From Pseudobdellovibrionaceae bacterium (GTDB lineage Bacteria > Bdellovibrionota > Bdellovibrionia > Bdellovibrionales > Bdellovibrionaceae), in assembly GCA_022843825.1 (NCBI GenBank), contig JALHMX010000013.1, positions 1 through 64,000 on the forward strand: DNA of 64,000 bases. The letters are read 5' to 3'. The first letter of the stretch is position 1. Each line of letters starts with the position of its first letter. Position numbers and translations under genes: made by a program. Under the pieces are notes generated by a model, which had not been told where the DNA came from, ran no database searches, and worked only from the letters and a program-made list of their open reading frames with translations. Positions 1-64,000 of this stretch are shown here, piece after piece.

Positions 1-47
1 ATAAAAAATGTTGCGGAGCTATTGGTCCTGAGGCTTAACGCTAACCC

Positions 48-761
48 TTAATTCACCAGTCGTCTTAAAACAAAGTAGTAGTGGTGTTTCATAAGTTGGC
101 CTGAATGGGATGCGCACATCAATGAATGGCGTAAGCAATGCTGTTCGCTGGTTAGGGTTTCGTACTCGTCGGCAATTCCTAGCATGTGGCCAAGCTCATG
201 GGCTACGACGTCAGCACTCCAGTCGCGGGCCCATCTAACATTGTAGGGTCCGCGGGTTGAATTCATCACCAAGACGCGGTAATGGGCATCACGGATGTTT
301 TCAGTCAGGGTAAATTTAAAGTTGTAAATAAAGTCGGTACTGATTTTTTGTGAATTCCAAATTTGTTCGGCTTCGGCAAGTCGCTGCGTGAAATGCTGTT
401 TGTCTTTTTGGTTGGCATTTAAAAAGTAAATTTTTACTTCGTGGGTATAAATTTGTCCGCTGTTTGTAACGTCATAAGCGTAAGGCATCGGGAAATTTTT
501 TACGTATTTCATGTTGCCGCGAACTTTTTTAATCAAGTTGAACTGCTCTAAGTTTTTATTCTTAATTTCTGCAAGTGCTGGGAACTGTTCGTAGGAATCA
601 AGCAAGTGAACTTCAAATGATTTTTTAGTTTCTTTGGGAAAACGTAAAATATCCGATATAGGCATAATCTCTGCAAACAATTTGGCGTGATTAAGTGTCT
701 GTGCCTGGGCTGATACAGATAGCATAATAAATAACAAACATGTTAAAAATACTTTTTTCAT
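48..761 (-). CDS. Exported zinc metalloprotease (metzincin-like)
   Basis: Predicted secreted zinc-dependent peptidase of 237 residues. The N-terminus (MKKVFLTCLLF, ending near AQAQ) is a typical Sec signal peptide. Near the C-terminus HELGHMLGIAD fits HExxHxxGxxD, in which two His and an Asp bind zinc and Glu is the catalytic base, as in several metzincin-type families. The region before it has no motif I recognise. I start at the ATG at 761, which has GGAG about five bases upstream; an in-frame start 18 bases further out lacks support. It lies 61 bases downstream of the hybrid kinase gene on the same strand and may be co-transcribed. The substrate is unknown; secreted proteases are common in predatory bacteria, but any such role is inference. 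Confidence 0.8.
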   Translation of the reverse strand: MKKVFLTCLLFIMLSVSAQAQTLNHAKLFAEIMPISDILRFPKETKKSFEVHLLDSYEQFPALAEIKNKNLEQFNLIKKVRGNMKYVKNFPMPYAYDVTNSGQIYTHEVKIYFLNANQKDKQHFTQRLAEAEQIWNSQKISTDFIYNFKFTLTENIRDAHYRVLVMNSTRGPYNVRWARDWSADVVAHELGHMLGIADEYETLTSEQHCLRHSLMCASHSGQLMKHHYYFVLRRLVN

Positions 762-822
762 AGGTACTCCGTTTTTCAAGAATCCTATCCAGAGTTTAGA
801 TTTTTTTCTAGTTTTATTGTAT

Positions 823-2211
823 TTATTGGTTAATTTGAACCTTTTGATCTACTAATGATATAAGCTTTAGGCGATCTATCGGTTTTGAAAAGTGGTCTGT
901 GAAGCCTACTCTTAAGCAGCGCTCGCGCTCTTCTTTCAATGCATGAGCCGTAAGCGCAATAATGGGTTTATCGTAACCTAACTCTCTTAAACGACGGGTC
1001 GCTTCATATCCATCAACATAGGGCATCTGGATATCCATCAAAACCACATTATAGTTCCCTGAAAGAGCTTTTTCTATGCCCTCGGCCCCATTGTCTGCAA
1101 ATTCAACTTGCGCTCCTGCCAGGCCCAAAAAAAGTCCAATAACTGTTTGATTGTCAGGGGCGTCATCTACCACTAAAATATTAACATCTTTAAGAATCTC
1201 TTTTTCATTATGGAACGCCGCACGGGCTATTTCACTATTTTCAGTAAATTGAAAAGATCCCACACGAGATACGCTTTCTTTTATTTGTGCTTCAATAGTT
1301 ATTTCAAAGGTACTTCCGACGCCTAGCTTAGAGTGCAGGAGCTGCACATCCCCACCCAGTGCGCGGGCCAATTGACGCGATAACGTCAACCCTAGGCCTG
1401 TTCCCCCAAATTTACGTGTCATAGAGCTATCAACCTGTGCGAATGGTTGAAAAAGTCGCTCAAGATGAGCGTCATCTATGCCCACTCCTGTATCCGTCAC
1501 TTTTATTTTCAATTGGCCTTTACCGTATTCAAATGTAGAATCGGTCCAGCATATAAAAACTTTTACGGAACCTTTCTCAGTAAACTTTATCGCGTTACCG
1601 ACCACGTTCATAATAATTTGTCTGATATGAACTGGATCTGTCATCATCACTGTTGGAACTTTTGATTCAAAAACAAATTTAAAATCCAAACCTTTTCTTT
1701 CTGTTTGAAAATATAAAAGCGATTTAGTTTCATTTATTAGACTAACAACATCACATTCTAGGTTTTCAATATGAAGATGACCTGCTTCTAGCTTAGAAAT
1801 ATCTAAAATTTCATCGATCAATGCTAGTAGCTGTTTACCATTACGGTGAATAGTCGATATACACTGCATACGCTCTTCGACTGTCTGATTAGGGTTCTGC
1901 AATAGCTCTGTGAAGCCTAAAATTGCACTCATCGGTGTTCGAATTTCATGACTAATGTTTGCTAAAAAATGAGTTTTGGCTAGATTGGCCTTAACCACTT
2001 CTTGTGTAGCTTCAATTAAGTTATTTGCCATGTTTTCATTGTGTTCGATGATATCATTAATAACTTCGCCAATTTCAGCAATAATTCCTTCTTGGCCAAT
2101 CGGCAAACGTGCACTAAAATCTCCGCGCCGCAAAGCTTTAACAGTATACAATAAATGTCGAAGTTGTTCATCGATGTTTACTGATTTAAAATCCCCAATG
2201 GCTTGTTGCAT
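823..2211 (-). CDS. Soluble hybrid histidine kinase (HAMP-like, HisKA, HATPase, REC)
   Basis: Hybrid sensor kinase of 462 residues without transmembrane segments. The order is a HAMP-like stretch (about residues 20-70, RRGDFSARLP), a HisKA dimerisation helix with phospho-accepting His88 in ISHEIRTP, a HATPase domain with N box (NVVGNAIKFTEKG), G1 (DTGVGID) and G2 (GGTGLGL), and a C-terminal receiver with VVDD, the phosphorylatable Asp in LMDIQMP and the Lys in FSKPID. No PAS, GAF or periplasmic sensor is visible, so the input is probably a protein partner or a cytoplasmic state. The start is the ATG at 2211, with GGGGAG ten bases upstream; the frame also opens at a TTG 18 bases earlier. It is divergent from the S30AE/REC/HPt operon and is the obvious kinase for it. 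Confidence 0.9.
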   Translation of the reverse strand: MQQAIGDFKSVNIDEQLRHLLYTVKALRRGDFSARLPIGQEGIIAEIGEVINDIIEHNENMANNLIEATQEVVKANLAKTHFLANISHEIRTPMSAILGFTELLQNPNQTVEERMQCISTIHRNGKQLLALIDEILDISKLEAGHLHIENLECDVVSLINETKSLLYFQTERKGLDFKFVFESKVPTVMMTDPVHIRQIIMNVVGNAIKFTEKGSVKVFICWTDSTFEYGKGQLKIKVTDTGVGIDDAHLERLFQPFAQVDSSMTRKFGGTGLGLTLSRQLARALGGDVQLLHSKLGVGSTFEITIEAQIKESVSRVGSFQFTENSEIARAAFHNEKEILKDVNILVVDDAPDNQTVIGLFLGLAGAQVEFADNGAEGIEKALSGNYNVVLMDIQMPYVDGYEATRRLRELGYDKPIIALTAHALKEERERCLRVGFTDHFSKPIDRLKLISLVDQKVQINQ

Positions 2212-2422
2212 TTCAAAAATTCTCCCCAAAAATATTTATCGAAAAAACTGAAACTTTGTCATGAAATTAAATAATTCTAAAAGCTATTGTGGATATTTGC
2301 CCCAAGTTTTTACAGGACAATGGTCTTAAAGTTTAGCGCAAAGTGTTTAACTTTTTTTCACTGCTATATATCTAAAGTCTGTATTTGGTTTTTCCTCTGC
2401 TTTTAGAGCTGCTTTTCACATT

Positions 2423-2450
2423 TTGGTAACATTATTCCTACGATTATAAG
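2423..2450 (+). promoter_or_regulatory. Predicted sigma-70-type promoter of the HPF/phosphorelay operon
   Basis: TTGGTA and TATAAG are separated by 16 bases, with the -10 matching the consensus at five of six positions. The leader to the first ATG at 2485 would be about 28 bases and carries a strong AAGGAGG. The 273-base gap between the kinase and this operon holds no other clear element; I could not fix a minus-strand promoter for the kinase. Confidence 0.45.
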
Positions 2451-2484
2451 AGTAAGAAAACGCAACTCGCTAAGGAGGCAAAAA

Positions 2485-2862
2485 ATGAGAACTAACATTA
2501 TATTCAGAGGCTTTGAAGGATTTGAGCATCTTCGCGACTATGTACAAGACTGCTTAGACAGCTCTTTAGGGAAGCTCAATTTAAATAGTGTAGATGAAAT
2601 TAAGGTAATTGTGGATACTACCCATGGTCGCCGATTGGGACATCCGCCTCAGTTTTTGTGTGAAACTGTGATGAAAACAAAGAATCGCAATTTTTTCGCA
2701 AAAAAAACAGATGCCAGTTTTCATCACAGCATAAAAAAGTGTACACGAGCTATTGCCAAAACATATGTTTCTTCGACACGCTCGCTACGCGATAAACGAA
2801 GAGGCATTGATCGCAAACAAAGCGTCTACGATTTGCATTCGTTAGAGGCTACAGTAGCTTAA
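2485..2862 (+). CDS. HPF/RaiA-like (S30AE) ribosome hibernation protein
   Basis: A 125-residue basic protein resembling short hibernation promoting factors, which bind the small ribosomal subunit and help form idle ribosomes. The layout fits S30AE: a first strand (NIIFRG), helix 1 (EHLRDYVQDCLDSSLGKL), strands (EIKVIVDT, FLCETVMK), then helix 2 (FHHSIKKCTRAIAKTYVSS). A Lys/Arg-rich extension (about residues 90-115) resembles the basic tail of HPF. Sequence similarity to E. coli HPF is weak, so this is a fold-level assignment. A strong AAGGAGG precedes the ATG. It is first in an operon with an S30AE-REC fusion, an OmpR regulator and an HPt protein, an unusual setting because hpf usually sits beside rpoN. 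Confidence 0.7.
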   Translation: MRTNIIFRGFEGFEHLRDYVQDCLDSSLGKLNLNSVDEIKVIVDTTHGRRLGHPPQFLCETVMKTKNRNFFAKKTDASFHHSIKKCTRAIAKTYVSSTRSLRDKRRGIDRKQSVYDLHSLEATVA

Positions 2863-2910
2863 AGCAAAATAATTTTTGTATTTAAAGTTTAAAAATAGGA
2901 GGGGCCTATT

Positions 2911-3693
2911 ATGCTACCGCGTAATATATTAAGTGTCGAAAATAAAAATCAAGCACAGGCTTCGATTGAAGCTCATATCAGGTCAGAACTAGCGCCATAT
3001 TTAGACGACTCAGTCATTAAAATTGAGTTGATTCAAGAGTCGGAAAGATGGACGGCGGATGTCGTAGTTGATTTTAATCGCGAAACCAAGGCTTCGCGCC
3101 AGACTGATGATAATTTCCAAAGACTTGTTCAGCAAATTATAAAAGATCTAAAAGCACAGTTTGAATTAACAAATACAAATATTAAAAACGAGCTCTTTAT
3201 GTTCGATCATCAGCAAGAGTACGATTACTACACCGAAACACTAGCCTCGCCGCCAACTCAGCTAAAAAAATCAAACCTTCGCGTTTTAGTCATAGACGAT
3301 GATCCTACGGCTGCATTAATTTTAGAAAAAAGTTTGCAGTCCATGGGTTGTAATGTCGACTGCTTGAACGATCCCGTTAAAGCCATCGACCAACTATTGC
3401 TAAATGATTATGATCTGCTTATTCTAGACTGGTGTTTACCTTACATGAGTGGTCATGAGTTTTTAAAACAGATTGATTCTAAGCTGACCATTAAAAATTT
3501 GGGGAACTTTAACCCTAAAATAATACCGCTGGTCGTATGTTCGAGTAAAAATTCAGATGAGATTAATTTACCGCTTGTCTCAAATTTTTTATTTTGTCAG
3601 TATTGGAACAAACAGTTGCCATTTTCGACGGTGATTAGCTCAATAGAGACGGCTATAAATAGTGCAAGTAATTATAAAACAAGGGCGGCATGA
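2911..3693 (+). CDS. S30AE-like domain fused to a receiver (REC) domain
   Basis: A 260-residue two-domain protein. Residues about 1-85 look like an S30AE/HPF fold: a helix (ASIEAHIRSELAPYL), strands (IKIELIQ, TADVVVDF) and ETKASRQTDDNFQRLVQQI, which lines up well with the last strand and helix of E. coli HPF. After a linker (about 90-120), a receiver spans about 122-250 with acidic pair Asp129/Asp130, phospho-acceptor Asp173 in LILDW, Ser211/212 and the switch Lys234 in WNKQLP. A GGAGGGGC Shine-Dalgarno precedes the ATG. Its stop overlaps the next gene by four bases (ATGA), so the two are translationally coupled. I know of no characterised protein with this architecture. Inference: phosphorylation controls ribosome binding or pairing with the upstream HPF-like protein. 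Confidence 0.75.
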   Translation: MLPRNILSVENKNQAQASIEAHIRSELAPYLDDSVIKIELIQESERWTADVVVDFNRETKASRQTDDNFQRLVQQIIKDLKAQFELTNTNIKNELFMFDHQQEYDYYTETLASPPTQLKKSNLRVLVIDDDPTAALILEKSLQSMGCNVDCLNDPVKAIDQLLLNDYDLLILDWCLPYMSGHEFLKQIDSKLTIKNLGNFNPKIIPLVVCSSKNSDEINLPLVSNFLFCQYWNKQLPFSTVISSIETAINSASNYKTRAA

Positions 3694-4394
3694 AGAAATA
3701 CAAGATCCTCGCTGTAGAAGACGAACCAACGACTCAAGCTCTTCTACAGCGATGCTTGGCTTTTTCGTACGATTTAGTCTTGGTACCAAGCTTAGAGCGC
3801 GCAAAAGAGATTTTGAATCACTTTAAACCTGATTTGGTTTTACTAGATCTGTACTTGCCTGATGGAAATGGTTTTGATTTTTTTAGCTTTCTTAAAGATC
3901 GTACACAAAGCAGCCGTACGCCTGTCATTTTTTTAACCTTAGAATCAGATATTAAAGTGAAAGTAAAAAGCTTCTCTGCTGGGGCCTATGATTACATTAC
4001 TAAGCCGTTTGATAATACTGAGTTGATGGCGCGAATTGATGCCCACTGTGCAAGATCAGCGGAAGTCTCCTCGGCTTTTTATACACCCGAAATTTTTGCC
4101 GATTTACTTTTTAATCGCGAATCTCTTCAGGTGCATCGCATTGATGGAAATGGCCAAAAAGAACTTGTTTCCTTGTCTCCAACTGAGTTTAAACTTTTAC
4201 AATGTTTTATGAGTCACATCGGAAAAACCTTAAGTCGTGAACAAATTGCAAAAGAAGTATGGAATAAGTCTCACTTTCAAAGTCGTACAATTGATCGACA
4301 TATTAGTTCCCTGAGAAAAAAGCTGGGCCCAACAGGGGCCTATTTAAAAACGATTAGCCATGGCGGCTATCTTCTAAGTTTAGAGGAGAGATAA
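3690..4394 (+). CDS. OmpR/PhoB-family response regulator
   Basis: A 234-residue transcriptional regulator. The N-terminal receiver has Glu10/Asp11/Glu12, phospho-acceptor Asp53 in LVLLDLYLPDG, Thr in IFLTLES and the Lys in ITKPFD. The C-terminal winged helix (about 130-230) shows the family pattern LSPTEFKLL, then RTIDRHISSLRKKLG and a terminal hairpin (TISHGGYLL). The start overlaps the preceding stop by four bases. With the HPt gene directly downstream and no orthodox kinase in the operon, the phosphoryl group probably arrives through the HPt from the divergent hybrid kinase. Its target promoters are unknown; autoregulation is plausible but no operator repeats could be picked out. Confidence 0.92.
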   Translation: MKKYKILAVEDEPTTQALLQRCLAFSYDLVLVPSLERAKEILNHFKPDLVLLDLYLPDGNGFDFFSFLKDRTQSSRTPVIFLTLESDIKVKVKSFSAGAYDYITKPFDNTELMARIDAHCARSAEVSSAFYTPEIFADLLFNRESLQVHRIDGNGQKELVSLSPTEFKLLQCFMSHIGKTLSREQIAKEVWNKSHFQSRTIDRHISSLRKKLGPTGAYLKTISHGGYLLSLEER

Positions 4395-4395
4395 T

Positions 4396-4761
4396 ATGAA
4401 AGCCCCTATCAAAAATTTTTCCCAAGTTGATGAAGTAAAACTGCAAGAACTAATATCTATCGATCCCAGCGGTGGACTGCTTCGACAGTTAACTACGATT
4501 TTTAATTCAGAAATGCAAAATGCCTTTATAATGATGAAGGAAGAGTATAATAAAAATAACTTTGACTCGATTTCTAAGCTGGCTCACAGACTTCGCTCTA
4601 CAAGCTTAAACCTGGGCATGGTTCGACTCGGAGAAATTTTTAAACAACTTGAGTACTTAGATTTTACGCCTGAAAACAAGAGCGTGTTCCAAGATTTGGT
4701 ACACTACGGAGAGGTCGAGCGCGATATTGCCTGTGAACAGCTGCGAACTATTACTGGGTAA
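4396..4761 (+). CDS. Stand-alone histidine phosphotransfer (HPt) protein
   Basis: A 121-residue all-helical protein. The motif LAHRLRSTSLNLGMVRLG matches the HPt core, with His64 as the phosphorylated residue and the following Ser/Gly-containing helix packing against it. HPt proteins shuttle phosphoryl groups between receiver domains. The gene starts one base after the response-regulator stop and ends the operon. Its presence fits the hybrid kinase across the divergent promoter, whose terminal receiver needs an HPt to pass phosphate on to Asp53 of the regulator and Asp173 of the S30AE-REC protein. Only one base separates its stop from the convergent DUF2147 gene. Confidence 0.85.
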   Translation: MKAPIKNFSQVDEVKLQELISIDPSGGLLRQLTTIFNSEMQNAFIMMKEEYNKNNFDSISKLAHRLRSTSLNLGMVRLGEIFKQLEYLDFTPENKSVFQDLVHYGEVERDIACEQLRTITG

Positions 4762-4762
4762 G

Positions 4763-5224
4763 TTACAGCTGACTTCTTGTCCACTCTTCGGTCCGCCCTA
4801 ATAGTGAAATTCCAACGTAGCCACGCAATTGCATATTATTGTCGTCTTTTAGTTTTAACCAAGCACTGTATGTTTTTCCAGATTTTGCGTCATAAATCGT
4901 CCCATCAATCCACTTATCGCTACGCTTGTCTTTTTTGAAGCCATTTAAAAAAACCATATTCATAATCGGGCGTGTGACCAAAGATTTGTCCGGATTTTTA
5001 ATATCTATTTTTGCTGTGCCATCTTTTTCATTGGGCTCGGCTAACCAAACTATTTTTCCCTCAAGCACGTCGCCATTCATATAAAGCTCAACCTTTGCTT
5101 CTTTATCTGCAACAAGCCAAACGCCAACTGGGCTAGGTTTTTCATTCTTTGGTTCTTCAGCAATAGCGGCAAAGCAGAAAATACTTAAACTTATGATTAA
5201 TAGATTTTTAATGATTTTTTTCAT
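4763..5224 (-). CDS. Exported DUF2147 family protein
   Basis: A 153-residue protein with a signal peptide (MKKIIKNLLIISLSIFCFAAI, cleavage near AEE). The mature part matches the DUF2147 pattern: GVWLVADKEAKVELY, a central block containing NMVFLNGFK, WIDGTIYDAKSGKTY, and a terminal LRGYVGISLLGRTEEWTR. Family members are small periplasmic beta-rich proteins of unknown function. The gene lies 42 bases downstream of the GT9 gene on the same strand and probably ends that transcript. It converges with the HPt gene across a single base, leaving no room for a conventional terminator. Confidence 0.85.
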   Translation of the reverse strand: MKKIIKNLLIISLSIFCFAAIAEEPKNEKPSPVGVWLVADKEAKVELYMNGDVLEGKIVWLAEPNEKDGTAKIDIKNPDKSLVTRPIMNMVFLNGFKKDKRSDKWIDGTIYDAKSGKTYSAWLKLKDDNNMQLRGYVGISLLGRTEEWTRSQL

Positions 5225-5266
5225 TTTTTTATCAAACCAATAATTTTTGTCTCTGGCAACAACACT

Positions 5267-6355
5267 TTATATCATTTTTCTCACTTCAAACATCAACTGT
5301 TCAATATCAACATTGTCGATTCTTGAACCTTTAATTAAATGGTGAGGGGCTATTATCACTTTACTTTGATTCCCGATTGGAGCCCAGATAACTGCGTTGA
5401 GTTCTTGAGGGTTCGTGTCTTCTCTAAAAATAGCCAATTGCTTGATCTTTAATGCGTTTGCAATATGAACCCACGCTGTGTCCGGAGTAATTAAAAAATT
5501 GCAGCTGCTAAGTAGGGCACAGTTTTGTTGTAAAGTTTTATACTCTGAAAAATAAATCCAACGCGGGTGCGAATACTCCGTCATCCACTGCCGCAACGCC
5601 TGTTCATCGTTTTGTCCCGCCAGACTTAATACATATACGTCCGGATCTTCTGTAAGCTTTTTCACTATTTCTACAGTTTTGCTTTGTCCCAGATTTCGGT
5701 CGCGCGCACCAGAAAAACTATTCAAAGCCACTATTTTTTTTGCACCAAGTTTTTTAATACTTTGCTGTGCTTCCGCTAGGATTTGCTTATCAAGTTCTAT
5801 TATATAAGACAAGTCAGCATCGAATACTCGCAACATTTTAAGCGTTTTAAAATATCTGTCGGTGATGTGATCTTTTGTGAAATCAATGTCCACGTGCTTA
5901 GAAAATGTTTTGATGTGAAAATTTGAAAACGTGATTTTTTGAAATGCTTTCAATAAACCCGCAAAAAAAATAACGTTGGGCTTAAGTATGTGAGAAGTAT
6001 TTATAATATATCCAAATTTTATCGACCGAAGTCTATTAACTTCCTTAAACAGCTGAAATATAGATTTATTAATAACGATGATTTCATCAATGAAGTTTAA
6101 GTTTTTAAAAATGTCTTTTTGCGACCCATTAATGATCAAAATGAGCTTTTGATGAGGAAAACTTTTTTTGATTTGTCTTAAAAAACCCGTTGATGTCACC
6201 GCGTCGCCAACTTTTCCATCTAATCTTAGAACTAGGTGTGCTTGGGCCTCATTTAAATCAATGTGTTTTGAAAAGGGGCTGATCAGCTGATCTGCTAAAA
6301 ATAATTTCAGATTTCTTATTTTTGAATTCAACCTATGATTAAGTGCTCTCAGCAT
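5267..6355 (-). CDS. Glycosyltransferase family 9 (heptosyltransferase-like)
   Basis: A 362-residue GT-B fold enzyme resembling the ADP-heptose:LPS heptosyltransferases WaaC/WaaF/WaaQ. The N-terminal half starts LVLRLDGKVGDAVTSTGFLR, close to the family opening (RxxxxGDxxxxTP). The C-terminal half has the sugar-nucleotide region: NSFSGARDRNL, SLAGQNDEQ and LITPDTAWVHIANAL, the last like the family's D(T/S)xxxHxA. It is expected to add a sugar to lipopolysaccharide core at the inner face of the inner membrane; donor and acceptor cannot be read from the sequence. Its ATG lies one base after the stop (TGA) of the upstream P-loop kinase gene, indicating coupling. Confidence 0.85.
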   Translation of the reverse strand: MLRALNHRLNSKIRNLKLFLADQLISPFSKHIDLNEAQAHLVLRLDGKVGDAVTSTGFLRQIKKSFPHQKLILIINGSQKDIFKNLNFIDEIIVINKSIFQLFKEVNRLRSIKFGYIINTSHILKPNVIFFAGLLKAFQKITFSNFHIKTFSKHVDIDFTKDHITDRYFKTLKMLRVFDADLSYIIELDKQILAEAQQSIKKLGAKKIVALNSFSGARDRNLGQSKTVEIVKKLTEDPDVYVLSLAGQNDEQALRQWMTEYSHPRWIYFSEYKTLQQNCALLSSCNFLITPDTAWVHIANALKIKQLAIFREDTNPQELNAVIWAPIGNQSKVIIAPHHLIKGSRIDNVDIEQLMFEVRKMI

Positions 6356-6356
6356 A

Positions 6357-6845
6357 TCAGATAATTTTAACTTTATCTTTAAACTCTTGTCTGTCTAAAA
6401 TTTGCTTTAACTCGGGACGCATTTTTTTATGTATCGCCCAAACAGTGCGATACAGCTTCTTTGTATGCCCCCAAGTCAGCTCCGACTGCTTATTTATCAT
6501 TTCTGCCCTTGGCCAAAATATATTTTTAAACTGACGAAAGGTCAGCATAATCCAACAGAACCACGGCGAATGATCTAAAAATATGATTTGATCTGACTTT
6601 TTTAAGCGAGCCTCAAGCAGATCTAATGGTCCATGCCCATCTATGATCCATTGAGCTTCGGCTTCGTGCTTTAGTAATATTTCTCGCGTAATATCAAGTT
6701 TTTGAATTTTTAAATCTTGAGTGAACTGAATAGTATCTACATGAATAACTGGTATTTTTAACTCTTTGGAAAGCCGACGCGCCAACGTCGTTTTGCCGGT
6801 TGCGATGTTGCCAATAATAGCTATCTTTTGAGGATTTAAGTTCAT
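6357..6845 (-). CDS. Small P-loop kinase (adenylate kinase/FlaR-like)
   Basis: A 162-residue P-loop NTPase. The N-terminus has a Walker A (IIGNIATGKTT), then IPVIHVDTIQF and WIIDGHGPLDLLEARLKKSDQIIFLDHSPWFCW, the layout of small nucleotide-kinase-like proteins often named topology modulation protein or FlaR. A nucleoside or sugar kinase role is possible; the substrate is unknown. I start at the ATG at 6845; the frame can also open at a TTG 36 bases upstream, but that codon lies inside the terminator hairpin behind rplI, so the ATG is much more likely. The gene is coupled to the GT9 gene downstream. Confidence 0.75.
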   Translation of the reverse strand: MNLNPQKIAIIGNIATGKTTLARRLSKELKIPVIHVDTIQFTQDLKIQKLDITREILLKHEAEAQWIIDGHGPLDLLEARLKKSDQIIFLDHSPWFCWIMLTFRQFKNIFWPRAEMINKQSELTWGHTKKLYRTVWAIHKKMRPELKQILDRQEFKDKVKII

Positions 6846-6855
6846 AGCTTCTTTC

Positions 6856-6889
6856 AAAAAAAAGGCCCTGGTTTTATCCAAGGCCTTTT
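6856..6889 (-). terminator. Rho-independent terminator behind rplI
   Basis: Read on the minus strand, a 12-base stem beginning AAAAGGCCTTGG with a six-base ATAAAA loop closes with one G-U pair and runs into seven or more U. It lies 28 bases past the rplI stop and only ten bases before the ATG of the P-loop kinase gene, so expression of that gene from the ribosomal operon would need read-through. Confidence 0.85.
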
Positions 6890-6917
6890 ATATTTTAAAT
6901 TAAAGCGCTTTATTTTA

Positions 6918-7361
6918 CTACTGTTTTTCAACAGCAACTTGAATTGCGGCTTCAAAACCCTCAGCATATTTAATTGTTGCCTTGTGGGTTCCTAAAACTT
7001 TAATAGGCTCTTCCAAATGAATATCTCGCTTGTCCACAGAATATCCCATTTTATCTAAAGCCTTAGAAATGTCAGAAGTCGTCACGGTACCAAAAAGCTT
7101 ATCGTTGTCGCCAGCATTAAGCTTAAAAGTAACCGTTTTACCTTTGATTTGGTTTAAAAACTCTTGGCGCTCTGTTAGGGCCTTTTTCTTTTTTGATTCA
7201 GCTACGCGCTTTAGGTGATTCCACTCATTAACGCGTTTTTCAGTAGCTTCAATTGCAAGCTTACGAGGAAATAATAAATTTCTCGCGAACCCTAAAGATA
7301 CGTTTACTAAATCTCCTACTTTTCCTAAATCTTTTACATCTTTTTGTAATATTACTTTCAT
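6918..7361 (-). CDS. rplI: Ribosomal protein bL9
   Basis: Large-subunit ribosomal protein L9, 147 residues, the usual length. The N-terminal rRNA-binding domain is clear ([20 protein letters not shown], then [17 protein letters not shown]), followed by the long connecting helix (residues about 41-75, rich in Lys and Glu) and the C-terminal domain ([15 protein letters not shown]). It is the last gene of the rpsF-DUF2232-rplI group, seven bases after the DUF2232 stop, and is followed by a strong terminator. Confidence 0.98.
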
Positions 7362-7368
7362 AAAATCC

Positions 7369-8256
7369 TCATTCTTTTAATTTTTTTCGCATGCTTTTTC
7401 TAAAATTCATCCAATAGTCTAAGAAACCAACCACGCTCATGGCGGGCCCCATCCATCCTAAAATTAACAAATAAATTGCTGTTTTTGTAAAGAACCCCAC
7501 GCGGTAGGCCCTTGTCATAAACTCAACAACCGATACTCCCTGAAAAAAGAAAATCACAAAGGTAAATATCGACACGTTGGCTGCAATTACTTTTAAATGC
7601 GGAACTCCAAAATCAACTAAGCTAAACAAGAAACCAAACAGAGAAAACCATATAAAAAGATCTGGCACTCGAAACTCTATCCATTTTATGCTGGTCGGCA
7701 CTTTCTCTCGTCGAAGCTGAAATAGTTTTGAAATTTTAGATTCAAAAATGAAACCTAATGCTAATGCGATAACTAGTATTGAAACAAATACCCCGGGAAG
7801 ATATTGAAGAATGTTTAGTTTTAAAAATTCTTCCTCAGTCATAATATTTTTCATGGCGGCCTGAAGAGGGTCCATAAAAGTTTTGACTAATTCGCTACTT
7901 GCAATAGATCCGTTTGTAATTACGTATACACTGACGACACCAAATAGTAGTCCTGCCAATAGCGCAATCACTCCTGTTTTTTTCCAGCTCGTTCCACGTT
8001 TTTCTAATTCACTGTAAAAGCCTAAAGTCATCCAAACGGCTCCTACATAAATTGATGCTATGGAAAGATTAAAAACAAATAGTGTTGCTACCAAAGAAAT
8101 TCCTACGCACCAAAACACAGCTGATCTTGCGGTGGTTGCTAACACCCGCACGAAAGGCGCCCCAAAAAAAGAAAACATAACTAAAACCGCAGCCGTGGCT
8201 GCGGCTAAAGAAAGTGTTTTATTTATAGAGTTATTTTGGCGTTGTAATGTGGTCAT
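7369..8256 (-). CDS. DUF2232 family integral membrane protein
   Basis: A 295-residue membrane protein with roughly seven or eight hydrophobic segments (for example [56 protein letters not shown] and [20 protein letters not shown]) and a strongly basic C-terminus. The gene order rpsF-DUF2232-rplI is conserved in several lineages, and the YybS/DUF2232 family is typical of this slot. Function is unknown; the repeated linkage to ribosomal protein genes suggests co-expression rather than a demonstrated ribosomal role. The gene lies between rpsF (45 bases away) and rplI (7 bases away). Confidence 0.75.
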
Positions 8257-8301
8257 AAGCCCAACGAATTGTTGTTAAAATTAGATTTCTCTAAATAACG
8301 A

Positions 8302-8751
8302 CTATTCTTCGTCTCTTTCCATTCGAGCTTGTTGAGCCGCCTGACGTCGCATTTGCGCTTTTGCTTCGCGCTCTTTTTCACGTTGGACAGACTCAGCTAA
8401 ACCTTTTTTGAAAGCTTCCATATGTTTCGACACAGGAACACGCTCATCTAAGCTTGAATGCATAAAGCGTAAAACTTTGTCGTTAATACGCATAGTACGC
8501 TCAAGCTCCATGATTGCTTGTGGGTTTGATTCGAACACAGAGTGAAAATAGATCGCTTTTCTAAGCTTTCCAATAGGGTTAGCTAAACTGCGCTTTCCCC
8601 AAGTTTCTACACTATGAACGTTACCATTGTAGCTAGTGATGGTTGTTTTGTTTTTTTTGAATAGCTCTTTTTGCTCTTCAACAGTCGTATCTGGATGAAC
8701 CAAGATGACAACTTCGTACGGACGCTTTACGTCTGCTTTTTTAAGTTCCAT
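8302..8751 (-). CDS. rpsF: Ribosomal protein bS6
   Basis: Small-subunit ribosomal protein S6, 149 residues. The core is typical: RPYEVVILVHPDTT, WGKRSLANPIGKLRKAIYF, then ELERTMRINDKVLRFM. A charged tail of about 45 residues (Lys, Glu, Arg, Gln) extends the C-terminus, as in several Proteobacteria. I start at the ATG at 8751, preceded by AAGGG; a TTG ten codons upstream adds a stretch outside the family. S6 normally pairs with S18 on the platform, yet rpsR, usually next in this operon, is absent from the window. Confidence 0.96.
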   Translation of the reverse strand: MELKKADVKRPYEVVILVHPDTTVEEQKELFKKNKTTITSYNGNVHSVETWGKRSLANPIGKLRKAIYFHSVFESNPQAIMELERTMRINDKVLRFMHSSLDERVPVSKHMEAFKKGLAESVQREKEREAKAQMRRQAAQQARMERDEE

Positions 8752-8880
8752 GAATATCCCTTCGGTTATAAGCCCCGCCAATTATTGAGGGAGCAAGGAT
8801 GACTTTATTGTGTTAAATGGTGTAGCAGGTTTAAGAGGGTTATACAAGACTGGACAACTCTTAAGTAGTAATTCTATGAT

Positions 8881-9540
8881 ATGGTTATGACTTTGCAAAT
8901 TCTAGATGGCGCGCTTAAATCCACGCTGCTTCCCCTTAAAAAAGACTTTGTTTTTAGTGGTGATTTTTTTTCTGACTCAGAAATGCACAAAAATCATGCT
9001 AAGATAGATGTAGATCTAAGTTTTAACTGGAAAATCAATGGGTTAAAAGGGAAAAAGATTAGAATCAGTTCGGAAGAAATTGCGTCCATATCCTTAATTC
9101 CAGGCCTAGTTTTTCATATTGGCCAAACAGGTTTTAAAGTGGTCGAGCGAACACCTATAACAAGTTCCGACTGGGAAAAGACATCTGCTGATTTTTTAGA
9201 CAAATTAATTCTGAAAGATCTGCCTCAAATGGCTTTGCATTTTTTTCTCACCCCCCTCCAGATATTATTTCTGCAGGGCCCGCAATCAGGAAGTATTTAT
9301 ACCTTAAGTTATGGCCCTCGTGTTTTGGGCTCAAACAATTTGGATTTAAATTTGGTGGACCCATCTCAACCTCATCAGCTTTTAAAATTCTCACAAATCG
9401 ACGACTCGGTTGTTATAGAAAATCTTTCCCAGGACGGCGCAGTGCTTGTAAATAAAAATCCGTTCAAACTACATACTTTGGTCGACACCGACCGCTTTTC
9501 TTTCGGATCTAATATCGTAGAGATTTCTTTACTGAAATAG
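8881..9540 (+). CDS. Degenerate double-FHA-like protein
   Basis: A 219-residue cytoplasmic protein, no signal or membrane segments. Two beta-rich halves look like forkhead-associated domains: about residues 25-90 (FVFSGDFFSDSEMHKNHAKI, then GLVFHIGQTGFKVV) and about 130-219 (YTLSYGPRVLGSNNLDLNLV, VVIENLSQDGAVLVNKN, DRFSFGSNIVEI). FHA domains bind phosphothreonine peptides through a conserved Gly-Arg and Ser-xx-His; the first half keeps an S-x-M-H-like piece and the second the Gly-Ser pattern, but neither has the full set, so binding may be lost. No strong ribosome-binding site precedes the start, so it is uncertain by a few codons. The alpha/beta hydrolase gene follows 14 bases later. Confidence 0.5.
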   Translation: MVMTLQILDGALKSTLLPLKKDFVFSGDFFSDSEMHKNHAKIDVDLSFNWKINGLKGKKIRISSEEIASISLIPGLVFHIGQTGFKVVERTPITSSDWEKTSADFLDKLILKDLPQMALHFFLTPLQILFLQGPQSGSIYTLSYGPRVLGSNNLDLNLVDPSQPHQLLKFSQIDDSVVIENLSQDGAVLVNKNPFKLHTLVDTDRFSFGSNIVEISLLK

Positions 9541-9554
9541 TATAGAGTATTTGG

Positions 9555-10439
9555 ATGTCAGACTTATTTCTACGAAAAAAAGTTACAGGAACATATAAAG
9601 CCGCGGATGGAACGCCTATCTATTACGAAACCATCGGCGAGGGCGAGCCGCTAGTTTTAGTTTACGGTATCGCTTGCTTAATGAATCACTGGCACCATCA
9701 AACGGAGTATTTTTCAAAAAGCAGGAAAGTTATTCTATTTGATATACGCGGGCATCACAAAAGCTCTTCGGTAAGCGATCTTTCAAAGCTTTCAATGCGC
9801 GATTTAGCTTATGATCTTAAGGGGCTGCTGAACCACCTCGGACATGAGCAGGCTGATTTCATGGGACATAGTTTTGGCGTTCCTTATTTATTAAAAACTT
9901 ATGACCTATTTCCCGAAATTTTTAAATCCTTAGTTTTTATTAATGGATTTTCCAAAAATCCTTTAAAAAAAATTCTAGGCTATGATTTTGTTGAACCGCT
10001 CTACTATTTTTTAAAAAATCAATATGCAAACGCACCTGATCTGTGGAATTCTCTGTGGAGAACTATGATCGACAATCCAATCGCTTTTCAGGTGGCGGCT
10101 TTAGCTGGGGGCTTCAACATTCGGCTCACACAATTTAAAGATATCGAAATGTATGGTCGAGGAGTTTCTCGTTTAGATTTACCTATTTTTTTTGAACTCT
10201 TTCACCATGTTCTAAATTATGATGGCTCTGAAATCTTGTATTGTATTGATAAGCCCACCTTGGTGATTGCCGGAGAAAAAGATGCCATCACTCCGGTTGA
10301 TATTCAAAAAGACCTGGCGAACAAAATCGAAACTGCCGAATACCACTTTATTCCTTATGGTTCCCACTGTACCCACTTAGATTTTCCAGAATTAGTTAAT
10401 TACAAAATTAAAGATTTTTTAGAAAAAGTAGAGGCTTAG
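9555..10439 (+). CDS. Alpha/beta-fold hydrolase
   Basis: A 294-residue cytoplasmic hydrolase. The nucleophile elbow is GHSFG with Ser106; the oxyanion region is LVYGIACLMNHW; FDIRGHHKSS is the usual loop before helix A; the acid is the Asp in GEKDAITP, and the catalytic His is in YGSHCTHLDFPE. The family includes esterases, haloalkane dehalogenases and lactonases; the lid (about 140-200) gives no clue to the substrate. It follows the FHA-like gene closely. Its stop shares four bases (TTAG) with the stop of the convergent small gene. Confidence 0.85.
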   Translation: MSDLFLRKKVTGTYKAADGTPIYYETIGEGEPLVLVYGIACLMNHWHHQTEYFSKSRKVILFDIRGHHKSSSVSDLSKLSMRDLAYDLKGLLNHLGHEQADFMGHSFGVPYLLKTYDLFPEIFKSLVFINGFSKNPLKKILGYDFVEPLYYFLKNQYANAPDLWNSLWRTMIDNPIAFQVAALAGGFNIRLTQFKDIEMYGRGVSRLDLPIFFELFHHVLNYDGSEILYCIDKPTLVIAGEKDAITPVDIQKDLANKIETAEYHFIPYGSHCTHLDFPELVNYKIKDFLEKVEA

Positions 10440-10675
10440 GCTTTTTTTTGAGGAATTGAAAAGCCTTCATCAGCCTCATCAAAACCAAAACTAAGCTGTT
10501 TAGGAAACTGAACTATTTTTTCAGGGTGATCTTGAATTAATTTTTTCTCAGCTGGAGTCACAACATCAACGCCTGCAGAAGCCTTAATAAGATTTTTAAT
10601 AAAGGCTTCTTTGACCGCGTCAGAGCCCTTTTCATTAAATCCCAAATCTTTCATCAGTTCGTTAATTCTTTTCAT
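10436..10675 (-). CDS. Small conserved-looking hypothetical protein
   Basis: Predicted 79-residue soluble protein that I do not recognise. It is mainly helical (MKRINELMKDLGFNEKGSD, then AVKEAFIKNLIKASAG) with an acidic/Phe-rich tail (FGFDEADEGF). I chose the ATG at 10675 because GAGGGAG lies directly upstream; the open frame continues to a TTG at 10768, but the extra 31 residues have no ribosome-binding site. It lies about 200 bases downstream of the anchored hypothetical gene and converges with the hydrolase gene with a four-base stop overlap. Confidence 0.5.
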   Translation of the reverse strand: MKRINELMKDLGFNEKGSDAVKEAFIKNLIKASAGVDVVTPAEKKLIQDHPEKIVQFPKQLSFGFDEADEGFSIPQKKA

Positions 10676-10881
10676 AGCTCCCTCAAACGCTGTGCGTATT
10701 AAGCGCTTCGTCATGTTTACGATTTTAATGAAGGTGAAATCGAGTAGTTTCATGGTGAGGAAACCCAAGCTGCGTCTGCTTTTGAGACAGATGGTGCATA
10801 AAGCTATGGTTAGTGAAACAATAAATTATTTTACCGAATTGTTGCTGCTGCGCGCAGGCACAACGCCTCAAAATCAGCGTC

Positions 10882-11781
10882 TTAGTCCAAAAAATCGATC
10901 CGACTTAAGACAAAAGTTCCAATGGTTTTTGATGTTCCATTAGGAAGACGGTCGTAATAAATGCCTGCTATTTTTTGCGAATTTTCAATTTTGTAGATTT
11001 GCAAATAATCTGTTTCAAACTCAACTATAAAAGCCTGAGAGCCGCTTCCCTTAAAACCTAACCAATTAGTTTCAAAAAATTTAGCACCGTGCTCTTCGCC
11101 ATTTCTATAAAATTTGATACTGCCCTTTATGGGATTTTCTATTGATGAGTTTGCTTGAATATCAAAAGCCAGAGTTCCATAAATATTATTTGTCACATCA
11201 ATCAGCGATCCACGATAGCTTCCAAACAGCTGTTGTGATTCCTCGTAGGATGCCGCCGGCGCATCTTCCAGCAAGCTATCAATTTTTCGAACTTCTACTT
11301 TTTTAAGATGTCGTCTTATTTCCTCTGTGCTGATAGATTTTAAAAGGTTGTCTTCTGCGGTTCTGAATTGTGCTGGATTTCGTATCGCGTTTTTTTTGCG
11401 CTCAATTTCTATTTTATCATTAAGCTCTTTTTCTTTTTGAAAAACATCTTTTGCTATTAACGGCGGTATTTCTTTTTTCGGCTCTTTAAGCTGTGCCAAT
11501 TTTTCCGAAGATATTCTTAAACTTAAATCAGTTAAAAATAGTGTGGTCAGCTGTGATAAGGCGTCTTCGGGTTTTGTAAAGTCTGCGTTATCCAGTAATT
11601 TTTGAATTTTACTTTTAAAATTGTTGAGCTGCTGTTGTGCATTTTGACTTTCGAAACCTATAGTTTTTAAAGATTTTATCTCGGCTGATTCCTCAATCGT
11701 CACTTCCCCGTAGTTGCGACCAAAAAAGAAGGCGCTGACGACGGCGCATAAGACTAAAAATATTTTCAAAAAATCATTCAT
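10882..11781 (-). CDS. Membrane-anchored hypothetical protein
   Basis: A 299-residue protein that I do not recognise. One N-terminal hydrophobic segment (FLKIFLVLCAVVSAFFFGRN) is either a signal anchor or an uncleaved signal peptide, so the rest is probably periplasmic. A long helical, charged region follows (about 30-160, with QKEKELNDKIEIERKK likely coiled coil). The C-terminal 120 residues are beta-rich (YRGSLIDVTNNIYGTLAFDI, GSIKFYRNGEEHG, IAGIYYDRLPNG). It starts three bases after the sdhB stop, so it may be read from the sdh transcript, but no respiratory role is implied. The 206 bases between it and the small gene downstream hold no feature I can support. Confidence 0.6.
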   Translation of the reverse strand: MNDFLKIFLVLCAVVSAFFFGRNYGEVTIEESAEIKSLKTIGFESQNAQQQLNNFKSKIQKLLDNADFTKPEDALSQLTTLFLTDLSLRISSEKLAQLKEPKKEIPPLIAKDVFQKEKELNDKIEIERKKNAIRNPAQFRTAEDNLLKSISTEEIRRHLKKVEVRKIDSLLEDAPAASYEESQQLFGSYRGSLIDVTNNIYGTLAFDIQANSSIENPIKGSIKFYRNGEEHGAKFFETNWLGFKGSGSQAFIVEFETDYLQIYKIENSQKIAGIYYDRLPNGTSKTIGTFVLSRIDFLD

Positions 11782-11784
11782 TAT

Positions 11785-12585
11785 TTAAGCCATGTCTCCG
11801 CCAGTGGCCTCTTGTTTTTTAAGAATGCTTGCGCGCAAGTATTCACGATTCATTTTAGCAATATTAATTAATGAAATTTCTTTCGGACAAGCCGCAGAAC
11901 AAGCGCCTGTTGTTGTGCAGGCCCCAAAACCCTCTATGTCCATCTGAGCAACCATGTCTAGTGCGCGCTGCTCGCGCTCAACTTTTCCCTGAGGAAGTAA
12001 TGCAAGGTGAGTGATCTTAGCACTAGTGAATAGTGCGGCTGAGGCATTTTTGCAAGAAGCCACGCAGGCCCCGCAGCCGATACAGGCCGCCGACAAAAAA
12101 GCTTCGTCAGCATCTGGCTTAGGAATAGGAACCGCATTCGCATCAGGCGCGCTGCCGGTGTTTGATGAAATATATCCGCCGGCTTCAATAATACGATCAA
12201 ATGCCGTGCGATCAACATAAAGATCTTTAATTATTGGAAACGCCTTCGCGCGAAAAGGTTCTAAAACTATTGTCTGGCCATCTTTGAAGTTTCTCATATG
12301 AAGCTGGCACACTGTCGTTCCCTTTTGTGGCCCGTGGGCATTGCCGTCAATCATAAATCCACATGATCCACAAATCCCTTCGCGACAATCATGGTCGAAT
12401 GCTATTGGTTGTCCGCCGTTTTTAATTATTTTTTCATTAACTCCGTCCAGCATCTCTAAAAAAGAATCGTCCGGAGACACTTGCTGCGCATCATAAGTAG
12501 TAAACAACCCTTCGCTTTTACCATCCTTTTGACGCCAGACTTGAAGCTTTAAATTTATATTTTTTTTATCTGTAGCTGATGACAT
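11785..12585 (-). CDS. sdhB: Succinate dehydrogenase/fumarate reductase iron-sulfur subunit
   Basis: The 266-residue electron-transfer subunit of complex II (quinone-linked succinate oxidation or fumarate reduction). The N-terminal ferredoxin domain binds [2Fe-2S] with [15 protein letters not shown] and a later Cys (TTVCQLHMR). The C-terminal domain has [15 protein letters not shown] and [16 protein letters not shown] for the [4Fe-4S] and [3Fe-4S] clusters. The start is the ATG at 12585 after AGGAAAGAG; the frame stays open 53 codons upstream, but that stretch overlaps the end of sdhA and is not protein-like. Gene order sdhC-sdhA-sdhB with a single cytochrome subunit is the B. subtilis/epsilon type. 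Confidence 0.93.
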
Positions 12586-12598
12586 AAATTTCTCTTTC

Positions 12599-14521
12599 CT
12601 ATTTGTATGATCTAGTTGCAAGCTTAACATTTTCAAACTTGAGCTCTTCTTGATGGCGCACTTGCTCTTTTTCTGCAGAGCCTTTCCACTCCCAAGCCGC
12701 CGCATGACAAAATTTTTCATCATCTCGTTTCGCTTCTCCATCAACTTGATGCTCTTCTCGAAAGTGTCCGCCGCAAGACTCTTCGCGCACTAAAGCGTCG
12801 CGGCACATAAGCTCACCAAGCTCGATAAAATCGGCTACGCGATTCGCTTTTTCGAGCTCCAAATTAATTCCATTTGATGCTCCAGGAACTAAAACTTCAC
12901 TATGAAATTCTTGTCTTAGTTTTTTAATCTCGGAAATGGCCTCAGTTAAGCCTTCGCGCGTACGTGACATTCCACACTTATTCCACATAATAAGACCCAG
13001 TCGCTTGTGAAAGCTTTCCACGGTTTTGCTGCCCTTAATGCTTAATAGTTTTTCTGTATTTTTGGTCACCGTGCTGGCTGCTTCTTTAAAAGCGTCGTGT
13101 GTGATTTGCACTTTTTCTAATTTAGTATTGGCAATATAATTCCCTAACGTATACGGAAGAACAAAGTAGCCGTCCGCCAATCCCTGCATCAGCGCCGAAG
13201 CCCCTAATCGATTAGCCCCGTGATCTGAAAAATTGGCCTCTCCGGCAACAAACAAACCAGGCACTGTGGATTCTAAATTATAATCTACCCACAAGCCTCC
13301 CATAGTGTAGTGAGGAGCGGGATAAATTCGCATAGGTTGTTTATACGGGTTTTCTCCAGTAATTTTATCATACATTTGAAAAAGATTTCCATAGCGCTCA
13401 GCTATTTTATCTTCGCCTAAACGTTTAATGCTGTTTTCGAAATCTAAATAAACAGCCTGCTCTCCCATAGCTCCATGGCCTTGATCTACAAGAAATTTTG
13501 CTTGTCGTGAAGATACGTCTCGAGGAGCCAAGTTGCCAAAGCTTGGGTAAATTCTTTCTAAATAATAGTCTCTTTCGTTTTCAGGAATTTGCGCGGGTGG
13601 ACGCTTGTCTCCTTTAATTTTGGAAACCCAGACGCGGCCATCATTTCTTAACGATTCAGACATTAATGTAAGCTTAGACTGATTAACGCCATGAACGGGA
13701 ATACAGGTTGGATGTATTTGAGTGTAGCACGGATTAGCAAAAAAAGCTCCTCGCTTATGAGCTTTCCAATTAGCCGTCACTGAACAGGCCATAGCGTTGG
13801 TCGAAAGATAAAAAACATTTGAATATCCACCGCTTGCTAAAATGACCGCATCAGCTTCATGCGATTCGATTTCTCCTGTTAATAAATTGCGCGCAATAAT
13901 ACCGCGCGCCTTTCCATCAACCACAACTAAATCCAACATTTCTCGCAGATTCATCAACTGAACATTTCCTGAGTCGACCTGTCTCATCATTCCTGAATAT
14001 GCACCTAACAAAAGCTGCTGACCCGTCTGGCCGCGCGCATAGAAAGTTCGAGAAACCTGGGCGCCCCCAAACGAGCGGTTGGCCAGCAGGCCTCCGTATT
14101 CGCGCGCAAGCGGAACGCCTTGGGCCACGGCTTGATCAATAATATTTACTGATACTTCAGCTAAACGATGAACATTGGCTTCTCGCGCGCGAAAATCACC
14201 GCCCTTGATGGTGTCGTAAAAAAGACGCTGAACCGAATCTCCATCGTTTTGATAATTTTTGGCTGCATTAATTCCGCCCTGAGCAGCCACAGAGTGTGCT
14301 CGTCGCGGAGACTCGTGAGTACAAAAGGCTTTTACTTGATATCCGAGCTCTCCTAAGGAGGCCGCTGCTGATGCGCCAGCTAGGCCCGTTCCCACAACAA
14401 TTACATTGTACTTTCTTTTGTTGGCTGGGTTTACAAGTTTAATATTAAATTTATGATTCGTCCACTTAGACTCAATGGGGCCGCTTGGAATTTTGCTATC
14501 TAATTTATAATTTGACGACAT
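12599..14521 (-). CDS. sdhA: Succinate dehydrogenase/fumarate reductase flavoprotein subunit
   Basis: The 640-residue FAD subunit of complex II. The dinucleotide fold is [34 protein letters not shown] carries the histidine (H76) that is the probable covalent FAD attachment site. Substrate-site residues follow the family: the flexible capping domain, [24 protein letters not shown] and the C-terminal [13 protein letters not shown] with [19 protein letters not shown]. It acts at the cytoplasmic face, oxidising succinate and passing electrons to SdhB. The length matches the B. subtilis-type enzyme. It lies between sdhC (9 bases away) and sdhB (13 bases away). Confidence 0.95.
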
Positions 14522-14530
14522 AGTTATCCC

Positions 14531-15193
14531 TTACTTGTAAATTAAAAATATATAAAGCGGCTGAGAAATAAATCCGCCTGCGACTACAATGGCATACGCC
14601 CACGCAAAAGTTCTTAGCTTGTCTTGCATTTTTCTTTCTAAAATTCCAAATGATTGAAAAATTGAATGTGCTCCGTGACTGAGGTGAAACATAAGCAACA
14701 CCATGGCTATAAAATACCATACAACATACGTCGGTTGAGAAAATGCCTCCACTAACAAACGGTGAAGATCGCGCATTTGAACTCCATTTACTGTTGTTTC
14801 GTAGTAAGCACCGTATTTAAAAGTAATCAGATGCAAAATAATAAATGCTAAAATAACGGAGCCTTGAAGCGCCATGGTTTTAGAGGCAAAGCGGGCGCCT
14901 TTTTCACCATGAGGCTCAGCTGCATAACGCGATTGACGTGCCTTGCGGTTTTGTCGCGTTAAGGAAATGGCCGCAGCCACGTGGGCCACTAAACAAATTG
15001 TTAGCACCACCTCTGTGCCATAAAGTAAAATTTTGTTTGATACTATGGCGTGACCATAGGCATTGAATTGATCCGCGCCAACGAACAGAAGCAGATTTCC
15101 GGCCATATGCCCAAAAATAAACCCCATCCATACCAAACCTGTAATGCCCATAATGTACTTACGTCCCACTGTTGATTTTATAAAATCTAACAT
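14531..15193 (-). CDS. sdhC: Succinate dehydrogenase cytochrome b subunit (B. subtilis type)
   Basis: A 220-residue membrane anchor with five hydrophobic segments, the number expected for the single-polypeptide, dihaem cytochrome b558 type. Histidines likely to bind haem lie in FIFGHMAGNLLLF, CLVAHVAAAIS, ILHLITFKYG and LLMFHLSHGAHS. It carries electrons from SdhB to the quinone pool in the inner membrane. It is the first gene of sdhCAB, and the short gap to the divergent etfB gene (76 bases) must contain promoters for both. The dihaem type is often linked with menaquinone, but this is inference. Confidence 0.9.
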   Translation of the reverse strand: MLDFIKSTVGRKYIMGITGLVWMGFIFGHMAGNLLLFVGADQFNAYGHAIVSNKILLYGTEVVLTICLVAHVAAAISLTRQNRKARQSRYAAEPHGEKGARFASKTMALQGSVILAFIILHLITFKYGAYYETTVNGVQMRDLHRLLVEAFSQPTYVVWYFIAMVLLMFHLSHGAHSIFQSFGILERKMQDKLRTFAWAYAIVVAGGFISQPLYIFLIYK

Positions 15194-15269
15194 AGTCCAC
15201 CTTTATAATTTTTGTATATTTCGACTGTACTTTGTAGTAGGTTCAAAGTCACTTTTTAAAGAGGTGTAG

Positions 15270-16031
15270 ATGAAAATTTTTGTATGCGTAAAACAGGTTC
15301 CCGACACAGAGACGAAAATTAAAATTATGCCTGATTCAACGGGCGTTGATAGTGCGGGCATAAAATGGGTGATGAATCCGTACGATGAGTTCGCTGTTGA
15401 AGAAGCCATTAAATTTCGCGAAAAAAATGCGGGCGCTCAAGTTTGGGCGATTACGGCTGGTCCTAAGTCGCGAGCTACAGAGGTTTTAAGAACCGCACTC
15501 GCGATGGGCGCGGATGAGGCAATTATAGTCAATGCTCCAGACAACATTGATTCTCAGGCGACCGCAAAAATTTTAGCAGACGCCATTAAAGCCGAAGGTG
15601 GGGCTCATCTTATTTTTTCTGGCAAATTAGCAATTGATGATAATCAGTCGGCTGTTCCTCAAATGATCGCAGAGTTTTTATCAATCCCACACACGACCGT
15701 TGTTTCTAAGTTTGAGTCTTCTGCGGAAAACATGACGGTTGAGCGTGATATTGAGGGCGGGGCCAAAGAAGTTGTGCAAATGATGTATCCAGGTTTGGTG
15801 GCCGCCAACAAGGGATTAAACATGCCTCGCTATGCAAGTCTTCCAGGAATTATGAAAGCCAAAAAGAAAACAATAAAAGAAATTGAAGGCGCAGGCGGAG
15901 AGCAAAAAGTTAAGTTTAAAAACTTCTCTCTTCCGCAAGACAAGGCGCCTGTTAAAATGCTAACTGGTGATGCGTCTGCACAAGCTCAAGAGCTTATTAA
16001 GCTTCTTCGCGATGAAGCCAAGGTCTTATAA
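15270..16031 (+). CDS. etfB: Electron transfer flavoprotein beta subunit
   Basis: The 253-residue small subunit of ETF, which accepts electrons from acyl-CoA dehydrogenases. Family landmarks: MKIFVCVKQVPDTETKIK at the start, GIKWVMNPYDEFAVEEAI, ALAMGADEAIIV, GKLAIDDNQSAVPQMIAEFL and VERDIEGG followed by PGLVAANKGLNMPRYASLPG. It ends in KLLRDEAKVL. A GAGGTG ribosome-binding site precedes the ATG. It forms an operon with etfA and possibly the acyltransferase. The corresponding ETF-quinone oxidoreductase is not in the window. Confidence 0.96.
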   Translation: MKIFVCVKQVPDTETKIKIMPDSTGVDSAGIKWVMNPYDEFAVEEAIKFREKNAGAQVWAITAGPKSRATEVLRTALAMGADEAIIVNAPDNIDSQATAKILADAIKAEGGAHLIFSGKLAIDDNQSAVPQMIAEFLSIPHTTVVSKFESSAENMTVERDIEGGAKEVVQMMYPGLVAANKGLNMPRYASLPGIMKAKKKTIKEIEGAGGEQKVKFKNFSLPQDKAPVKMLTGDASAQAQELIKLLRDEAKVL

Positions 16032-16042
16032 AGGAAAATATT

Positions 16043-17014
16043 ATGTCTAAGTTTTTTGTTTTTGTTGAATTTCAAAATAATAAATTAAAGCGAAGCTCCC
16101 AAGAGCTTTTACAGTTTGCGGCCCAACAAGGTTCGCAGGTGGTCGCTTTAGCTTTAGGTTCGCAGGTCGCAACCAATAAGGCACAGTTAGCGCACAATGG
16201 CGCAACTGAAATAGTTTTTTCTGGTTCCTCTGATTTTGATCAATACAATCCTGAACTTTTTGTGGGGCCCGTTGCCGAACAAATAGAAAAATCTGGAGCA
16301 ACGATTGTTTTGGCCAGCGCAAGCTCCTTAGCTAAAGACTTGTTCCCTCGAGTGGCTGCGAAAATTTCTGCAGGCTTGGTTTCGGATGGAACACATCTGT
16401 CGTTTGATGCTGAGGCTCTTAAAGTAAGAAAGCCGCTGTACTCGGGAAAATGTTTTGCTGAAGCTCACTTTGAAAATTGTAAATATAAAATTGTGCTTAT
16501 GCGAGCTAACCAATTGCCGGTCGCTGCTGCAGACACAACCAAAATTGCAACAGAAACAGAATTTAATTATACAAAGCCAAGTTTAAAAACATTGATCAAA
16601 CAAATCGTCAAAGGAACCTCTGAAAAACTTGATTTAACAGAAGCTAATATTATTGTTTCTGGTGGGCGAGGCCTAAAGGATGCAGATCAATTTAATAAGT
16701 TATTAGCTCCGTTGGCAGACGCCTTGGGCGCGACCTTGGGCGCGACTCGAGCCATAGTTGATGCGGGCTGGGTTTCGCACTCTATGCAAGTTGGTCAAAC
16801 AGGAAAAACTGTTGCCCCTTCTTTATATATCGCCGTCGGTGTGTCTGGAGCCATTCAACATCTAGCGGGCATGAGCGGTTCAAAAGTTATTGTCGCCATC
16901 AATAGCGACGCCAATGCGCCCATTTTTCAAAAAGCGACTTATGGCATTGTGGGCGACGCTTTTGAAATTATTCCGAAGCTTACGGAAGAATTTAAAAAAG
17001 CTTTGCAACACTAA
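16043..17014 (+). CDS. etfA: Electron transfer flavoprotein alpha subunit
   Basis: The 323-residue large ETF subunit. The N-terminal domain (1-190) carries KFFVFVEFQNNKLKRSSQEL and LFPRVAAKISAGLVSDGTHL. The C-terminal FAD domain has IIVSGGRGLKDADQF, LGATRAIVDAGWVSHSMQVG, QTGKTVAPSLYIAVGVSGA and GSKVIVAINSDANAPIFQ, the flavin-binding signature. It starts 11 bases after the etfB stop with AAGGAAAA upstream. Together the subunits pass electrons from beta-oxidation into the quinone pool, consistent with an aerobic, lipid- or amino-acid-using lifestyle. Confidence 0.96.
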   Translation: MSKFFVFVEFQNNKLKRSSQELLQFAAQQGSQVVALALGSQVATNKAQLAHNGATEIVFSGSSDFDQYNPELFVGPVAEQIEKSGATIVLASASSLAKDLFPRVAAKISAGLVSDGTHLSFDAEALKVRKPLYSGKCFAEAHFENCKYKIVLMRANQLPVAAADTTKIATETEFNYTKPSLKTLIKQIVKGTSEKLDLTEANIIVSGGRGLKDADQFNKLLAPLADALGATLGATRAIVDAGWVSHSMQVGQTGKTVAPSLYIAVGVSGAIQHLAGMSGSKVIVAINSDANAPIFQKATYGIVGDAFEIIPKLTEEFKKALQH

Positions 17015-17017
17015 ATT

Positions 17018-17683
17018 ATGAACAAACTAAAAGGTTTAGTTTTAGGCTTCCTTGTTTGGATTATTTATAAAATAATTTCTATTACCTGGAGAGTAAAAAT
17101 TTTTGAGCCTACTTCGCTCAAAAGTGAACTTGAACAAAATAAAAGCGTTGTCTTAGCCCATTTTCATGGTGACGAGCTTGTGCTTATATCGTTAGTCAAA
17201 AAATATCGCATAGCAACTATGACGTCGACCAGTAAAGATGGCGAAATTATGAATACAGCACTTAAGCTGTTGGGCGCAAAAACTTCCCGTGGATCTTCCA
17301 CTCGAGGCGGCATTGGCGCTCTAAAGGGTCTGCTGCGCCTTTCTAAAATGGGCCACAACATCAGTTTTGCTGTTGATGGTCCCAAGGGGCCCTTGTTTCA
17401 GATCAAGCCTGGGGTTTTCGAGCTTTCACGATTAACTCATACTAACATATATTCGTGTGGTGTGTTTTGTGATCGTGCGTGGCATTTTCCAAAGTCCTGG
17501 AATAAAACCTTTTTTCCGAAGCCCTTCGCTCTAATTTATATCTATTGGTCAGGGCCGTTATCTGCCATCAGCAAAGAACAAGATCCTCGATCTGCTAATT
17601 TAGCGAATTCTCTACAAAATCAACTTTTTGATGCGCGCCGCAATGCCGCCAATTTTATTGCTGCAACAAGCGTACGGATTTAA
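17018..17683 (+). CDS. DUF374 lysophospholipid acyltransferase family protein
   Basis: A 221-residue protein resembling the LPLAT/DUF374 family, which includes lipid A and phospholipid acyltransferase relatives. The catalytic-looking HxxxxD-type motif is HFHGDELVLI; SRGSSTRGGIGALKGLLRL and ISFAVDGPKGPLFQIKPGV match the conserved family blocks. One N-terminal hydrophobic segment (LVLGFLVWIIYKIISI) anchors it to the inner membrane. It starts three bases after the etfA stop, so it is probably expressed with etfBA. The actual lipid substrate is unknown. Confidence 0.8.
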   Translation: MNKLKGLVLGFLVWIIYKIISITWRVKIFEPTSLKSELEQNKSVVLAHFHGDELVLISLVKKYRIATMTSTSKDGEIMNTALKLLGAKTSRGSSTRGGIGALKGLLRLSKMGHNISFAVDGPKGPLFQIKPGVFELSRLTHTNIYSCGVFCDRAWHFPKSWNKTFFPKPFALIYIYWSGPLSAISKEQDPRSANLANSLQNQLFDARRNAANFIAATSVRI

Positions 17684-17724
17684 CATTAAGAGTGCCCTGT
17701 AATAAACTAAAAATGGAGTTTTAT

Positions 17725-18546
17725 ATGAGATGGATCGTCGTAAGTTTGTTATCAACTCTTTTATCAACACAGCTTTATGCCCAAAAACCTACTGATGTTG
17801 TTGCCACTATCAATAATCAAAAAATTACATATGAGCAATTCAATAAAAAATATGCCGATGTGCTTTCACAAGTCAGCGTAAATCCGCCCAGTAAAAAACT
17901 TTTTTTGGAGGACCTTGTTCGCTATGAGATAGGGGTTCAAGAGGCGCGGAAAAGAAACCTAGAAAAAGATCCATTAATTGCTGATCGTATTAATCAAGAG
18001 CTCTACAAAGGGTTACTTGAAAAAGAGCTCGGGAACAGAGTTCAAAATATTAAAGTTTCCGACCAAGAGATGCGCGCGTGGTATGCTAAAAATCCACAAA
18101 TCAGACTGTCGATCCTTATTGTGGAAGTAAAACCCGGCGCAACGCCTCAGCAAAGAGCTGAGGCTCAAAAAAGAGCGACAGAAATTTTAAACGAAGTAAA
18201 AAAGTCCTCTCGTCCGTTTGAAGAGCTTGTGCGCTTGTACTCAGATGATTTGACCACGAAAAATATTGGTGGAGATGTTGGCTGGCAGTCCCGCATAACT
18301 TTAAACCCGGCCTACTATGATGCTGCTAGTAAACTTAAACTAAATGCCATGACCCAGCAACTTGTAGAAACAGCGTTTGGATTTCATATTATCAAGCTTA
18401 CAGGAAAGCGCAGCTACCAAGACGCACCAAAGCGTGAAATTCGCATGGCCGTATTTGACGAAAAAAGAAAAGTGCTTTTTGACAACTTTTTTTCAAATTT
18501 AAGAAAAACTTATAAAGTAGAGGTTAATTCTAAGCTGGTTGAATAG
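17725..18546 (+). CDS. Periplasmic parvulin-type peptidyl-prolyl isomerase
   Basis: A 273-residue exported PPIase. The N-terminus (MRWIVVSLLSTLLSTQLYAQ) is a signal peptide. A helical N-terminal part (DVVATINNQKITYEQFNKKY, then QEARKRNLEKDP) is SurA/PrsA-like and precedes one parvulin domain at about residues 118-235: RLSILIVEVKPG, FEELVRLYSDD, GGDVGWQSR and TAFGFHIIKLTGKR. It probably helps outer-membrane proteins fold. I start at the ATG at 17725, with GGAG eight bases upstream; a GTG 33 bases earlier would spoil the signal peptide. The second parvulin gene follows 14 bases later. Confidence 0.88.
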   Translation: MRWIVVSLLSTLLSTQLYAQKPTDVVATINNQKITYEQFNKKYADVLSQVSVNPPSKKLFLEDLVRYEIGVQEARKRNLEKDPLIADRINQELYKGLLEKELGNRVQNIKVSDQEMRAWYAKNPQIRLSILIVEVKPGATPQQRAEAQKRATEILNEVKKSSRPFEELVRLYSDDLTTKNIGGDVGWQSRITLNPAYYDAASKLKLNAMTQQLVETAFGFHIIKLTGKRSYQDAPKREIRMAVFDEKRKVLFDNFFSNLRKTYKVEVNSKLVE

Positions 18547-18560
18547 TCTTGTGAAAAATT

Positions 18561-19529
18561 ATGCGCAAATTTTTTTTAATTTCTTTATTGTCTGTCTTTA
18601 TTTTTTCCGCGGCGCCTGCGCATGCCGCGAAGGTCGTCGTTAATAAAGTTGTTGCGATTGTTAACTCAGAACCTATATTGCAATCTGATGTAAAAGCCTT
18701 TACCAAACGCCTTAGGCAAGAGGGCGGAGTAGATGAGTCTTTAATCTTTGAAGAAGCTCCCTTAAAAGTTTTAAAATCTAACTCTAAGCAGCAGCTTGAA
18801 TATCTAATAAGAGAAAAAATGATTTTGTCAGAAGTCAAAAAACTAAATTTGACTGTTAGCGAAGATCGCCTAGATAGCGAAGTAAACTCGCTGGCCAAGC
18901 GCAATCAAATGACCAAGGCACAGTTTGTAGAGTTTATTCGAAAGCAGGGTTACTCGCTGAATGAGTACCGACAGAATTTAAAGTCTCGCCTAGAGAGGCA
19001 GTCCTTCTATGAGGCCGAGGTTATTTCTAAGTTACGAATTACTGATGAAGACGCGCTTAATGAGTTTCGACAGAAAAATCCTAATTATGTACCAAGCCTT
19101 AATGAATATACGATCTCACAAATCTTTGTTCCTGCAAAAAACATCGGCCCAAAGGCGGCAATGGATCGGGCGGTATTACTTAAACAAAGAATGAATTCTG
19201 GCGAATCTTTCGAAGCTGTTGCCAATGCCTATAATGCTGGAACTAGCGCTGCTAAAGATGGATTTTTAGGTACCTTTAAGGCGGGTGAGTTTAATCAAGA
19301 AATAGAAAATGAGGTCGCGGCGCTTTCAGAAGGCGGCGTATCTGAGCCTATAAAATCACGTCAAGGAGTGCACATCGTTAAGGTTATAAATAAAAAAAAT
19401 ACTCAAGATCCCCAGTTTTTAAGAATTAAAGATCAAATTAAATCTTACCTTGTAGAAAAAAATTTCAAGCGCCAACTCAAAAACTGGTTTGAGTCAAAAA
19501 AACAAGAAACGCACATTCAAATACTTTAA
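18561..19529 (+). CDS. SurA-like periplasmic chaperone/PPIase
   Basis: A 322-residue exported chaperone. The signal peptide is MRKFFLISLLSVFIFSAAP, with cleavage near AHA. The SurA_N part is clear (VVNKVVAIVNSEPILQSDV, RLRQEGGVDESLIFE, KLNLTVSEDRLDSEV), and one parvulin domain follows at about 180-290 (ISQIFVPAKNI, FEAVANAYNAG, GFLGTFKAGEF, QGVHIVKVINKK). E. coli SurA has two parvulin domains and is longer; here only one is present. It acts in outer-membrane protein biogenesis. It lies in an exporter-chaperone pair with the preceding PPIase and is followed 12 bases later by the phosphomutase gene. Confidence 0.85.
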   Translation: MRKFFLISLLSVFIFSAAPAHAAKVVVNKVVAIVNSEPILQSDVKAFTKRLRQEGGVDESLIFEEAPLKVLKSNSKQQLEYLIREKMILSEVKKLNLTVSEDRLDSEVNSLAKRNQMTKAQFVEFIRKQGYSLNEYRQNLKSRLERQSFYEAEVISKLRITDEDALNEFRQKNPNYVPSLNEYTISQIFVPAKNIGPKAAMDRAVLLKQRMNSGESFEAVANAYNAGTSAAKDGFLGTFKAGEFNQEIENEVAALSEGGVSEPIKSRQGVHIVKVINKKNTQDPQFLRIKDQIKSYLVEKNFKRQLKNWFESKKQETHIQIL

Positions 19530-19541
19530 TAAGAGGTTTTT

Positions 19542-20918
19542 ATGCTTATGGAGCCCTTCATTTTCCGAGAGTATGACATTCGGGGAGTTTACGAAAAAGA
19601 TTTTAACCCTATCTTCGCCTATAATCTGGGGCGTGCCTTAAGTTCTTTTATTATCAAAAAATCTGGCAAAAAAACTTTGCGGCTTTCATTGGCGCATGAT
19701 GCAAGAACTTCTTGTGGACCACTCATAGAATCATTAAAAAATGGTTTTATGGACTCGGGCGCCCATGTTTATATGCTAGGGTTGGCTACGTCTCCTATCA
19801 GCTATTTTTCTACGTTTAATTTGAATCTGGACGGCGCCATTATGGTCACAGGAAGTCACAATCCTCCGGAATATAATGGATTCAAACTTTCAGTGGGAAT
19901 GACCACCATCTTTGGTGCCGACATTATGGAGCTTAAAAAGATTATCAACAACAAAGATTATATCGACGGAAAAGGCTCTTCGGAGGATTATGACATTTTT
20001 ACTCCATATGTAGAGCGATATAAAAAAGAATTTGGACAAATTAAACCTATCAAAGTTGTCTTAGACTGTGGAAACGGCGCTGCTGGGTCTATTGTTCGTC
20101 GACTTTATAATGCCGTTGGATTACAGCCCGAAATTTTATTTGAGCAGCCTGATGGCCGTTTTCCAAATCATCATCCGGATCCTACCGTTGAAAAAAATTT
20201 AGTTGACCTTAAAAAGGCGGTTTTAAAATCTGGGGCGGCCGTAGGAATTGGTTTTGATGGCGATGCGGATCGTATTGGCGTTGTCGATCATACCGGAAAA
20301 ATGCTCTACGGCGATGAGCTCATGACCTTATTTTCTCGATCAGTACTTAAAACTTTGCCCGGGCAAAAGATTGTCGGCGATGTAAAATGCTCTGATCGCA
20401 TGTACCACGATATCGAAAAACATGGCGGAGTTCCTGTCATGTGGAAAACTGGGCACAGCCTTATTAAAGAAAAAATTAAAGTCGACAAAGCTCCTTTTGG
20501 CGGCGAAATGAGCGGTCACATTTTCTTTGCTGATCGCAATTATGGATATGATGATGCTCCTTACGCTGGACTTCGTCTTTGTGAAATTCTTGCTAATACG
20601 GGAAAAACTATACCTGAGCTTTTAGCCGGCCTTCCGCCAGCGTTTAATACTCCGGAAATTCGCATCGATACCACAGAAGAGAAAAAAATTCTTATCGTAG
20701 AAAAAGTCAAAGAAGCCTTCAATAGGCCTAGTGAAGATTATAAATTAAATTTAATTGATGGCATTCGCATCAGCTTCGCCGGCAAGGTCAATGGTTGGGC
20801 GCTGGCTCGGGCTTCAAACACTCAGCCTGTGCTAGTTGTGCGTTTTGAATCCGACACTGAGGCAGGACTGAAATATATAGAAAATCAAGTCATGTCCGTT
20901 GTGAATAAGTATTTATAA
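19542..20918 (+). CDS. Phosphomannomutase/phosphoglucomutase
   Basis: A 458-residue member of the alpha-D-phosphohexomutase family (ManB/AlgC type), interconverting hexose 1- and 6-phosphates for nucleotide-sugar and envelope polysaccharide synthesis. The catalytic phosphoserine is S105 in TGSHNPPEYNG; GFDGDADRIG binds magnesium; GEMSGHIFF is the sugar loop; the C-terminal phosphate-binding loop is RASNTQPVLVVRFE. All four domains are present. An AGAGG ribosome-binding site precedes the ATG. It is the last gene of the etf-to-mutase run, and a bidirectional terminator follows. Sequence alone does not separate mannose from glucose preference. Confidence 0.93.
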   Translation: MLMEPFIFREYDIRGVYEKDFNPIFAYNLGRALSSFIIKKSGKKTLRLSLAHDARTSCGPLIESLKNGFMDSGAHVYMLGLATSPISYFSTFNLNLDGAIMVTGSHNPPEYNGFKLSVGMTTIFGADIMELKKIINNKDYIDGKGSSEDYDIFTPYVERYKKEFGQIKPIKVVLDCGNGAAGSIVRRLYNAVGLQPEILFEQPDGRFPNHHPDPTVEKNLVDLKKAVLKSGAAVGIGFDGDADRIGVVDHTGKMLYGDELMTLFSRSVLKTLPGQKIVGDVKCSDRMYHDIEKHGGVPVMWKTGHSLIKEKIKVDKAPFGGEMSGHIFFADRNYGYDDAPYAGLRLCEILANTGKTIPELLAGLPPAFNTPEIRIDTTEEKKILIVEKVKEAFNRPSEDYKLNLIDGIRISFAGKVNGWALARASNTQPVLVVRFESDTEAGLKYIENQVMSVVNKYL

Positions 20919-20936
20919 AAAACTATGTCCTTAAAT

Positions 20937-20969
20937 AAAAAAGCCCACTTCAAAAGAGTGGGCTTTTTT
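20937..20969. terminator. Bidirectional rho-independent terminator
   Basis: GCCCACT and AGTGGGC form the stem, flanked by an A-run on the left and a T-run on the right. It serves the phosphomutase gene on the plus strand and atpE on the minus strand, which converge here. Confidence 0.9.
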
Positions 20970-20977
20970 GAAAACAG

Positions 20978-21041
20978 TTTCTTCGAGGCGCGAAAGCTGA
21001 AGACGTGCTTTATGTACGCCGAAGCATCCGCAACGAAGAAA
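20978..21041. repeat. Imperfect inverted repeat between atpE and the terminator
   Basis: TTTCTTCG (20978-20985) and CGAAGAAA (21034-21041) bracket a stretch that is GC-richer than the neighbouring intergenic DNA and contains further partly complementary pieces (GCTGAAGACGTGC against GTACGCCGAAGC). It could be an intergenic repeat element or an RNA structure in the atpE 3' untranslated region. No second copy was seen in the window. Confidence 0.4.
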
Positions 21042-21044
21042 AAA

Positions 21045-21359
21045 TTAGAAACCGAAAGTTGCAGCTGGCAATTTAATGAAAGCAACTAGGAATGCTAAGA
21101 TCACTAAAGACTCGATAAGTGCTAACGCCAAGATAAATGGTGTAAACATTTTATCAGAAGCAGCTGGGTTGCGAGCCATTCCTTCAAGAGTAGAAGCTGC
21201 TGCTTTACCTTGAGCCGATGTTCCGCCGAAAACCGCTAAACCAATAGCAAGTCCTGCGCCGATAGCAACCAAACCGCTTTGTGAGTTTGCTGCTGCTTCC
21301 TGCGCAAATGCGCTTACAGAAGCTAATGTTGTTACTGCAAATAGTATTGCCTTTTTCAT
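21045..21359 (-). CDS. atpE: ATP synthase F0 subunit c
   Basis: The rotor-ring proteolipid, 104 residues, longer than usual because it begins with a signal-like leader (MKKAILFAVTTLASVSAFAQ). The two helices are GLVAIGAGLAIGLAVFGG and FILALALIESLVILAFLVAF, with the ion-binding Glu in ALIES. The polar loop is EGMARNPAA. The Gln in SAQGK lies at the helix-1 site corresponding to Q32 of sodium-type c rings. I start at the ATG at 21359 after AAGGAG; the frame opens ten codons earlier without support. It is last in atpZ-I-B-E. Confidence 0.95.
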   Translation of the reverse strand: MKKAILFAVTTLASVSAFAQEAAANSQSGLVAIGAGLAIGLAVFGGTSAQGKAAASTLEGMARNPAASDKMFTPFILALALIESLVILAFLVAFIKLPAATFGF

Positions 21360-21407
21360 GTGTTCTCCTTTTTGGCGTGTTTTCAACACGACCTTTGTGT
21401 GATGTAT

Positions 21408-22094
21408 CTAGTGATCGCTAGCTGTCGCAAGAGCTATGTAGACCATAGATAATAATGTAAATACAAATGCCTGAATGGTGCTTACAAGCATACCCATCAA
21501 GTAAAATGGAATCGCTGGGCCCACAGGAAACAGACCCAAGAAAACTCCCAAAACCGTGTGATCACCAGTTATTACATTCGCTAAACGTAGACCTAATGTT
21601 AACGGACGCAAAACGTGAGATAACAATTCAATCGCCAACATTAACGGCGCCAACCACCAAACGGGCCCTAAGAAATGTTTTAAATATCCAAGTCCTCCGT
21701 ATTTAATACCAATAATGTTGTAGGCTAAAAACGAAAAGATACCTAAAGCAAATGTCGTATTAAAGTTTTGTGTGGCTGGTAACATTCCGGGAATAAGTCC
21801 CACAAAGTTGTTAATTAAAATATAAAGAAAAAGCGCAGTGAAATAAGGTGCAAACGGTCGACCATGGTGACCAATAACTTGATCCGCCAATTTACCAATT
21901 GTTTCTGTAAGTACTTCAAAAACTCCACGAACTGAGAATTTGCTGGTAGGAATAACTGCCGTCATTCCTGATCCTAAAGAAACTCGTGCATAAACGCCAA
22001 TGATCATTAAAAGTATGGAAACTATGGCCAGCGTTGCAATGTGCGAGTAGTAATATCCTACGCCAGGAATTAATTGCGTCCAGGTAAAATGCAT
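21408..22094 (-). CDS. atpB: ATP synthase F0 subunit a
   Basis: The 228-residue stator a subunit that forms the half channels for ions next to the c ring. The essential Arg is in PLTLGLRLANVITGDHTVLG, and the conserved FVGLIPGMLPATQNFNTTFA and AIELLSHVLRPL blocks are present. Five to six hydrophobic segments are visible. It lies 48 bases before atpE and 42 after the atpI-like gene, as in the canonical F0 order. The rest of the enzyme is encoded some 19 kb away, right of the origin. Confidence 0.95.
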   Translation of the reverse strand: MHFTWTQLIPGVGYYYSHIATLAIVSILLMIIGVYARVSLGSGMTAVIPTSKFSVRGVFEVLTETIGKLADQVIGHHGRPFAPYFTALFLYILINNFVGLIPGMLPATQNFNTTFALGIFSFLAYNIIGIKYGGLGYLKHFLGPVWWLAPLMLAIELLSHVLRPLTLGLRLANVITGDHTVLGVFLGLFPVGPAIPFYLMGMLVSTIQAFVFTLLSMVYIALATASDH

Positions 22095-22136
22095 TTGTGC
22101 TCCCTGTAAAACCTAAAATTTTCAGTAAACTTTTGA

Positions 22137-22484
22137 TTATTTATTACTGCTGTTTTTAATCAGTAAAGTAATTACTATAATAATGAGGAATGAGCAAATG
22201 CCTATTGCAATTCCCCAGTGGTTTATCCAAGGCTGGCGGCCTGCCCAAAAAATGGCTACGGCAATAAGAGGATATTTTAGTAGCGCAAATACCGGCGCGG
22301 CTCCGGTTTTTTTACTAACTAAAACGTGTTTCCACATTATAGAAAGCCCCATGTAATTTACCAATAGCAAGACCGAAATAAACAGAAAACTATAGGCAAC
22401 ATCCGTTTCCTGAAAAACCATTTGTAAGACGGCATAAACCAAAAGCGTGACAATTAAAAACGCTGTTGCTGAGTTTTTAATCAT
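22137..22484 (-). CDS. atpI: ATP synthase protein I-like membrane protein
   Basis: A 115-residue protein with four hydrophobic segments (AFLIVTLLVYAVLQMVF, YSFLFISVLLLVNYMGLSI, FALLKYPLIAVAIFWAG, IAIGICSFLIIIVITLLI), matching the size and position of AtpI, which assists c-ring assembly. Sequence conservation in this family is low, so the name depends on position between atpZ and atpB. I take the ATG at 22484, which overlaps the atpZ stop; a TTG 18 bases upstream is an alternative. Confidence 0.7.
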   Translation of the reverse strand: MIKNSATAFLIVTLLVYAVLQMVFQETDVAYSFLFISVLLLVNYMGLSIMWKHVLVSKKTGAAPVFALLKYPLIAVAIFWAGRQPWINHWGIAIGICSFLIIIVITLLIKNSSNK

Positions 22485-22686
22485 CTTTTCGTTGTTTTTC
22501 AATAGATCTTAACTTTGAAAAAAGACTAACCATCCAAATCACAAAAGCCAAAACTATACCTAGTGCTTTAGTGTATTCTGGCCATCCTTTTTTAACTGCG
22601 AATTCGCCCAAATAGATAAATATAATAATCAAAGCGATTAACTCAAACCCAATGGCAACAAAGATTAAGTACTTGTTTTTCTTCAT
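22477..22686 (-). CDS. atpZ: AtpZ/AtpI family small membrane protein
   Basis: A 69-residue protein with two hydrophobic helices (YLIFVAIGFELIALIIIFIY and YTKALGIVLAFVIWMVSLF) joined by a short loop and followed by a charged tail. This is the shape of the F0F1-ATPase gene 1/AtpZ family, found at the head of many atp operons and thought to aid assembly. Its end overlaps the atpI start. It begins 14 bases after the gyrA stop, so it may also be reached by transcription from the gyrase genes. Confidence 0.7.
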   Translation of the reverse strand: MKKNKYLIFVAIGFELIALIIIFIYLGEFAVKKGWPEYTKALGIVLAFVIWMVSLFSKLRSIEKQRKDD

Positions 22687-22700
22687 ACTATTAAAAACAA

Positions 22701-25166
22701 TTAGTGAATTTCCTCGCCGGCCTTCTCATCATCTATAACAACCGCAAGGCTGGTCACAAACTCTTGTTTATCATCCAGATTGATCAGACGAACACCTTGT
22801 GTGTTGCGGCCCAAGACAGAAATATCCGAGATTTTCATACGAATAACTTGTCCCTGATCTGTTGATAAAATGAGCTCTTGTATCGGTTTAACTTTGGTCG
22901 TACCAATCACGTTTCCAACTTTATCCGTTGTTTTTTGAGTAATTATTCCAACTCCGCCACGGCTTTGAACGCGATATTCTGAAACTTCAGAACGTTTTCC
23001 ATAGCCCTTTGACGTCACCATTAAAATGGTGTCTTTGGTTTCTTTTTCTAATATTTCCATTCCAATAACGACGTCATCTTTTGAAAGCGTAATACCTTTT
23101 ACTCCGCGAGCCGATCGGCCCATTCCGCGAACGTCGTCTTCATTAAATCGAATAGACATACCTTCTTTGGTGGCAATAAATATGTCGCTGGCCCCGTCAG
23201 AAATTTTTGCAGACACAACTTGATCATCTAGATCAGTAGTTAAAGCGATAATTCCCGCTTGCCGAGGATTTGAAAATGCATCTAATGCGGTCTTCTTGAT
23301 TATCCCTTTTTCTGTAAGCATGACTACGTATTTATTATCACTAAACTCATCTACCGGCAAAATTGCGCGAACTTTTTCGCCAGCCGAAAGTTGAACCACG
23401 TTAGCAATAGCTTTGCCTTTTGATGTTCTGCTGCCCAATGGTAATCGATGAACTTTACACCAGTAAACTTTACCTTTGTCTGTGAAGACCAAAAGCATTG
23501 TCTTGGTCGAAGCAATGAATAAATCGGTAACGTAATCCTCTTCGCGAGTTTCCATTCCCTTTAATCCTTTTCCGCCACGCTTCTGTACTCGATATTCTTC
23601 GGTTGAAATTCGCTTAATATATCCTGTGTTGGTCACCGTTACGACCATGGGCTCATCGGAAATCAAGTCTTCATCGTCGATATCTGTTAAGTCTCCAGTA
23701 ATTTCTGTGCGGCGCGGATTTGAATAACGCTTTTTAATATCTTCAAGCTCTGCGACGATAATTTTATAAATTTCGCTGACGTCTGCTAATACAAATCTTA
23801 ACCATTCAATTTGTTTTGTCAGCTCGCTCAACTCATCAATTATTTTTTGTCGTTCTAGCCCCGTTAGCCGCTGTAATCGCATTTCTAAAATGGCCACTGC
23901 TTGGCGTTCACTAAACTGAAACTTTGCCATCAATGCTTCGCGGGCAACATCGGCCGCCTTAGAGGCCTTGATTGTCGCTATAACTTCATCGATATGATCC
24001 AACGCTTTTTTCAATCCCTCTAAAATATGGGCGCGCTCTAAGGCTTTCTTAAGCTCAAATATGCATCGCTTAGTAACTACATCGCGACGATGATCAATAA
24101 ATGCTTGCAGCATATTTTTTAAATCAAAAATGATTGGCTGATTTTTGGCGTCTAAGGCCAACATGATTATTCCAAAACTGACTTGCAGCTGAGTAAATTT
24201 TAATAAACGATTTAAAATGACCGACGCGTTTTCGCCACGCTTCAAAACAATCACTACGCGCATGCCTTCTCGAGAGGACTCATCGCGAATATCAGAAATT
24301 CCCTCTACTGTTTTTTCTTTAACCAAGTCGGCTATGCTTTCAACCAGCTTAGCCTTATTAACTTGGTAGGGAAGCTCATTAATAATAATTTCTTCGTGGT
24401 CTTTTTTAAACTCAATATCTGTTTTGGCTTTTACCGTGATAATACCGCGACCCTTTTTATAAGCCTGTAGTATTCCGGCCTTACCCGCAATTTGTCCCGC
24501 GGTTGGAAAATCTGGTCCTGGAATTTTTTCAAGAAGTTCGTCAATAGAACTATTTGGATTGCGAATTAAATGTATACACCCATCTATAACTTCTCCCAAA
24601 TTATGCGGAGGTATGTTTGTTGCCATGCCAACGGCAATACCCGAAGAACCATTAACCAACAGGTTTGGAAACTTCGCAGGCAACACTAATGGAATTTCTA
24701 ATGAGTCATCATAGTTTGGTCCGAAAGCTACGGTTTGCTTTTCAATATCATTAAGCAACTCTTCTGCTAAGCGAGTCATGCGAACTTCAGTGTAACGTGA
24801 GGCCGCAGCTGAATCTCCATCAATAGATCCGAAATTTCCCTGACCATCTATCAAAGGATACCGCAACGAAAAATCCTGCGCCATACGAACCATTGTTTCG
24901 TAAACTGCGCTGTCGCCGTGTGGATGGTATTTACCAATAACATCACCAACAACACGGGCCGATTTTTTATAAGGTTTGTCGTGGGTATTAGACAGTTCAT
25001 GTTGAGCAAATAAAACACGTCGATGAACGGGCTTTAAGCCGTCTCGTACATCCGGAAGTGCTCGACCCACAATAACCGACATGGAGTATTGAAGATAGGC
25101 CTCTCGCATTTCTTTATTGATATCTACATCCGTTATGCCTTTTATATTATTTTCTGAATTTTCCAT
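22701..25166 (-). CDS. gyrA: DNA gyrase subunit A
   Basis: The 821-residue DNA-cleaving subunit of gyrase. The catalytic Tyr125 is in [10 protein letters not shown]. The quinolone-resistance region reads [17 protein letters not shown], with Ser at the E. coli S83 position and Glu at D87. The C-terminal pinwheel includes the GyrA box-like QRGGKGLKG (about residues 532-540) and repeated beta blades, ending in an acidic tail (DDEKAGEE). Directly downstream of gyrB by 28 bases. It introduces negative supercoils needed for initiation at the nearby origin. Confidence 0.98.
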
Positions 25167-25194
25167 ATTATCCCTAAGTCCCTATAAATAATTA

Positions 25195-27618
<2,424 letters not shown>

Positions 27619-27660
27619 TTACACCCCTGAAAGATCTAAAAATTGTTGGACAGAAATTTA

Positions 27661-28788
27661 TTAAATAATTTTTCCGTCTTGAATTTTAAATTTAAACTTA
27701 TTCTCAGCATCCAACTTCGATAAACTTTCAACATCTGTTGTCGTTAAAAATGTTTGAGTTTCGATTTCATTTAAATACTTAATTAATGCTTCCTGCTTAG
27801 TTGAATCGAGCTCTGAAAGAACGTCGTCTAACAACAAAATAGGGTAAGTTCCATTAACCTTCTGATGATACACTATTTGGGCCATTTTGAAAGCTAATAT
27901 GATGCTTCTTTGCTGCCCTTGCGAACAAAAAAATCTTGAGTCTTTTCCATTATATAGAAAAGTGACATCGTGTTTATGAGGACCCACTAACGAGGACCCA
28001 AAAGAGAGCTCTGCAGAGGTTAGTTCTGCTATTCTTTTTTGCATTATTTGATACAGATTTTCGTAGGTCTCGTTTTCACTGTTTTGATCAGAAATAATGT
28101 AACGAAAATCAAACTCTACGCCTTTATTTGGCTCCAGTTTTTTAAAAATTTCATTAACTAGCGGACGAATGCTCTTTAAAGATGCTATCCGTACACTTGT
28201 TAGATTGGCTGCTAGTTTTAGAAATATGGTATTCAGGGACTGTAATGTGTCTATTCCTGAAGAAAGGTCCGTCTTTTTCTCTGAAATATCACTCAGCAAC
28301 CGATTACGAGTTTTTAAAGTCTTTTTAAAATCTAGTATTAAACTCTGATTTGAGTAATACACCGACTTTACTACGGAATCTATAAGCGCTCGTCGTTCTT
28401 CCGCGCTTTGTTTTATAATATTAAGGCTTTCCGGTGAAAACAAAACTGTTGATGGAAGTTGGTTTTGATAAGAGACACTGGGCTTTTCGTTGACTGTATA
28501 TTTTTTATTGCTTGGCTCTAAAATGACTCTGATTTTGAATTCTTTTTCATTTTTATCACTTTGCTTTAACTCTGCATTTAATATCGAAAAAAACTTTTTA
28601 TCTTTAATAAAAGTAGTGTTGTTTCCGAAACGAAAAGAATTTTTTTCTAACAAAAAATAAATAGCTTCTAAAATATTAGTCTTGCCTTGGCCATTATCGC
28701 CTACAAATATATTTAGTCGAGGAGAAAATTGAATTTGCAATTCATCAATATTTCTAAAATCTTTTAAATAAAGATTGTCTATTTTCAT
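27661..28788 (-). CDS. recF: DNA repair/recombination protein RecF
   Basis: A 375-residue SMC-like ATPase that helps load RecA at gaps during fork repair. The Walker A is FVGDNGQGKTNILEA, the ABC signature is in FCSQGQQRS, and Walker B is PILLLDDVLSELD. Length matches the family. Its ATG shares one base with the dnaN stop, so the two are translationally coupled; gyrB follows 42 bases later. Confidence 0.96.
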   Translation of the reverse strand: MKIDNLYLKDFRNIDELQIQFSPRLNIFVGDNGQGKTNILEAIYFLLEKNSFRFGNNTTFIKDKKFFSILNAELKQSDKNEKEFKIRVILEPSNKKYTVNEKPSVSYQNQLPSTVLFSPESLNIIKQSAEERRALIDSVVKSVYYSNQSLILDFKKTLKTRNRLLSDISEKKTDLSSGIDTLQSLNTIFLKLAANLTSVRIASLKSIRPLVNEIFKKLEPNKGVEFDFRYIISDQNSENETYENLYQIMQKRIAELTSAELSFGSSLVGPHKHDVTFLYNGKDSRFFCSQGQQRSIILAFKMAQIVYHQKVNGTYPILLLDDVLSELDSTKQEALIKYLNEIETQTFLTTTDVESLSKLDAENKFKFKIQDGKII

Positions 28789-29894
28789 TAAATACGCATT
28801 GGCATTACTACATTGATATAATCTAAATTATCATTGCCTTTGATCAATCCAGGAGAAACTTGATCATTAAGTTCGATTAAAATTTTATCTTGTTCTATGT
28901 TTTTTAGAACGTCTTCTATGTAACGGGCGTTAAATCCTATTTTTATTTCTGGGCCAGAATATTCTAGATCTAATTCTTCTTTTGCATCTCCTAATTCAGG
29001 ATTACTGGAAGTGATTTCTAATTTATTTAACGAAAAAGAAAATAAAATGGCTTTTGATTTTTGATTCGCTAACAAAGATACGCGTTTTAATGAAGATAAA
29101 ATTTGTTCTCTAGGAATAATAATTTTTTGAGAAAGCTTTTGTGGAATAAACTGTTGATAATTCGGATACTTTCCTTCAATTAAGCGAATCATTAAAATAC
29201 AAGTTCCTGATTTTAAAATAAATTGAGAGCCTTCGACAGCTATAAAAACACTGTCCACAGAGCTTTCAATAAGTTTTTTAATTTCAAATAAGCCTTTCTT
29301 AGGAATAATTACGCCTATCTTTTCATTAAAATTAATCTCAGCAAATTCTTTCTTAATTAAACTTAGACGATGGCCATCTGTTGCTACCATAGTAATATTA
29401 TTTTTTTGATTAGACTCAAAATAAACACCATTAAGATGATAACGAGTTTCATCATTTGAAACACTGTAAATTGTTTTATCGATCATTTCTTTAAATTCAG
29501 CCGAGTTGATTTTAAAAAAGCGATCAGAATTATATGTAGGAAAAACAGGATACTCTTCTGCAGCAACTCCAATAATTTTTGAAAGAAATTTTCCTTGCTT
29601 GATTTCTAACCAATTATTATCTTTCTTAATTAATTGCACTGGTCCTTCAAAAAGTTCTTTAGTAATATCAAATAAGCTCTTTGCGCTTACAGCGACCTTT
29701 CCTGGCTCTTTTAAGATTGCAGGGCTATGATCGGTCAAACTGACCTCTAAATCTGTAGCATAAGCCTTTAGCGATGAACCAGAGGCCTCTAAAAGTACAT
29801 TCACTAATATCGGCATGGTATTTCTTTTTTCAACGATATTTAAAGTTTTGCTTAATAAACTTAATAAATCTTTTTTTTGTATTTCGATTTTCAT
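28788..29894 (-). CDS. dnaN: DNA polymerase III beta sliding clamp
   Basis: The 368-residue processivity clamp. Three repeated clamp folds are evident: residues 1-120 start MKIEIQKKDLLSLLSKTLNI; the middle has YHLNGVYFESNQKNNITMVA followed by TDGHRLSLIKKEF; the C-terminus ends INVVMPMRI, the usual terminal hydrophobic-pocket strand. The AAAGG Shine-Dalgarno abuts the AT-rich block of the presumed oriC, so transcription of dnaN from any dnaA-derived message crosses the origin. Confidence 0.97.
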   Translation of the reverse strand: MKIEIQKKDLLSLLSKTLNIVEKRNTMPILVNVLLEASGSSLKAYATDLEVSLTDHSPAILKEPGKVAVSAKSLFDITKELFEGPVQLIKKDNNWLEIKQGKFLSKIIGVAAEEYPVFPTYNSDRFFKINSAEFKEMIDKTIYSVSNDETRYHLNGVYFESNQKNNITMVATDGHRLSLIKKEFAEINFNEKIGVIIPKKGLFEIKKLIESSVDSVFIAVEGSQFILKSGTCILMIRLIEGKYPNYQQFIPQKLSQKIIIPREQILSSLKRVSLLANQKSKAILFSFSLNKLEITSSNPELGDAKEELDLEYSGPEIKIGFNARYIEDVLKNIEQDKILIELNDQVSPGLIKGNDNLDYINVVMPMRI

Positions 29895-29931
29895 GAAAGC
29901 CTTTATATATACTATATATAATATATTAATA

Positions 29932-29958
29932 TAGTAGTTGTAGTAGGTGGTGTTAGTT
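29932..29958 (+). promoter_or_regulatory. DnaA-trio-like triplet run next to the AT-rich block
   Basis: Reading plus strand in threes: TAG TAG TTG TAG TAG GTG GTG TTA GTT. On the minus strand this appears as CTACTACAACTACTA directly followed by an AT-rich stretch, closely resembling the B. subtilis DnaA-trio (CTACTATTACTTCTACTA) where DnaA engages single-stranded DNA to open the origin. The trio is about 43 bases from the nearest consensus box (30002-30010), which is further than in B. subtilis. Confidence 0.65.
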
Positions 29959-30001
29959 CACTTAATAAGTACTTAAAGCACTGAAACTTTTATCTTTTTT
30001 C

Positions 30002-30010
30002 TGTGGAAAA
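30002..30010 (-). promoter_or_regulatory. DnaA box
   Basis: Reads TTTTCCACA on the minus strand, matching TTWTNCACA. Its orientation points towards the triplet run and AT-rich block, as in characterised unwinding elements. Confidence 0.6.
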
Positions 30011-30093
30011 CTCAATACAAAGATTTCCTTCAACTACGCGACTTTTGGTTAAAAAAACTCTTAACATTTTTTAACACATGCTTTCAAACACGC

Positions 30094-30102
30094 TTATCCA
30101 CA
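30094..30102 (+). promoter_or_regulatory. DnaA box (perfect consensus)
   Basis: TTATCCACA, the strongest DnaA-binding 9-mer, 18 bases upstream in coordinate from a near-match (30112-30120) that abuts the dnaA stop codon. Confidence 0.75.
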
Positions 30103-30111
30103 ATTCACACT

Positions 30112-30120
30112 CTATCCACA
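30112..30120 (+). promoter_or_regulatory. DnaA box (one mismatch)
   Basis: CTATCCACA, differing from the consensus at the first base only, in the same orientation as the box at 30094. Confidence 0.5.
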
Positions 30121-31530
30121 TTACACACCTGTTATATTGTGGATTTGAGTTGTTAAGTCATCAATATCATTCTTTAATTGAGGATCTGTTTGAAGTAGAG
30201 TTTCAATTTTAGTTAATGAGCTAATAACGGTCGTATGATCTTTGCCGCCAAAAGCCTTTCCAATTTCAACTAAAGATTTATCCAAAAATCTTTTGATTAA
30301 ATACATTGCAATTTGCCGAGGTACAACTATGGGCTTGGCTCGACTTGATGATTTTATGTCAGTTAAACGAATTTTATAAAAATCGGACACGATACGTTGA
30401 ATTTCTTCAATGCTGATCGTAATCGAGCTTTCATGATGGGCGAGAACCTTTTTACATAAATCTAAATTAATGGATAGCCCCTGAAGTTCAGAAAACATTT
30501 TAATTTTTTTAAGATTTCCTTCAAGTTCACGAATAGATTTTTTAGAAATACGAGCAATATATTGAAGGGCCTCTTCTGGAATTTTAATCTGTGTTTTTTC
30601 TGCTTTATATCTTAGAATTGCAATACGAGTTTCTAAATCGGGCATAATAATATCTGCAATAAGGCCCCGCTCTAATCGAGTGCGCGAACGGTCTTCTAGC
30701 CCGATGTCTTTAGGCATCCGATCGCTAGCCAATATAATTTGCTTTTTTTTCTCGATGAGCATGTTGATCATATGGAAAAACTCTTCTTGTACAGCTTGCC
30801 CGCGTCCAATATATTGTACGTCATCAACGACTAGGACATCGGTATTTTCACGGTATTTTTGACGAAACTTATCCATTTCGTGTCGGCGTAGCGCAGCCAC
30901 ACACTCATTTAAAAATCGCTCGGCACTTATATAAGTTATTCTTTGATGCGGGAAGCTTTCCTTAATATGGTTTGCTGCTGCATTAAGAAGGTGAGTTTTC
31001 CCCATGCCAGAGGGCCCATATATAAAAAGAGGATTATAGTCTTCAATTCCAGGATTTTGAGCCACATTATAAGTTGCAGCGTGTGCAAATTCAGAATTCT
31101 TACCTACTACGAAAGTAGAAAATGTAAGATCCGAGTTAATATTTTCATTAGTAGAGTTTTTCTCTGACGGATAGACAGTTTTGGTCGCCGCCGGCTGATT
31201 ATGAAAAAGTTGTTCTGAGTTTTGAAGAATATTTTGTAAAGACAAATTATAGTCTAAAGAGACCTTTTCAGTAATGATAAACTGAATATCGATTTCGCAA
31301 TCAGGATAGAGGGCTTTTAATTCAGCAAAGATCTTATCCTTTAGATTTTCGTTGGCATAAAAGAAAAAAAACTTGTTAGGCACTCCAAGCGTAAGTATAA
31401 GATTTTGTTCTGTTTTTTCAAAATTAACGAAATCAATAGGGTCTAGGTAGTTTTCCAATAACTTATTGGGGCCACTTTTGATCTTCATATTAGATTTAAA
31501 ATCTAACCAGAAAGTCGAATTTATTTGCAT
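30121..31530 (-). CDS. dnaA: Chromosomal replication initiator DnaA
   Basis: A 469-residue initiator. Domain III is an AAA+ ATPase with Walker A GPSGMGKTHLLNA and Walker B VLVVDDVQYI. The C-terminal HTH carries the DnaA signature GKAFGGKDHTTVISSL, which reads DnaA boxes. The N-terminal domain is divergent, as usual. I start at the ATG at 31530, which has GAGGGGAAA upstream; a TTG 18 bases earlier is not supported. A sigma-70-like promoter lies just upstream. dnaA is separated from dnaN by the probable oriC. Confidence 0.97.
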   Translation of the reverse strand: MQINSTFWLDFKSNMKIKSGPNKLLENYLDPIDFVNFEKTEQNLILTLGVPNKFFFFYANENLKDKIFAELKALYPDCEIDIQFIITEKVSLDYNLSLQNILQNSEQLFHNQPAATKTVYPSEKNSTNENINSDLTFSTFVVGKNSEFAHAATYNVAQNPGIEDYNPLFIYGPSGMGKTHLLNAAANHIKESFPHQRITYISAERFLNECVAALRRHEMDKFRQKYRENTDVLVVDDVQYIGRGQAVQEEFFHMINMLIEKKKQIILASDRMPKDIGLEDRSRTRLERGLIADIIMPDLETRIAILRYKAEKTQIKIPEEALQYIARISKKSIRELEGNLKKIKMFSELQGLSINLDLCKKVLAHHESSITISIEEIQRIVSDFYKIRLTDIKSSSRAKPIVVPRQIAMYLIKRFLDKSLVEIGKAFGGKDHTTVISSLTKIETLLQTDPQLKNDIDDLTTQIHNITGV

Positions 31531-31557
31531 TATATTTCCCCTCAACAATAAAAAGAG

Positions 31558-31586
31558 TTCATAACAAGCGATATTGTAGTTTTCAA
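31558..31586 (-). promoter_or_regulatory. Predicted dnaA promoter
   Basis: On the minus strand TTGAAA and TATGAA are separated by 17 bases, giving a leader of about 20 bases to the dnaA ATG. The remainder of the 232-base gap to rpmH has no DnaA boxes and no clear rpmH promoter. Confidence 0.45.
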
Positions 31587-31762
31587 CAGTTGACCGCTAT
31601 GCCGCAATGTGCTTTATATATTTTTCTTTTTAGCCACTAAGCTAAATTAAAGTGATCATTTTGATAGCAGAAGACATTGTGCTGCATCGTAAGGTCTTTT
31701 ATGACCGTGAACAATATTTAAGGTCGCAGATGATCGCCTGTGACATGTAGTTAGGAGTAACT

Positions 31763-31915
31763 ATGAGTAAAAGAACTTATCAACCCAGCAAACGTCGTCG
31801 TGCTAAAACACACGGCTTTCGTGCCCGCATGAAAACGGCCACAGGAACAAAGATACTATCTAAGCGCCGTGCAAAAGGGCGTAAGAAGTTAGCGGTTACT
31901 CGCGGTGGCAAATAA
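31763..31915 (+). CDS. rpmH: Ribosomal protein bL34
   Basis: A 50-residue very basic protein, too short for most gene finders' cut-offs but unmistakable: [40 protein letters not shown], then [13 protein letters not shown] precedes the ATG at suitable spacing. It begins the conserved rpmH-rnpA-yidD-yidC-khpB-mnmE cluster and faces dnaA, the standard origin-proximal order. Confidence 0.98.
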
Positions 31916-31920
31916 TTAAA

Positions 31921-32247
31921 ATTAGATCCTTAAAAAAGTCTTCAGACTTCTTGTTTCTATCTAAAAATGGAAAAAAAATTAGACCAACAAAATGGCTAAC
32001 AATCCAACATATAGATACTGAAGCGGCGGACATTTATTTCGGAATTACGGTTTCGAAAAAAGTTGGGGCCGCGGTACTTCGAAACAAGCTGAAGAGATGG
32101 GTACGACAGGGTGTTCGACAAATTAAATTTTCTAGCAAAAACGGAAAAAAATTGGTGTTTGTGTTTAGACCACAGACAGAGGCCTTCTATGAACAGCTCG
32201 CCTACAAAGAGTTTGCTGAAGCGATTAAGTCCCTTGCTCATATTTAG
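31921..32247 (+). CDS. rnpA: Ribonuclease P protein component
   Basis: The RNase P protein, which helps the catalytic RNA mature tRNA 5' ends. The RNR-like motif is present as RNKLKRWVRQGVRQ (consensus RNRIKR). Upstream of the first standard start (TTG at 31951) the frame encodes SLKKSSDF, which matches the conserved N-terminus (LKKNEDF in B. subtilis), so the real start must lie upstream. Between the in-frame stop at 31882 and 31951 no ATG, GTG or TTG exists; I place the start at the ATT at 31921, with ATT 31915 or ATA 31912 also possible. That gives 108 residues, near the family length. It closely follows rpmH. Confidence 0.85.
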   Translation: MRSLKKSSDFLFLSKNGKKIRPTKWLTIQHIDTEAADIYFGITVSKKVGAAVLRNKLKRWVRQGVRQIKFSSKNGKKLVFVFRPQTEAFYEQLAYKEFAEAIKSLAHI

Positions 32248-32482
32248 CCAATTAGCAAAAACACTCATTTACTTTTATCAAGTCACGTTAAGCTATTTTT
32301 TTGGTGGCCAGTGTCGCTTTTATCCAAGCTGTTCTCAATATGCATTAGAGTGCTATGAAAACCACAGCTTTTTAAAAGCTAGCTTTTTGACTTGGAAAAG
32401 GCTTTTAAAATGCCATCCTTTTTCTCGGTCCAAAGGATATGACCCCGTACCTACATTTGCGAAAGTAGATAACTATGAATAA
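32189..32482 (+). CDS. yidD: Membrane protein insertion efficiency factor YidD
   Basis: A 97-residue YidD protein. Characteristic: LIYFYQVTLSYFFGGQCRFY, then PSCSQYALECYENHSFLK and LLKCHPFSRSKGYDPVP, with the three conserved cysteines and an amphipathic N-terminal helix. It assists YidC in placing inner-membrane proteins. I start at the ATG at 32189, with AGAGG upstream; it overlaps the end of rnpA by 59 bases. Its own end overlaps the yidC start by eight bases, so rnpA-yidD-yidC are tightly coupled. Confidence 0.92.
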   Translation: MNSSPTKSLLKRLSPLLIFSQLAKTLIYFYQVTLSYFFGGQCRFYPSCSQYALECYENHSFLKASFLTWKRLLKCHPFSRSKGYDPVPTFAKVDNYE

Positions 32483-34046
32483 CACACAAAAAGAATCTCC
32501 GTTCAACAACCCTCGATTTTTGTTGGTTTTAGCTATTACATTTTTAGCTCTATGGGGATGGCAGTATTATATAAATAAAAAGTATCCTCCGCCTCCACCC
32601 GCAGCCGTTCAGGCTCAACAGCAGGCGCAGCAGTCACCAGCGGATCAGTTGCGGCCAGCAGCAGCAGCGCCGGCCACAGCGCAGATTTCAAACCAGGCCT
32701 TTCCAGTCAAGCAATTTGACTACGCAGATGAAAACGTATCATTTACCATTACAACTGCTGGCTTTGGCTTTACGAATTTTGAATTAAATAAATATAAAAA
32801 TAGAGATGCACAACAATTACAGTTTGCTAACGGCGACGCCCTATTTAGCCTTCAAATTGACGGCAAACTCGTGAATTTTGATATTTCGGTTTCCTCGGAT
32901 AAATTAACTTACAGTGGTCTAGCTTATGTTGATGGAAAAGAAATTCGTCGCAGCCTTACTTATGATCCGACACAACAAGCGTTTACTTCTAAATTAATTA
33001 TTCCTGATGGACTTGAGAGCGTCAGCATCGTCGTTGTCCAAAATAAAATTGTTCCCAAAAGCAGTAACTTTCTTTTGCCGTCGTTTGATCATCAGGATTT
33101 CATTTATGTGGTCGATGGAAAAACCGAATCAGAAAGAATTACCGGCATAGAGGATACAGAAGTTCTTAATAAAACCGCAAGCAACGTCTCTATGATATCA
33201 TTGGGCTCACAATATTTTGTGACTGCGTTGGTTAACCGTTCGGAAGTAAACCCCTCAGTAATTAATAAAGTTGAAGGTACCAAGGCCTACATGACTGCAG
33301 AGTACAATTTAAAAAACGTACGATTAACGGAATTAAATCAGGTTTTTTATATCGGAGCAAAGAAAACAGAAGTTCTGCAAGCCATAGACTCTTCTCTGAC
33401 CGAGGTGCTTAATTACGGAATTTTCGGATTTATTTCAAAAATTTTATTAAGCTTAATGAAATTTATTTATAGCTTTGTAGGCAACTGGGGCGTGGCCATT
33501 GTTATTTTAACAATAGTCGTGAGAACCCTTTTGCTTCCTCTTAATATTATGTCTTTTAGGTCTGCGCAGGCTATGCAGAAAATTAAGCCTAAAATGGACG
33601 CCATAAAAGAGCGCTACAAGGGCGATCCCATGCGCATCAACAAAGAAACTATGGATTTAATGAAGCAAAATAATGCGAACCCACTAAGTGGGTGTTTGCC
33701 GATGCTTTTGCAAATTCCTATATTTTTTGCTTTTTTTGTGACTATCAGCACTAGTGTAGAACTTTATCATCAGCCGTTTATTTGGTGGATAAAAGATCTT
33801 AGCGCCTACGATCCGTACTTTATATTACCTATTTTAATGGGCGTTACTATGTACTTTCAACAAAAGCTTACGCCTACAACCATGGATCCAATGCAGCAGA
33901 AAATTTTAAATTTTATGCCGATCATATTTACTTTGTTTCTGGTCACTTTACCGAGCGGATTAACGCTATACAACTTTATAAGCGCGCTGTTCGGAGCAAC
34001 TCAACAATATTTCATGTTAAAAGATAAAAGACAAAAAAACGCATAG
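32475..34046 (+). CDS. yidC: Membrane protein insertase YidC
   Basis: A 523-residue Oxa1-family insertase of the Gram-negative type. The first membrane segment (FLLVLAITFLALWGWQYY) is followed by a Pro/Ala/Gln-rich linker (about 40-75), a large periplasmic domain (about 75-320) and the conserved core: FGFISKILLSLMKFIYSFV, VAIVILTIVVRTLLLPLNIM, the cytoplasmic helical hairpin with LMKQNNANPLSGCLPMLLQI, then QKILNFMPIIFTLFLVTLPS. Length and layout indicate an outer-membrane bacterium. It inserts F0 subunit c and other inner-membrane proteins. Confidence 0.97.
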   Translation: MNNTQKESPFNNPRFLLVLAITFLALWGWQYYINKKYPPPPPAAVQAQQQAQQSPADQLRPAAAAPATAQISNQAFPVKQFDYADENVSFTITTAGFGFTNFELNKYKNRDAQQLQFANGDALFSLQIDGKLVNFDISVSSDKLTYSGLAYVDGKEIRRSLTYDPTQQAFTSKLIIPDGLESVSIVVVQNKIVPKSSNFLLPSFDHQDFIYVVDGKTESERITGIEDTEVLNKTASNVSMISLGSQYFVTALVNRSEVNPSVINKVEGTKAYMTAEYNLKNVRLTELNQVFYIGAKKTEVLQAIDSSLTEVLNYGIFGFISKILLSLMKFIYSFVGNWGVAIVILTIVVRTLLLPLNIMSFRSAQAMQKIKPKMDAIKERYKGDPMRINKETMDLMKQNNANPLSGCLPMLLQIPIFFAFFVTISTSVELYHQPFIWWIKDLSAYDPYFILPILMGVTMYFQQKLTPTTMDPMQQKILNFMPIIFTLFLVTLPSGLTLYNFISALFGATQQYFMLKDKRQKNA

Positions 34047-34059
34047 TTTAGGGGGAATA

Positions 34060-34608
34060 ATGGCAGGATTTTTAAGTAAAATTTTTGGCGGAAATAAAAA
34101 AGCAGATCTAGATGCTCTTATAGAGGACACGCTAACAGGAATCTTAGAAAAGGGTGGATTCGATCTGGCCTACAACCTTGATATTGAGAAAAAAGAAGAG
34201 GCAACAGAGGTTAAGATAGATTTTTCTGGCGCTGACGAGGAATTGTTAAAAGACCACAAGGGCCAACTGCTTGATGCATTTCAATTAATTATTAAACGAG
34301 TTACTCAGCATAACTTTCCAGATGTTGTGACCAATGTGTCTGTAGATTGCGGGGGCTTTAGAAGTGAAGCAGAGGCCTCGCTTATTGAAAGAGCCGAACA
34401 CTTGAAAACAATCGCACTTGAGCAAGGCAAATCGGTTTATTATCGGGCCCTGCCTCCTCGCGAGAGAAAAGTAGTTCATCAATACTTGGCACAAGATATT
34501 CGAATAAAAAGCAGATCATTAGGTGATGGGCTTTATAAAAAAATTAAAATTTTCCCTGCAAAAAATCAAGAGATAGAAAAAAACGAAGTGAATGCTGACG
34601 AATTTTAA
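34060..34608 (+). CDS. khpB: RNA-binding protein KhpB (Jag family)
   Basis: A 182-residue RNA-binding protein. The N-terminus has a short Jag-N-like helix (FLSKIFGGNKKADLDALI). A KH-like middle (about 60-120, with LLDAFQLIIKRV; its GxxG loop is altered to DHKGQ) precedes an R3H domain (ALPPRERKVVHQYLAQD and SLGDGLYKKIKIFP) with the Arg/His pair of R3H. It is conserved between yidC and mnmE and binds RNA in other bacteria. The altered GxxG is worth noting. Its end overlaps the mnmE start by 17 bases. Confidence 0.82.
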   Translation: MAGFLSKIFGGNKKADLDALIEDTLTGILEKGGFDLAYNLDIEKKEEATEVKIDFSGADEELLKDHKGQLLDAFQLIIKRVTQHNFPDVVTNVSVDCGGFRSEAEASLIERAEHLKTIALEQGKSVYYRALPPRERKVVHQYLAQDIRIKSRSLGDGLYKKIKIFPAKNQEIEKNEVNADEF

Positions 34609-36010
34609 TGATATTAAAAGTGATGACATTTGTGCTTTAAGCACACCATTGGGGAGGTCAGCAATTGCTGTTGTTCGCGTAAGCGGCCCCAACACTCTTC
34701 GTATATTAAAACAATTGTGCCCACGACTAAAAGATAATATTGAATCTCACCGAGCTTATTTAACGTATATATACGATGCAGATCAGGAAAAAATAGATCA
34801 GGTCGTAGCCACTTTTTTTCAAGGTAAAAATTCGTATACCGGAGAGCCTTCTTTTGAGGTCAGCTGCCATGGAAGCCCTGCTATAATTAAAAAAATATTA
34901 GATCGAATTATTGAGCTAGGGGCGCGCCAGGCAGAGCCCGGAGAGTTTACTTTTAGGGCGTTTATTAATGATAAGATTGATTTGGTCCAGGCTGAAGCCG
35001 TTTTATCATTAATCGAGAGCCAGAGCGAAAGCGCCGCCAAGGTTTCATTGCGGCAACTTGAGGGAAAGACGTCAAAAATTTTTACTCAGATGGAGTCAGA
35101 AATAACCTGGTGTTTAGCGCACATTGAAGCGTCTATTGATTTTTCAACAGAAGGTTTAGATGTTATCGATAACAACAAACTGATTCTTAAGCTTAAAGAG
35201 CTTAATGACGGACTTAAAAAATTGCATTCGGACTTTAACCAAGGACAGATTATAAAACATGGTTTGAAGGTTTCTTTGTTAGGAAAACCAAATGTAGGCA
35301 AATCAAGCTTGCTGAATCTTTTAGTTTCATCCGATAAAGCGATTGTTACAGATGTTGCAGGAACGACCAGAGATGTTATTGAGGCTCATACCCAACATAA
35401 GGGAATGTTGTTTTCTATATCAGATACGGCAGGACTTCGTGAAACAATAGACGTTGTAGAAAAAATCGGTGTTAGTCGTAGCCTAGATGAAATTAAAAAG
35501 TCGGATTTAAACATTTTTATTCTGGATTCGACTGAAAGCTCGGTTGAAGATTTAGAAAAAAATTTACAGCATTTAAAAAATCAAAAATTCGTTATTCTGT
35601 GTAATAAAAGCGATTTAGTTAATTCGGACATTAAGTCAGAGATTTTGAAAGCAGTAGCCCACAAGACAAAAAGTTTGGTGCCCACATTTGACCCCGAAAA
35701 GCAGCTGATTTTTGTTTCAAGTTTTCAGACAGAGAATAGAGAAATAATTCTTGAGTTGATCCTGAATCAATTTGAAAGTCTGACATTTCTGGACACAGCG
35801 ATTGTTTCCTCTGCTCGCCAGGCAGAAATGGTGCGCTTAGCTAGTCAAAACATTACTAAAAGCATTGAGGAGCTGGAGTCCGGGTTAGGATCTGAATTTA
35901 TTGCACAGACCCTAAAAGAAGCTTTATTTTCGGTTCAAAAGGTTTTAGGTCATGTCTATGACGATCAGATATTAGATCGGGTATTTAAAGAGTTTTGCTT
36001 AGGAAAATAA
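34592..36010 (+). CDS. mnmE: tRNA modification GTPase MnmE
   Basis: A 472-residue GTPase that, with MnmG, installs the aminomethyl-type modification on U34 of tRNAs. N-terminal folate-binding part: ICALSTPLGRSAIAVVRVSG. The GTPase domain has G1 LLGKPNVGKSSLLN, G3 DTAG, and G4 NKSD. The C-terminus ends FCLGK, close to the family FCIGK in which the Cys is essential. Overlap with khpB and the close mnmG gene (one base) indicate coupling. Confidence 0.96.
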   Translation: MLTNFNDIKSDDICALSTPLGRSAIAVVRVSGPNTLRILKQLCPRLKDNIESHRAYLTYIYDADQEKIDQVVATFFQGKNSYTGEPSFEVSCHGSPAIIKKILDRIIELGARQAEPGEFTFRAFINDKIDLVQAEAVLSLIESQSESAAKVSLRQLEGKTSKIFTQMESEITWCLAHIEASIDFSTEGLDVIDNNKLILKLKELNDGLKKLHSDFNQGQIIKHGLKVSLLGKPNVGKSSLLNLLVSSDKAIVTDVAGTTRDVIEAHTQHKGMLFSISDTAGLRETIDVVEKIGVSRSLDEIKKSDLNIFILDSTESSVEDLEKNLQHLKNQKFVILCNKSDLVNSDIKSEILKAVAHKTKSLVPTFDPEKQLIFVSSFQTENREIILELILNQFESLTFLDTAIVSSARQAEMVRLASQNITKSIEELESGLGSEFIAQTLKEALFSVQKVLGHVYDDQILDRVFKEFCLGK

Positions 36011-36011
36011 A

Positions 36012-37886
36012 ATGAAGTCGGCATTTGACATAATTGTTGTAGGAGCGGGACACGCGGGAATCGAAGCGTGCTTGGCCTCTTCACGGCTTGGGCTAAAGAC
36101 TTTGCTGGTAACGACCAATATTGAGCGCATCGGATACATGTCATGTAACCCATCGATTGGCGGTTTGGCCAAAGGACACATGGTGCGAGAGATAGATATT
36201 TTAGGCGGTCAGATGGGTACAGCTGCTGACCAATCATGCATACAATTTAAAAGATTAAATGCCAGTCGCGGTCCCGCCGTTCGAGGTACACGCACTCAGA
36301 ACGATAAACATGTTTACTCATATATTCAAAAAAGTATTATTTTAAGCGCGCCGCAATTAACGACCATAGAGTCGGAAGTTAAAAAATTAATAATTACTAA
36401 CGGGGTCTGCATGGGCGTTGTTCTGCAAGACGGAACCGAAATCTGTGGGCAAAGAACAATTATAACTACAGGCACGTTTATGAACGGAGTCATGCATATT
36501 GGTTTGGAGCAAAAAGCAGGAGGTCGCATAGGAGACAAGGCATCTATTGGCTTGTCAGACCAAATGGCTGAATATGGATTTCAGGTTCAACGACTAAAAA
36601 CAGGAACGCCGGCGCGTTTAGATAAAAACAGTATCGACTGGAGCAAAACGGTGCCTCAGGCCGGAGATGAAAAAATTTATCCATTCAGCTATAAGTCAGA
36701 GAAAAAATTTTATTTACCCCAGGTTCTTTGTTATTTGTCGCACACCACAGAGAAAACTCATGAAATTATTCGTCAGAATCTAGACAAGTCTCCGATGTTT
36801 TGTGGCGTTATTGAGGGGGCAGGTCCCAGATACTGTCCAAGTATTGAAGATAAAATTACTCGCTTTAAAGACAAGGTTTCACACCAAACATTTTTAGAGC
36901 CTGAAGGCTTAAATACCGATTCAATTTATTTGCAGGGAATTTCGACCTCGCTGCCGGCTGATGTTCAAGATCAGTTTTTGAAAACAATTGCGGGTTTAGA
37001 AAAAGTAAAGGTCCTTCGATATGGCTATGCCGTTGAATATGACTACATTGAGCCTACGCAATTGCATCATCATTTTGAAACGCGCACGTTAAAAAATTTA
37101 TTTTTGGCAGGCCAAATCAATGGTACATCCGGATATGAAGAGGCCGCGGCGCAAGGATTTTTGGCGGGCGTTAATGCTGTTAGATCTGTACTTAACAAGG
37201 AGCCCTTTATTTTGGGGCGCGACGAAGCTTATGCCGGCGTATTAATTGATGATTTAGTGACCAAGGGAACTCGCGAGCCCTATCGTATGTTTACATCGCG
37301 CGCCGAGCACCGCTTAGTTTTGCGTGAAGACAACACCATTGATCGTTTACTGGGGCGCTCCGCAGAGTTGGGATTAGTTTCTAAGGAAGATATAGACAAG
37401 CTTTCACTGATTAAAGACAGAAGAAAAGATTTTCATCAGTATCTGCGCGGGCAGGTTTTTTATCCCAACGCAGAGACCAACCAAAGAATTGTTAATATGG
37501 GAAGTGCGCCGTTGGCAAAACCGGCAACAGCCGAAGAGTTTTTGCGACGACCTGAAATTGCGTATCATAATTTAGCAGCCCTGGGCCTAGACGTCGATTT
37601 ACCAGAGGAAATCACTGATGCTGTCGAAATAGAAGTAAAATATTCCGGATATATTAAAAAGCAGCTGGATGTTATACAGCAGAGCAAGGCTTTAGAGTCC
37701 TTAAAAATTCCAGCAAATATTATTTACGATGATATCAAAGGGCTTTCGCGCGAAGAGACAGATAAACTTAATAGAGTGAAGCCGCTAACCATAGCCCAAG
37801 CACAACGAATTAGTGGAGTTAATCCATCGGCTGTTCAGGCTTTAATTATACACATAAAATCTAAAAGTTTTTCAGCCCAAATCTAG
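36012..37886 (+). CDS. mnmG: tRNA modification FAD enzyme MnmG
   Basis: The 624-residue FAD subunit that pairs with MnmE. Dinucleotide fold: IIVVGAGHAGIEACLASSRL. Family blocks include MSCNPSIGGLAKGHMVREID, LQGISTSLPADVQDQ, GYAVEYDYIEPTQLHHHFE and NLFLAGQINGTSGYEEAAAQ. It ends in the helical MnmE-binding domain (LNRVKPLTIAQAQRISGV). In many bacteria rsmG and parAB follow; here a convergent lipoprotein gene takes the rsmG position. Confidence 0.97.
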   Translation: MKSAFDIIVVGAGHAGIEACLASSRLGLKTLLVTTNIERIGYMSCNPSIGGLAKGHMVREIDILGGQMGTAADQSCIQFKRLNASRGPAVRGTRTQNDKHVYSYIQKSIILSAPQLTTIESEVKKLIITNGVCMGVVLQDGTEICGQRTIITTGTFMNGVMHIGLEQKAGGRIGDKASIGLSDQMAEYGFQVQRLKTGTPARLDKNSIDWSKTVPQAGDEKIYPFSYKSEKKFYLPQVLCYLSHTTEKTHEIIRQNLDKSPMFCGVIEGAGPRYCPSIEDKITRFKDKVSHQTFLEPEGLNTDSIYLQGISTSLPADVQDQFLKTIAGLEKVKVLRYGYAVEYDYIEPTQLHHHFETRTLKNLFLAGQINGTSGYEEAAAQGFLAGVNAVRSVLNKEPFILGRDEAYAGVLIDDLVTKGTREPYRMFTSRAEHRLVLREDNTIDRLLGRSAELGLVSKEDIDKLSLIKDRRKDFHQYLRGQVFYPNAETNQRIVNMGSAPLAKPATAEEFLRRPEIAYHNLAALGLDVDLPEEITDAVEIEVKYSGYIKKQLDVIQQSKALESLKIPANIIYDDIKGLSREETDKLNRVKPLTIAQAQRISGVNPSAVQALIIHIKSKSFSAQI

Positions 37887-37974
37887 CAATATCAAAATCT
37901 GTTTTTGTATTATTAATAGATTACAAATACTTATATAACTGCAGATATATTTTTGTATTAAAAAATCTCAATGA

Positions 37975-38490
37975 TTATTTTTTTGACTTTTCTTTTTTGT
38001 CAGCCTTAGATGTATGTTTTGTGTCGCTTGTTCCACGTGGAACAGCCTCTGCATCTTTGGTGAACTTACTTCTTTGCAGTTTCATTCGCACGCGATAATC
38101 ATCAATTTCCTTTGTGTCCGGCCACGGTCGACCACCCTCTTTGAAGCTTTCTAAATAGCGCTGTCGCACGTAGCGCCGCCGCTGTTCGAGCTTAATTTCA
38201 AAATACTTTTTTTGCTGGCGAACAATTTCGAGCAGGTTTTCAGAACCGCTCATTTTGTTTCTTAAGGGCGTAGACTGGCCTGACTGAGGAAGCACCTTTT
38301 TATAGTTCTGGGTGTCGACAAGAACTTGTTTGGCGATATCTGCTTCTTGCTTAGTGCTAATGTCGAGCTCTTGTTTTAGGTCCATGTAAATCAAGTCTTC
38401 GAGCTCAGGAGCGGGATTCTTTTTTTCGCAGGATAGCGATAAAAAGCCTAAGACTATTAAAAAAGGGGCCAATATAAGGTATTTTTTCAT
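37975..38490 (-). CDS. Predicted lipoprotein with parS site inside its gene
   Basis: A 171-residue protein of unknown family. The N-terminus (MKKYLILAPFLIVLGFLSLS followed by C) is a lipoprotein signal with lipobox LSLSC. The rest is helical and charged (KQELDISTKQEADIAKQVLV, EIKLEQRRRYVRQRYLES analogue with many Arg), ending in a Lys-rich tail (KADKKEKSKK). I start at the ATG at 38490, near GGAAC; the frame opens six codons earlier. A parS palindrome lies within the coding region (encoding PRGT), and a second parS-like site overlaps the ribosome-binding region, so ParB could repress this gene. Confidence 0.75.
   Translation of the reverse strand: MKKYLILAPFLIVLGFLSLSCEKKNPAPELEDLIYMDLKQELDISTKQEADIAKQVLVDTQNYKKVLPQSGQSTPLRNKMSGSENLLEIVRQQKKYFEIKLEQRRRYVRQRYLESFKEGGRPWPDTKEIDDYRVRMKLQRSKFTKDAEAVPRGTSDTKHTSKADKKEKSKK
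38029..38044. other. parS centromere site (perfect palindrome)
   Basis: TGTTCCACGTGGAACA, a perfect 16-base palindrome identical to the Pseudomonas-type parS consensus. It lies about 0.6 kb from parA and inside the lipoprotein gene. ParB is expected to load here and spread. Confidence 0.92.
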
Positions 38491-38491
38491 A

Positions 38492-38507
38492 TGTTCCACG
38501 TAGAACA
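38492..38507. other. parS-like centromere site (one mismatch)
   Basis: TGTTCCACGTAGAACA differs from the perfect site at one base. It lies one base upstream of the lipoprotein ATG, covering its ribosome-binding region, and 34 bases before the predicted parA -35 box. Confidence 0.8.
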
Positions 38508-38540
38508 TCGGTTTTTGCGCGTTAAAACTGAAATAAAATC

Positions 38541-38568
38541 TTGAACATTGGCGAAGTGTTTATATGAT
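38541..38568 (+). promoter_or_regulatory. Predicted parA promoter
   Basis: TTGAAC and TATGAT (five of six in the -10) with a 16-base spacer. A leader of about 45 bases to the parA ATG contains the inverted repeat at 38592-38606. Confidence 0.5.
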
Positions 38569-38591
38569 TGATGGGTCTAATAAAATAATTG

Positions 38592-38606
38592 CTTGGTTGC
38601 ACCAAG
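38592..38606 (+). repeat. Perfect inverted repeat in the parA leader
   Basis: CTTGGT, TGC, ACCAAG: a six-base stem with three-base loop, between the predicted -10 and the ribosome-binding site AAAGGA. It may be a small hairpin or an operator. Confidence 0.45.
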
Positions 38607-38621
38607 ATAAAAAGGATTCTT

Positions 38622-39425
38622 ATGATAAAAATAATATGTGTAGCGAATCAAAAGGGTGGAGTGGGAAAAACGACCACAACAGTTAATTTGGCCTCAGCTC
38701 TGGCGAAGCTCGGCAAAAGAGTATTAGTCATTGATATGGATCCGCAGGGAAATGCCTCGAGCGGACTAGGAATAAAAAAGCACGAAGTTGAAAACAAAAG
38801 TATATACTATGTTCTTATTGGCGAAAACACACTTCAAGAGGTTGTTTTTCCTACTTCACAAGAAAATTTATGGATAGCAGCTGCCAATCCTGACTTAGTA
38901 GGGGCAGAAATTGAGCTTGTGGATATGCCACAAAGAGAATTTCGTTTGAAAACAGCCATCAGCCAGGCCTCAAGTCTGTACGATTACGTATTAATTGATT
39001 GTCCACCATCGCTGGGACTACTCACCTTAAACTCGCTAGCAGCCGCTAACAGCTTTTTGGTGCCACTGCAGTGCGAATACTACGCTTTAGAGGGGCTAAG
39101 TCAGCTTTTAAACACAGCGGGACTAGTCAAAAAGAGCATAAATCCAAATTTGAATATCGAAGGCATTCTTTTAACTATGTTTGATAAACGAAACAATCTC
39201 AGCCACCAGGTCGTAGAGGAAATCAAGACACACTTTAAAGACAAAGTATTCTCTGTGATTATACCAAGAAATGTTCGGCTTAGCGAAGCGCCTAGCCACG
39301 GAGTTTCTATTTTTGGATATGATCCACGATCAATTGGTGCGTTGATGTACCTAGAGCTTGGTCGAGAAATCTTGGAACGAACGACCACTAAGCAGCAAAC
39401 TACATCAGCTATGGCGGAAATATAA
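38622..39425 (+). CDS. parA: Chromosome partitioning ATPase ParA (Soj)
   Basis: A 267-residue deviant-Walker ATPase. The motif KGGVGKTTTTVNLASALA, with the signature Lys, binds ATP; DMDPQGNASSGLG and LIDCPPSLGLLTLNSL complete the active site. ParA dimers on the nucleoid pull ParB-parS complexes apart. I start at the ATG at 38622 after AAAGGA; a TTG 33 bases earlier adds a non-conserved segment. parB follows three bases later. Confidence 0.96.
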   Translation: MIKIICVANQKGGVGKTTTTVNLASALAKLGKRVLVIDMDPQGNASSGLGIKKHEVENKSIYYVLIGENTLQEVVFPTSQENLWIAAANPDLVGAEIELVDMPQREFRLKTAISQASSLYDYVLIDCPPSLGLLTLNSLAAANSFLVPLQCEYYALEGLSQLLNTAGLVKKSINPNLNIEGILLTMFDKRNNLSHQVVEEIKTHFKDKVFSVIIPRNVRLSEAPSHGVSIFGYDPRSIGALMYLELGREILERTTTKQQTTSAMAEI

Positions 39426-39428
39426 ATT

Positions 39429-40427
39429 ATGGAAAATAATAAAGATTTTCAAAACAAAAAAAGATTGGGACGGGGTATTGGCTCATTGCTAGGGGGCGCT
39501 GAGTTTTCCACTAATGAAAAAGCAACTGCGAATCAGTCTCAAAAAATGAATACCCAACCAACGTCCACTCAGCAGAAGAACTCGCCGGTGGGTGAAAACA
39601 CGGTTGTTACTGCGGCGGAAAGCCGAATTTGGAATATATCAATAGATAAATTAGTTCCTGGCATCTATCAGCCAAGAAAAACTTTTAACAAAGAAAGCAT
39701 CGAAGAGCTTTCTATTTCCATAAAAGAAAATGGAATTATTCAACCCCTAGTGGCGCGAAAGCGCACAGCAGGAGGATACGAAATTATAGCTGGTGAACGA
39801 CGGTGGAGAGCGGCTCAGGTAGCCGGCCTTCACGAGGTGCCAGTTATATTAAAAGATATTTCTGACCCCGAAGCTTTGCAGTTAGCAATTATTGAAAACG
39901 TACAGCGAGAAGACTTAGATCCTATTGAAGAAGCAGAAGCTTATCAGCGGCTTATGCAGGAGTTCTCTCTCTCTCAACAACAAGTAGCTGAAAAAGTAGG
40001 CAAAGAGAGATCAACCATTGCCAACGCCTTAAGGCTTATCGCCCTTCCCAATGAACTTAAGGAAATGGTTTCTAAGAAAATACTTTCAGTAGGACACGCC
40101 AAGGTGCTTATGGCGCTGCCCTCTAAGCAAGCACAAATAAAGTTGGCAAAAGCAGCTATAGAAAAACAAATGTCTGTGCGTGCACTGGAGTCACTAATTA
40201 AGTCACAGCAGTTTGATGCAGAAAATCTTGATAAAGCAGATGCCACGGCTGCAGACCCTTTAAAAACGGATCTGTCTCAGCGCTTGGCTAAAGAGCTGTC
40301 CGATCAGCTTCAAAAAAGCTTAGGAACTAAGGTGCAAATTAATTATCGATCAGGAAAAGGGGATTTAACGATCCATTTTTACAGCGATGAGCAGCTTAAC
40401 GCTATCTACGAAAAAATTAATCGATAA
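39429..40427 (+). CDS. parB: Chromosome partitioning protein ParB (Spo0J)
   Basis: A 332-residue CTP-dependent clamp that binds parS. The N-terminal ParA-activating part is KKRLGRGIGSLLGG. The CTPase/nuclease-like domain has GERRWRAAQVAG and AIIENVQREDLDPIEEAEAY. The HTH that reads parS is QVAEKVGKERSTIANALRL. The C-terminal dimerisation domain ends in KGDLTIHFYSDEQLNAIYEK. Its targets, two parS sites, are 0.9-1.4 kb upstream. A terminator-like hairpin follows. Confidence 0.95.
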   Translation: MENNKDFQNKKRLGRGIGSLLGGAEFSTNEKATANQSQKMNTQPTSTQQKNSPVGENTVVTAAESRIWNISIDKLVPGIYQPRKTFNKESIEELSISIKENGIIQPLVARKRTAGGYEIIAGERRWRAAQVAGLHEVPVILKDISDPEALQLAIIENVQREDLDPIEEAEAYQRLMQEFSLSQQQVAEKVGKERSTIANALRLIALPNELKEMVSKKILSVGHAKVLMALPSKQAQIKLAKAAIEKQMSVRALESLIKSQQFDAENLDKADATAADPLKTDLSQRLAKELSDQLQKSLGTKVQINYRSGKGDLTIHFYSDEQLNAIYEKINR

Positions 40428-40438
40428 GGCCAAGGAAA

Positions 40439-40470
40439 AGAGCAAAAAATCTATTTTGCTCTATGCTTTT
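40439..40470 (+). terminator. Possible terminator behind parB
   Basis: AGAGCAAAA and TTTTGCTCT form a nine-base perfect stem with six-base loop, followed by the weaker ATGCTTTT. It would separate parAB from the ATP synthase genes. Confidence 0.5.
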
Positions 40471-40501
40471 CAGCAGTCCGGACCCCATCAGAAATGAAGG
40501 G

Positions 40502-40530
40502 TTGACCTCTAAAATAGAACAAGATATCCA
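40502..40530 (+). promoter_or_regulatory. Possible promoter of the atpF'-atpC operon
   Basis: TTGACC, then a 17-base spacer and TATCCA. The -35 is strong and the -10 weak. An AAGGAG at 40530 is not followed by a start; the start at 40559 has its own AAGGA. Confidence 0.35.
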
Positions 40531-40558
40531 AGGAGCACCGAATTTATAGAAGGAACTT

Positions 40559-40999
40559 ATGGAAATACTTCAGCAACTTGGAGCCAATCAGTCGGCTATA
40601 CTTCAATTTTTTATTTTCGCAATTTCAATAGCATTTTTAACAATCGTTGTTTTTAATCCGTACTTTGAGGCTTACGATCAGCGTCTGCAAAAAACTAAAG
40701 GCGCAGAAAGCGTAGCCAAAGAAACGATAGAGGAAACAAAAAATCTAAACCTTATCTTTCAATCTAAGGCGCGCGAGGTGAATGACAAGATCAAAAGCAT
40801 TTACAGCACGGAAAACGAAGAGGCTAAAAAGACCACAGAGGTTTTGATTAAAGACGCGAAAAACATTTCTGCGCAAACGCTTGAAAAGTCTCGCAAAGAA
40901 ATTTCCGAACAAATTAGTCAATCAGCAAATCAGGTTAAAACTATTTCTCAAGACATCGCTCAGCAGTTAACGCAAAAACTTGAAAGCAGCGAGGCATAA
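40559..40999 (+). CDS. atpF': ATP synthase F0 subunit b' (b-like)
   Basis: A 146-residue stalk subunit. One membrane helix (AILQFFIFAISIAFLTIVVF) is followed by a long charged helix (40-140, rich in Lys, Glu, Gln), as in the b/b' stator. It lacks a leader, unlike the next gene. Two consecutive b-type genes suggest a heterodimeric peripheral stalk. The stop overlaps the next start by one base. Which subunit corresponds to b and which to b' cannot be told from sequence alone. Confidence 0.8.
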   Translation: MEILQQLGANQSAILQFFIFAISIAFLTIVVFNPYFEAYDQRLQKTKGAESVAKETIEETKNLNLIFQSKAREVNDKIKSIYSTENEEAKKTTEVLIKDAKNISAQTLEKSRKEISEQISQSANQVKTISQDIAQQLTQKLESSEA

Positions 41000-41571
41000 T
41001 GAAAAAATTAATTTCTGTTCTATTAAGTGTGCTAATTTTTTCCATCGCTCGGGCTGCAAGTCCGCACGGCGATGACCATATTCCGTTTAAAGAAATAGGC
41101 TTCCAGGTTATTAATCTTGGAGTTTTGCTTGTCATAATTTTCTTTGCCGTTAGAAAATCGATCGTTGAATTATTTAAGACGCGTTATGCGGCTTACAATG
41201 AACAAGCTCAAAAAACAGCGGAAGCAAAGGCAGCGGCCGAGCTTGCGCTTGCCGATATTAAAGCACGTATTCAAAATTTGCAGAGCAGCGAAGATCACGC
41301 AATTGCCAAGGCCCATGCCGACGCCGCGGCTTTAAAAAGCAAAGTCATTCAAGAGGCAAAAACACAGGCAGAAAAAATAAAAGCGGACACACATCTTATT
41401 GTGGGCGCCGAGCTTAATAATGCTAAAAATCAAATTCGCGAAGAAATCATTAATTCATCGATGGAATTGGCTAAAAACACGATAAAGAACTCTGCGGAGA
41501 CGGTTTCTAAAAAATCTGAAAAAAGATTTTTGCAGGAAATCTCTAATACAAAAGCTCAGGTGAGTTTATGA
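40999..41571 (+). CDS. atpF: ATP synthase F0 subunit b (b-like)
   Basis: A 190-residue second stalk protein. It begins with a signal-like segment (MKKLISVLLSVLIFSIARAA) followed by HGDDHIPFKEIGFQVINLGV and a hydrophobic helix (LGVLLVIIFFAVRK). A long helical coiled region follows (Ala, Lys, Gln, Glu). The leader resembles the one in AtpE and is unusual for a b subunit. Overlaps atpH by four bases. Confidence 0.85.
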   Translation: MKKLISVLLSVLIFSIARAASPHGDDHIPFKEIGFQVINLGVLLVIIFFAVRKSIVELFKTRYAAYNEQAQKTAEAKAAAELALADIKARIQNLQSSEDHAIAKAHADAAALKSKVIQEAKTQAEKIKADTHLIVGAELNNAKNQIREEIINSSMELAKNTIKNSAETVSKKSEKRFLQEISNTKAQVSL

Positions 41572-42107
41572 AATCAAATACTGTAGCAGTTAAATATGCT
41601 AAGTCGCTTTTTGATGTGACTTATGAAAATGGAAAATCTGGAGAAGTGGCCACGCAGCTTATGGAAATTTCCAAAGCTTTTGATAAAAGCGTAATGGTTT
41701 TTTTTGAAAACCCATTTAACTTGAATCAAGACAAAATAGCTGCAGTGAAAAATACCTTAGAAGGAAAAGTTTCCCCGGAAGTTTTGAATTTTATGGCGTT
41801 ATTAATAGATAAAAATCGCATGGGCCTAATGAGTGAAATTTCTCGAGAATATTCTACCCAGGTCCAAGCGGCCGCGGGAATTACTAAGGGAAAAATTTTC
41901 TCTGCCACCCTGCTTGAGCCCTCTTACATTCAGCAAGTGGAAGCGGCTGTTTCAAAAAACCTAGGTCGCAAGATCGAGCTTTCGTTTGAAAAAGATGACA
42001 GCTTGATTGCGGGCTACAAGGTACAAGTGGGCGGATGGACGCTGGACGATTCAATAAATACACAATTAAAAACTTTAAAAGAAGAACTAATGAAAAGAGG
42101 ACTATAA
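41568..42107 (+). CDS. atpH: ATP synthase F1 subunit delta
   Basis: A 179-residue OSCP-type subunit linking the b stalk to the F1 head. Family marks: AVKYAKSLFDVTYENGK near the N-terminus and LIAGYKVQVGGWTLDDSINT at the C-terminus, with KNLGRKIELSF between. It overlaps atpF by four bases and directly precedes atpA. Confidence 0.93.
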   Translation: MKSNTVAVKYAKSLFDVTYENGKSGEVATQLMEISKAFDKSVMVFFENPFNLNQDKIAAVKNTLEGKVSPEVLNFMALLIDKNRMGLMSEISREYSTQVQAAAGITKGKIFSATLLEPSYIQQVEAAVSKNLGRKIELSFEKDDSLIAGYKVQVGGWTLDDSINTQLKTLKEELMKRGL

Positions 42108-43628
42108 ATGGAAGCGCAAATCAGAGCAGATGAGATCGGTAAAGTTCTTAAAGAACAAATTGCTAAGTACAGTAAAAACACTGAAGTAGCTGAAACTGGA
42201 AGTGTCTTATCTGTTGGTGACGGGGTCGCACGTGTATATGGATTAGAAAATGTAATGGCCGGAGAGTTGGTTGAGTTTTCTAGCGGCGTAAAAGGAATGA
42301 CATTAAACCTAGAGGCCAATCAAGTTGGTGTGGTTATCTTTGGAGAAGACAGACAAATTAAAGAAGGCGATACTGTTAAGCGAACGAAGCAGATTGTTTC
42401 TGTTCCGGTAGGAAAAGAATTATTAGGCCGTGTCGTTGATGCCTTGGGAAATCCAATAGATGGAAAAGGCCCTATCAACGCAAAGCAGACCCGTATCGTA
42501 GAGCTAAAGGCACCAGGTATCGTTTATAGAAAATCAGTTCACGAGCCTTTGCAAACGGGCCTGAAAGCGATCGACGCTTTAATTCCCATTGGCCGCGGAC
42601 AGCGTGAGCTTATCATTGGCGATCGTCAAACAGGTAAGTCAGCCATTGCTATCGATACTATTATTAATCAAAAAGGCCAAAACGTTCATTGCTTCTACGT
42701 AGCCATTGGTCAAAAACAATCTACGGTTTCTTTGATTGTTGAAAAATTACGTGCTGCCGGCGCGATGGAGTACACAACCGTTATTGCGGCGGGCGCTTCT
42801 GAACCAGCACCGATGCAATTTTTAGCTGCTTATTCAGGAACCGCGATGGCAGAGTACTTTCGCGATAATGGTATGCATGGATTAATTATTTACGATGATT
42901 TAACAAAACAAGCGCAAGCTTACCGTCAAATGTCTTTATTATTGCGACGTCCGCCAGGCCGCGAGGCTTATCCTGGAGACGTGTTTTATCTTCACAGCCG
43001 TTTGTTAGAGCGTTCGGCAAAAGTGTCTGATGCGGTAGGGGCGGGCTCTTTAACAGCTCTTCCAATTATCGAAACACAAGCGGGGGATATTTCTGCTTAC
43101 ATTCCTACAAATGTAATTTCTATTACTGATGGACAAATTTTCTTAGAGAGTGATTTGTTTTACAAAGGTATTCGTCCTGCAATTTCGGTGGGTAAGTCAG
43201 TATCACGCGTGGGCGGGTCGGCTCAGATTAAGGCCATGAAGCAAGTTGCGGGTTCGATCAAGCTTGAGCTAGCTCAGTTCCGCGCGCTTGAGGCTTTTGC
43301 CGCATTCGCGTCAGACTTAGATAAGGCGTCACAAATGCAATTGGCGCGTGGTCGTCGATTGGTTGAGGTTTTAAAACAAGGCCAGTATCAACCTCTTAAA
43401 GTCGAAGATCAAATCGTTATGGTTTATGCAGCCACTAATGGATACGTTGATTCGATTCCAGAGTCGGATGTTAATCGTTATGAAAAAGAAATGACGGAAT
43501 TTTTAAAACAAAAATACTCTGCAATTTTAAAAGAGATCTCTGAGAAGAAGACTGTTTCAGATGATCTTAAAAAAGAGCTGACCAATGCATTAAAAGAGTT
43601 TGGCGCAATTTTTAAACCGTCTAAGTAA
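42108..43628 (+). CDS. atpA: ATP synthase F1 subunit alpha
   Basis: The 506-residue non-catalytic nucleotide-binding subunit. Walker A is [18 protein letters not shown]; the stretch [20 protein letters not shown] and [20 protein letters not shown] carries the family signature including the arginine-finger region. Length and N-terminus ([16 protein letters not shown]) are standard. Follows atpH without a gap. Confidence 0.98.
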
Positions 43629-43651
43629 GACGACAAAAAGGTAAAAGCCCG

Positions 43652-44527
43652 ATGGCAAGTTTAAAAGATATACGTGCGCGAATAGATAGCACGAAGAATA
43701 CACAGCAGATTACTAAGGCGATGAAGCTAGTGTCGGCTGCGAAGCTTCGAAAGGCGCAAAATAACATAACTAATATGCGCCCTTATGCGGTGACCTTGAA
43801 AAAGGTTATAACAAATATTGCTGCGGCAGAAAAAGTTTCGCACCCGCTGATGAAAAGAAAAGAAAAAGTAAATAAAGTTTTGCTTGTTGTTTTAACTTCT
43901 GATCGTGGTCTATGCGGCGCCTTTAACTCAAGCATTAATAAATTTGCTGAGCGATATTATAATGAAAAAATTAATCAAGTAACCAAGTTAGACTTTATTT
44001 TTATTGGTCGTCGTGGATTAGATTATTTTGGTCGTCGTGGAATTAAAGGCGTACAAAATTTTTTAAAACTAGATAAAGACATTTCTTATGATATGGCCAA
44101 GGGCATTGCCGAAAGCCTTATTAACTATTATTTAGATGGCGACTACGATGAAATTCGTATGATCTATAATGAATTTAAATCTGCAATTTCTCAGGAAGTG
44201 ACTTGTGAAACACTGCTTCCCATCGAAGTAGATCCTTCGGCCGCAGATCAATCAAAAGTTTTAGAGTCTAAGGACATTCTTTTTGATCCTTCCGCGGAAG
44301 AAATCACAGAAGAGCTATTGAAGAAAAATTTTAATCTTCAAATGTATAGAGCCATGAGCGAATCAGTTGCTTCTGAACATGGTGCCCGCATGACGGCCAT
44401 GGAAAATGCAACGAACAACGCCAAAGAGATGATTAATAAATTAACTTTAACGTACAACAAAGCACGACAAGAGAAAATCACCACAGAGCTTATTGAAATC
44501 GTCAGCGGCGCAGAAGCATTGAAGTAG
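43652..44527 (+). CDS. atpG: ATP synthase F1 subunit gamma
   Basis: The 291-residue central-stalk rotor subunit. Start MASLKDIRARIDSTKNTQQI and end ITTELIEIVSGAEAL form the antiparallel coiled coil; VLTSDRGLCGAFNSSINKF and the C-terminal SEHGARMTAMENATNNAKEM are invariant blocks. It rotates inside the alpha/beta hexamer and couples to the c ring. Confidence 0.97.
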   Translation: MASLKDIRARIDSTKNTQQITKAMKLVSAAKLRKAQNNITNMRPYAVTLKKVITNIAAAEKVSHPLMKRKEKVNKVLLVVLTSDRGLCGAFNSSINKFAERYYNEKINQVTKLDFIFIGRRGLDYFGRRGIKGVQNFLKLDKDISYDMAKGIAESLINYYLDGDYDEIRMIYNEFKSAISQEVTCETLLPIEVDPSAADQSKVLESKDILFDPSAEEITEELLKKNFNLQMYRAMSESVASEHGARMTAMENATNNAKEMINKLTLTYNKARQEKITTELIEIVSGAEALK

Positions 44528-44554
44528 AAAAGAAATAATATTTAAAGAAATTAA

Positions 44555-45976
<1,422 letters not shown>

Positions 45977-45978
45977 TT

Positions 45979-46380
45979 ATGTTTAAACTCAGTTTATTAA
46001 CACCTGAAAGAAAAATTATTTTTGATCAGGAAATTACAGAAATTACAGTTCCTGCAAAATCCGGCGAGCGTCAGATTTTACCAGGCCATATTCCGATGGT
46101 CGCAAGCCTTGGAACTGGAATTTTGAAGTTTACCGAAGCCGGCACCAATATCGCGAAGAAGTTTGTGATCAGCTGGGGCTATTGCGAAGTTAACTCTGCC
46201 GGCGTAAACATTTTAGCTGAATTCGTTCAGTCCAAAGAAGAAGTTAATCTTGACGATGCCAAGTTAGCAATCACAGTTAACCAAGCTAAACTTGTTAATC
46301 AAAATCTAACAGACGACGAGTTTGAATTGGCTTTAACTAATATTCAAAAAGCGCAGAGCTCGATTACATTGGCGAATTAG
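45979..46380 (+). CDS. atpC: ATP synthase F1 subunit epsilon
   Basis: A 133-residue subunit with the N-terminal beta sandwich (FKLSLLTPERKIIFDQEIT, then PAKSGERQILPGHIPMVASL) and the C-terminal helical pair (EEVNLDDAKLAITVNQAK). Epsilon couples gamma to the c ring and can inhibit ATP hydrolysis. It starts two bases after atpD and is followed by a terminator. Confidence 0.95.
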   Translation: MFKLSLLTPERKIIFDQEITEITVPAKSGERQILPGHIPMVASLGTGILKFTEAGTNIAKKFVISWGYCEVNSAGVNILAEFVQSKEEVNLDDAKLAITVNQAKLVNQNLTDDEFELALTNIQKAQSSITLAN

Positions 46381-46403
46381 TATTGGTAAGTTGAAAAATT
46401 ATT

Positions 46404-46438
46404 AAGACCAAGGTCCTAGCACCTTGGTCTTTTTTTTT
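46404..46438 (+). terminator. Rho-independent terminator of the atp operon
   Basis: AGACCAAGGT and ACCTTGGTCT form a ten-base perfect stem with loop CCTAGC, followed by nine or more T. Confidence 0.95.
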
Positions 46439-46504
46439 GAAACTATGATGAGTTTTATACTATTTTATCCTCTCTGAAAATATTCCCAGCTACACTAGAA
46501 GAAT

Positions 46505-47392
46505 ATGTTTAAAAGACTTTTAATTTTTGTATTTGCGATCACGATGGTCAACGCCGCAATGGCTCAAGATGAATTGGCCACAGAAGACCTTTCTTTTGAA
46601 ACATCAACCAACATCGAAGACGACCTTAGTTTTGAAAGCACTTTTGAAGACTCTTTTGTAGACGAAACTACAGACAATACAATCAGTGAAGTTGTTGATG
46701 AGCAACCACAGCTTGGCGACGGGCAAGTTGTTTTAGAAAGACCGATAGATTATACTTTATCTTACAGCGAGCGACGAAGCCGCTGGGGAACATGGTTCTC
46801 CGTTAATCTTGAGCAGTTCTATCCGATAAATTATTATTCAATTATTAACAACAGTTTTTACGATGAGTTTTTCAATCAGGAAATTCCCCTGGTTGGCGGC
46901 GAATTCGGAGTAAAGTATAATTTTGTTTTAGGGTCTATAGCAGCCATTGTGGGCTATTCCCAAGGAACAGCTACCAGCGAAGCTATAGGATCTGAGATTA
47001 CGGCAGCCATTAGTAAATTCGCGCTAAACATTACGCTTGATAATTTATTTTCTCAGCCTTATGTGGCCCCCTATGGTCAGTTTGGAATTCACACTATTGA
47101 CTGGAATGAAGTCGGAGTGTCAGGCGGATCACCGCTGGAAGAAAGTTTTACTTCAGAAATGAATTATCATTATAAGGTGGGAATGCTATTTCAACTGAAT
47201 TGGATTGAAGATAAGTTAGATCCGTCTTCCAGACAAGAGGCGCTTCGATCATCAGGATTAGAAAACACGTACATTGATGTTTTCTATACTTCCTATGCCG
47301 AACCTGCCGAGGTATCAGCAGATCAAAACACACCCGGCGAAGGAAATCTTGGCAGCGAAGCATTTGGCGTTGGATTAAAGATCGAATTTTAG
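46505..47392 (+). CDS. Predicted outer-membrane beta-barrel protein
   Basis: A 295-residue exported protein that I do not recognise as a named family. It has a signal peptide (MFKRLLIFVFAITMVNAAMA, then QDE), an acidic low-complexity segment (about 20-70, ELATEDLSFETSTN and more) and a beta-rich C-terminal part with alternating aromatic strands (WGTWFSVNLEQFYPINYYS, VKYNFVLGSIAAIVGYSQ), ending in GVGLKIEF, a typical barrel-like terminal strand with final Phe. The FecR-like gene follows at once. An outer-membrane location is inference from strand pattern and terminal Phe. Confidence 0.65.
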   Translation: MFKRLLIFVFAITMVNAAMAQDELATEDLSFETSTNIEDDLSFESTFEDSFVDETTDNTISEVVDEQPQLGDGQVVLERPIDYTLSYSERRSRWGTWFSVNLEQFYPINYYSIINNSFYDEFFNQEIPLVGGEFGVKYNFVLGSIAAIVGYSQGTATSEAIGSEITAAISKFALNITLDNLFSQPYVAPYGQFGIHTIDWNEVGVSGGSPLEESFTSEMNYHYKVGMLFQLNWIEDKLDPSSRQEALRSSGLENTYIDVFYTSYAEPAEVSADQNTPGEGNLGSEAFGVGLKIEF

Positions 47393-47393
47393 G

Positions 47394-48209
47394 ATGATCA
47401 TGTTACATTTTTTCTTAGCTGCATTATTAGCTTTCAGCAGCCCAAGCTTGGCAAACGCAGCCGTATATTGTGAACCAGGCCAAACTTTTTTTAAAAACTT
47501 AGAAAACTTGGCTGAGCATATCGATGAAAATGAAGAGAAGATAGTGCAGGATTCGTTAAGTCCGGCGAACATCATTCAGGCATCGACTTTAAATACTGGA
47601 GACATTGTTCAAACTGGCGATAATGAAATAAAACAAATAATTGCAACTGCACCCTATAAAGCAAAATTTTTAGTTTATCCCAATTCAGAAGTTAAAATAT
47701 TTAAAGGTGTTGATGCTAAATGTGGATTAGAATTAGAAATTATTTCCACAGGCAAGATAGTTTCCACGGGTGAGCACATGGAAAACAACGAGTGCACTGA
47801 AATTCATACTCCAGAATTTTCGGTAACTCCGGTGGGAACTAAATATTACGCCGAGGTGGGTGCACTTAATGATGCGCTCAAAACCAGCATGGAAGAAATA
47901 GGACAAGACTACGCAGAAAACGAAATGGAAGAAAAAATTTCTGTTACAAAGGGCTCAATTCAAGTTAAGTTACGCCGAGCTACAAGCAAAAGCCGAATTA
48001 TCAAAGTAACAAAAGCAACTGCGAAATCTAAAAAACAAAGTCGCAAAAAATTAGCAAAGACCAAAGTAAAATCAACTAACAAAAAAATTGCGGCCTCTAA
48101 AAAAATAAATTTGAAAGCTGGGTCAAGCATAAAGGCAATTACTAATAACAAGACCAGTAAAAAATCTAAAACTCGAGTAGCGGAAATCGAAGTTATAGAG
48201 CCTAATTAA
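47394..48209 (+). CDS. Exported FecR-like protein with Lys-rich tail
   Basis: A 271-residue protein. A signal peptide (MLHFFLAALLAFSSPSLANA) leads to a region like a FecR domain (NTGDIVQTGDNEIKQI, then YPNSEVKIFKGVDAKCGLEL, HTPEFSVTPVGTKYYAEV and ISVTKGSIQVKL), a beta fold that in other proteins senses or binds cell-surface ligands. A basic tail (about 200-262) is almost 40 per cent Lys/Arg (SKKQSRKKLAKTKVKSTNKK). No associated sigma factor or FecI gene is nearby. The start is the ATG at 47394 or, more likely from the AGGA spacing, 47400. It overlaps the convergent mfd stop by four bases. Confidence 0.65.
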   Translation: MIMLHFFLAALLAFSSPSLANAAVYCEPGQTFFKNLENLAEHIDENEEKIVQDSLSPANIIQASTLNTGDIVQTGDNEIKQIIATAPYKAKFLVYPNSEVKIFKGVDAKCGLELEIISTGKIVSTGEHMENNECTEIHTPEFSVTPVGTKYYAEVGALNDALKTSMEEIGQDYAENEMEEKISVTKGSIQVKLRRATSKSRIIKVTKATAKSKKQSRKKLAKTKVKSTNKKIAASKKINLKAGSSIKAITNNKTSKKSKTRVAEIEVIEPN

Positions 48210-51200
48210 ACTAAACTGAGTAGATATTGAAGCTCGTCATAAACCGCTGTCCATGTGATGGTGTTCATGCGAATATTTAAGCGCTGATCTGGGGTCAAAG
48301 AATACTTTTTATTTGAACGCAACGTTAACTCGATAGCTTTTTCAGGCTTTAGCTTCGTACGGTCAGTGAATATGAGGGAAATGTTTTTTAATCCGGCGCT
48401 GACGTCACGCACGCCTAGATTTTTGCATTGGCGGCGAATTAACATAAGCCCCATAAGATTCACAACTTGTTCTGGAAGTGCGCCAAATTGATCGGTAAGC
48501 TCGCTTTCGATCAGATCAAGATCTTCTTGAGACTTAATTTCAGACAGAGCTTTATAATAGCTAAGACGAATTCGAATGTCCGAGATATAATTATCAGGAA
48601 TAAGCGCTGGAATTTTTAAATTTATTTCAGGATCTAATTCATAATCTGCAGGCTCTTCGCCCTTAGCTTCAGCCAGAGCTTCATTTAATAAATCCATATA
48701 CATTTCGTACCCGACGGAGTTGACGTGTCCAGACTGATCATCACCTAAAAGATTTCCTGCTCCGCGAAGTTCTAAATCATACTGGGCAATTTTAATTCCA
48801 GAGCCCAGCGCAGAGTTGTCCTGAATAATTTTAAGTCGTTCTGTGGCATCTTTATCCAGCTTTTTATCTTTAGGAGTTAATAGATAGCAGTATGCGCGAG
48901 TTTTACTTCGACCCACTCGACCGCGTAACTGATAGAGCTGTGACAGCCCAAACATATGAGCTTGATCGATGAACATGGTGTTCGCACGCGGAACGTCCAT
49001 TCCCGATTCCACAATAGCAGTACAGATCAAGACATCAATTTCATGATTAAAAAAAGCCAGCATAGCGGCCTCAAGATCGTGCTCTTCCATTTGTCCATGT
49101 GCAATTTTAATACGAGCCTCTGGAACAATTTCACGAATTTGATCAGCAATTCCATAGATGGATTGTATTCGGTTGTGAATAAAATAAACCTGACCACCTC
49201 TTGATATTTCAGCGGTGATGGCTTTTCGAATTTGTTCAGCATCAAAACGGGAAACAAAAGTTCGTGTCGGTAAGCGGTCCACCGGCGGAGTATTAATTAT
49301 GGAAAGATCTCGAAGACCGGTAAAGCTCATATTTAAAGTTCGAGGAATTGGTGTAGCGGACAAAGTTAACGTGTCGACATTGACTTTAAGCCGCTTGATT
49401 TTTTCCTTATGAAGGACTCCGAATTTTTGCTCTTCATCAATAACTAATAAGCCTAAATTATGAAACTGAACATCTTTGCTGAAAAGTCGATGGGTTCCAA
49501 TAAGGATATCAACTTTACCCTCTTTAAGCTCTTTTAAAGTTTTTTTAGCGTCAGCAGGGCTAACGAAACGATTAAGAGAGCGTATTTCATAGGAAAATCC
49601 TTGGAAGCGTTTTTTAAAAGTCTCTAGATGTTGAAATGTAAGAACTGTAGTGGGCGCTAAAACGGCCACCTGCTTTTTATTAGAAACAGCCTCAAAAGCC
49701 GCACGCATGGCCACCTCTGTTTTTCCGAAGCCCACGTCTCCACAAATCAGTCTGTCCATAGGCTTATCTGATGAAAAATCTTTCTGAATTTCACGGATGG
49801 CACGCAATTGATCGTTAGTTTCTTCATAGGGGAAAGCATTTTCAAATTGAGCAAAAGCAGCCTCGTCAAAGTTTAAGGGCGGGCGAGTGATCTCAGCGCG
49901 CTTGGCATAAAGTTGTAATAACTCAGAGGCGATGTCTCGGAGATGATTTTTAACTTTTATTTTAACTTTTTCCCAAGACTGTCCGCCAAGTTTATCTAGG
50001 GTCATCGAAGAAGATGCGCCAGAATACTTTTGAAGCTGTGCTACGCGATAAACCGGCAAATACAATTTATCTTTATCTTTGTAGCCGACTTGAATGTATT
50101 CAGATTCAGCGCCACTAATGCTCATGATTTTTAGACCTTCATAGACACCTACGCCATGCTTAACGTGAACGACAAGATCGTTAAGCTTAAGATCTCCGAA
50201 GCTAAGTCTTTTGGCTTTGTCAGAAAACTCTTCGTAAGAAGACGTCAGCTTGCCTTTTTGCTTTTTCCCTAAAAAATCATCGTCCTTAAGGAAAATAAGT
50301 CTCTCTTCAAACAGCTGTACAGTTTCGGCCAAGTCTCGTTGCACCAGAATAATGTTGAATCCAGGCTTAAAGTGCTCGCTCCAGGAATAGTTCTCTGACA
50401 ACATTAAATCGAAAGAATAGTTAAGCTGGGACAGAATATTTTTTATGCGATCTAAGCTTGTTTGATTTTTTACAGATATGACGACGCGACAGCCTTCGGT
50501 TTTCCACTGATCGAACTTAGACTTAATTATTTCTAACCATTCTGGCGTACCTGAAATCTTATGCGACAAGGAACTAGTAAAATCACTTAACGCATGAGTT
50601 TTATAATCGATAATTTCATCAAAAATCTGTTCGTCGGTTAGGTATGACAAATTTGAAAATTCGATCTTGTTCGAATCAGCAGGCCAGGAAAGTTTTTCGT
50701 AATTGTCGTATAGACTTGATATCGTCGGATGAAATAAATTTGTTGCCGAGGATTTAAACTCAGAAACCTGTTCCTGATAAAACTCGTCTGCGACACGGTG
50801 AACTTCTGCTGGATCTAGCAAGATAACATTAACAGGTGTAGAAAAATGGTCTAGTACATTTTGCAACTTATCGTAAGCATACGGAAGCAAATACTCACTG
50901 CCCGGAAAATAATTTTTTAAAGAGATAGAGCGTAAGGCCTCTTCCTTTTCTGCCGCATCAATTTTTCGAGAGTCCATTTGTGCGCGAAATTGCTTAAGTA
51001 CAGATTCAAGATTTTCATCATTAAGCTCAAATTCATAAACAGGAGCCAAATGAAAAGACTCTTTTTTCTGTAAGCTGAGTTGTGTTTGCGCAGAGAAGGT
51101 GCGAACAGATTCAATCTGATCGCCAAAAAGTTCTATGCGAACGGGATGCTTTTCCGCCGTCGAAAAAATATCTACAATCCCGCCACGAATAGAATATTGC

Positions 51201-51817
51201 CCCTTGTCTTCGACTAAGGGGGCGGCTTGATAACCAAGTGAGTTGAAAAAAACCGAAAGTTTTTCTGGCAGTTCGCTACCCAAAGCGAATCGATGTGAGC
51301 GCTTGTGAAAAGCATAAAAAGGCGCAGCTTTTTGAAGAAGGCCCGAAATAGTTGCAATAAACACATGCTGGTTTTGTTCATATTTTGGGCGAGAGGCTTG
51401 AGAAGCCCAATATAAAAAATCAGTGCGCATCCAAGATAATGTCGGAGAAGGATATAACCCAGCATAAGGTTGAACATCAAAAGCAGGACATAAATGTACA
51501 CTAAAATCCGGCCGAAAAAAGCCTAATTGTCGAGCTAAGCGCTGAGCGACGTCTAAACTATCAACCACAACTAAGCGCGGCAAGACATTGTTTTCATTAA
51601 ATAAAGTATTAGACAGCAGTGCACAAACAGAAGTTAGCGAATGAGTTCCTGTGACTTGGATAGATTTTTTATTATTTTCCAAAGCGCGCAGCAAAATTTC
51701 ACTAAGACGGTGCGGGTAATTGCAATCTTCGAATAATCGAGCAGAAGATTTCAGCGCAAAATCTGAACTTGTATCAGATGTTGGAGCGGCAAAATTGTTG
51801 GTGATATTTACGCTCAT
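48206..51817 (-). CDS. mfd: Transcription-repair coupling factor Mfd
   Basis: A 1203-residue translocase that removes stalled RNA polymerase and recruits nucleotide excision repair. N-terminal UvrB-like part (residues up to about 350), then a CarD/RID RNAP-binding domain (FGDLKLNDLVVHVKHGVGVY), a DNA translocase with Walker A CGDVGFGKTEVAMRAA and DEEQ box LLVIDEEQKFGV, SATPIPRTLNMSFTGLRDL, QLRGRVGRSKTRAYCYLL and a TRCF C-terminal domain. I start at the ATG at 51817 (AAGG upstream); the frame stays open 20 codons further but that part is not family-like. Length is normal. Confidence 0.96.
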   Translation of the reverse strand: MSVNITNNFAAPTSDTSSDFALKSSARLFEDCNYPHRLSEILLRALENNKKSIQVTGTHSLTSVCALLSNTLFNENNVLPRLVVVDSLDVAQRLARQLGFFRPDFSVHLCPAFDVQPYAGLYPSPTLSWMRTDFLYWASQASRPKYEQNQHVFIATISGLLQKAAPFYAFHKRSHRFALGSELPEKLSVFFNSLGYQAAPLVEDKGQYSIRGGIVDIFSTAEKHPVRIELFGDQIESVRTFSAQTQLSLQKKESFHLAPVYEFELNDENLESVLKQFRAQMDSRKIDAAEKEEALRSISLKNYFPGSEYLLPYAYDKLQNVLDHFSTPVNVILLDPAEVHRVADEFYQEQVSEFKSSATNLFHPTISSLYDNYEKLSWPADSNKIEFSNLSYLTDEQIFDEIIDYKTHALSDFTSSLSHKISGTPEWLEIIKSKFDQWKTEGCRVVISVKNQTSLDRIKNILSQLNYSFDLMLSENYSWSEHFKPGFNIILVQRDLAETVQLFEERLIFLKDDDFLGKKQKGKLTSSYEEFSDKAKRLSFGDLKLNDLVVHVKHGVGVYEGLKIMSISGAESEYIQVGYKDKDKLYLPVYRVAQLQKYSGASSSMTLDKLGGQSWEKVKIKVKNHLRDIASELLQLYAKRAEITRPPLNFDEAAFAQFENAFPYEETNDQLRAIREIQKDFSSDKPMDRLICGDVGFGKTEVAMRAAFEAVSNKKQVAVLAPTTVLTFQHLETFKKRFQGFSYEIRSLNRFVSPADAKKTLKELKEGKVDILIGTHRLFSKDVQFHNLGLLVIDEEQKFGVLHKEKIKRLKVNVDTLTLSATPIPRTLNMSFTGLRDLSIINTPPVDRLPTRTFVSRFDAEQIRKAITAEISRGGQVYFIHNRIQSIYGIADQIREIVPEARIKIAHGQMEEHDLEAAMLAFFNHEIDVLICTAIVESGMDVPRANTMFIDQAHMFGLSQLYQLRGRVGRSKTRAYCYLLTPKDKKLDKDATERLKIIQDNSALGSGIKIAQYDLELRGAGNLLGDDQSGHVNSVGYEMYMDLLNEALAEAKGEEPADYELDPEINLKIPALIPDNYISDIRIRLSYYKALSEIKSQEDLDLIESELTDQFGALPEQVVNLMGLMLIRRQCKNLGVRDVSAGLKNISLIFTDRTKLKPEKAIELTLRSNKKYSLTPDQRLNIRMNTITWTAVYDELQYLLSLV

Positions 51818-51881
51818 GAAAACAGCCTTAGTATAACATCTATGTGTAACGATAATGTGGATTCTCGACATTGCCAAAAAA

Positions 51882-51898
51882 AAGTGACTCCGTCACTT
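51882..51898. repeat. Perfect inverted repeat between mfd and nuoA (first)
   Basis: AAGTGAC, TCC, GTCACTT: seven-base stem. It stands in the 192-base divergent gap; see the second repeat directly downstream. Confidence 0.7.
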
Positions 51899-51902
51899 AC
51901 TA

Positions 51903-51923
51903 AAGTTGCCACGTCCGCAACTT
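51903..51923. repeat. Perfect inverted repeat between mfd and nuoA (second)
   Basis: AAGTTGC, CACGTCC, GCAACTT: seven-base stem with seven-base loop, starting and ending with the same AAGT/ACTT ends as the first repeat. It lies directly before the predicted nuoA promoter. Confidence 0.7.
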
Positions 51924-51928
51924 AATTA

Positions 51929-51957
51929 TTGGTTTTCAAACGATGGCTTTGTATACT
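51929..51957 (+). promoter_or_regulatory. Predicted nuo operon promoter
   Basis: TTGGTT and TATACT with a 17-base spacer; the -10 matches five of six. The two inverted repeats lie just upstream of its -35, a position typical of activator sites. Confidence 0.5.
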
Positions 51958-52009
51958 TTTGAAAGAATAAAAACATGTACTGCAATAGCCAGCAAATGAA
52001 GGAGGCAAG

Positions 52010-52384
52010 ATGCCTTTAGGTGGAATTATTTTCATCATTTTTTTTATCGCCGTTTTTGGCGTGATTCTTATCTATTTGGCGCGCGCCATTGGAGGAGTAG
52101 CCAAAAGAACCAGTGAAGCAAAGATGGAAATTTATGAATGCGGAATTCCAGAGATGGAAAAGAAGGACACCAAGATATCTGTAAATTTTTATTTAACCGC
52201 CATTTTGTTTATTCTTTTTGATATAGAAATTATTTTTATGTATCCGTGGGCCGTTAATTTTAGGGAATTCATCAGCGCCGGCGCAGGCACCTATGTTTTT
52301 ATCTCAATGGCCATCTTTTTGGCTATTTTTATTTATGGTTTATGGTGGGAAATTAAATCTAAAGCGTTAGATTGGGAAAACTAG
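52010..52384 (+). CDS. nuoA: NADH-quinone oxidoreductase subunit A
   Basis: A 124-residue membrane subunit with three helices (IIFIIFFIAVFGVILIYLAR and two more), the polar loop KMEIYECGIPEMEKKD, and NFYLTAILFILFDIEIIFMY, the family core with its acidic residues. GGAGG precedes the ATG. It starts the run nuoA-H-J-K-L-M-N; nuoB, C and D, which usually follow nuoA, are absent here. Confidence 0.93.
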   Translation: MPLGGIIFIIFFIAVFGVILIYLARAIGGVAKRTSEAKMEIYECGIPEMEKKDTKISVNFYLTAILFILFDIEIIFMYPWAVNFREFISAGAGTYVFISMAIFLAIFIYGLWWEIKSKALDWEN

Positions 52385-52385
52385 T

Positions 52386-53534
52386 ATGAGCTCGATGGGC
52401 ACAACGACATTTGAAATTGTAATTAACTTAGTAAAGACCGTTCTTATTTTTTTGATGATGGTGCAGGCGGTTCCTATTTTAGTTTGGCTAGAAAGGCGCG
52501 GATCGGGATTTATTCAAAATCGCTTTGGTCCTAATCGCGTAGGCCCACTTGGCTTGGTTCAGCTTTTGGCAGATGCCGTTAAATTTTTAAACAAAGAAGA
52601 TTTTGTTCCTGATAAAGGGAATCGATTTTTATTTTATGCGGCACCAGTTTTTGCTTTAATACCTGCAGCCGTGGCCTTTATGGCGATCCCTATGTCTACG
52701 CCACTCACCGTGGGCGATTCGACATTTCTTATTCAGGGCTATGAAGTTAATATAGGAATTGTTTTTATTTTAGGAATTTCTGCCATGGCTGTTTATACCA
52801 TGCTTATGGCGGGTTGGGGCTCGAGCAGTAAATTTTCTTTAATGGGGGCTATGCGTGCCGCTGCTCAAGTTATTTCTTATGAGTTAGCTTTGGGCCTAGC
52901 TATTGTGGGAGTTATTTTAGTTTATGGAACTTTTAATCTTACGGAAATGATTGTGGCCCAACAAGGGCCGTTGAGATTTTCGGGATTTGGCTTTGACTTC
53001 GTCGCCCCAACAGCCTTTCTTCCCAACTGGGGAATCTTCTTTCAACCCCTAGGCGCAATTTTATTATTTTGCGCAGCTTTCGCCGAGTCGAATCGATTGC
53101 CGTTTGATTTGGCCGAGGGCGAAGCAGAACTAGTCGCTGGATTTCATACCGAGTACGGCGGCTTTAAAATGCTTATGTTTTTTATTGGCGAGTACGGACA
53201 CATGATGATTGCAGCCGGCCTTATGACGACATTTTATTTTGGTGGTTACGGCATTCCCGGTTGGACCACACAAGAGGTTTACGCAGCAGGCCTGTCCATG
53301 TTTGGCAACGAAACGGCAGCAAGTGTGTTTAACACAGCGATTCACTTTCTTTCGTTCAACATTAAGTTTGCCATTTTCTTATGGATTTTTATTCATGTAA
53401 GATGGACGCTTCCTCGGTTTCGTTATGATCAGCTTATGGATATTGGTTGGAAAACCATGTTACCTTGGGCCTTATTTAATACAATTTTAACAGCAACAGT
53501 TATTTTTCTGGCTTCTCAATACATAATAGGTTGA
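52386..53534 (+). CDS. nuoH: NADH-quinone oxidoreductase subunit H
   Basis: The 382-residue ND1 homologue forming part of the quinone-binding cavity. Hallmarks: LVWLERRGSGFIQNRFGPN followed by RVGPLGLVQLLADAVKFLNK, and FAESNRLPFDLAEGEAELVA followed by GFHTEYGG, with the conserved acidic residues in the helix-5-6 loop. About eight membrane segments. It starts one base after nuoA. Normally nuoB-G would lie between; here the two are adjacent. Confidence 0.96.
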   Translation: MSSMGTTTFEIVINLVKTVLIFLMMVQAVPILVWLERRGSGFIQNRFGPNRVGPLGLVQLLADAVKFLNKEDFVPDKGNRFLFYAAPVFALIPAAVAFMAIPMSTPLTVGDSTFLIQGYEVNIGIVFILGISAMAVYTMLMAGWGSSSKFSLMGAMRAAAQVISYELALGLAIVGVILVYGTFNLTEMIVAQQGPLRFSGFGFDFVAPTAFLPNWGIFFQPLGAILLFCAAFAESNRLPFDLAEGEAELVAGFHTEYGGFKMLMFFIGEYGHMMIAAGLMTTFYFGGYGIPGWTTQEVYAAGLSMFGNETAASVFNTAIHFLSFNIKFAIFLWIFIHVRWTLPRFRYDQLMDIGWKTMLPWALFNTILTATVIFLASQYIIG

Positions 53535-53564
53535 GCGGCCTGGCTTTGAAGTAAGGAGACAGTA

Positions 53565-54122
53565 ATGTCGATGGATGCAGTTTTGTTTTGGTTTCTGAGT
53601 ATAGTTGTCATAGGCGCCGGACTGTCTGTGGTGCTGATGTCCAATCCAATTTACTCAGCGCTGTCGCTTGTGATGACAATGGTGGGGGTGGCCGCACTAT
53701 TTGCTACTTTGAACGCTTACTTTCTAGCTGGGGTTCAGTTGATTGTATATACCGGCGCAGTGATGGTTTTGTTTGTTATGGTTTTGATGTTGTTTGATTT
53801 AAAGCGTGAGTTGCAGGCCTTTTCGCGTGGAAAAATAACAGGCTTTTTCAAAATTGCAGGAGTCGGCGTTTTAGCAGGCCTGTTGGTCGGCGTAATCACT
53901 TTCACCACACAAAAAACTTCATTAATTGCAGAAGGAAGTCCGCTGGCTGCAGACATTGCGGCCCAAGCAGCAAGCGGAGCAGATAACACAAAAATTTTGT
54001 CTGAAAATTTGTTTTTAAAAAACATTTTGGGGTTTGAGCTTTTGGGTGTTCTTTTGTTGGTTATTGCTATTGGGGTCGTTGCTTTATCTAGAAGTAAAGG
54101 AGGAACACATGCTCGAGACTAG
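53565..54122 (+). CDS. nuoJ: NADH-quinone oxidoreductase subunit J
   Basis: A 185-residue ND6 homologue with five hydrophobic segments; core [20 protein letters not shown] and [20 protein letters not shown], with the family GAVMVLF helix break. The loop after the fourth helix is Ala-rich ([16 protein letters not shown]). Strong TAAGGAG precedes the ATG. Its end overlaps nuoK by 14 bases. Confidence 0.94.
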
Positions 54123-54435
54123 TATGTTTTCTGAAATAGGCTTAAATCATTACTTAGTTTTATCCGCTCTTCTTTTTACCATCGGCATGGCAGGAATTCT
54201 TCTTCGACGAAACTTAATCGTTGTTTTAATGTCGATTGAGTTGATGTTAAACGCCGTGAACATAAGTTTTGTGGCTTTTTCTAAATACAATATGAATTCA
54301 GAAGGACAGGTCATGGTTTTCTTTGTAATGACAATTGCCGCCGCCGAGGCCGCAGTGGGCTTGGCCATCATCGTTTCTATTTTTAAAAGATTTAAAGAAG
54401 TTAACATTCGTTTCTTCGAACATTTAAAGGGCTAA
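54109..54435 (+). CDS. nuoK: NADH-quinone oxidoreductase subunit K
   Basis: The 108-residue ND4L homologue: [40 protein letters not shown] and [18 protein letters not shown], with Glu in the second and third helices needed for proton transfer. I use the ATG at 54109, which has a strong AAAGGAGG; the frame opens 25 codons earlier inside nuoJ. NuoK starts before nuoJ ends, so translation is coupled. Confidence 0.95.
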
Positions 54436-54443
54436 GGAAATTT

Positions 54444-56387
54444 ATGGATCACCAGATATTAATAGCTGTTTTATTGTTGTCTCCGTTGCTGGGATTTTTA
54501 ATTAATGGATTTCGTTTTCGTTCGCAAAGCTACGTTATAGCCGGCACGGTAGCCACTTTAGCAGTGACCGTTTCGTTTGTGTGTTCAATTTTATTATTTA
54601 TAGAACTCCTGGCTTTGCCTGCGGAATCTAGAAGAATAACAGCTCATTTTTTTGAATGGATCAACTTGGGCGATTTAAACATCAATGCTGCTTTCGTGGT
54701 TGATCAAATCAGCTCCATTATGCTGTTGATCATCACCGGGGTTGGGGCTTTGATCCATTTATTCTCGATTGGTTACATGCATCACGATAAAGGCGTTACA
54801 AAGTATTTTTCTTATCTTAACTTTTTCGTCTTTAACATGTTGATCTTAGTTCTTGGCGATTCACTAGTTACTATGTTTGTTGGATGGGAAGGCGTGGGGC
54901 TTTGCAGTTACCTTTTGATCGGCTTTTGGTTTAGCGACTCGGCTAAGGCTGCGGCTGGCATGAAGGCTTTTATTACTAATCGAGTAGGAGATGCGGCCTT
55001 CTTGTTAGGTATGTTTATTTTATTTATGACTTTTGGAACCTTGAATTTTTACGAACTCAATGCGTTGGCACCAACTACTATGGAGGCCAGCTGGCTTGGC
55101 GCTGTGACTTTGGCGACGTTGATGTTATTTATTGGCGCAACAGGAAAGTCGGCGCAAATTCCTCTTTATGTGTGGCTCCCCGATGCGATGGCAGGCCCCA
55201 CTCCTGTTTCTGCGCTGATCCATGCGGCGACAATGGTTACGGCTGGCGTCTACATGATTATTCGATTAAACCCCATGTTTGTGGCGGCTCCCAATACAAT
55301 GATGGTCATAGCTATCGTTGGCGCAGCGACGGCGGTAATGGCGGCAACGATTGGTGTAGTTCAAAACGACATTAAAAAAGTTTTAGCTTATTCAACGGTT
55401 TCGCAATTGGGCTATATGTTTTTAGCAGTAGGTGTTGGGGCCTTCGGAGCCGGGATGATGCACTTGATGACCCACGCTTTTTTCAAAGCGTTGATGTTCT
55501 TGGGCTCAGGATCAGTGATTCATGCTATGCATGAAGAGCAAGATATTCGCAAAATGGGTGGGCTTAGAAAATATCTTCCAGTTACTCATTTTACATTTAT
55601 TTTGGGTTGGTTAGCGATTATAGGCTTTCCGTTCTTTTCAGGATTTTTCTCTAAAGATGAAATTTTGTGGCAGTCGTTTTCATCGCCGCGAGGACATACA
55701 TTGCTTTGGGTGGCCGGCGCGCTAGGGGCCGTATTAACGGCGTTCTATATGACCAGATTGATGGCGCTGACTTTTTGGGGAAAATCGCGAGTAGATAAAA
55801 ATATTCACCCCCATGAAAGCCCTTGGACAATGACAGTGCCGTTAATTATTTTGGGTATTCTATCTGTAATTAGTGGTTTTATTGGGGTGCCACACGCTAT
55901 CGCAGAATTTATGGGACACATTCCGAATTATTGGCAACAGTGGTTGGCGCCGGTTATTCGACCACTACCTATTGAAGAGCTACAATCCGTAACTCACACG
56001 TTATCTGAAGAATATATGCTCATGGGAATTTCCGTCTTCTTGGCTATGTGCTCTGCGATTTTTGCTTATGTCGTTTATACAAAGAAAAAACACATTGCGG
56101 AAAATACAGCTCAATCTTTAAAGCCTATTTATAATTTACTTGATAATAAATACTACGTCGATGAAATTTATTTTGGCGCTATCATTAACCCGCTAGTTAA
56201 GCAAAGTCGAAATCTTTGGTATTACATAGATGTTAATGTGATCGATCGCATGACTCATGTTGCTAGCGATGTAGCAACCAATGGTGGAAAATTAGTTAAA
56301 ACTTTACAAAATGGAAACATGCAACAGTATGCAATGTACGTCAGCTTAGGCCTGATCATTGTGTTGTCGTATGTATTAATGAGGTAG
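54444..56387 (+). CDS. nuoL: NADH-quinone oxidoreductase subunit L
   Basis: The 647-residue ND5 homologue, an antiporter-like proton channel with some 14-16 membrane helices. Typical: TMFVGWEGVGLCSYLLIGFW, GKSAQIPLYVWLPDAMAGPT, TPVSALIHAATMVTAGVYMI and the C-terminal lateral helix region (about 550-640). The Glu and Lys residues of the proton path are in these blocks. It begins eight bases after nuoK. Confidence 0.96.
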   Translation: MDHQILIAVLLLSPLLGFLINGFRFRSQSYVIAGTVATLAVTVSFVCSILLFIELLALPAESRRITAHFFEWINLGDLNINAAFVVDQISSIMLLIITGVGALIHLFSIGYMHHDKGVTKYFSYLNFFVFNMLILVLGDSLVTMFVGWEGVGLCSYLLIGFWFSDSAKAAAGMKAFITNRVGDAAFLLGMFILFMTFGTLNFYELNALAPTTMEASWLGAVTLATLMLFIGATGKSAQIPLYVWLPDAMAGPTPVSALIHAATMVTAGVYMIIRLNPMFVAAPNTMMVIAIVGAATAVMAATIGVVQNDIKKVLAYSTVSQLGYMFLAVGVGAFGAGMMHLMTHAFFKALMFLGSGSVIHAMHEEQDIRKMGGLRKYLPVTHFTFILGWLAIIGFPFFSGFFSKDEILWQSFSSPRGHTLLWVAGALGAVLTAFYMTRLMALTFWGKSRVDKNIHPHESPWTMTVPLIILGILSVISGFIGVPHAIAEFMGHIPNYWQQWLAPVIRPLPIEELQSVTHTLSEEYMLMGISVFLAMCSAIFAYVVYTKKKHIAENTAQSLKPIYNLLDNKYYVDEIYFGAIINPLVKQSRNLWYYIDVNVIDRMTHVASDVATNGGKLVKTLQNGNMQQYAMYVSLGLIIVLSYVLMR

Positions 56388-56391
56388 TTAT

Positions 56392-57939
56392 ATGAATATT
56401 GGCGCAAGCTCTTCAATTTTAAGTTTAATTATATTTTTGCCACTGCTGTTTGCCTTAGTTATTTCGTTTTGGCCACAGAGGCAAACTTTAAGGGAACTAG
56501 CCTTAGGATTTTCATTAATTCAATTAGCGGTCTCATTGTTGTTGTTAAGAGATTTTGACTCTACAACTGCGGCTTTGCAATTTACCGAGCAGTTTACATG
56601 GATTGAACGGTTTGGCATTTCCTATTTTGTTGGCGTAGACGGGATATCTCTAATGTTGGTTATTTTAACGACTGTATTGATGCCCATCATGATTTTAGGC
56701 TCATGGAAATCAATCAGTGAACAGGTTAAGGGCTTTCACGTAGCCCTATTTGTTTTACAGTCCGCCATGCTGGGTTCGTTTTTAGCGATGGACGCAATTT
56801 TGTTTTATGTATTCTGGGAGCTGTCATTAATTCCTATGTATTTCATCGTAGGAATTTGGGGAGGCGCTCGGCGAATTTATGCTACAGTTAAATTTTTTAT
56901 TTATACCATGGCAGGATCATTGTTGATGTTGTTGGCGATCATTTTTATGATGCGCTTAACGCCAGAAGTAACGGGCGGGGCCATTAGTGCTAGCTTGTTG
57001 GATTTTTACAAATTAGAAATTCCATTTATTGCCGGAGATTTCTTTACGCCGCAGACTCTGTTGTTTTTTGCTTTTGCTGTAGCCTTTGCGATTAAAGTTC
57101 CGCTGTTTCCACTGCACACTTGGTTACCCGATGCCCACGTAGAAGCGCCGACACCGGGATCAGTCGTGCTTGCGGGCGTAATGTTAAAAATGGGAACGTA
57201 TGGATTTTTACGTTGGGTTATACCACTATTTCCCGATGCAAGCTCGCACTACGCTTGGTTATTTATTGCGTTGGGCCTAGTGGGAATTATTTATGGCGCA
57301 CTGGTGGCCATGATTCAGCCTGATATGAAAAAACTTGTGGCGTATTCTTCTGTATCCCATATGGGCTATGTCATTCTCGGGCTGTTTGTTATGAACGTCT
57401 ATGGAATGGGAGGCTCGCTTTATCAAATGTTAAACCACGGAATTTCAACAGGCGGGCTATTCTTGCTGATCGGAATGATCTATGAAAGAACACATTCGCG
57501 GGAAATTAGTAAATACGGCGGACTGGCTGCGGCTATGCCTATCTTCACTATCTTTTTTATTATCGTGACCATGTCTTCGATTGCCGTTCCACTGACTAAT
57601 GGTTTTGTGGGCGAGTTTTTAATTTTGATGGGTGCGTATCAATACTCTTTTACAGCAAGTATATTTGCCGTTACAGGCGTGATTTTGGGAGCTACCTATA
57701 TGCTGTGGATGGTAAAAAATATTTTCTTTGGGCCAGCAGGAGAAATAGTTAAAGCCTCTGAACATGATCCAGAGCATAGACTACATGATATGTCCAAGCG
57801 AGAAATTGCCGTGATGCTACCAATAGTTATTTTAATTTTTTGGATGGGGTTGTTTCCGAATACAATTATGGATTACTCGAAGCAAAGTATAAATCATTTG
57901 CTGCAGAACAAACAAAACTACTCATTAGAGGTGAAATAA
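56392..57939 (+). CDS. nuoM: NADH-quinone oxidoreductase subunit M
   Basis: The 515-residue ND4 homologue. Family blocks: FYVFWELSLIPMYFIVGIWG, KVPLFPLHTWLPDAHVEAPT, VVLAGVMLKMGTYGFLRWVI and PDMKKLVAYSSVSHMGYVIL. The conserved Glu in the WELSLIP motif and Lys in the proton path are present. It is four bases after nuoL. Confidence 0.96.
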   Translation: MNIGASSSILSLIIFLPLLFALVISFWPQRQTLRELALGFSLIQLAVSLLLLRDFDSTTAALQFTEQFTWIERFGISYFVGVDGISLMLVILTTVLMPIMILGSWKSISEQVKGFHVALFVLQSAMLGSFLAMDAILFYVFWELSLIPMYFIVGIWGGARRIYATVKFFIYTMAGSLLMLLAIIFMMRLTPEVTGGAISASLLDFYKLEIPFIAGDFFTPQTLLFFAFAVAFAIKVPLFPLHTWLPDAHVEAPTPGSVVLAGVMLKMGTYGFLRWVIPLFPDASSHYAWLFIALGLVGIIYGALVAMIQPDMKKLVAYSSVSHMGYVILGLFVMNVYGMGGSLYQMLNHGISTGGLFLLIGMIYERTHSREISKYGGLAAAMPIFTIFFIIVTMSSIAVPLTNGFVGEFLILMGAYQYSFTASIFAVTGVILGATYMLWMVKNIFFGPAGEIVKASEHDPEHRLHDMSKREIAVMLPIVILIFWMGLFPNTIMDYSKQSINHLLQNKQNYSLEVK

Positions 57940-57940
57940 C

Positions 57941-59401
57941 ATGAATATTTCTATTGGATTAGCGGACATCTTATTAATTTCTCCGGTTATCGTTCTGTTT
58001 TTATTTAGTTTAATTCCGCTGACCACCAAAGTTTTAAATAAAAACGTCGAGCAAAGCCCTGCGACCACGCTTGTTGTCGCGCTGATGGGTTTAGGTATCG
58101 CCGCTGGATTATTAATTCTTTTTGGCGGCTCAGACCAAACTATTTTCAATGGCCAGCTTTTATTTGACGGATTAACAAAATGGGCGGGATTAATTGCTAT
58201 CGTGTCTGCAGCCGCAGGAATAGTTCTTCTGTATGAAAATCCGTCTACTCCGTATCGTCAATTTTCAGAGATAATATTTTTGGCATTAAATTCTGTTGCG
58301 GGAATGTTAATCCTTATTTCTGCCATTAATTTGATTACAGTATTTATTGGCCTCGAGTTGATGTCTCTGTCTTTATATTTAATGACAGCAATGTCGCAAG
58401 AACAAAAATTATCTAAAGAGGCAGCCATAAAATATTTTGTTTTAGGGTCAATTGCTTCGGCGATATTTCTTTATGGGGTGTCGTTTATATTTGGAAGCAC
58501 GAACACAGTAAATACAGCAGAGCTTATGCAGGTAGCGGCGCAAACTATTCAAGCGGATAAATTGTTTTTATTCGGAATTATATTTGTGGTTATTGGCTTT
58601 TGTTTTAAAGTGTCTATTGCTCCTTTTCATGCGTGGACTCCAGATGTCTATCAAGGTGCGCCAACTCCAATCACAGCTTTTATGGCCACAGCAATTAAGA
58701 CCGCATCTTTCGCGGCGTTTTTAAGAATTGCAGCGACACAAGTTTTTCAGGGATCTCAAAATTTAGTCGATGTACTTCAATGGCTGGCCGTTTTAACGAT
58801 GACTGTCGGTAACGTGGCAGCTCTGGTTCAAACAAATTTAAAGCGAACCTTAGCATATTCGTCAGTGGCTCACTCAGGGTATATTTTTATTGGATTAATA
58901 ACAGTGGGGCTAAGTGCAAATTCAGCTTACAGTGCAACGGCAGTAGTGTTTTATCTATTGACCTATGCAGTTATGTCGATCGGTGCCTTTGGCATTTTAA
59001 GCATGATTGAAAAATCGGAAAATGATTTTGTCACTGTTGATGGACTAGCTGGATTTGCCAAAAAGCAGCCAGCTTTAGCTTTATGTTTTACAATATTCTT
59101 AATATCTATGGCGGGGCTTCCTCCGGTATTAGGGTTTTTCGGCAAGCTGTATTTATTTGGTGCCGCGGTCAGCGAAGGCCTAATTTGGTTGGCCTTGTGG
59201 GGAATACTTAATTCGGTCATTGCGGTTTATTATTATCTGCGCCCAATTGTTTCTATGTATATGAAGCCGGGTGATACTGATGTTTCAGATAATCGTCTTT
59301 ACGCATCCACCATAATGGTTATTGCTTCGGCGATCTTTATTGTCGTCGTCGGTTTATTTTCAGGACCGCTGTTTACCATGATTGAAAGAAGTTTAAGCTA
59401 G
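57941..59401 (+). CDS. nuoN: NADH-quinone oxidoreductase subunit N
   Basis: The 486-residue ND2 homologue: TVFIGLELMSLSLYLMTAMS, KVSIAPFHAWTPDVYQGAPT and NLKRTLAYSSVAHSGYIFIG, with the same antiporter-like fold as NuoL and NuoM. It begins one base after nuoM and is the last gene of the cluster. Its stop shares four bases (CTAG) with the convergent patatin gene. Confidence 0.95.
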   Translation: MNISIGLADILLISPVIVLFLFSLIPLTTKVLNKNVEQSPATTLVVALMGLGIAAGLLILFGGSDQTIFNGQLLFDGLTKWAGLIAIVSAAAGIVLLYENPSTPYRQFSEIIFLALNSVAGMLILISAINLITVFIGLELMSLSLYLMTAMSQEQKLSKEAAIKYFVLGSIASAIFLYGVSFIFGSTNTVNTAELMQVAAQTIQADKLFLFGIIFVVIGFCFKVSIAPFHAWTPDVYQGAPTPITAFMATAIKTASFAAFLRIAATQVFQGSQNLVDVLQWLAVLTMTVGNVAALVQTNLKRTLAYSSVAHSGYIFIGLITVGLSANSAYSATAVVFYLLTYAVMSIGAFGILSMIEKSENDFVTVDGLAGFAKKQPALALCFTIFLISMAGLPPVLGFFGKLYLFGAAVSEGLIWLALWGILNSVIAVYYYLRPIVSMYMKPGDTDVSDNRLYASTIMVIASAIFIVVVGLFSGPLFTMIERSLS

Positions 59402-60609
59402 TCTAAAGTCTTGGTCGCCACCATGGCGGCCTTGAAACCGATTTTTACGATATTTTCTAGAATGTCGACGTTTAAAGAAAAGTGGTCGGCAAAAAACATT
59501 TCATAATCTTGAGGTCTTGGTGCGATGTAAAGATAATCAACCTCGGGCTTAAGTTCGAGATCTTTTTTTACTGTTGATAGTATTTTTTTCTTCAGCTCTG
59601 ATGATAAATTTTCTTCATCGCAGATTTTTTGCAACGAAACATAAACATCTTTTTTTTGCTGTTGATAAAGTCTATGCTTGGCCACTTTTTGTTCTAAAAC
59701 TTGATACAGCGCCTGGTTCAAAATTGACGGCATGCCCACCTTATGTAAAGAGCCGATCTCTGGAACATAATGATAAGGCTGCATAGAGTACGAGGCGATG
59801 ATAAAGTCTGCGCCGTGGTCGGCGGCTACGTGAGTACTCAGGGTATCCCGAATTTCTCCATCATAGTGATAAATCATTTTTCCATCGGGCCGCTTGATAG
59901 GATACGGCGCAAACACTGGGGGCAAAGACGTCGAGGCCGCCACAGCCTGAGAGATGGTTGAGTAGTTGACCAGCTTAAGAGTATCCGTTTTGGAGCCTTC
60001 GGCAAAGTTACCGAATACTGTTTTGCGAGAGTGGTTAAGCTGAGTAGCCACGATGAATAGCTCAACCCCAAGCCGACTAAAGTCGTTTTCATCCAAGATG
60101 TACTTACGCAAATAACGCTCTACACCATTAGTATTGAACAGCCCGTTCAGTTTAAAGCCCTTTTTAATCATGGCCTCTAGGCCGCCAGAAATAATAGATT
60201 TTTGAAGCAGAGCTTCAGGAATAAAACTTAACATGCTTTTTGCATTTACATTAAAAATATGACGATAGCCAATCGGCTTTATCTTGTCTTCCGAAGGAAT
60301 TTTTTCTTTAGAAACTCCAAAGCCTACTTTGAAGGCCGAGATTAATGATGAGATAGGGCGTCCTGAAGCTAGGACAGCACTGATAAAAGCTCCAGCGCTT
60401 GAGCCCACATACAGCTCAATCAGCAATTCGTCATTCGCCTTCGCATTTTTTTTAAGAGTAATAACTTCTCTGCTACCACCAGAAAACTTAAAACCCTTTT
60501 CCTGTAGAGCTAAGCAGACACCAATATGATAGGCTGCGGCTTTAATACCCCCGCCGCTAAGAACCAGCGCAATCTTCTTTTTTTTGTGGATATTCACCAT
60601 ATTCCGCAT
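59398..60609 (-). CDS. Patatin-like phospholipase
   Basis: A 403-residue predicted serine lipid hydrolase. The oxyanion-hole loop is LVLSGGGIKAAAYHIG, the nucleophile is Ser71 in YVGSSAGAF (GxSxG), and the catalytic Asp is probably in YHYDGEIRDTL; the usual DGG/DGA is DGE here. No signal peptide or membrane helix is visible, so it is cytoplasmic or secreted by a non-Sec route. Predatory bacteria often carry several such enzymes. The start at 60609 lacks a strong ribosome-binding site, and an ATG three codons later is possible. Confidence 0.85.
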   Translation of the reverse strand: MRNMVNIHKKKKIALVLSGGGIKAAAYHIGVCLALQEKGFKFSGGSREVITLKKNAKANDELLIELYVGSSAGAFISAVLASGRPISSLISAFKVGFGVSKEKIPSEDKIKPIGYRHIFNVNAKSMLSFIPEALLQKSIISGGLEAMIKKGFKLNGLFNTNGVERYLRKYILDENDFSRLGVELFIVATQLNHSRKTVFGNFAEGSKTDTLKLVNYSTISQAVAASTSLPPVFAPYPIKRPDGKMIYHYDGEIRDTLSTHVAADHGADFIIASYSMQPYHYVPEIGSLHKVGMPSILNQALYQVLEQKVAKHRLYQQQKKDVYVSLQKICDEENLSSELKKKILSTVKKDLELKPEVDYLYIAPRPQDYEMFFADHFSLNVDILENIVKIGFKAAMVATKTLD

Positions 60610-60689
60610 AGTTAACCATAAAAAAAACTGGATAGCCAGAGTAAATAGCCAGCTAAAAGACTAGGTATTCAGAGTATTCAAATCCCTAT

Positions 60690-60717
60690 TTGACAAGCCC
60701 TTCATCCATGCTAGGCT
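60690..60717 (+). promoter_or_regulatory. Predicted promoter of the HTH gene
   Basis: A perfect TTGACA and TAGGCT with a 16-base spacer. A direct repeat GTATTCA-GA-GTATTCA (60665-60680) sits about ten bases upstream and could be an activator or repressor site. Confidence 0.45.
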
Positions 60718-60743
60718 TGAGTAGTCAGGAAGGAGGAACATAA

Positions 60744-61184
60744 ATGTGGTTATCTTTAACTGAATACTCAAATAAGCATAAAGTGAGTATCTCGACTTTA
60801 AGACGTAAGATTAAAGCCTCCGAGATTGAATTTCGTTTAGATGAAGGCCGCTATATGATTCTTGATTCTGATGAAGCCTCTCCCTTACACCACTCCGTTG
60901 TTAGTTCCGTTCAATCTTCAGAAGCCCCTCGCCCCTCCCTAAAAAGCGAAAGTTTTTCAGATAGCGGAACTTCCAAAGAGTCTGGTGAATCAGTGATTAC
61001 TGCCGCGAACAGATTGTTGGCTGATTTAAAAAAAGCCTACACCCAAGTGCTGCAAGACAAAGAAGAACATATCTCAGAACTTAAAGAAGAAATTTCAGAT
61101 TTAAAAACTTTAATTAAAGTTTTAGAATCTGAGAACGATCGACTGCGTAGAGGATCGTCCTCGATGAACAGTTTGGATATGTAG
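60744..61184 (+). CDS. HTH and coiled-coil protein (MerR/excisionase-like N-terminus)
   Basis: A 146-residue protein. The N-terminal 45 residues (WLSLTEYSNKHKVSISTLRR, then KIKASEIEFRLDEGRYMI) resemble a MerR/excisionase-type helix-turn-helix with wing. A Ser-rich linker (about 50-85) leads to a long coiled coil (about 88-135, QDKEEHISELKEEISDLKTL). I do not recognise a named regulator. GGAGGAAC precedes the ATG. Its end is eight bases from the convergent small exported-protein gene. Confidence 0.7.
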   Translation: MWLSLTEYSNKHKVSISTLRRKIKASEIEFRLDEGRYMILDSDEASPLHHSVVSSVQSSEAPRPSLKSESFSDSGTSKESGESVITAANRLLADLKKAYTQVLQDKEEHISELKEEISDLKTLIKVLESENDRLRRGSSSMNSLDM

Positions 61185-61191
61185 TCGGATT

Positions 61192-61419
61192 TTAGTACTC
61201 GTTAAGTACAGGCAGTGGATTAGCTCGATCGTATCGGACACAATTATTATATACTCTAGTTGCCTCAGCGTTACACGCCTCTGCAGAGCCACCCCAGCTT
61301 CGACAGTTCGAATTAAAGGCTAACATTACATCAAAGCAAGTTCGAGCATAACTTTTTTGCGGCACCAGTGCCATTAAACTAGAAAATGCGATTGCAGATA
61401 TAATAATTTTTTTAAGCAT
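61192..61419 (-). CDS. Small exported cysteine-containing protein
   Basis: A 75-residue protein not recognised. Signal peptide MLKKIIISAIAFSSLMALVP (cleavage near SYA) followed by a 50-residue mature part with four cysteines (RTCFDVMLAFNSNCRSWGGS, then EACNAEATRVYNNCVRY), compatible with two disulfides. I start at the ATG at 61419, which follows GGGGG; the frame opens 17 codons earlier without a signal. It stands alone upstream of lon on the minus strand and converges with the HTH gene. Confidence 0.6.
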   Translation of the reverse strand: MLKKIIISAIAFSSLMALVPQKSYARTCFDVMLAFNSNCRSWGGSAEACNAEATRVYNNCVRYDRANPLPVLNEY

Positions 61420-61738
61420 AAAAATCCCCCGATTTTTGTTTAGATTGGTCAACGACTGATATGAAAGCAAGGTCAGGGCCAGCTGAAATACATTACATTA
61501 GCTTTTAGTTGGAAATAATCGTCTAAATATTTGCGATAGAATATTTGCACTTATAGGAAATATGAAATTTAAAGCGAAATAGCGGCAGAAGAGCGACGCG
61601 TTTTAAGATATTGTTATGCCTGTCAACTTTGTGGCCAGTGAATAAAGGCTGAACAGTAAAAAAGCGCAGTTATTTCTAACTACGCTTTTTTTGTTTGTAT
61701 TATTATACTGTGCATCCACAATCAGGACCTGGAACCTA
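61420..61738. other. Intergenic gap between the small exported protein gene and lon
   Basis: Of these 319 bases, I see the lon terminator (61658-61692), a direct repeat AATATTTGC (61526-61534 and 61540-61548, 14-base period) and presumably the promoter of the small exported protein gene, which I could not fix. No RNA gene was recognised. Confidence 0.5.
61658..61692. terminator. Rho-independent terminator downstream of lon
   Basis: AGCGCAGTTA pairs with TAACTACGCT (one mismatch), with an A-run on one side and T-run on the other, so it works on both strands. It lies 46 bases past the lon stop. Confidence 0.8.
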
Positions 61739-64000
61739 TTAAGCAGCGGCGGTACTGGGCTTTTGCTTTTTGGAGTCTCTTTTTGATCCGGTGTTTTTTG
61801 GGGTGAAGCTGTCTGATTTTTCAAAAGCTACCGCAAAAACTTCATCTAGGTTTTCAGCCAGGATAAAATTGATTTTCTCTTTGAAGACCTGAGGGATGTC
61901 TTCCAGATCTTTTCCGTTCGCCATTGGAATAATAATATTCGTGATTCCAAGATTTAGCGCAGCTAAACACTTTTCACGGATTCCACCGACCGGCAGAACT
62001 CGACCTTGTAATGTTACCTCACCAGTCATTGCGATGTCGTTTCTGACCGGAGTTCCCGTTAATAAACTGACTAAAGCTGTGGTTAAAGTGATCCCTGCTG
62101 ATGGGCCATCCTTAGGGATAGCGCCAGCTGGTAAGTGAACGTGAATATCAAATTTTTCAAACATCTCTTGGTGAATCCCAAGCTCATCCATGTGGGCTTT
62201 AGCATATGACATTGCTGCATGAGCTGACTCTTTCATAACGTCGCCCAATTGGCCGGTAAGCATCAAGCCACCTTTGCCCTTCATTTTCAAGGCCTCGATC
62301 AATAAAACTTCTCCCCCAGCCTGAGTCCAAGCTAAACCTTGAACTACGCCTATGCTGGATTCCATCATTTTATCTTCGCGCATAAAGCGCGGAGGCCCTA
62401 GTAATTCAGGAACTTTGGTCGCTGTGATTTCAATAAAAGTTTTTTCATTCATAACCACTTGCTTTGCAACCTTACGGCACAATGATCCGATTTCGCGCTC
62501 AAGGTTACGTAAGCCGGCTTCACGAGTGTAGCCTGCAATGAGGAACTTAATGCCTTCATCAGTAAAAGTAATATGCTCTTTAGTGATGCCGTTGGCTTCG
62601 ATTTGACGATCAATTAAATGCTTCTTAGTAATTAAAAGCTTATCGTTTTCAGTGTAACCAGGAATATAGATCATTTCCATACGATCGCGTAAAGCTGCAG
62701 GAATATTTTCTACAACATTGGCCGTCGCTATGAAAAGAACTTTTGATAAATCGAAATCTACATTTAAGTAGTTATCGCGAAAAGTTGCATTTTGTTCCGG
62801 GTCTAGAACCTCAAGCATAGCTGAAGCTGGGTCACCGCGAAAGTCTGAGGCCATTTTATCGATTTCATCTAATACAATAACAGGATTTTTAGTTTTACAT
62901 TGACGAAGTGCTTGAATAATTTTTCCGGGCATCGCACCAACATAGGTACGACGATGTCCGCGAATTTCGGCTTCATCTTTAACTCCGCCTAGCGCGATTC
63001 TAAAGTATTCGCGACCCATAGCACGGGCAATGGATTTTCCTAAAGAAGTTTTTCCTACTCCAGGAGGACCGCTAAAGCAAAGGATAGGACCTTTAATTGT
63101 AGTTTTTAGTTTTCTAACAGCTAAGAATTCAAGAACTCGCTCTTTTGCTTTTTGAAGCTCGTAGTGGTCTTCATCTAAAATTCCTTTGGCGCGCGCTAAA
63201 TCGTGGATATCATCAGTTGATTTGCTCCAAGGAAGATCGACCATACAATCAAGGTATGTACGCACCATGGTGGCTTCGCTTGCGTCAGGGTGCATGCGCT
63301 CAAGTCGAGAAAGTTGTTTTAAAGCTTCTATTTTAACGGGCTCTGGCATGCCAATAGAATTAATTTTTTGTCTTAATTCTTCCATCTCTTCGGATTTAGA
63401 ATCAGCATTTTCGCCAAGTTCACCTTTGATGGCTTTCATTTGCTCGCGTAAAAATTGCTCTCTTTGATTTTTAGCATCATCAGCACGATTGTGAGTGCGG
63501 GAACGAACTTGAGTTTGTAGAATTTCTAACTCTGCTTGTAATAAATTGCACACAAGGGAGAGGCGATCAAAAGCATTGTGAGTTTCTAAAACTTTTTGAG
63601 CATCGTGAACTTTTATTCCTAAGTTGCTGGCGATAAGATCGGCCACGCGACCTGGATCAGTAACATCATCTAAAACTAATAAAATATCAGGAGATAAGGC
63701 TTTACCAAAAGCGATAATTTTTTCGATCGACTCTTTAGCGGTTCTTAACAGAGCATCAACTTCAGGCTGCTGCTGTGAAATGGCGCCATCTTCTACTTTC
63801 TCAACAGAGACTTCAAAGCTTCCATTAGTTTTAGTAAAAGAAGTTATCTGCGCTTTTGCTTCACCTTGAATAAGAATTTTAACTCGACCATCAGAAAGTT
63901 TGCGCATACGCATAATTTTTGCGACAGTGCCTATTTTGTAAATGGATTCAGGAGAAGGGTTTTCTTCAGTAATATCTTTTTGGGAAGCCAAAAAAATCAG
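61739..64000 (-). CDS. lon: ATP-dependent protease Lon (N-terminus outside window)
   Basis: A Lon AAA+ protease, running off the right edge; about 50 N-terminal residues are missing judging from E. coli Lon. Visible: part of the LON substrate domain, Walker A GPPGVGKTSLGKSI, Walker B PVIVLDEIDKM, sensor region RGDPASAMLEVLDPEQN, and the protease domain with Ser in PKDGPSAGITLT and Lys 43 residues later in GGIREKCL, the correct catalytic dyad spacing. A Lys/Ser-rich tail ends AAA. The apparent first residue of the open frame (TTG near 63991) is internal, preceded by LIF in frame. It degrades damaged and regulatory proteins. Confidence 0.96.
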   Translation of the reverse strand: MIFLASQKDITEENPSPESIYKIGTVAKIMRMRKLSDGRVKILIQGEAKAQITSFTKTNGSFEVSVEKVEDGAISQQQPEVDALLRTAKESIEKIIAFGKALSPDILLVLDDVTDPGRVADLIASNLGIKVHDAQKVLETHNAFDRLSLVCNLLQAELEILQTQVRSRTHNRADDAKNQREQFLREQMKAIKGELGENADSKSEEMEELRQKINSIGMPEPVKIEALKQLSRLERMHPDASEATMVRTYLDCMVDLPWSKSTDDIHDLARAKGILDEDHYELQKAKERVLEFLAVRKLKTTIKGPILCFSGPPGVGKTSLGKSIARAMGREYFRIALGGVKDEAEIRGHRRTYVGAMPGKIIQALRQCKTKNPVIVLDEIDKMASDFRGDPASAMLEVLDPEQNATFRDNYLNVDFDLSKVLFIATANVVENIPAALRDRMEMIYIPGYTENDKLLITKKHLIDRQIEANGITKEHITFTDEGIKFLIAGYTREAGLRNLEREIGSLCRKVAKQVVMNEKTFIEITATKVPELLGPPRFMREDKMMESSIGVVQGLAWTQAGGEVLLIEALKMKGKGGLMLTGQLGDVMKESAHAAMSYAKAHMDELGIHQEMFEKFDIHVHLPAGAIPKDGPSAGITLTTALVSLLTGTPVRNDIAMTGEVTLQGRVLPVGGIREKCLAALNLGITNIIIPMANGKDLEDIPQVFKEKINFILAENLDEVFAVAFEKSDSFTPKNTGSKRDSKKQKPSTAAA

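Follow-up and report, generated by a model that had tools for sequence, protein, structure and literature searches.

This study revealed that positions 823 to 4761 of the window, i.e. of the whole 64,000-nucleotide stretch analysed, encode a divergent hybrid histidine kinase and a tight operon for a short HPF-like protein (S30), an S30AE-like/receiver fusion (S30AE-REC), a PhoB/OmpR-type regulator and a lone HPt (Table 1). With a probability of roughly 55%, judged from sequence comparison, these genes would form an autoregulated phosphorelay with two outputs, setting the expression of S30 and phosphorylating the S30AE-REC protein. A previous sequence-only reading had placed this five-gene module at the same positions, and all five genes were found there. 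As it had claimed, every component of a four-step phosphorelay is encoded (His kinase, REC, HPt and two terminal receivers), and Pfam matches and alignment conservation indicate a full set of ATP-binding domains and phospho-residues. The tight coupling that it had described is borne out as well: the fusion stop and the regulator start overlap in an ATGA (3690-3693), the HPt start lies 1 nt past the regulator stop, and the S30 and fusion genes are each preceded by a strong Shine-Dalgarno sequence. Given this gene linkage, the kinase, the HPt and the receivers are probably partners; the whole genome contains four HPt matches.

Table 1. Features of the module, with positions in the window.
Feature	Position	Strand	Details and basis
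Hybrid histidine kinase, HAMP-HisKA-HATPase-REC	823..2229	-	468 aa from TTG 2229; Pfam, HAMP identity
Kinase HAMP	~2014-2169	-	
Kinase HisKA	~1780-1980	-	
Kinase HATPase	~1288-1638	-	
Kinase REC	~850-1179	-	
Operator-like motif TTTTCACATTTTGGTAACA	2413..2431	+	72 bp upstream of S30 start; conserved upstream of module genes
S30, short basic S30AE/HPF-like protein	2485..2862	+	125 aa, pI 9.8; Pfam, AF2 and Foldseek
S30AE-like/receiver fusion (S30AE-REC)	2911..3693	+	260 aa; REC by Pfam, S30AE by profile evidence
Divergent acidic S30AE-like domain of fusion	~2923-3192	+	profile evidence
Receiver of fusion	~3283-3660	+	acid pair, phospho-Asp173, Ser, Lys234
PhoB/OmpR-type response regulator (REC + winged helix)	3690..4394	+	Pfam; NCBIfam
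Stand-alone HPt	4396..4761	+	121 aa; Pfam PF01627, 24.7 bits

With regard to the kinase, Pfam scores are 73 bits for HisKA, 91 bits for HATPase_c and 89 bits for the receiver, and the gene offers an alternative in-frame ATG at 2211. The kinase had been described as having no sensor or membrane part. No TM-like segment was found in it, in line with the second half of this description, whereas the first half does not hold: residues 21-72 are a HAMP domain, and the first HAMP of the family's poly-HAMP/GAF hybrid kinases matches it at 68% identity. The protein is thus predicted to be a cytosolic kinase with a HAMP domain. The input varies, since the kinases of the related clusters in genomes G007 and G087 carry 6-8 TM-like segments where that of the window has a HAMP. 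The regulator matches Response_reg (83.5 bits) and Trans_reg_C (74.4 bits), and its Asp53 is conserved in the alignment; its closest NCBIfam model is PhoB, at 154.7 bits and below the model's cut-off of 296.2. Its orthologs in G007 (58% identity) and G087 (39-40%) group with it in a clade supported at 99/99. The regulator of G040 was rejected as an ortholog, as it falls outside the supported clade. The HPt lies just above the Pfam cut-off of 24.6 bits. The motif HRLRST/S is common to the three HPt orthologs, and the conserved His64 within it (codon 4585-4587) is the probable phospho-acceptor. Of the order's 141 genomes, only 3 have a clear ortholog of this HPt, with scores of 202-222 bits, the next best match reaching 72.

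S30 exceeds the cut-off of PF02482 (27.8 against 23.7 bits), and its AF2 model (pLDDT 79.7) shows a beta-alpha-beta-beta-beta-alpha succession. When the PDB was searched with this model using Foldseek, the top 38 matches were all HPF/YfiA/pY hibernation-factor chains. Domain and structure prediction thus agree with the earlier description of S30 as an S30AE/HPF-like protein; absence of the S30AE fold from both proteins, which that reading had named as a refutation, is contradicted by S30. Like short HPF and RaiA (YfiA), it is small and basic (net charge +9) and has their fold, the predicted structure matching chloroplast pY, HPF and RaiA; unlike them, it has a gene located in a phosphorelay operon and a sequence that has diverged, as its Pfam score indicates. 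No C-terminal S30AE dimerisation domain, nor any other second domain, was detected by Pfam within its 125 residues. Identity is about 37-42% to the nearest homologs and only 20-28% to the S30AE proteins found in other genera. Two-component genes adjoin close S30 homologs at 3/3 loci, versus 1/26 loci of more distant S30AE proteins (Fisher p 0.001), the close homologs having been picked by S30 similarity alone and the lineages behind the test not being independent. A contig search with the S30 alignment again returned those three relatives.

The fusion protein had likewise been recognised as S30AE-REC. Its receiver is a clear Pfam match (49.9 bits) in which the acid pair, Asp173 and Lys234 are invariant in four fusions, and the linker between the two domains carries a conserved EYDxYT motif. 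The N-terminal ~95 residues yielded no Pfam S30AE match, and their single-sequence AF2 model (pLDDT 72) is a generic alpha/beta fold whose 50 listed matches include no HPF. Both results would fit an unrelated small alpha/beta domain, resembling KH, BolA or the CDF C-terminal domain, in which case just one S30AE protein would be involved. Profile comparison argues against this. The hhalign score of the N-terminus against S30AE is 30.2, well above the maximum of 19.5 over 200 column shuffles. When only the four fusion N-termini make up the profile, the best PDB match is an HPF and 6 of the best 8 matches are HPFs; when stand-alone relatives are joined to this profile, the best 11 matches are HPFs (best E 0.0011). 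Moreover, the HMM of the stand-alone S30AE-like family finds the G040 fusion domain at 1.9e-13, and the family links to the S30AE protein on contig C11 of the window's own genome at 2.1e-6. The stand-alone S30AE-like profile A6 gave only a weak result against the PDB (E 0.91, ranked under keratin), so that the assignment rests on hhalign and the joined profile. On this evidence the N-terminus is probably S30AE-like, and an unrelated domain seems improbable. A contig search with the fusion protein as the query gave no relatives and a plasmid search gave no match.

Orthologs of the regulator and of the HPt occur together in two further genomes, each time adjoining a receiver, whether fused to S30AE or not. 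In G007 the cluster reads S30-REC-OmpR-HPt-hybrid kinase and spreads over two contigs with an inferred join; in G087, which belongs to another genus, it reads S30REC-OmpR-HPt-hybrid kinase, and the operon lacks a separate S30 gene. In G040 the genes are laid out similarly, again with the kinase divergent, and the cluster is counted as similar rather than orthologous. Given these orthologous clusters, the arrangement is not due to chance, and the association of S30AE proteins with the phosphorelay is conserved beyond the window. Elsewhere in the family, gene clusters of similar make-up combine S30AE-like, receiver and HPt genes, and phosphorelay clusters of at least three kinds within this one family contain S30AE-like proteins. 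As related circuits recur in relatives, the link between circuit and S30AE looks real. It is not strict: the HPt of the module lies next to a REC or S30REC gene in 3/3 genomes, whereas related REC and HPt clusters devoid of any S30AE gene, a kind of neighbourhood that the sequence-only reading had named as a refutation, also exist, including one on contig C3 of the window's own genome. The receiver tree is poorly resolved because of long branches, and it served solely to group the receiver of contig C3. An S30AE part of either kind appears dispensable, because G087 has no S30 and because the operon versions of the fused protein in G007 and G011, genomes with split contigs here, appear to have no S30AE domain.

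The claim that the module exerts transcriptional control gains support from a shared upstream motif. Its consensus, TTTTCACANNTTSGTWACA, has the half-sites TTCACA/GTAACA with a spacing of 11 bp and precedes four module genes, 71-79 bp upstream of their ATGs; it is kept upstream of the G007 operon, of a solo full-length S30-REC fusion gene in G007 and of the G087 S30-REC gene. The window site is the sole copy with at most one mismatch in its genome. Among 12 genomes searched for the exact motif, for which 0.003 copies per genome are expected by chance, only the three module carriers have any: at the four module promoters and at the promoter of one small secreted protein in G007. The motif overlaps a promoter-like site, TTCACA-N18-TACGAT (2415-2444), and promoter function could therefore explain part of its conservation. 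Apart from the motif, the upstream region contains only chance direct repeats.

A motif present at the module's own promoter and, with at most one mismatch, nowhere else in the genome would also suit simpler regulation, in which the phosphorelay would do no more than set operon transcription. S30 would then be one of several stress-made HPF paralogs, the genome encoding five S30AE proteins in all, and S30AE-REC would be a phosphate sink or the regulator of an unrelated target, its fused S30AE fold a relic. The acidity of the fused domain in the window and its loss from the G007 and G011 orthologs are in keeping with this. On the other hand, S30AE-like domains recur fused to or directly beside receivers in several gene clusters, and G007, where the operon receiver has no such domain, retains a full-length fusion elsewhere that is likewise preceded by the motif, which argues that the S30AE domain is needed. 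We regard this simpler scheme as possible, though it falls short of probable.

In the preferred two-output scheme, phosphate would move by His-Asp transfer from the HAMP-type cytosolic kinase onto the kinase's own receiver, from there onto the lone HPt and finally onto the two terminal receivers. For the first output, the upstream motif suggests that the operon is controlled by its own OmpR-type regulator, bound at 2413-2431, which would thereby set the dose of S30. As a short HPF paralog, S30 would be expected to sit in the decoding region of the 30S subunit. For the second, S30AE-REC would be a response regulator with a degenerate and, in the window, acidic S30AE domain as its output. Its phosphorylation would most likely alter contact with S30, with another HPF paralog or with the ribosome-bound pool. 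The pI of the fused domain is 4.9, against 9.8 for S30, which makes rRNA binding in the manner of an HPF doubtful; S30AE-REC is unlikely to be a classic rRNA-binding HPF, and protein contact is preferred. More tentatively, S30AE-REC might represent a new class of response regulators acting on the hibernation machinery, the phosphorylated receiver switching the S30AE-like capture or release of HPF-type factors or ribosomes.

Dimerisation upon phosphorylation is common among receivers, and S30AE-REC has a receiver in place of the absent S30AE C-terminal dimerisation domain. Long HPF consists of an S30AE N-terminal domain, a linker and a dimerising C-terminal domain (PMC6177447). S30AE-REC shares this order, and its S30AE profile matches HPFs; phosphorylation could thus drive dimerisation and 100S formation or release. 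The second domain, however, is a phosphorylatable receiver, and the window protein has lost the basic charge of the N-terminal domain. In G007 and G040, too, the fused domain is acidic or close to neutral, and only that of G087 is basic (pI 9.3). The domain has no basic tail such as that of S30 and is missing from some orthologs. We consider such a phospho-switched ribosome factor unlikely. The proposal of the sequence-only reading that phosphorylation decides whether the HPF-like factors dimerise or bind ribosomes fits poorly for related reasons, namely the lack of a dimerisation domain in S30 and the acidity of the fused S30AE domain, which two orthologs do not have.

If the two-output scheme is true, a dedicated phosphorelay combined with an HPF paralog and an S30AE-like receiver fusion would connect environmental sensing directly with the ribosome, and S30AE would join the output domains of response regulators. 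On the more tentative reading of S30AE-REC as a new class of response regulators, bacteria of the Bdellovibrio family would have direct, fast two-component control of ribosome hibernation in parallel with transcriptional control. Obligate predators in the group alternate between non-growing attack cells and growth, and fast silencing of ribosomes might be useful there. Because S30AE-like proteins recur in phosphorelay clusters and a short operator-like motif singles out the module, the idea lends itself to direct testing. No described case linking S30AE/HPF to receivers, to phosphorelays or to Bdellovibrio emerged from a literature search, in agreement with the earlier statement that no such system was known; the coverage of the search was incomplete and it is weak evidence of novelty.

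Hibernation is known to be controlled by ppGpp/cAMP acting on RMF/HPF, by YwlG, which sequesters HPF, and by RpoS/LqsR in Legionella (PMC6177447, PMC11102965, PMC12977618). These systems likewise place hibernation factors under signalling, but they have neither a receiver fusion nor a dedicated phosphorelay encoded alongside the factors. Hybrid-kinase/HPt phosphorelays with several terminal receivers include those of the Rcs and ArcB/TorS types, CckA-ChpT and Sln1-Ypd1-Ssk1/Skn7. The module shares with them a hybrid kinase, a lone HPt and a pair of terminal response regulators, of which one is of a DNA-binding type, and its layout resembles the branching of Sln1-Ypd1. Unlike them, it has a terminal receiver with an S30AE-like output, of which no description was found, and an HPF-like gene in its operon.

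In the 2.4 Mb genome to which the window belongs (33 contigs, 99.5% complete; the window is contig 13), the module consists of five genes, one on the minus strand and four on the plus strand. The S30REC gene and the regulator gene share an ATGA overlap, and 1 nt separates the regulator stop from the HPt start. A short way downstream, after a few other genes, a membrane protein gene is flanked by those for ribosomal proteins L9 and S6 (6918-8781), probably an ordinary arrangement. The hybrid kinase had been described as having no sensor or membrane part. No TM-like segment was found in it, in line with the latter point, but its residues 21-72 share 68% identity with the first of the HAMP domains in a poly-HAMP/GAF hybrid kinase from the same family; together, these features identify it as a cytosolic HAMP kinase rather than one without any input domain.

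Genes of the module (823-4761) and the operator-like motif
Feature	Position	Strand	Length	Pfam match
Hybrid kinase	823-2229	-	468 aa	HisKA, HATPase_c, Response_reg
Operator-like motif	2413-2431	+		
S30 (HPF-like)	2485-2862	+	125 aa	Ribosomal_S30AE, 27.8 bits (cut-off 23.7)
S30REC (S30AE-like/receiver fusion)	2911-3693	+	260 aa	Response_reg
OmpR-type regulator	3690-4394	+	234 aa	Response_reg, Trans_reg_C
HPt	4396-4761	+	121 aa	Hpt, 24.7 (cut-off 24.6)

The assignment of S30 as an S30AE/HPF-like protein was borne out by a Pfam match above the cut-off, with which the predicted fold agrees. An AF2 model built on four sequences (pLDDT 79.7) has the order beta-alpha-beta-beta-beta-alpha, which is the published topology of the HPF N-terminal domain (PMC6177447), and its top 38 PDB matches in Foldseek are hibernation factors. 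S30 is thus a genuine S30AE protein, of the short, basic kind (pI 9.8) and lacking a dimerisation domain. The genome encodes five S30AE-type proteins including S30, a striking number for its size, and these also occur on contigs C5, C11 and C19; on C5, two are separated by about 1.5 kb (141971-144058). Only the window's copy lies in a phosphorelay operon.

With regard to the proposed S30AE-REC fusion, the receiver is recognized by Pfam, and the S30AE part is supported by profiles, with no Pfam match at the N-terminus and a single-sequence AF2 model that is generic alpha/beta. Full-length fusions were found in three further places, namely contig 100 of G007 (a genome of the same genus), G087 (another genus) and G040 (a third genus). 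The profile built from all four N-termini (A3) scored 30.2 against 14 S30AE proteins, compared with a maximum of 19.5 for 200 column-shuffled controls, and among PDB sequences its best match was an HPF (E 0.095), with HPFs accounting for six of the eight best. When stand-alone S30AE-like relatives were included (A12), HPFs were the best 11 PDB matches (best E 0.0011). An HMM of the stand-alone relatives matched the fusion domain of G040 at 1.9e-13 and the window genome's own S30AE protein on C11 at 2.1e-6. These comparisons suggest that the S30REC N-terminus is S30AE-like. The pI of this domain is 4.9 in the window, unlike the basic S30, 5.8 in G040, 7.9 in G007 and 9.3 in G087; the acid pair, phospho-Asp and Lys of the receiver are invariant in all four fusions.

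The search for the same neighbourhood yielded orthologous modules in G007 and G087 and a similar one in G040, albeit not always with every S30AE part. G007 possesses S30, a REC gene, the regulator (58%), HPt (42%) and a hybrid kinase with six TM-like segments, split over two contigs. As both contigs break off within one and the same REC gene, the join is inferred. This operon REC and its ortholog in G011 lack the S30AE part; in addition, G007 has a full-length fusion that stands alone on a separate contig. G087 has S30REC, the regulator (39-40%), HPt (43%) and a hybrid kinase, and no separate S30 gene. The regulators of the window, G007 and G087 form one clade (support 99/99), and only these genomes, among 141 of the order, have clear HPt orthologs (202-222 bits; next best 72). 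In G040, HPt, regulator and S30REC genes are divergent from a hybrid kinase, as in the window; its regulator falls outside the clade. Among relatives with names, the S30 gene occurs in MAGs labelled Bdellovibrio sp. and Pseudobdellovibrionaceae.

The S30 upstream regions of the window and G007 have CTGYTTTTCACAYTTTSGTAACA in common, equally far from the start codon (23 of 28 aligned positions identical, where 25 shuffles gave no more than 20). The consensus TTTTCACANNTTSGTWACA, beginning 71-79 bp from the ATG, also precedes S30REC of G087 and the solo S30REC of G007. From composition, about 0.003 exact copies would be expected in each genome; among 12 genomes searched, they occur only in the window's genome, G007 and G087, at four module promoters and one extra site in G007. 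We refer to the motif as operator-like because it overlaps a -35/-10-like pair, and its half-sites, TTCACA and GTAACA, 11 bp apart, would suit an OmpR/PhoB-type dimer. The extra copy (L212:680-698, reverse orientation) precedes a gene for a small secreted, lysine-rich protein of 88 aa with no Pfam match, and a copy with two mismatches precedes the orthologous gene in G011 (L213:2293-2311, also reverse); this gene is a possible further target.

Related clusters occur more widely. In G003, G008, G017 and G085, stand-alone S30AE-like genes have REC and HPt genes as neighbours, together with an NtrC-type regulator; the G017 cluster played no part in building the profile. In G086, HPt, REC and S30AE-like genes adjoin a poly-HAMP kinase. 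G040 has a further row of REC, S30AE-like, OmpR-type and S30AE genes. In another kind (G007 contig 233, G040 contig 8; L050:2004-3170 and L220:4517-5209), an S30AE-like/REC protein, in one case with a TM segment, is encoded next to genes for a lone REC and an HPt and to a divergent OmpR-type gene; the match of its S30AE part is weak (E 0.0013 and 31.9 bits). High-scoring S30AE-like loci have an HPt gene within 1.5 kb in 8/9 and a receiver in 9/9, versus any two-component domain in 2/30 low-scoring loci, a count skewed by the fact that receivers drew attention to several of the clusters. Cleaner is the count of homologs found by S30 similarity alone, where two-component genes adjoin 3/3 close homologs (a hybrid kinase in G003 and G008, themselves close relatives, and REC in G007) versus 1/26 more distant loci (Fisher p 0.001). 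A second HPt/REC/NtrC-type cluster in the window's genome (contig C3, L057:4841-7356) has a CsbD stress gene nearby and no adjoining S30AE gene; its receiver groups with those of the relatives' S30AE-like clusters. In most Bdellovibrio-like g6 genomes looked at (L113, L117, L118), a related S30AE gene adjoins a BON-domain gene and a divergent LysR-type gene, a separate conserved arrangement.

Phosphate would most likely pass from the kinase to its own receiver, then to HPt and on to the terminal receivers of the regulator and S30REC. The regulator would most probably act on its own operon and thereby set the dose of S30. For S30REC, contact with other proteins, for instance to hold or release S30 or a different HPF, is favoured over direct rRNA binding, as its S30AE domain is non-basic in most of the fusions and can be absent or encoded by a gene of its own. 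The switch between dimerisation and ribosome binding put forward in the sequence-only reading is possible but less likely, given that S30 has no dimerisation domain.

Known controls of hibernation comprise ppGpp, cAMP, RpoS/LqsR and sequestration by YwlG (PMC6177447, PMC11102965, PMC12977618). The open literature yielded no case of an S30AE domain connected with a receiver or a phosphorelay, consistent with the earlier statement that no such system was known. The relay parts and the HPF parts are each of known kinds; their combination, and an S30AE-like output domain, appear to be new.
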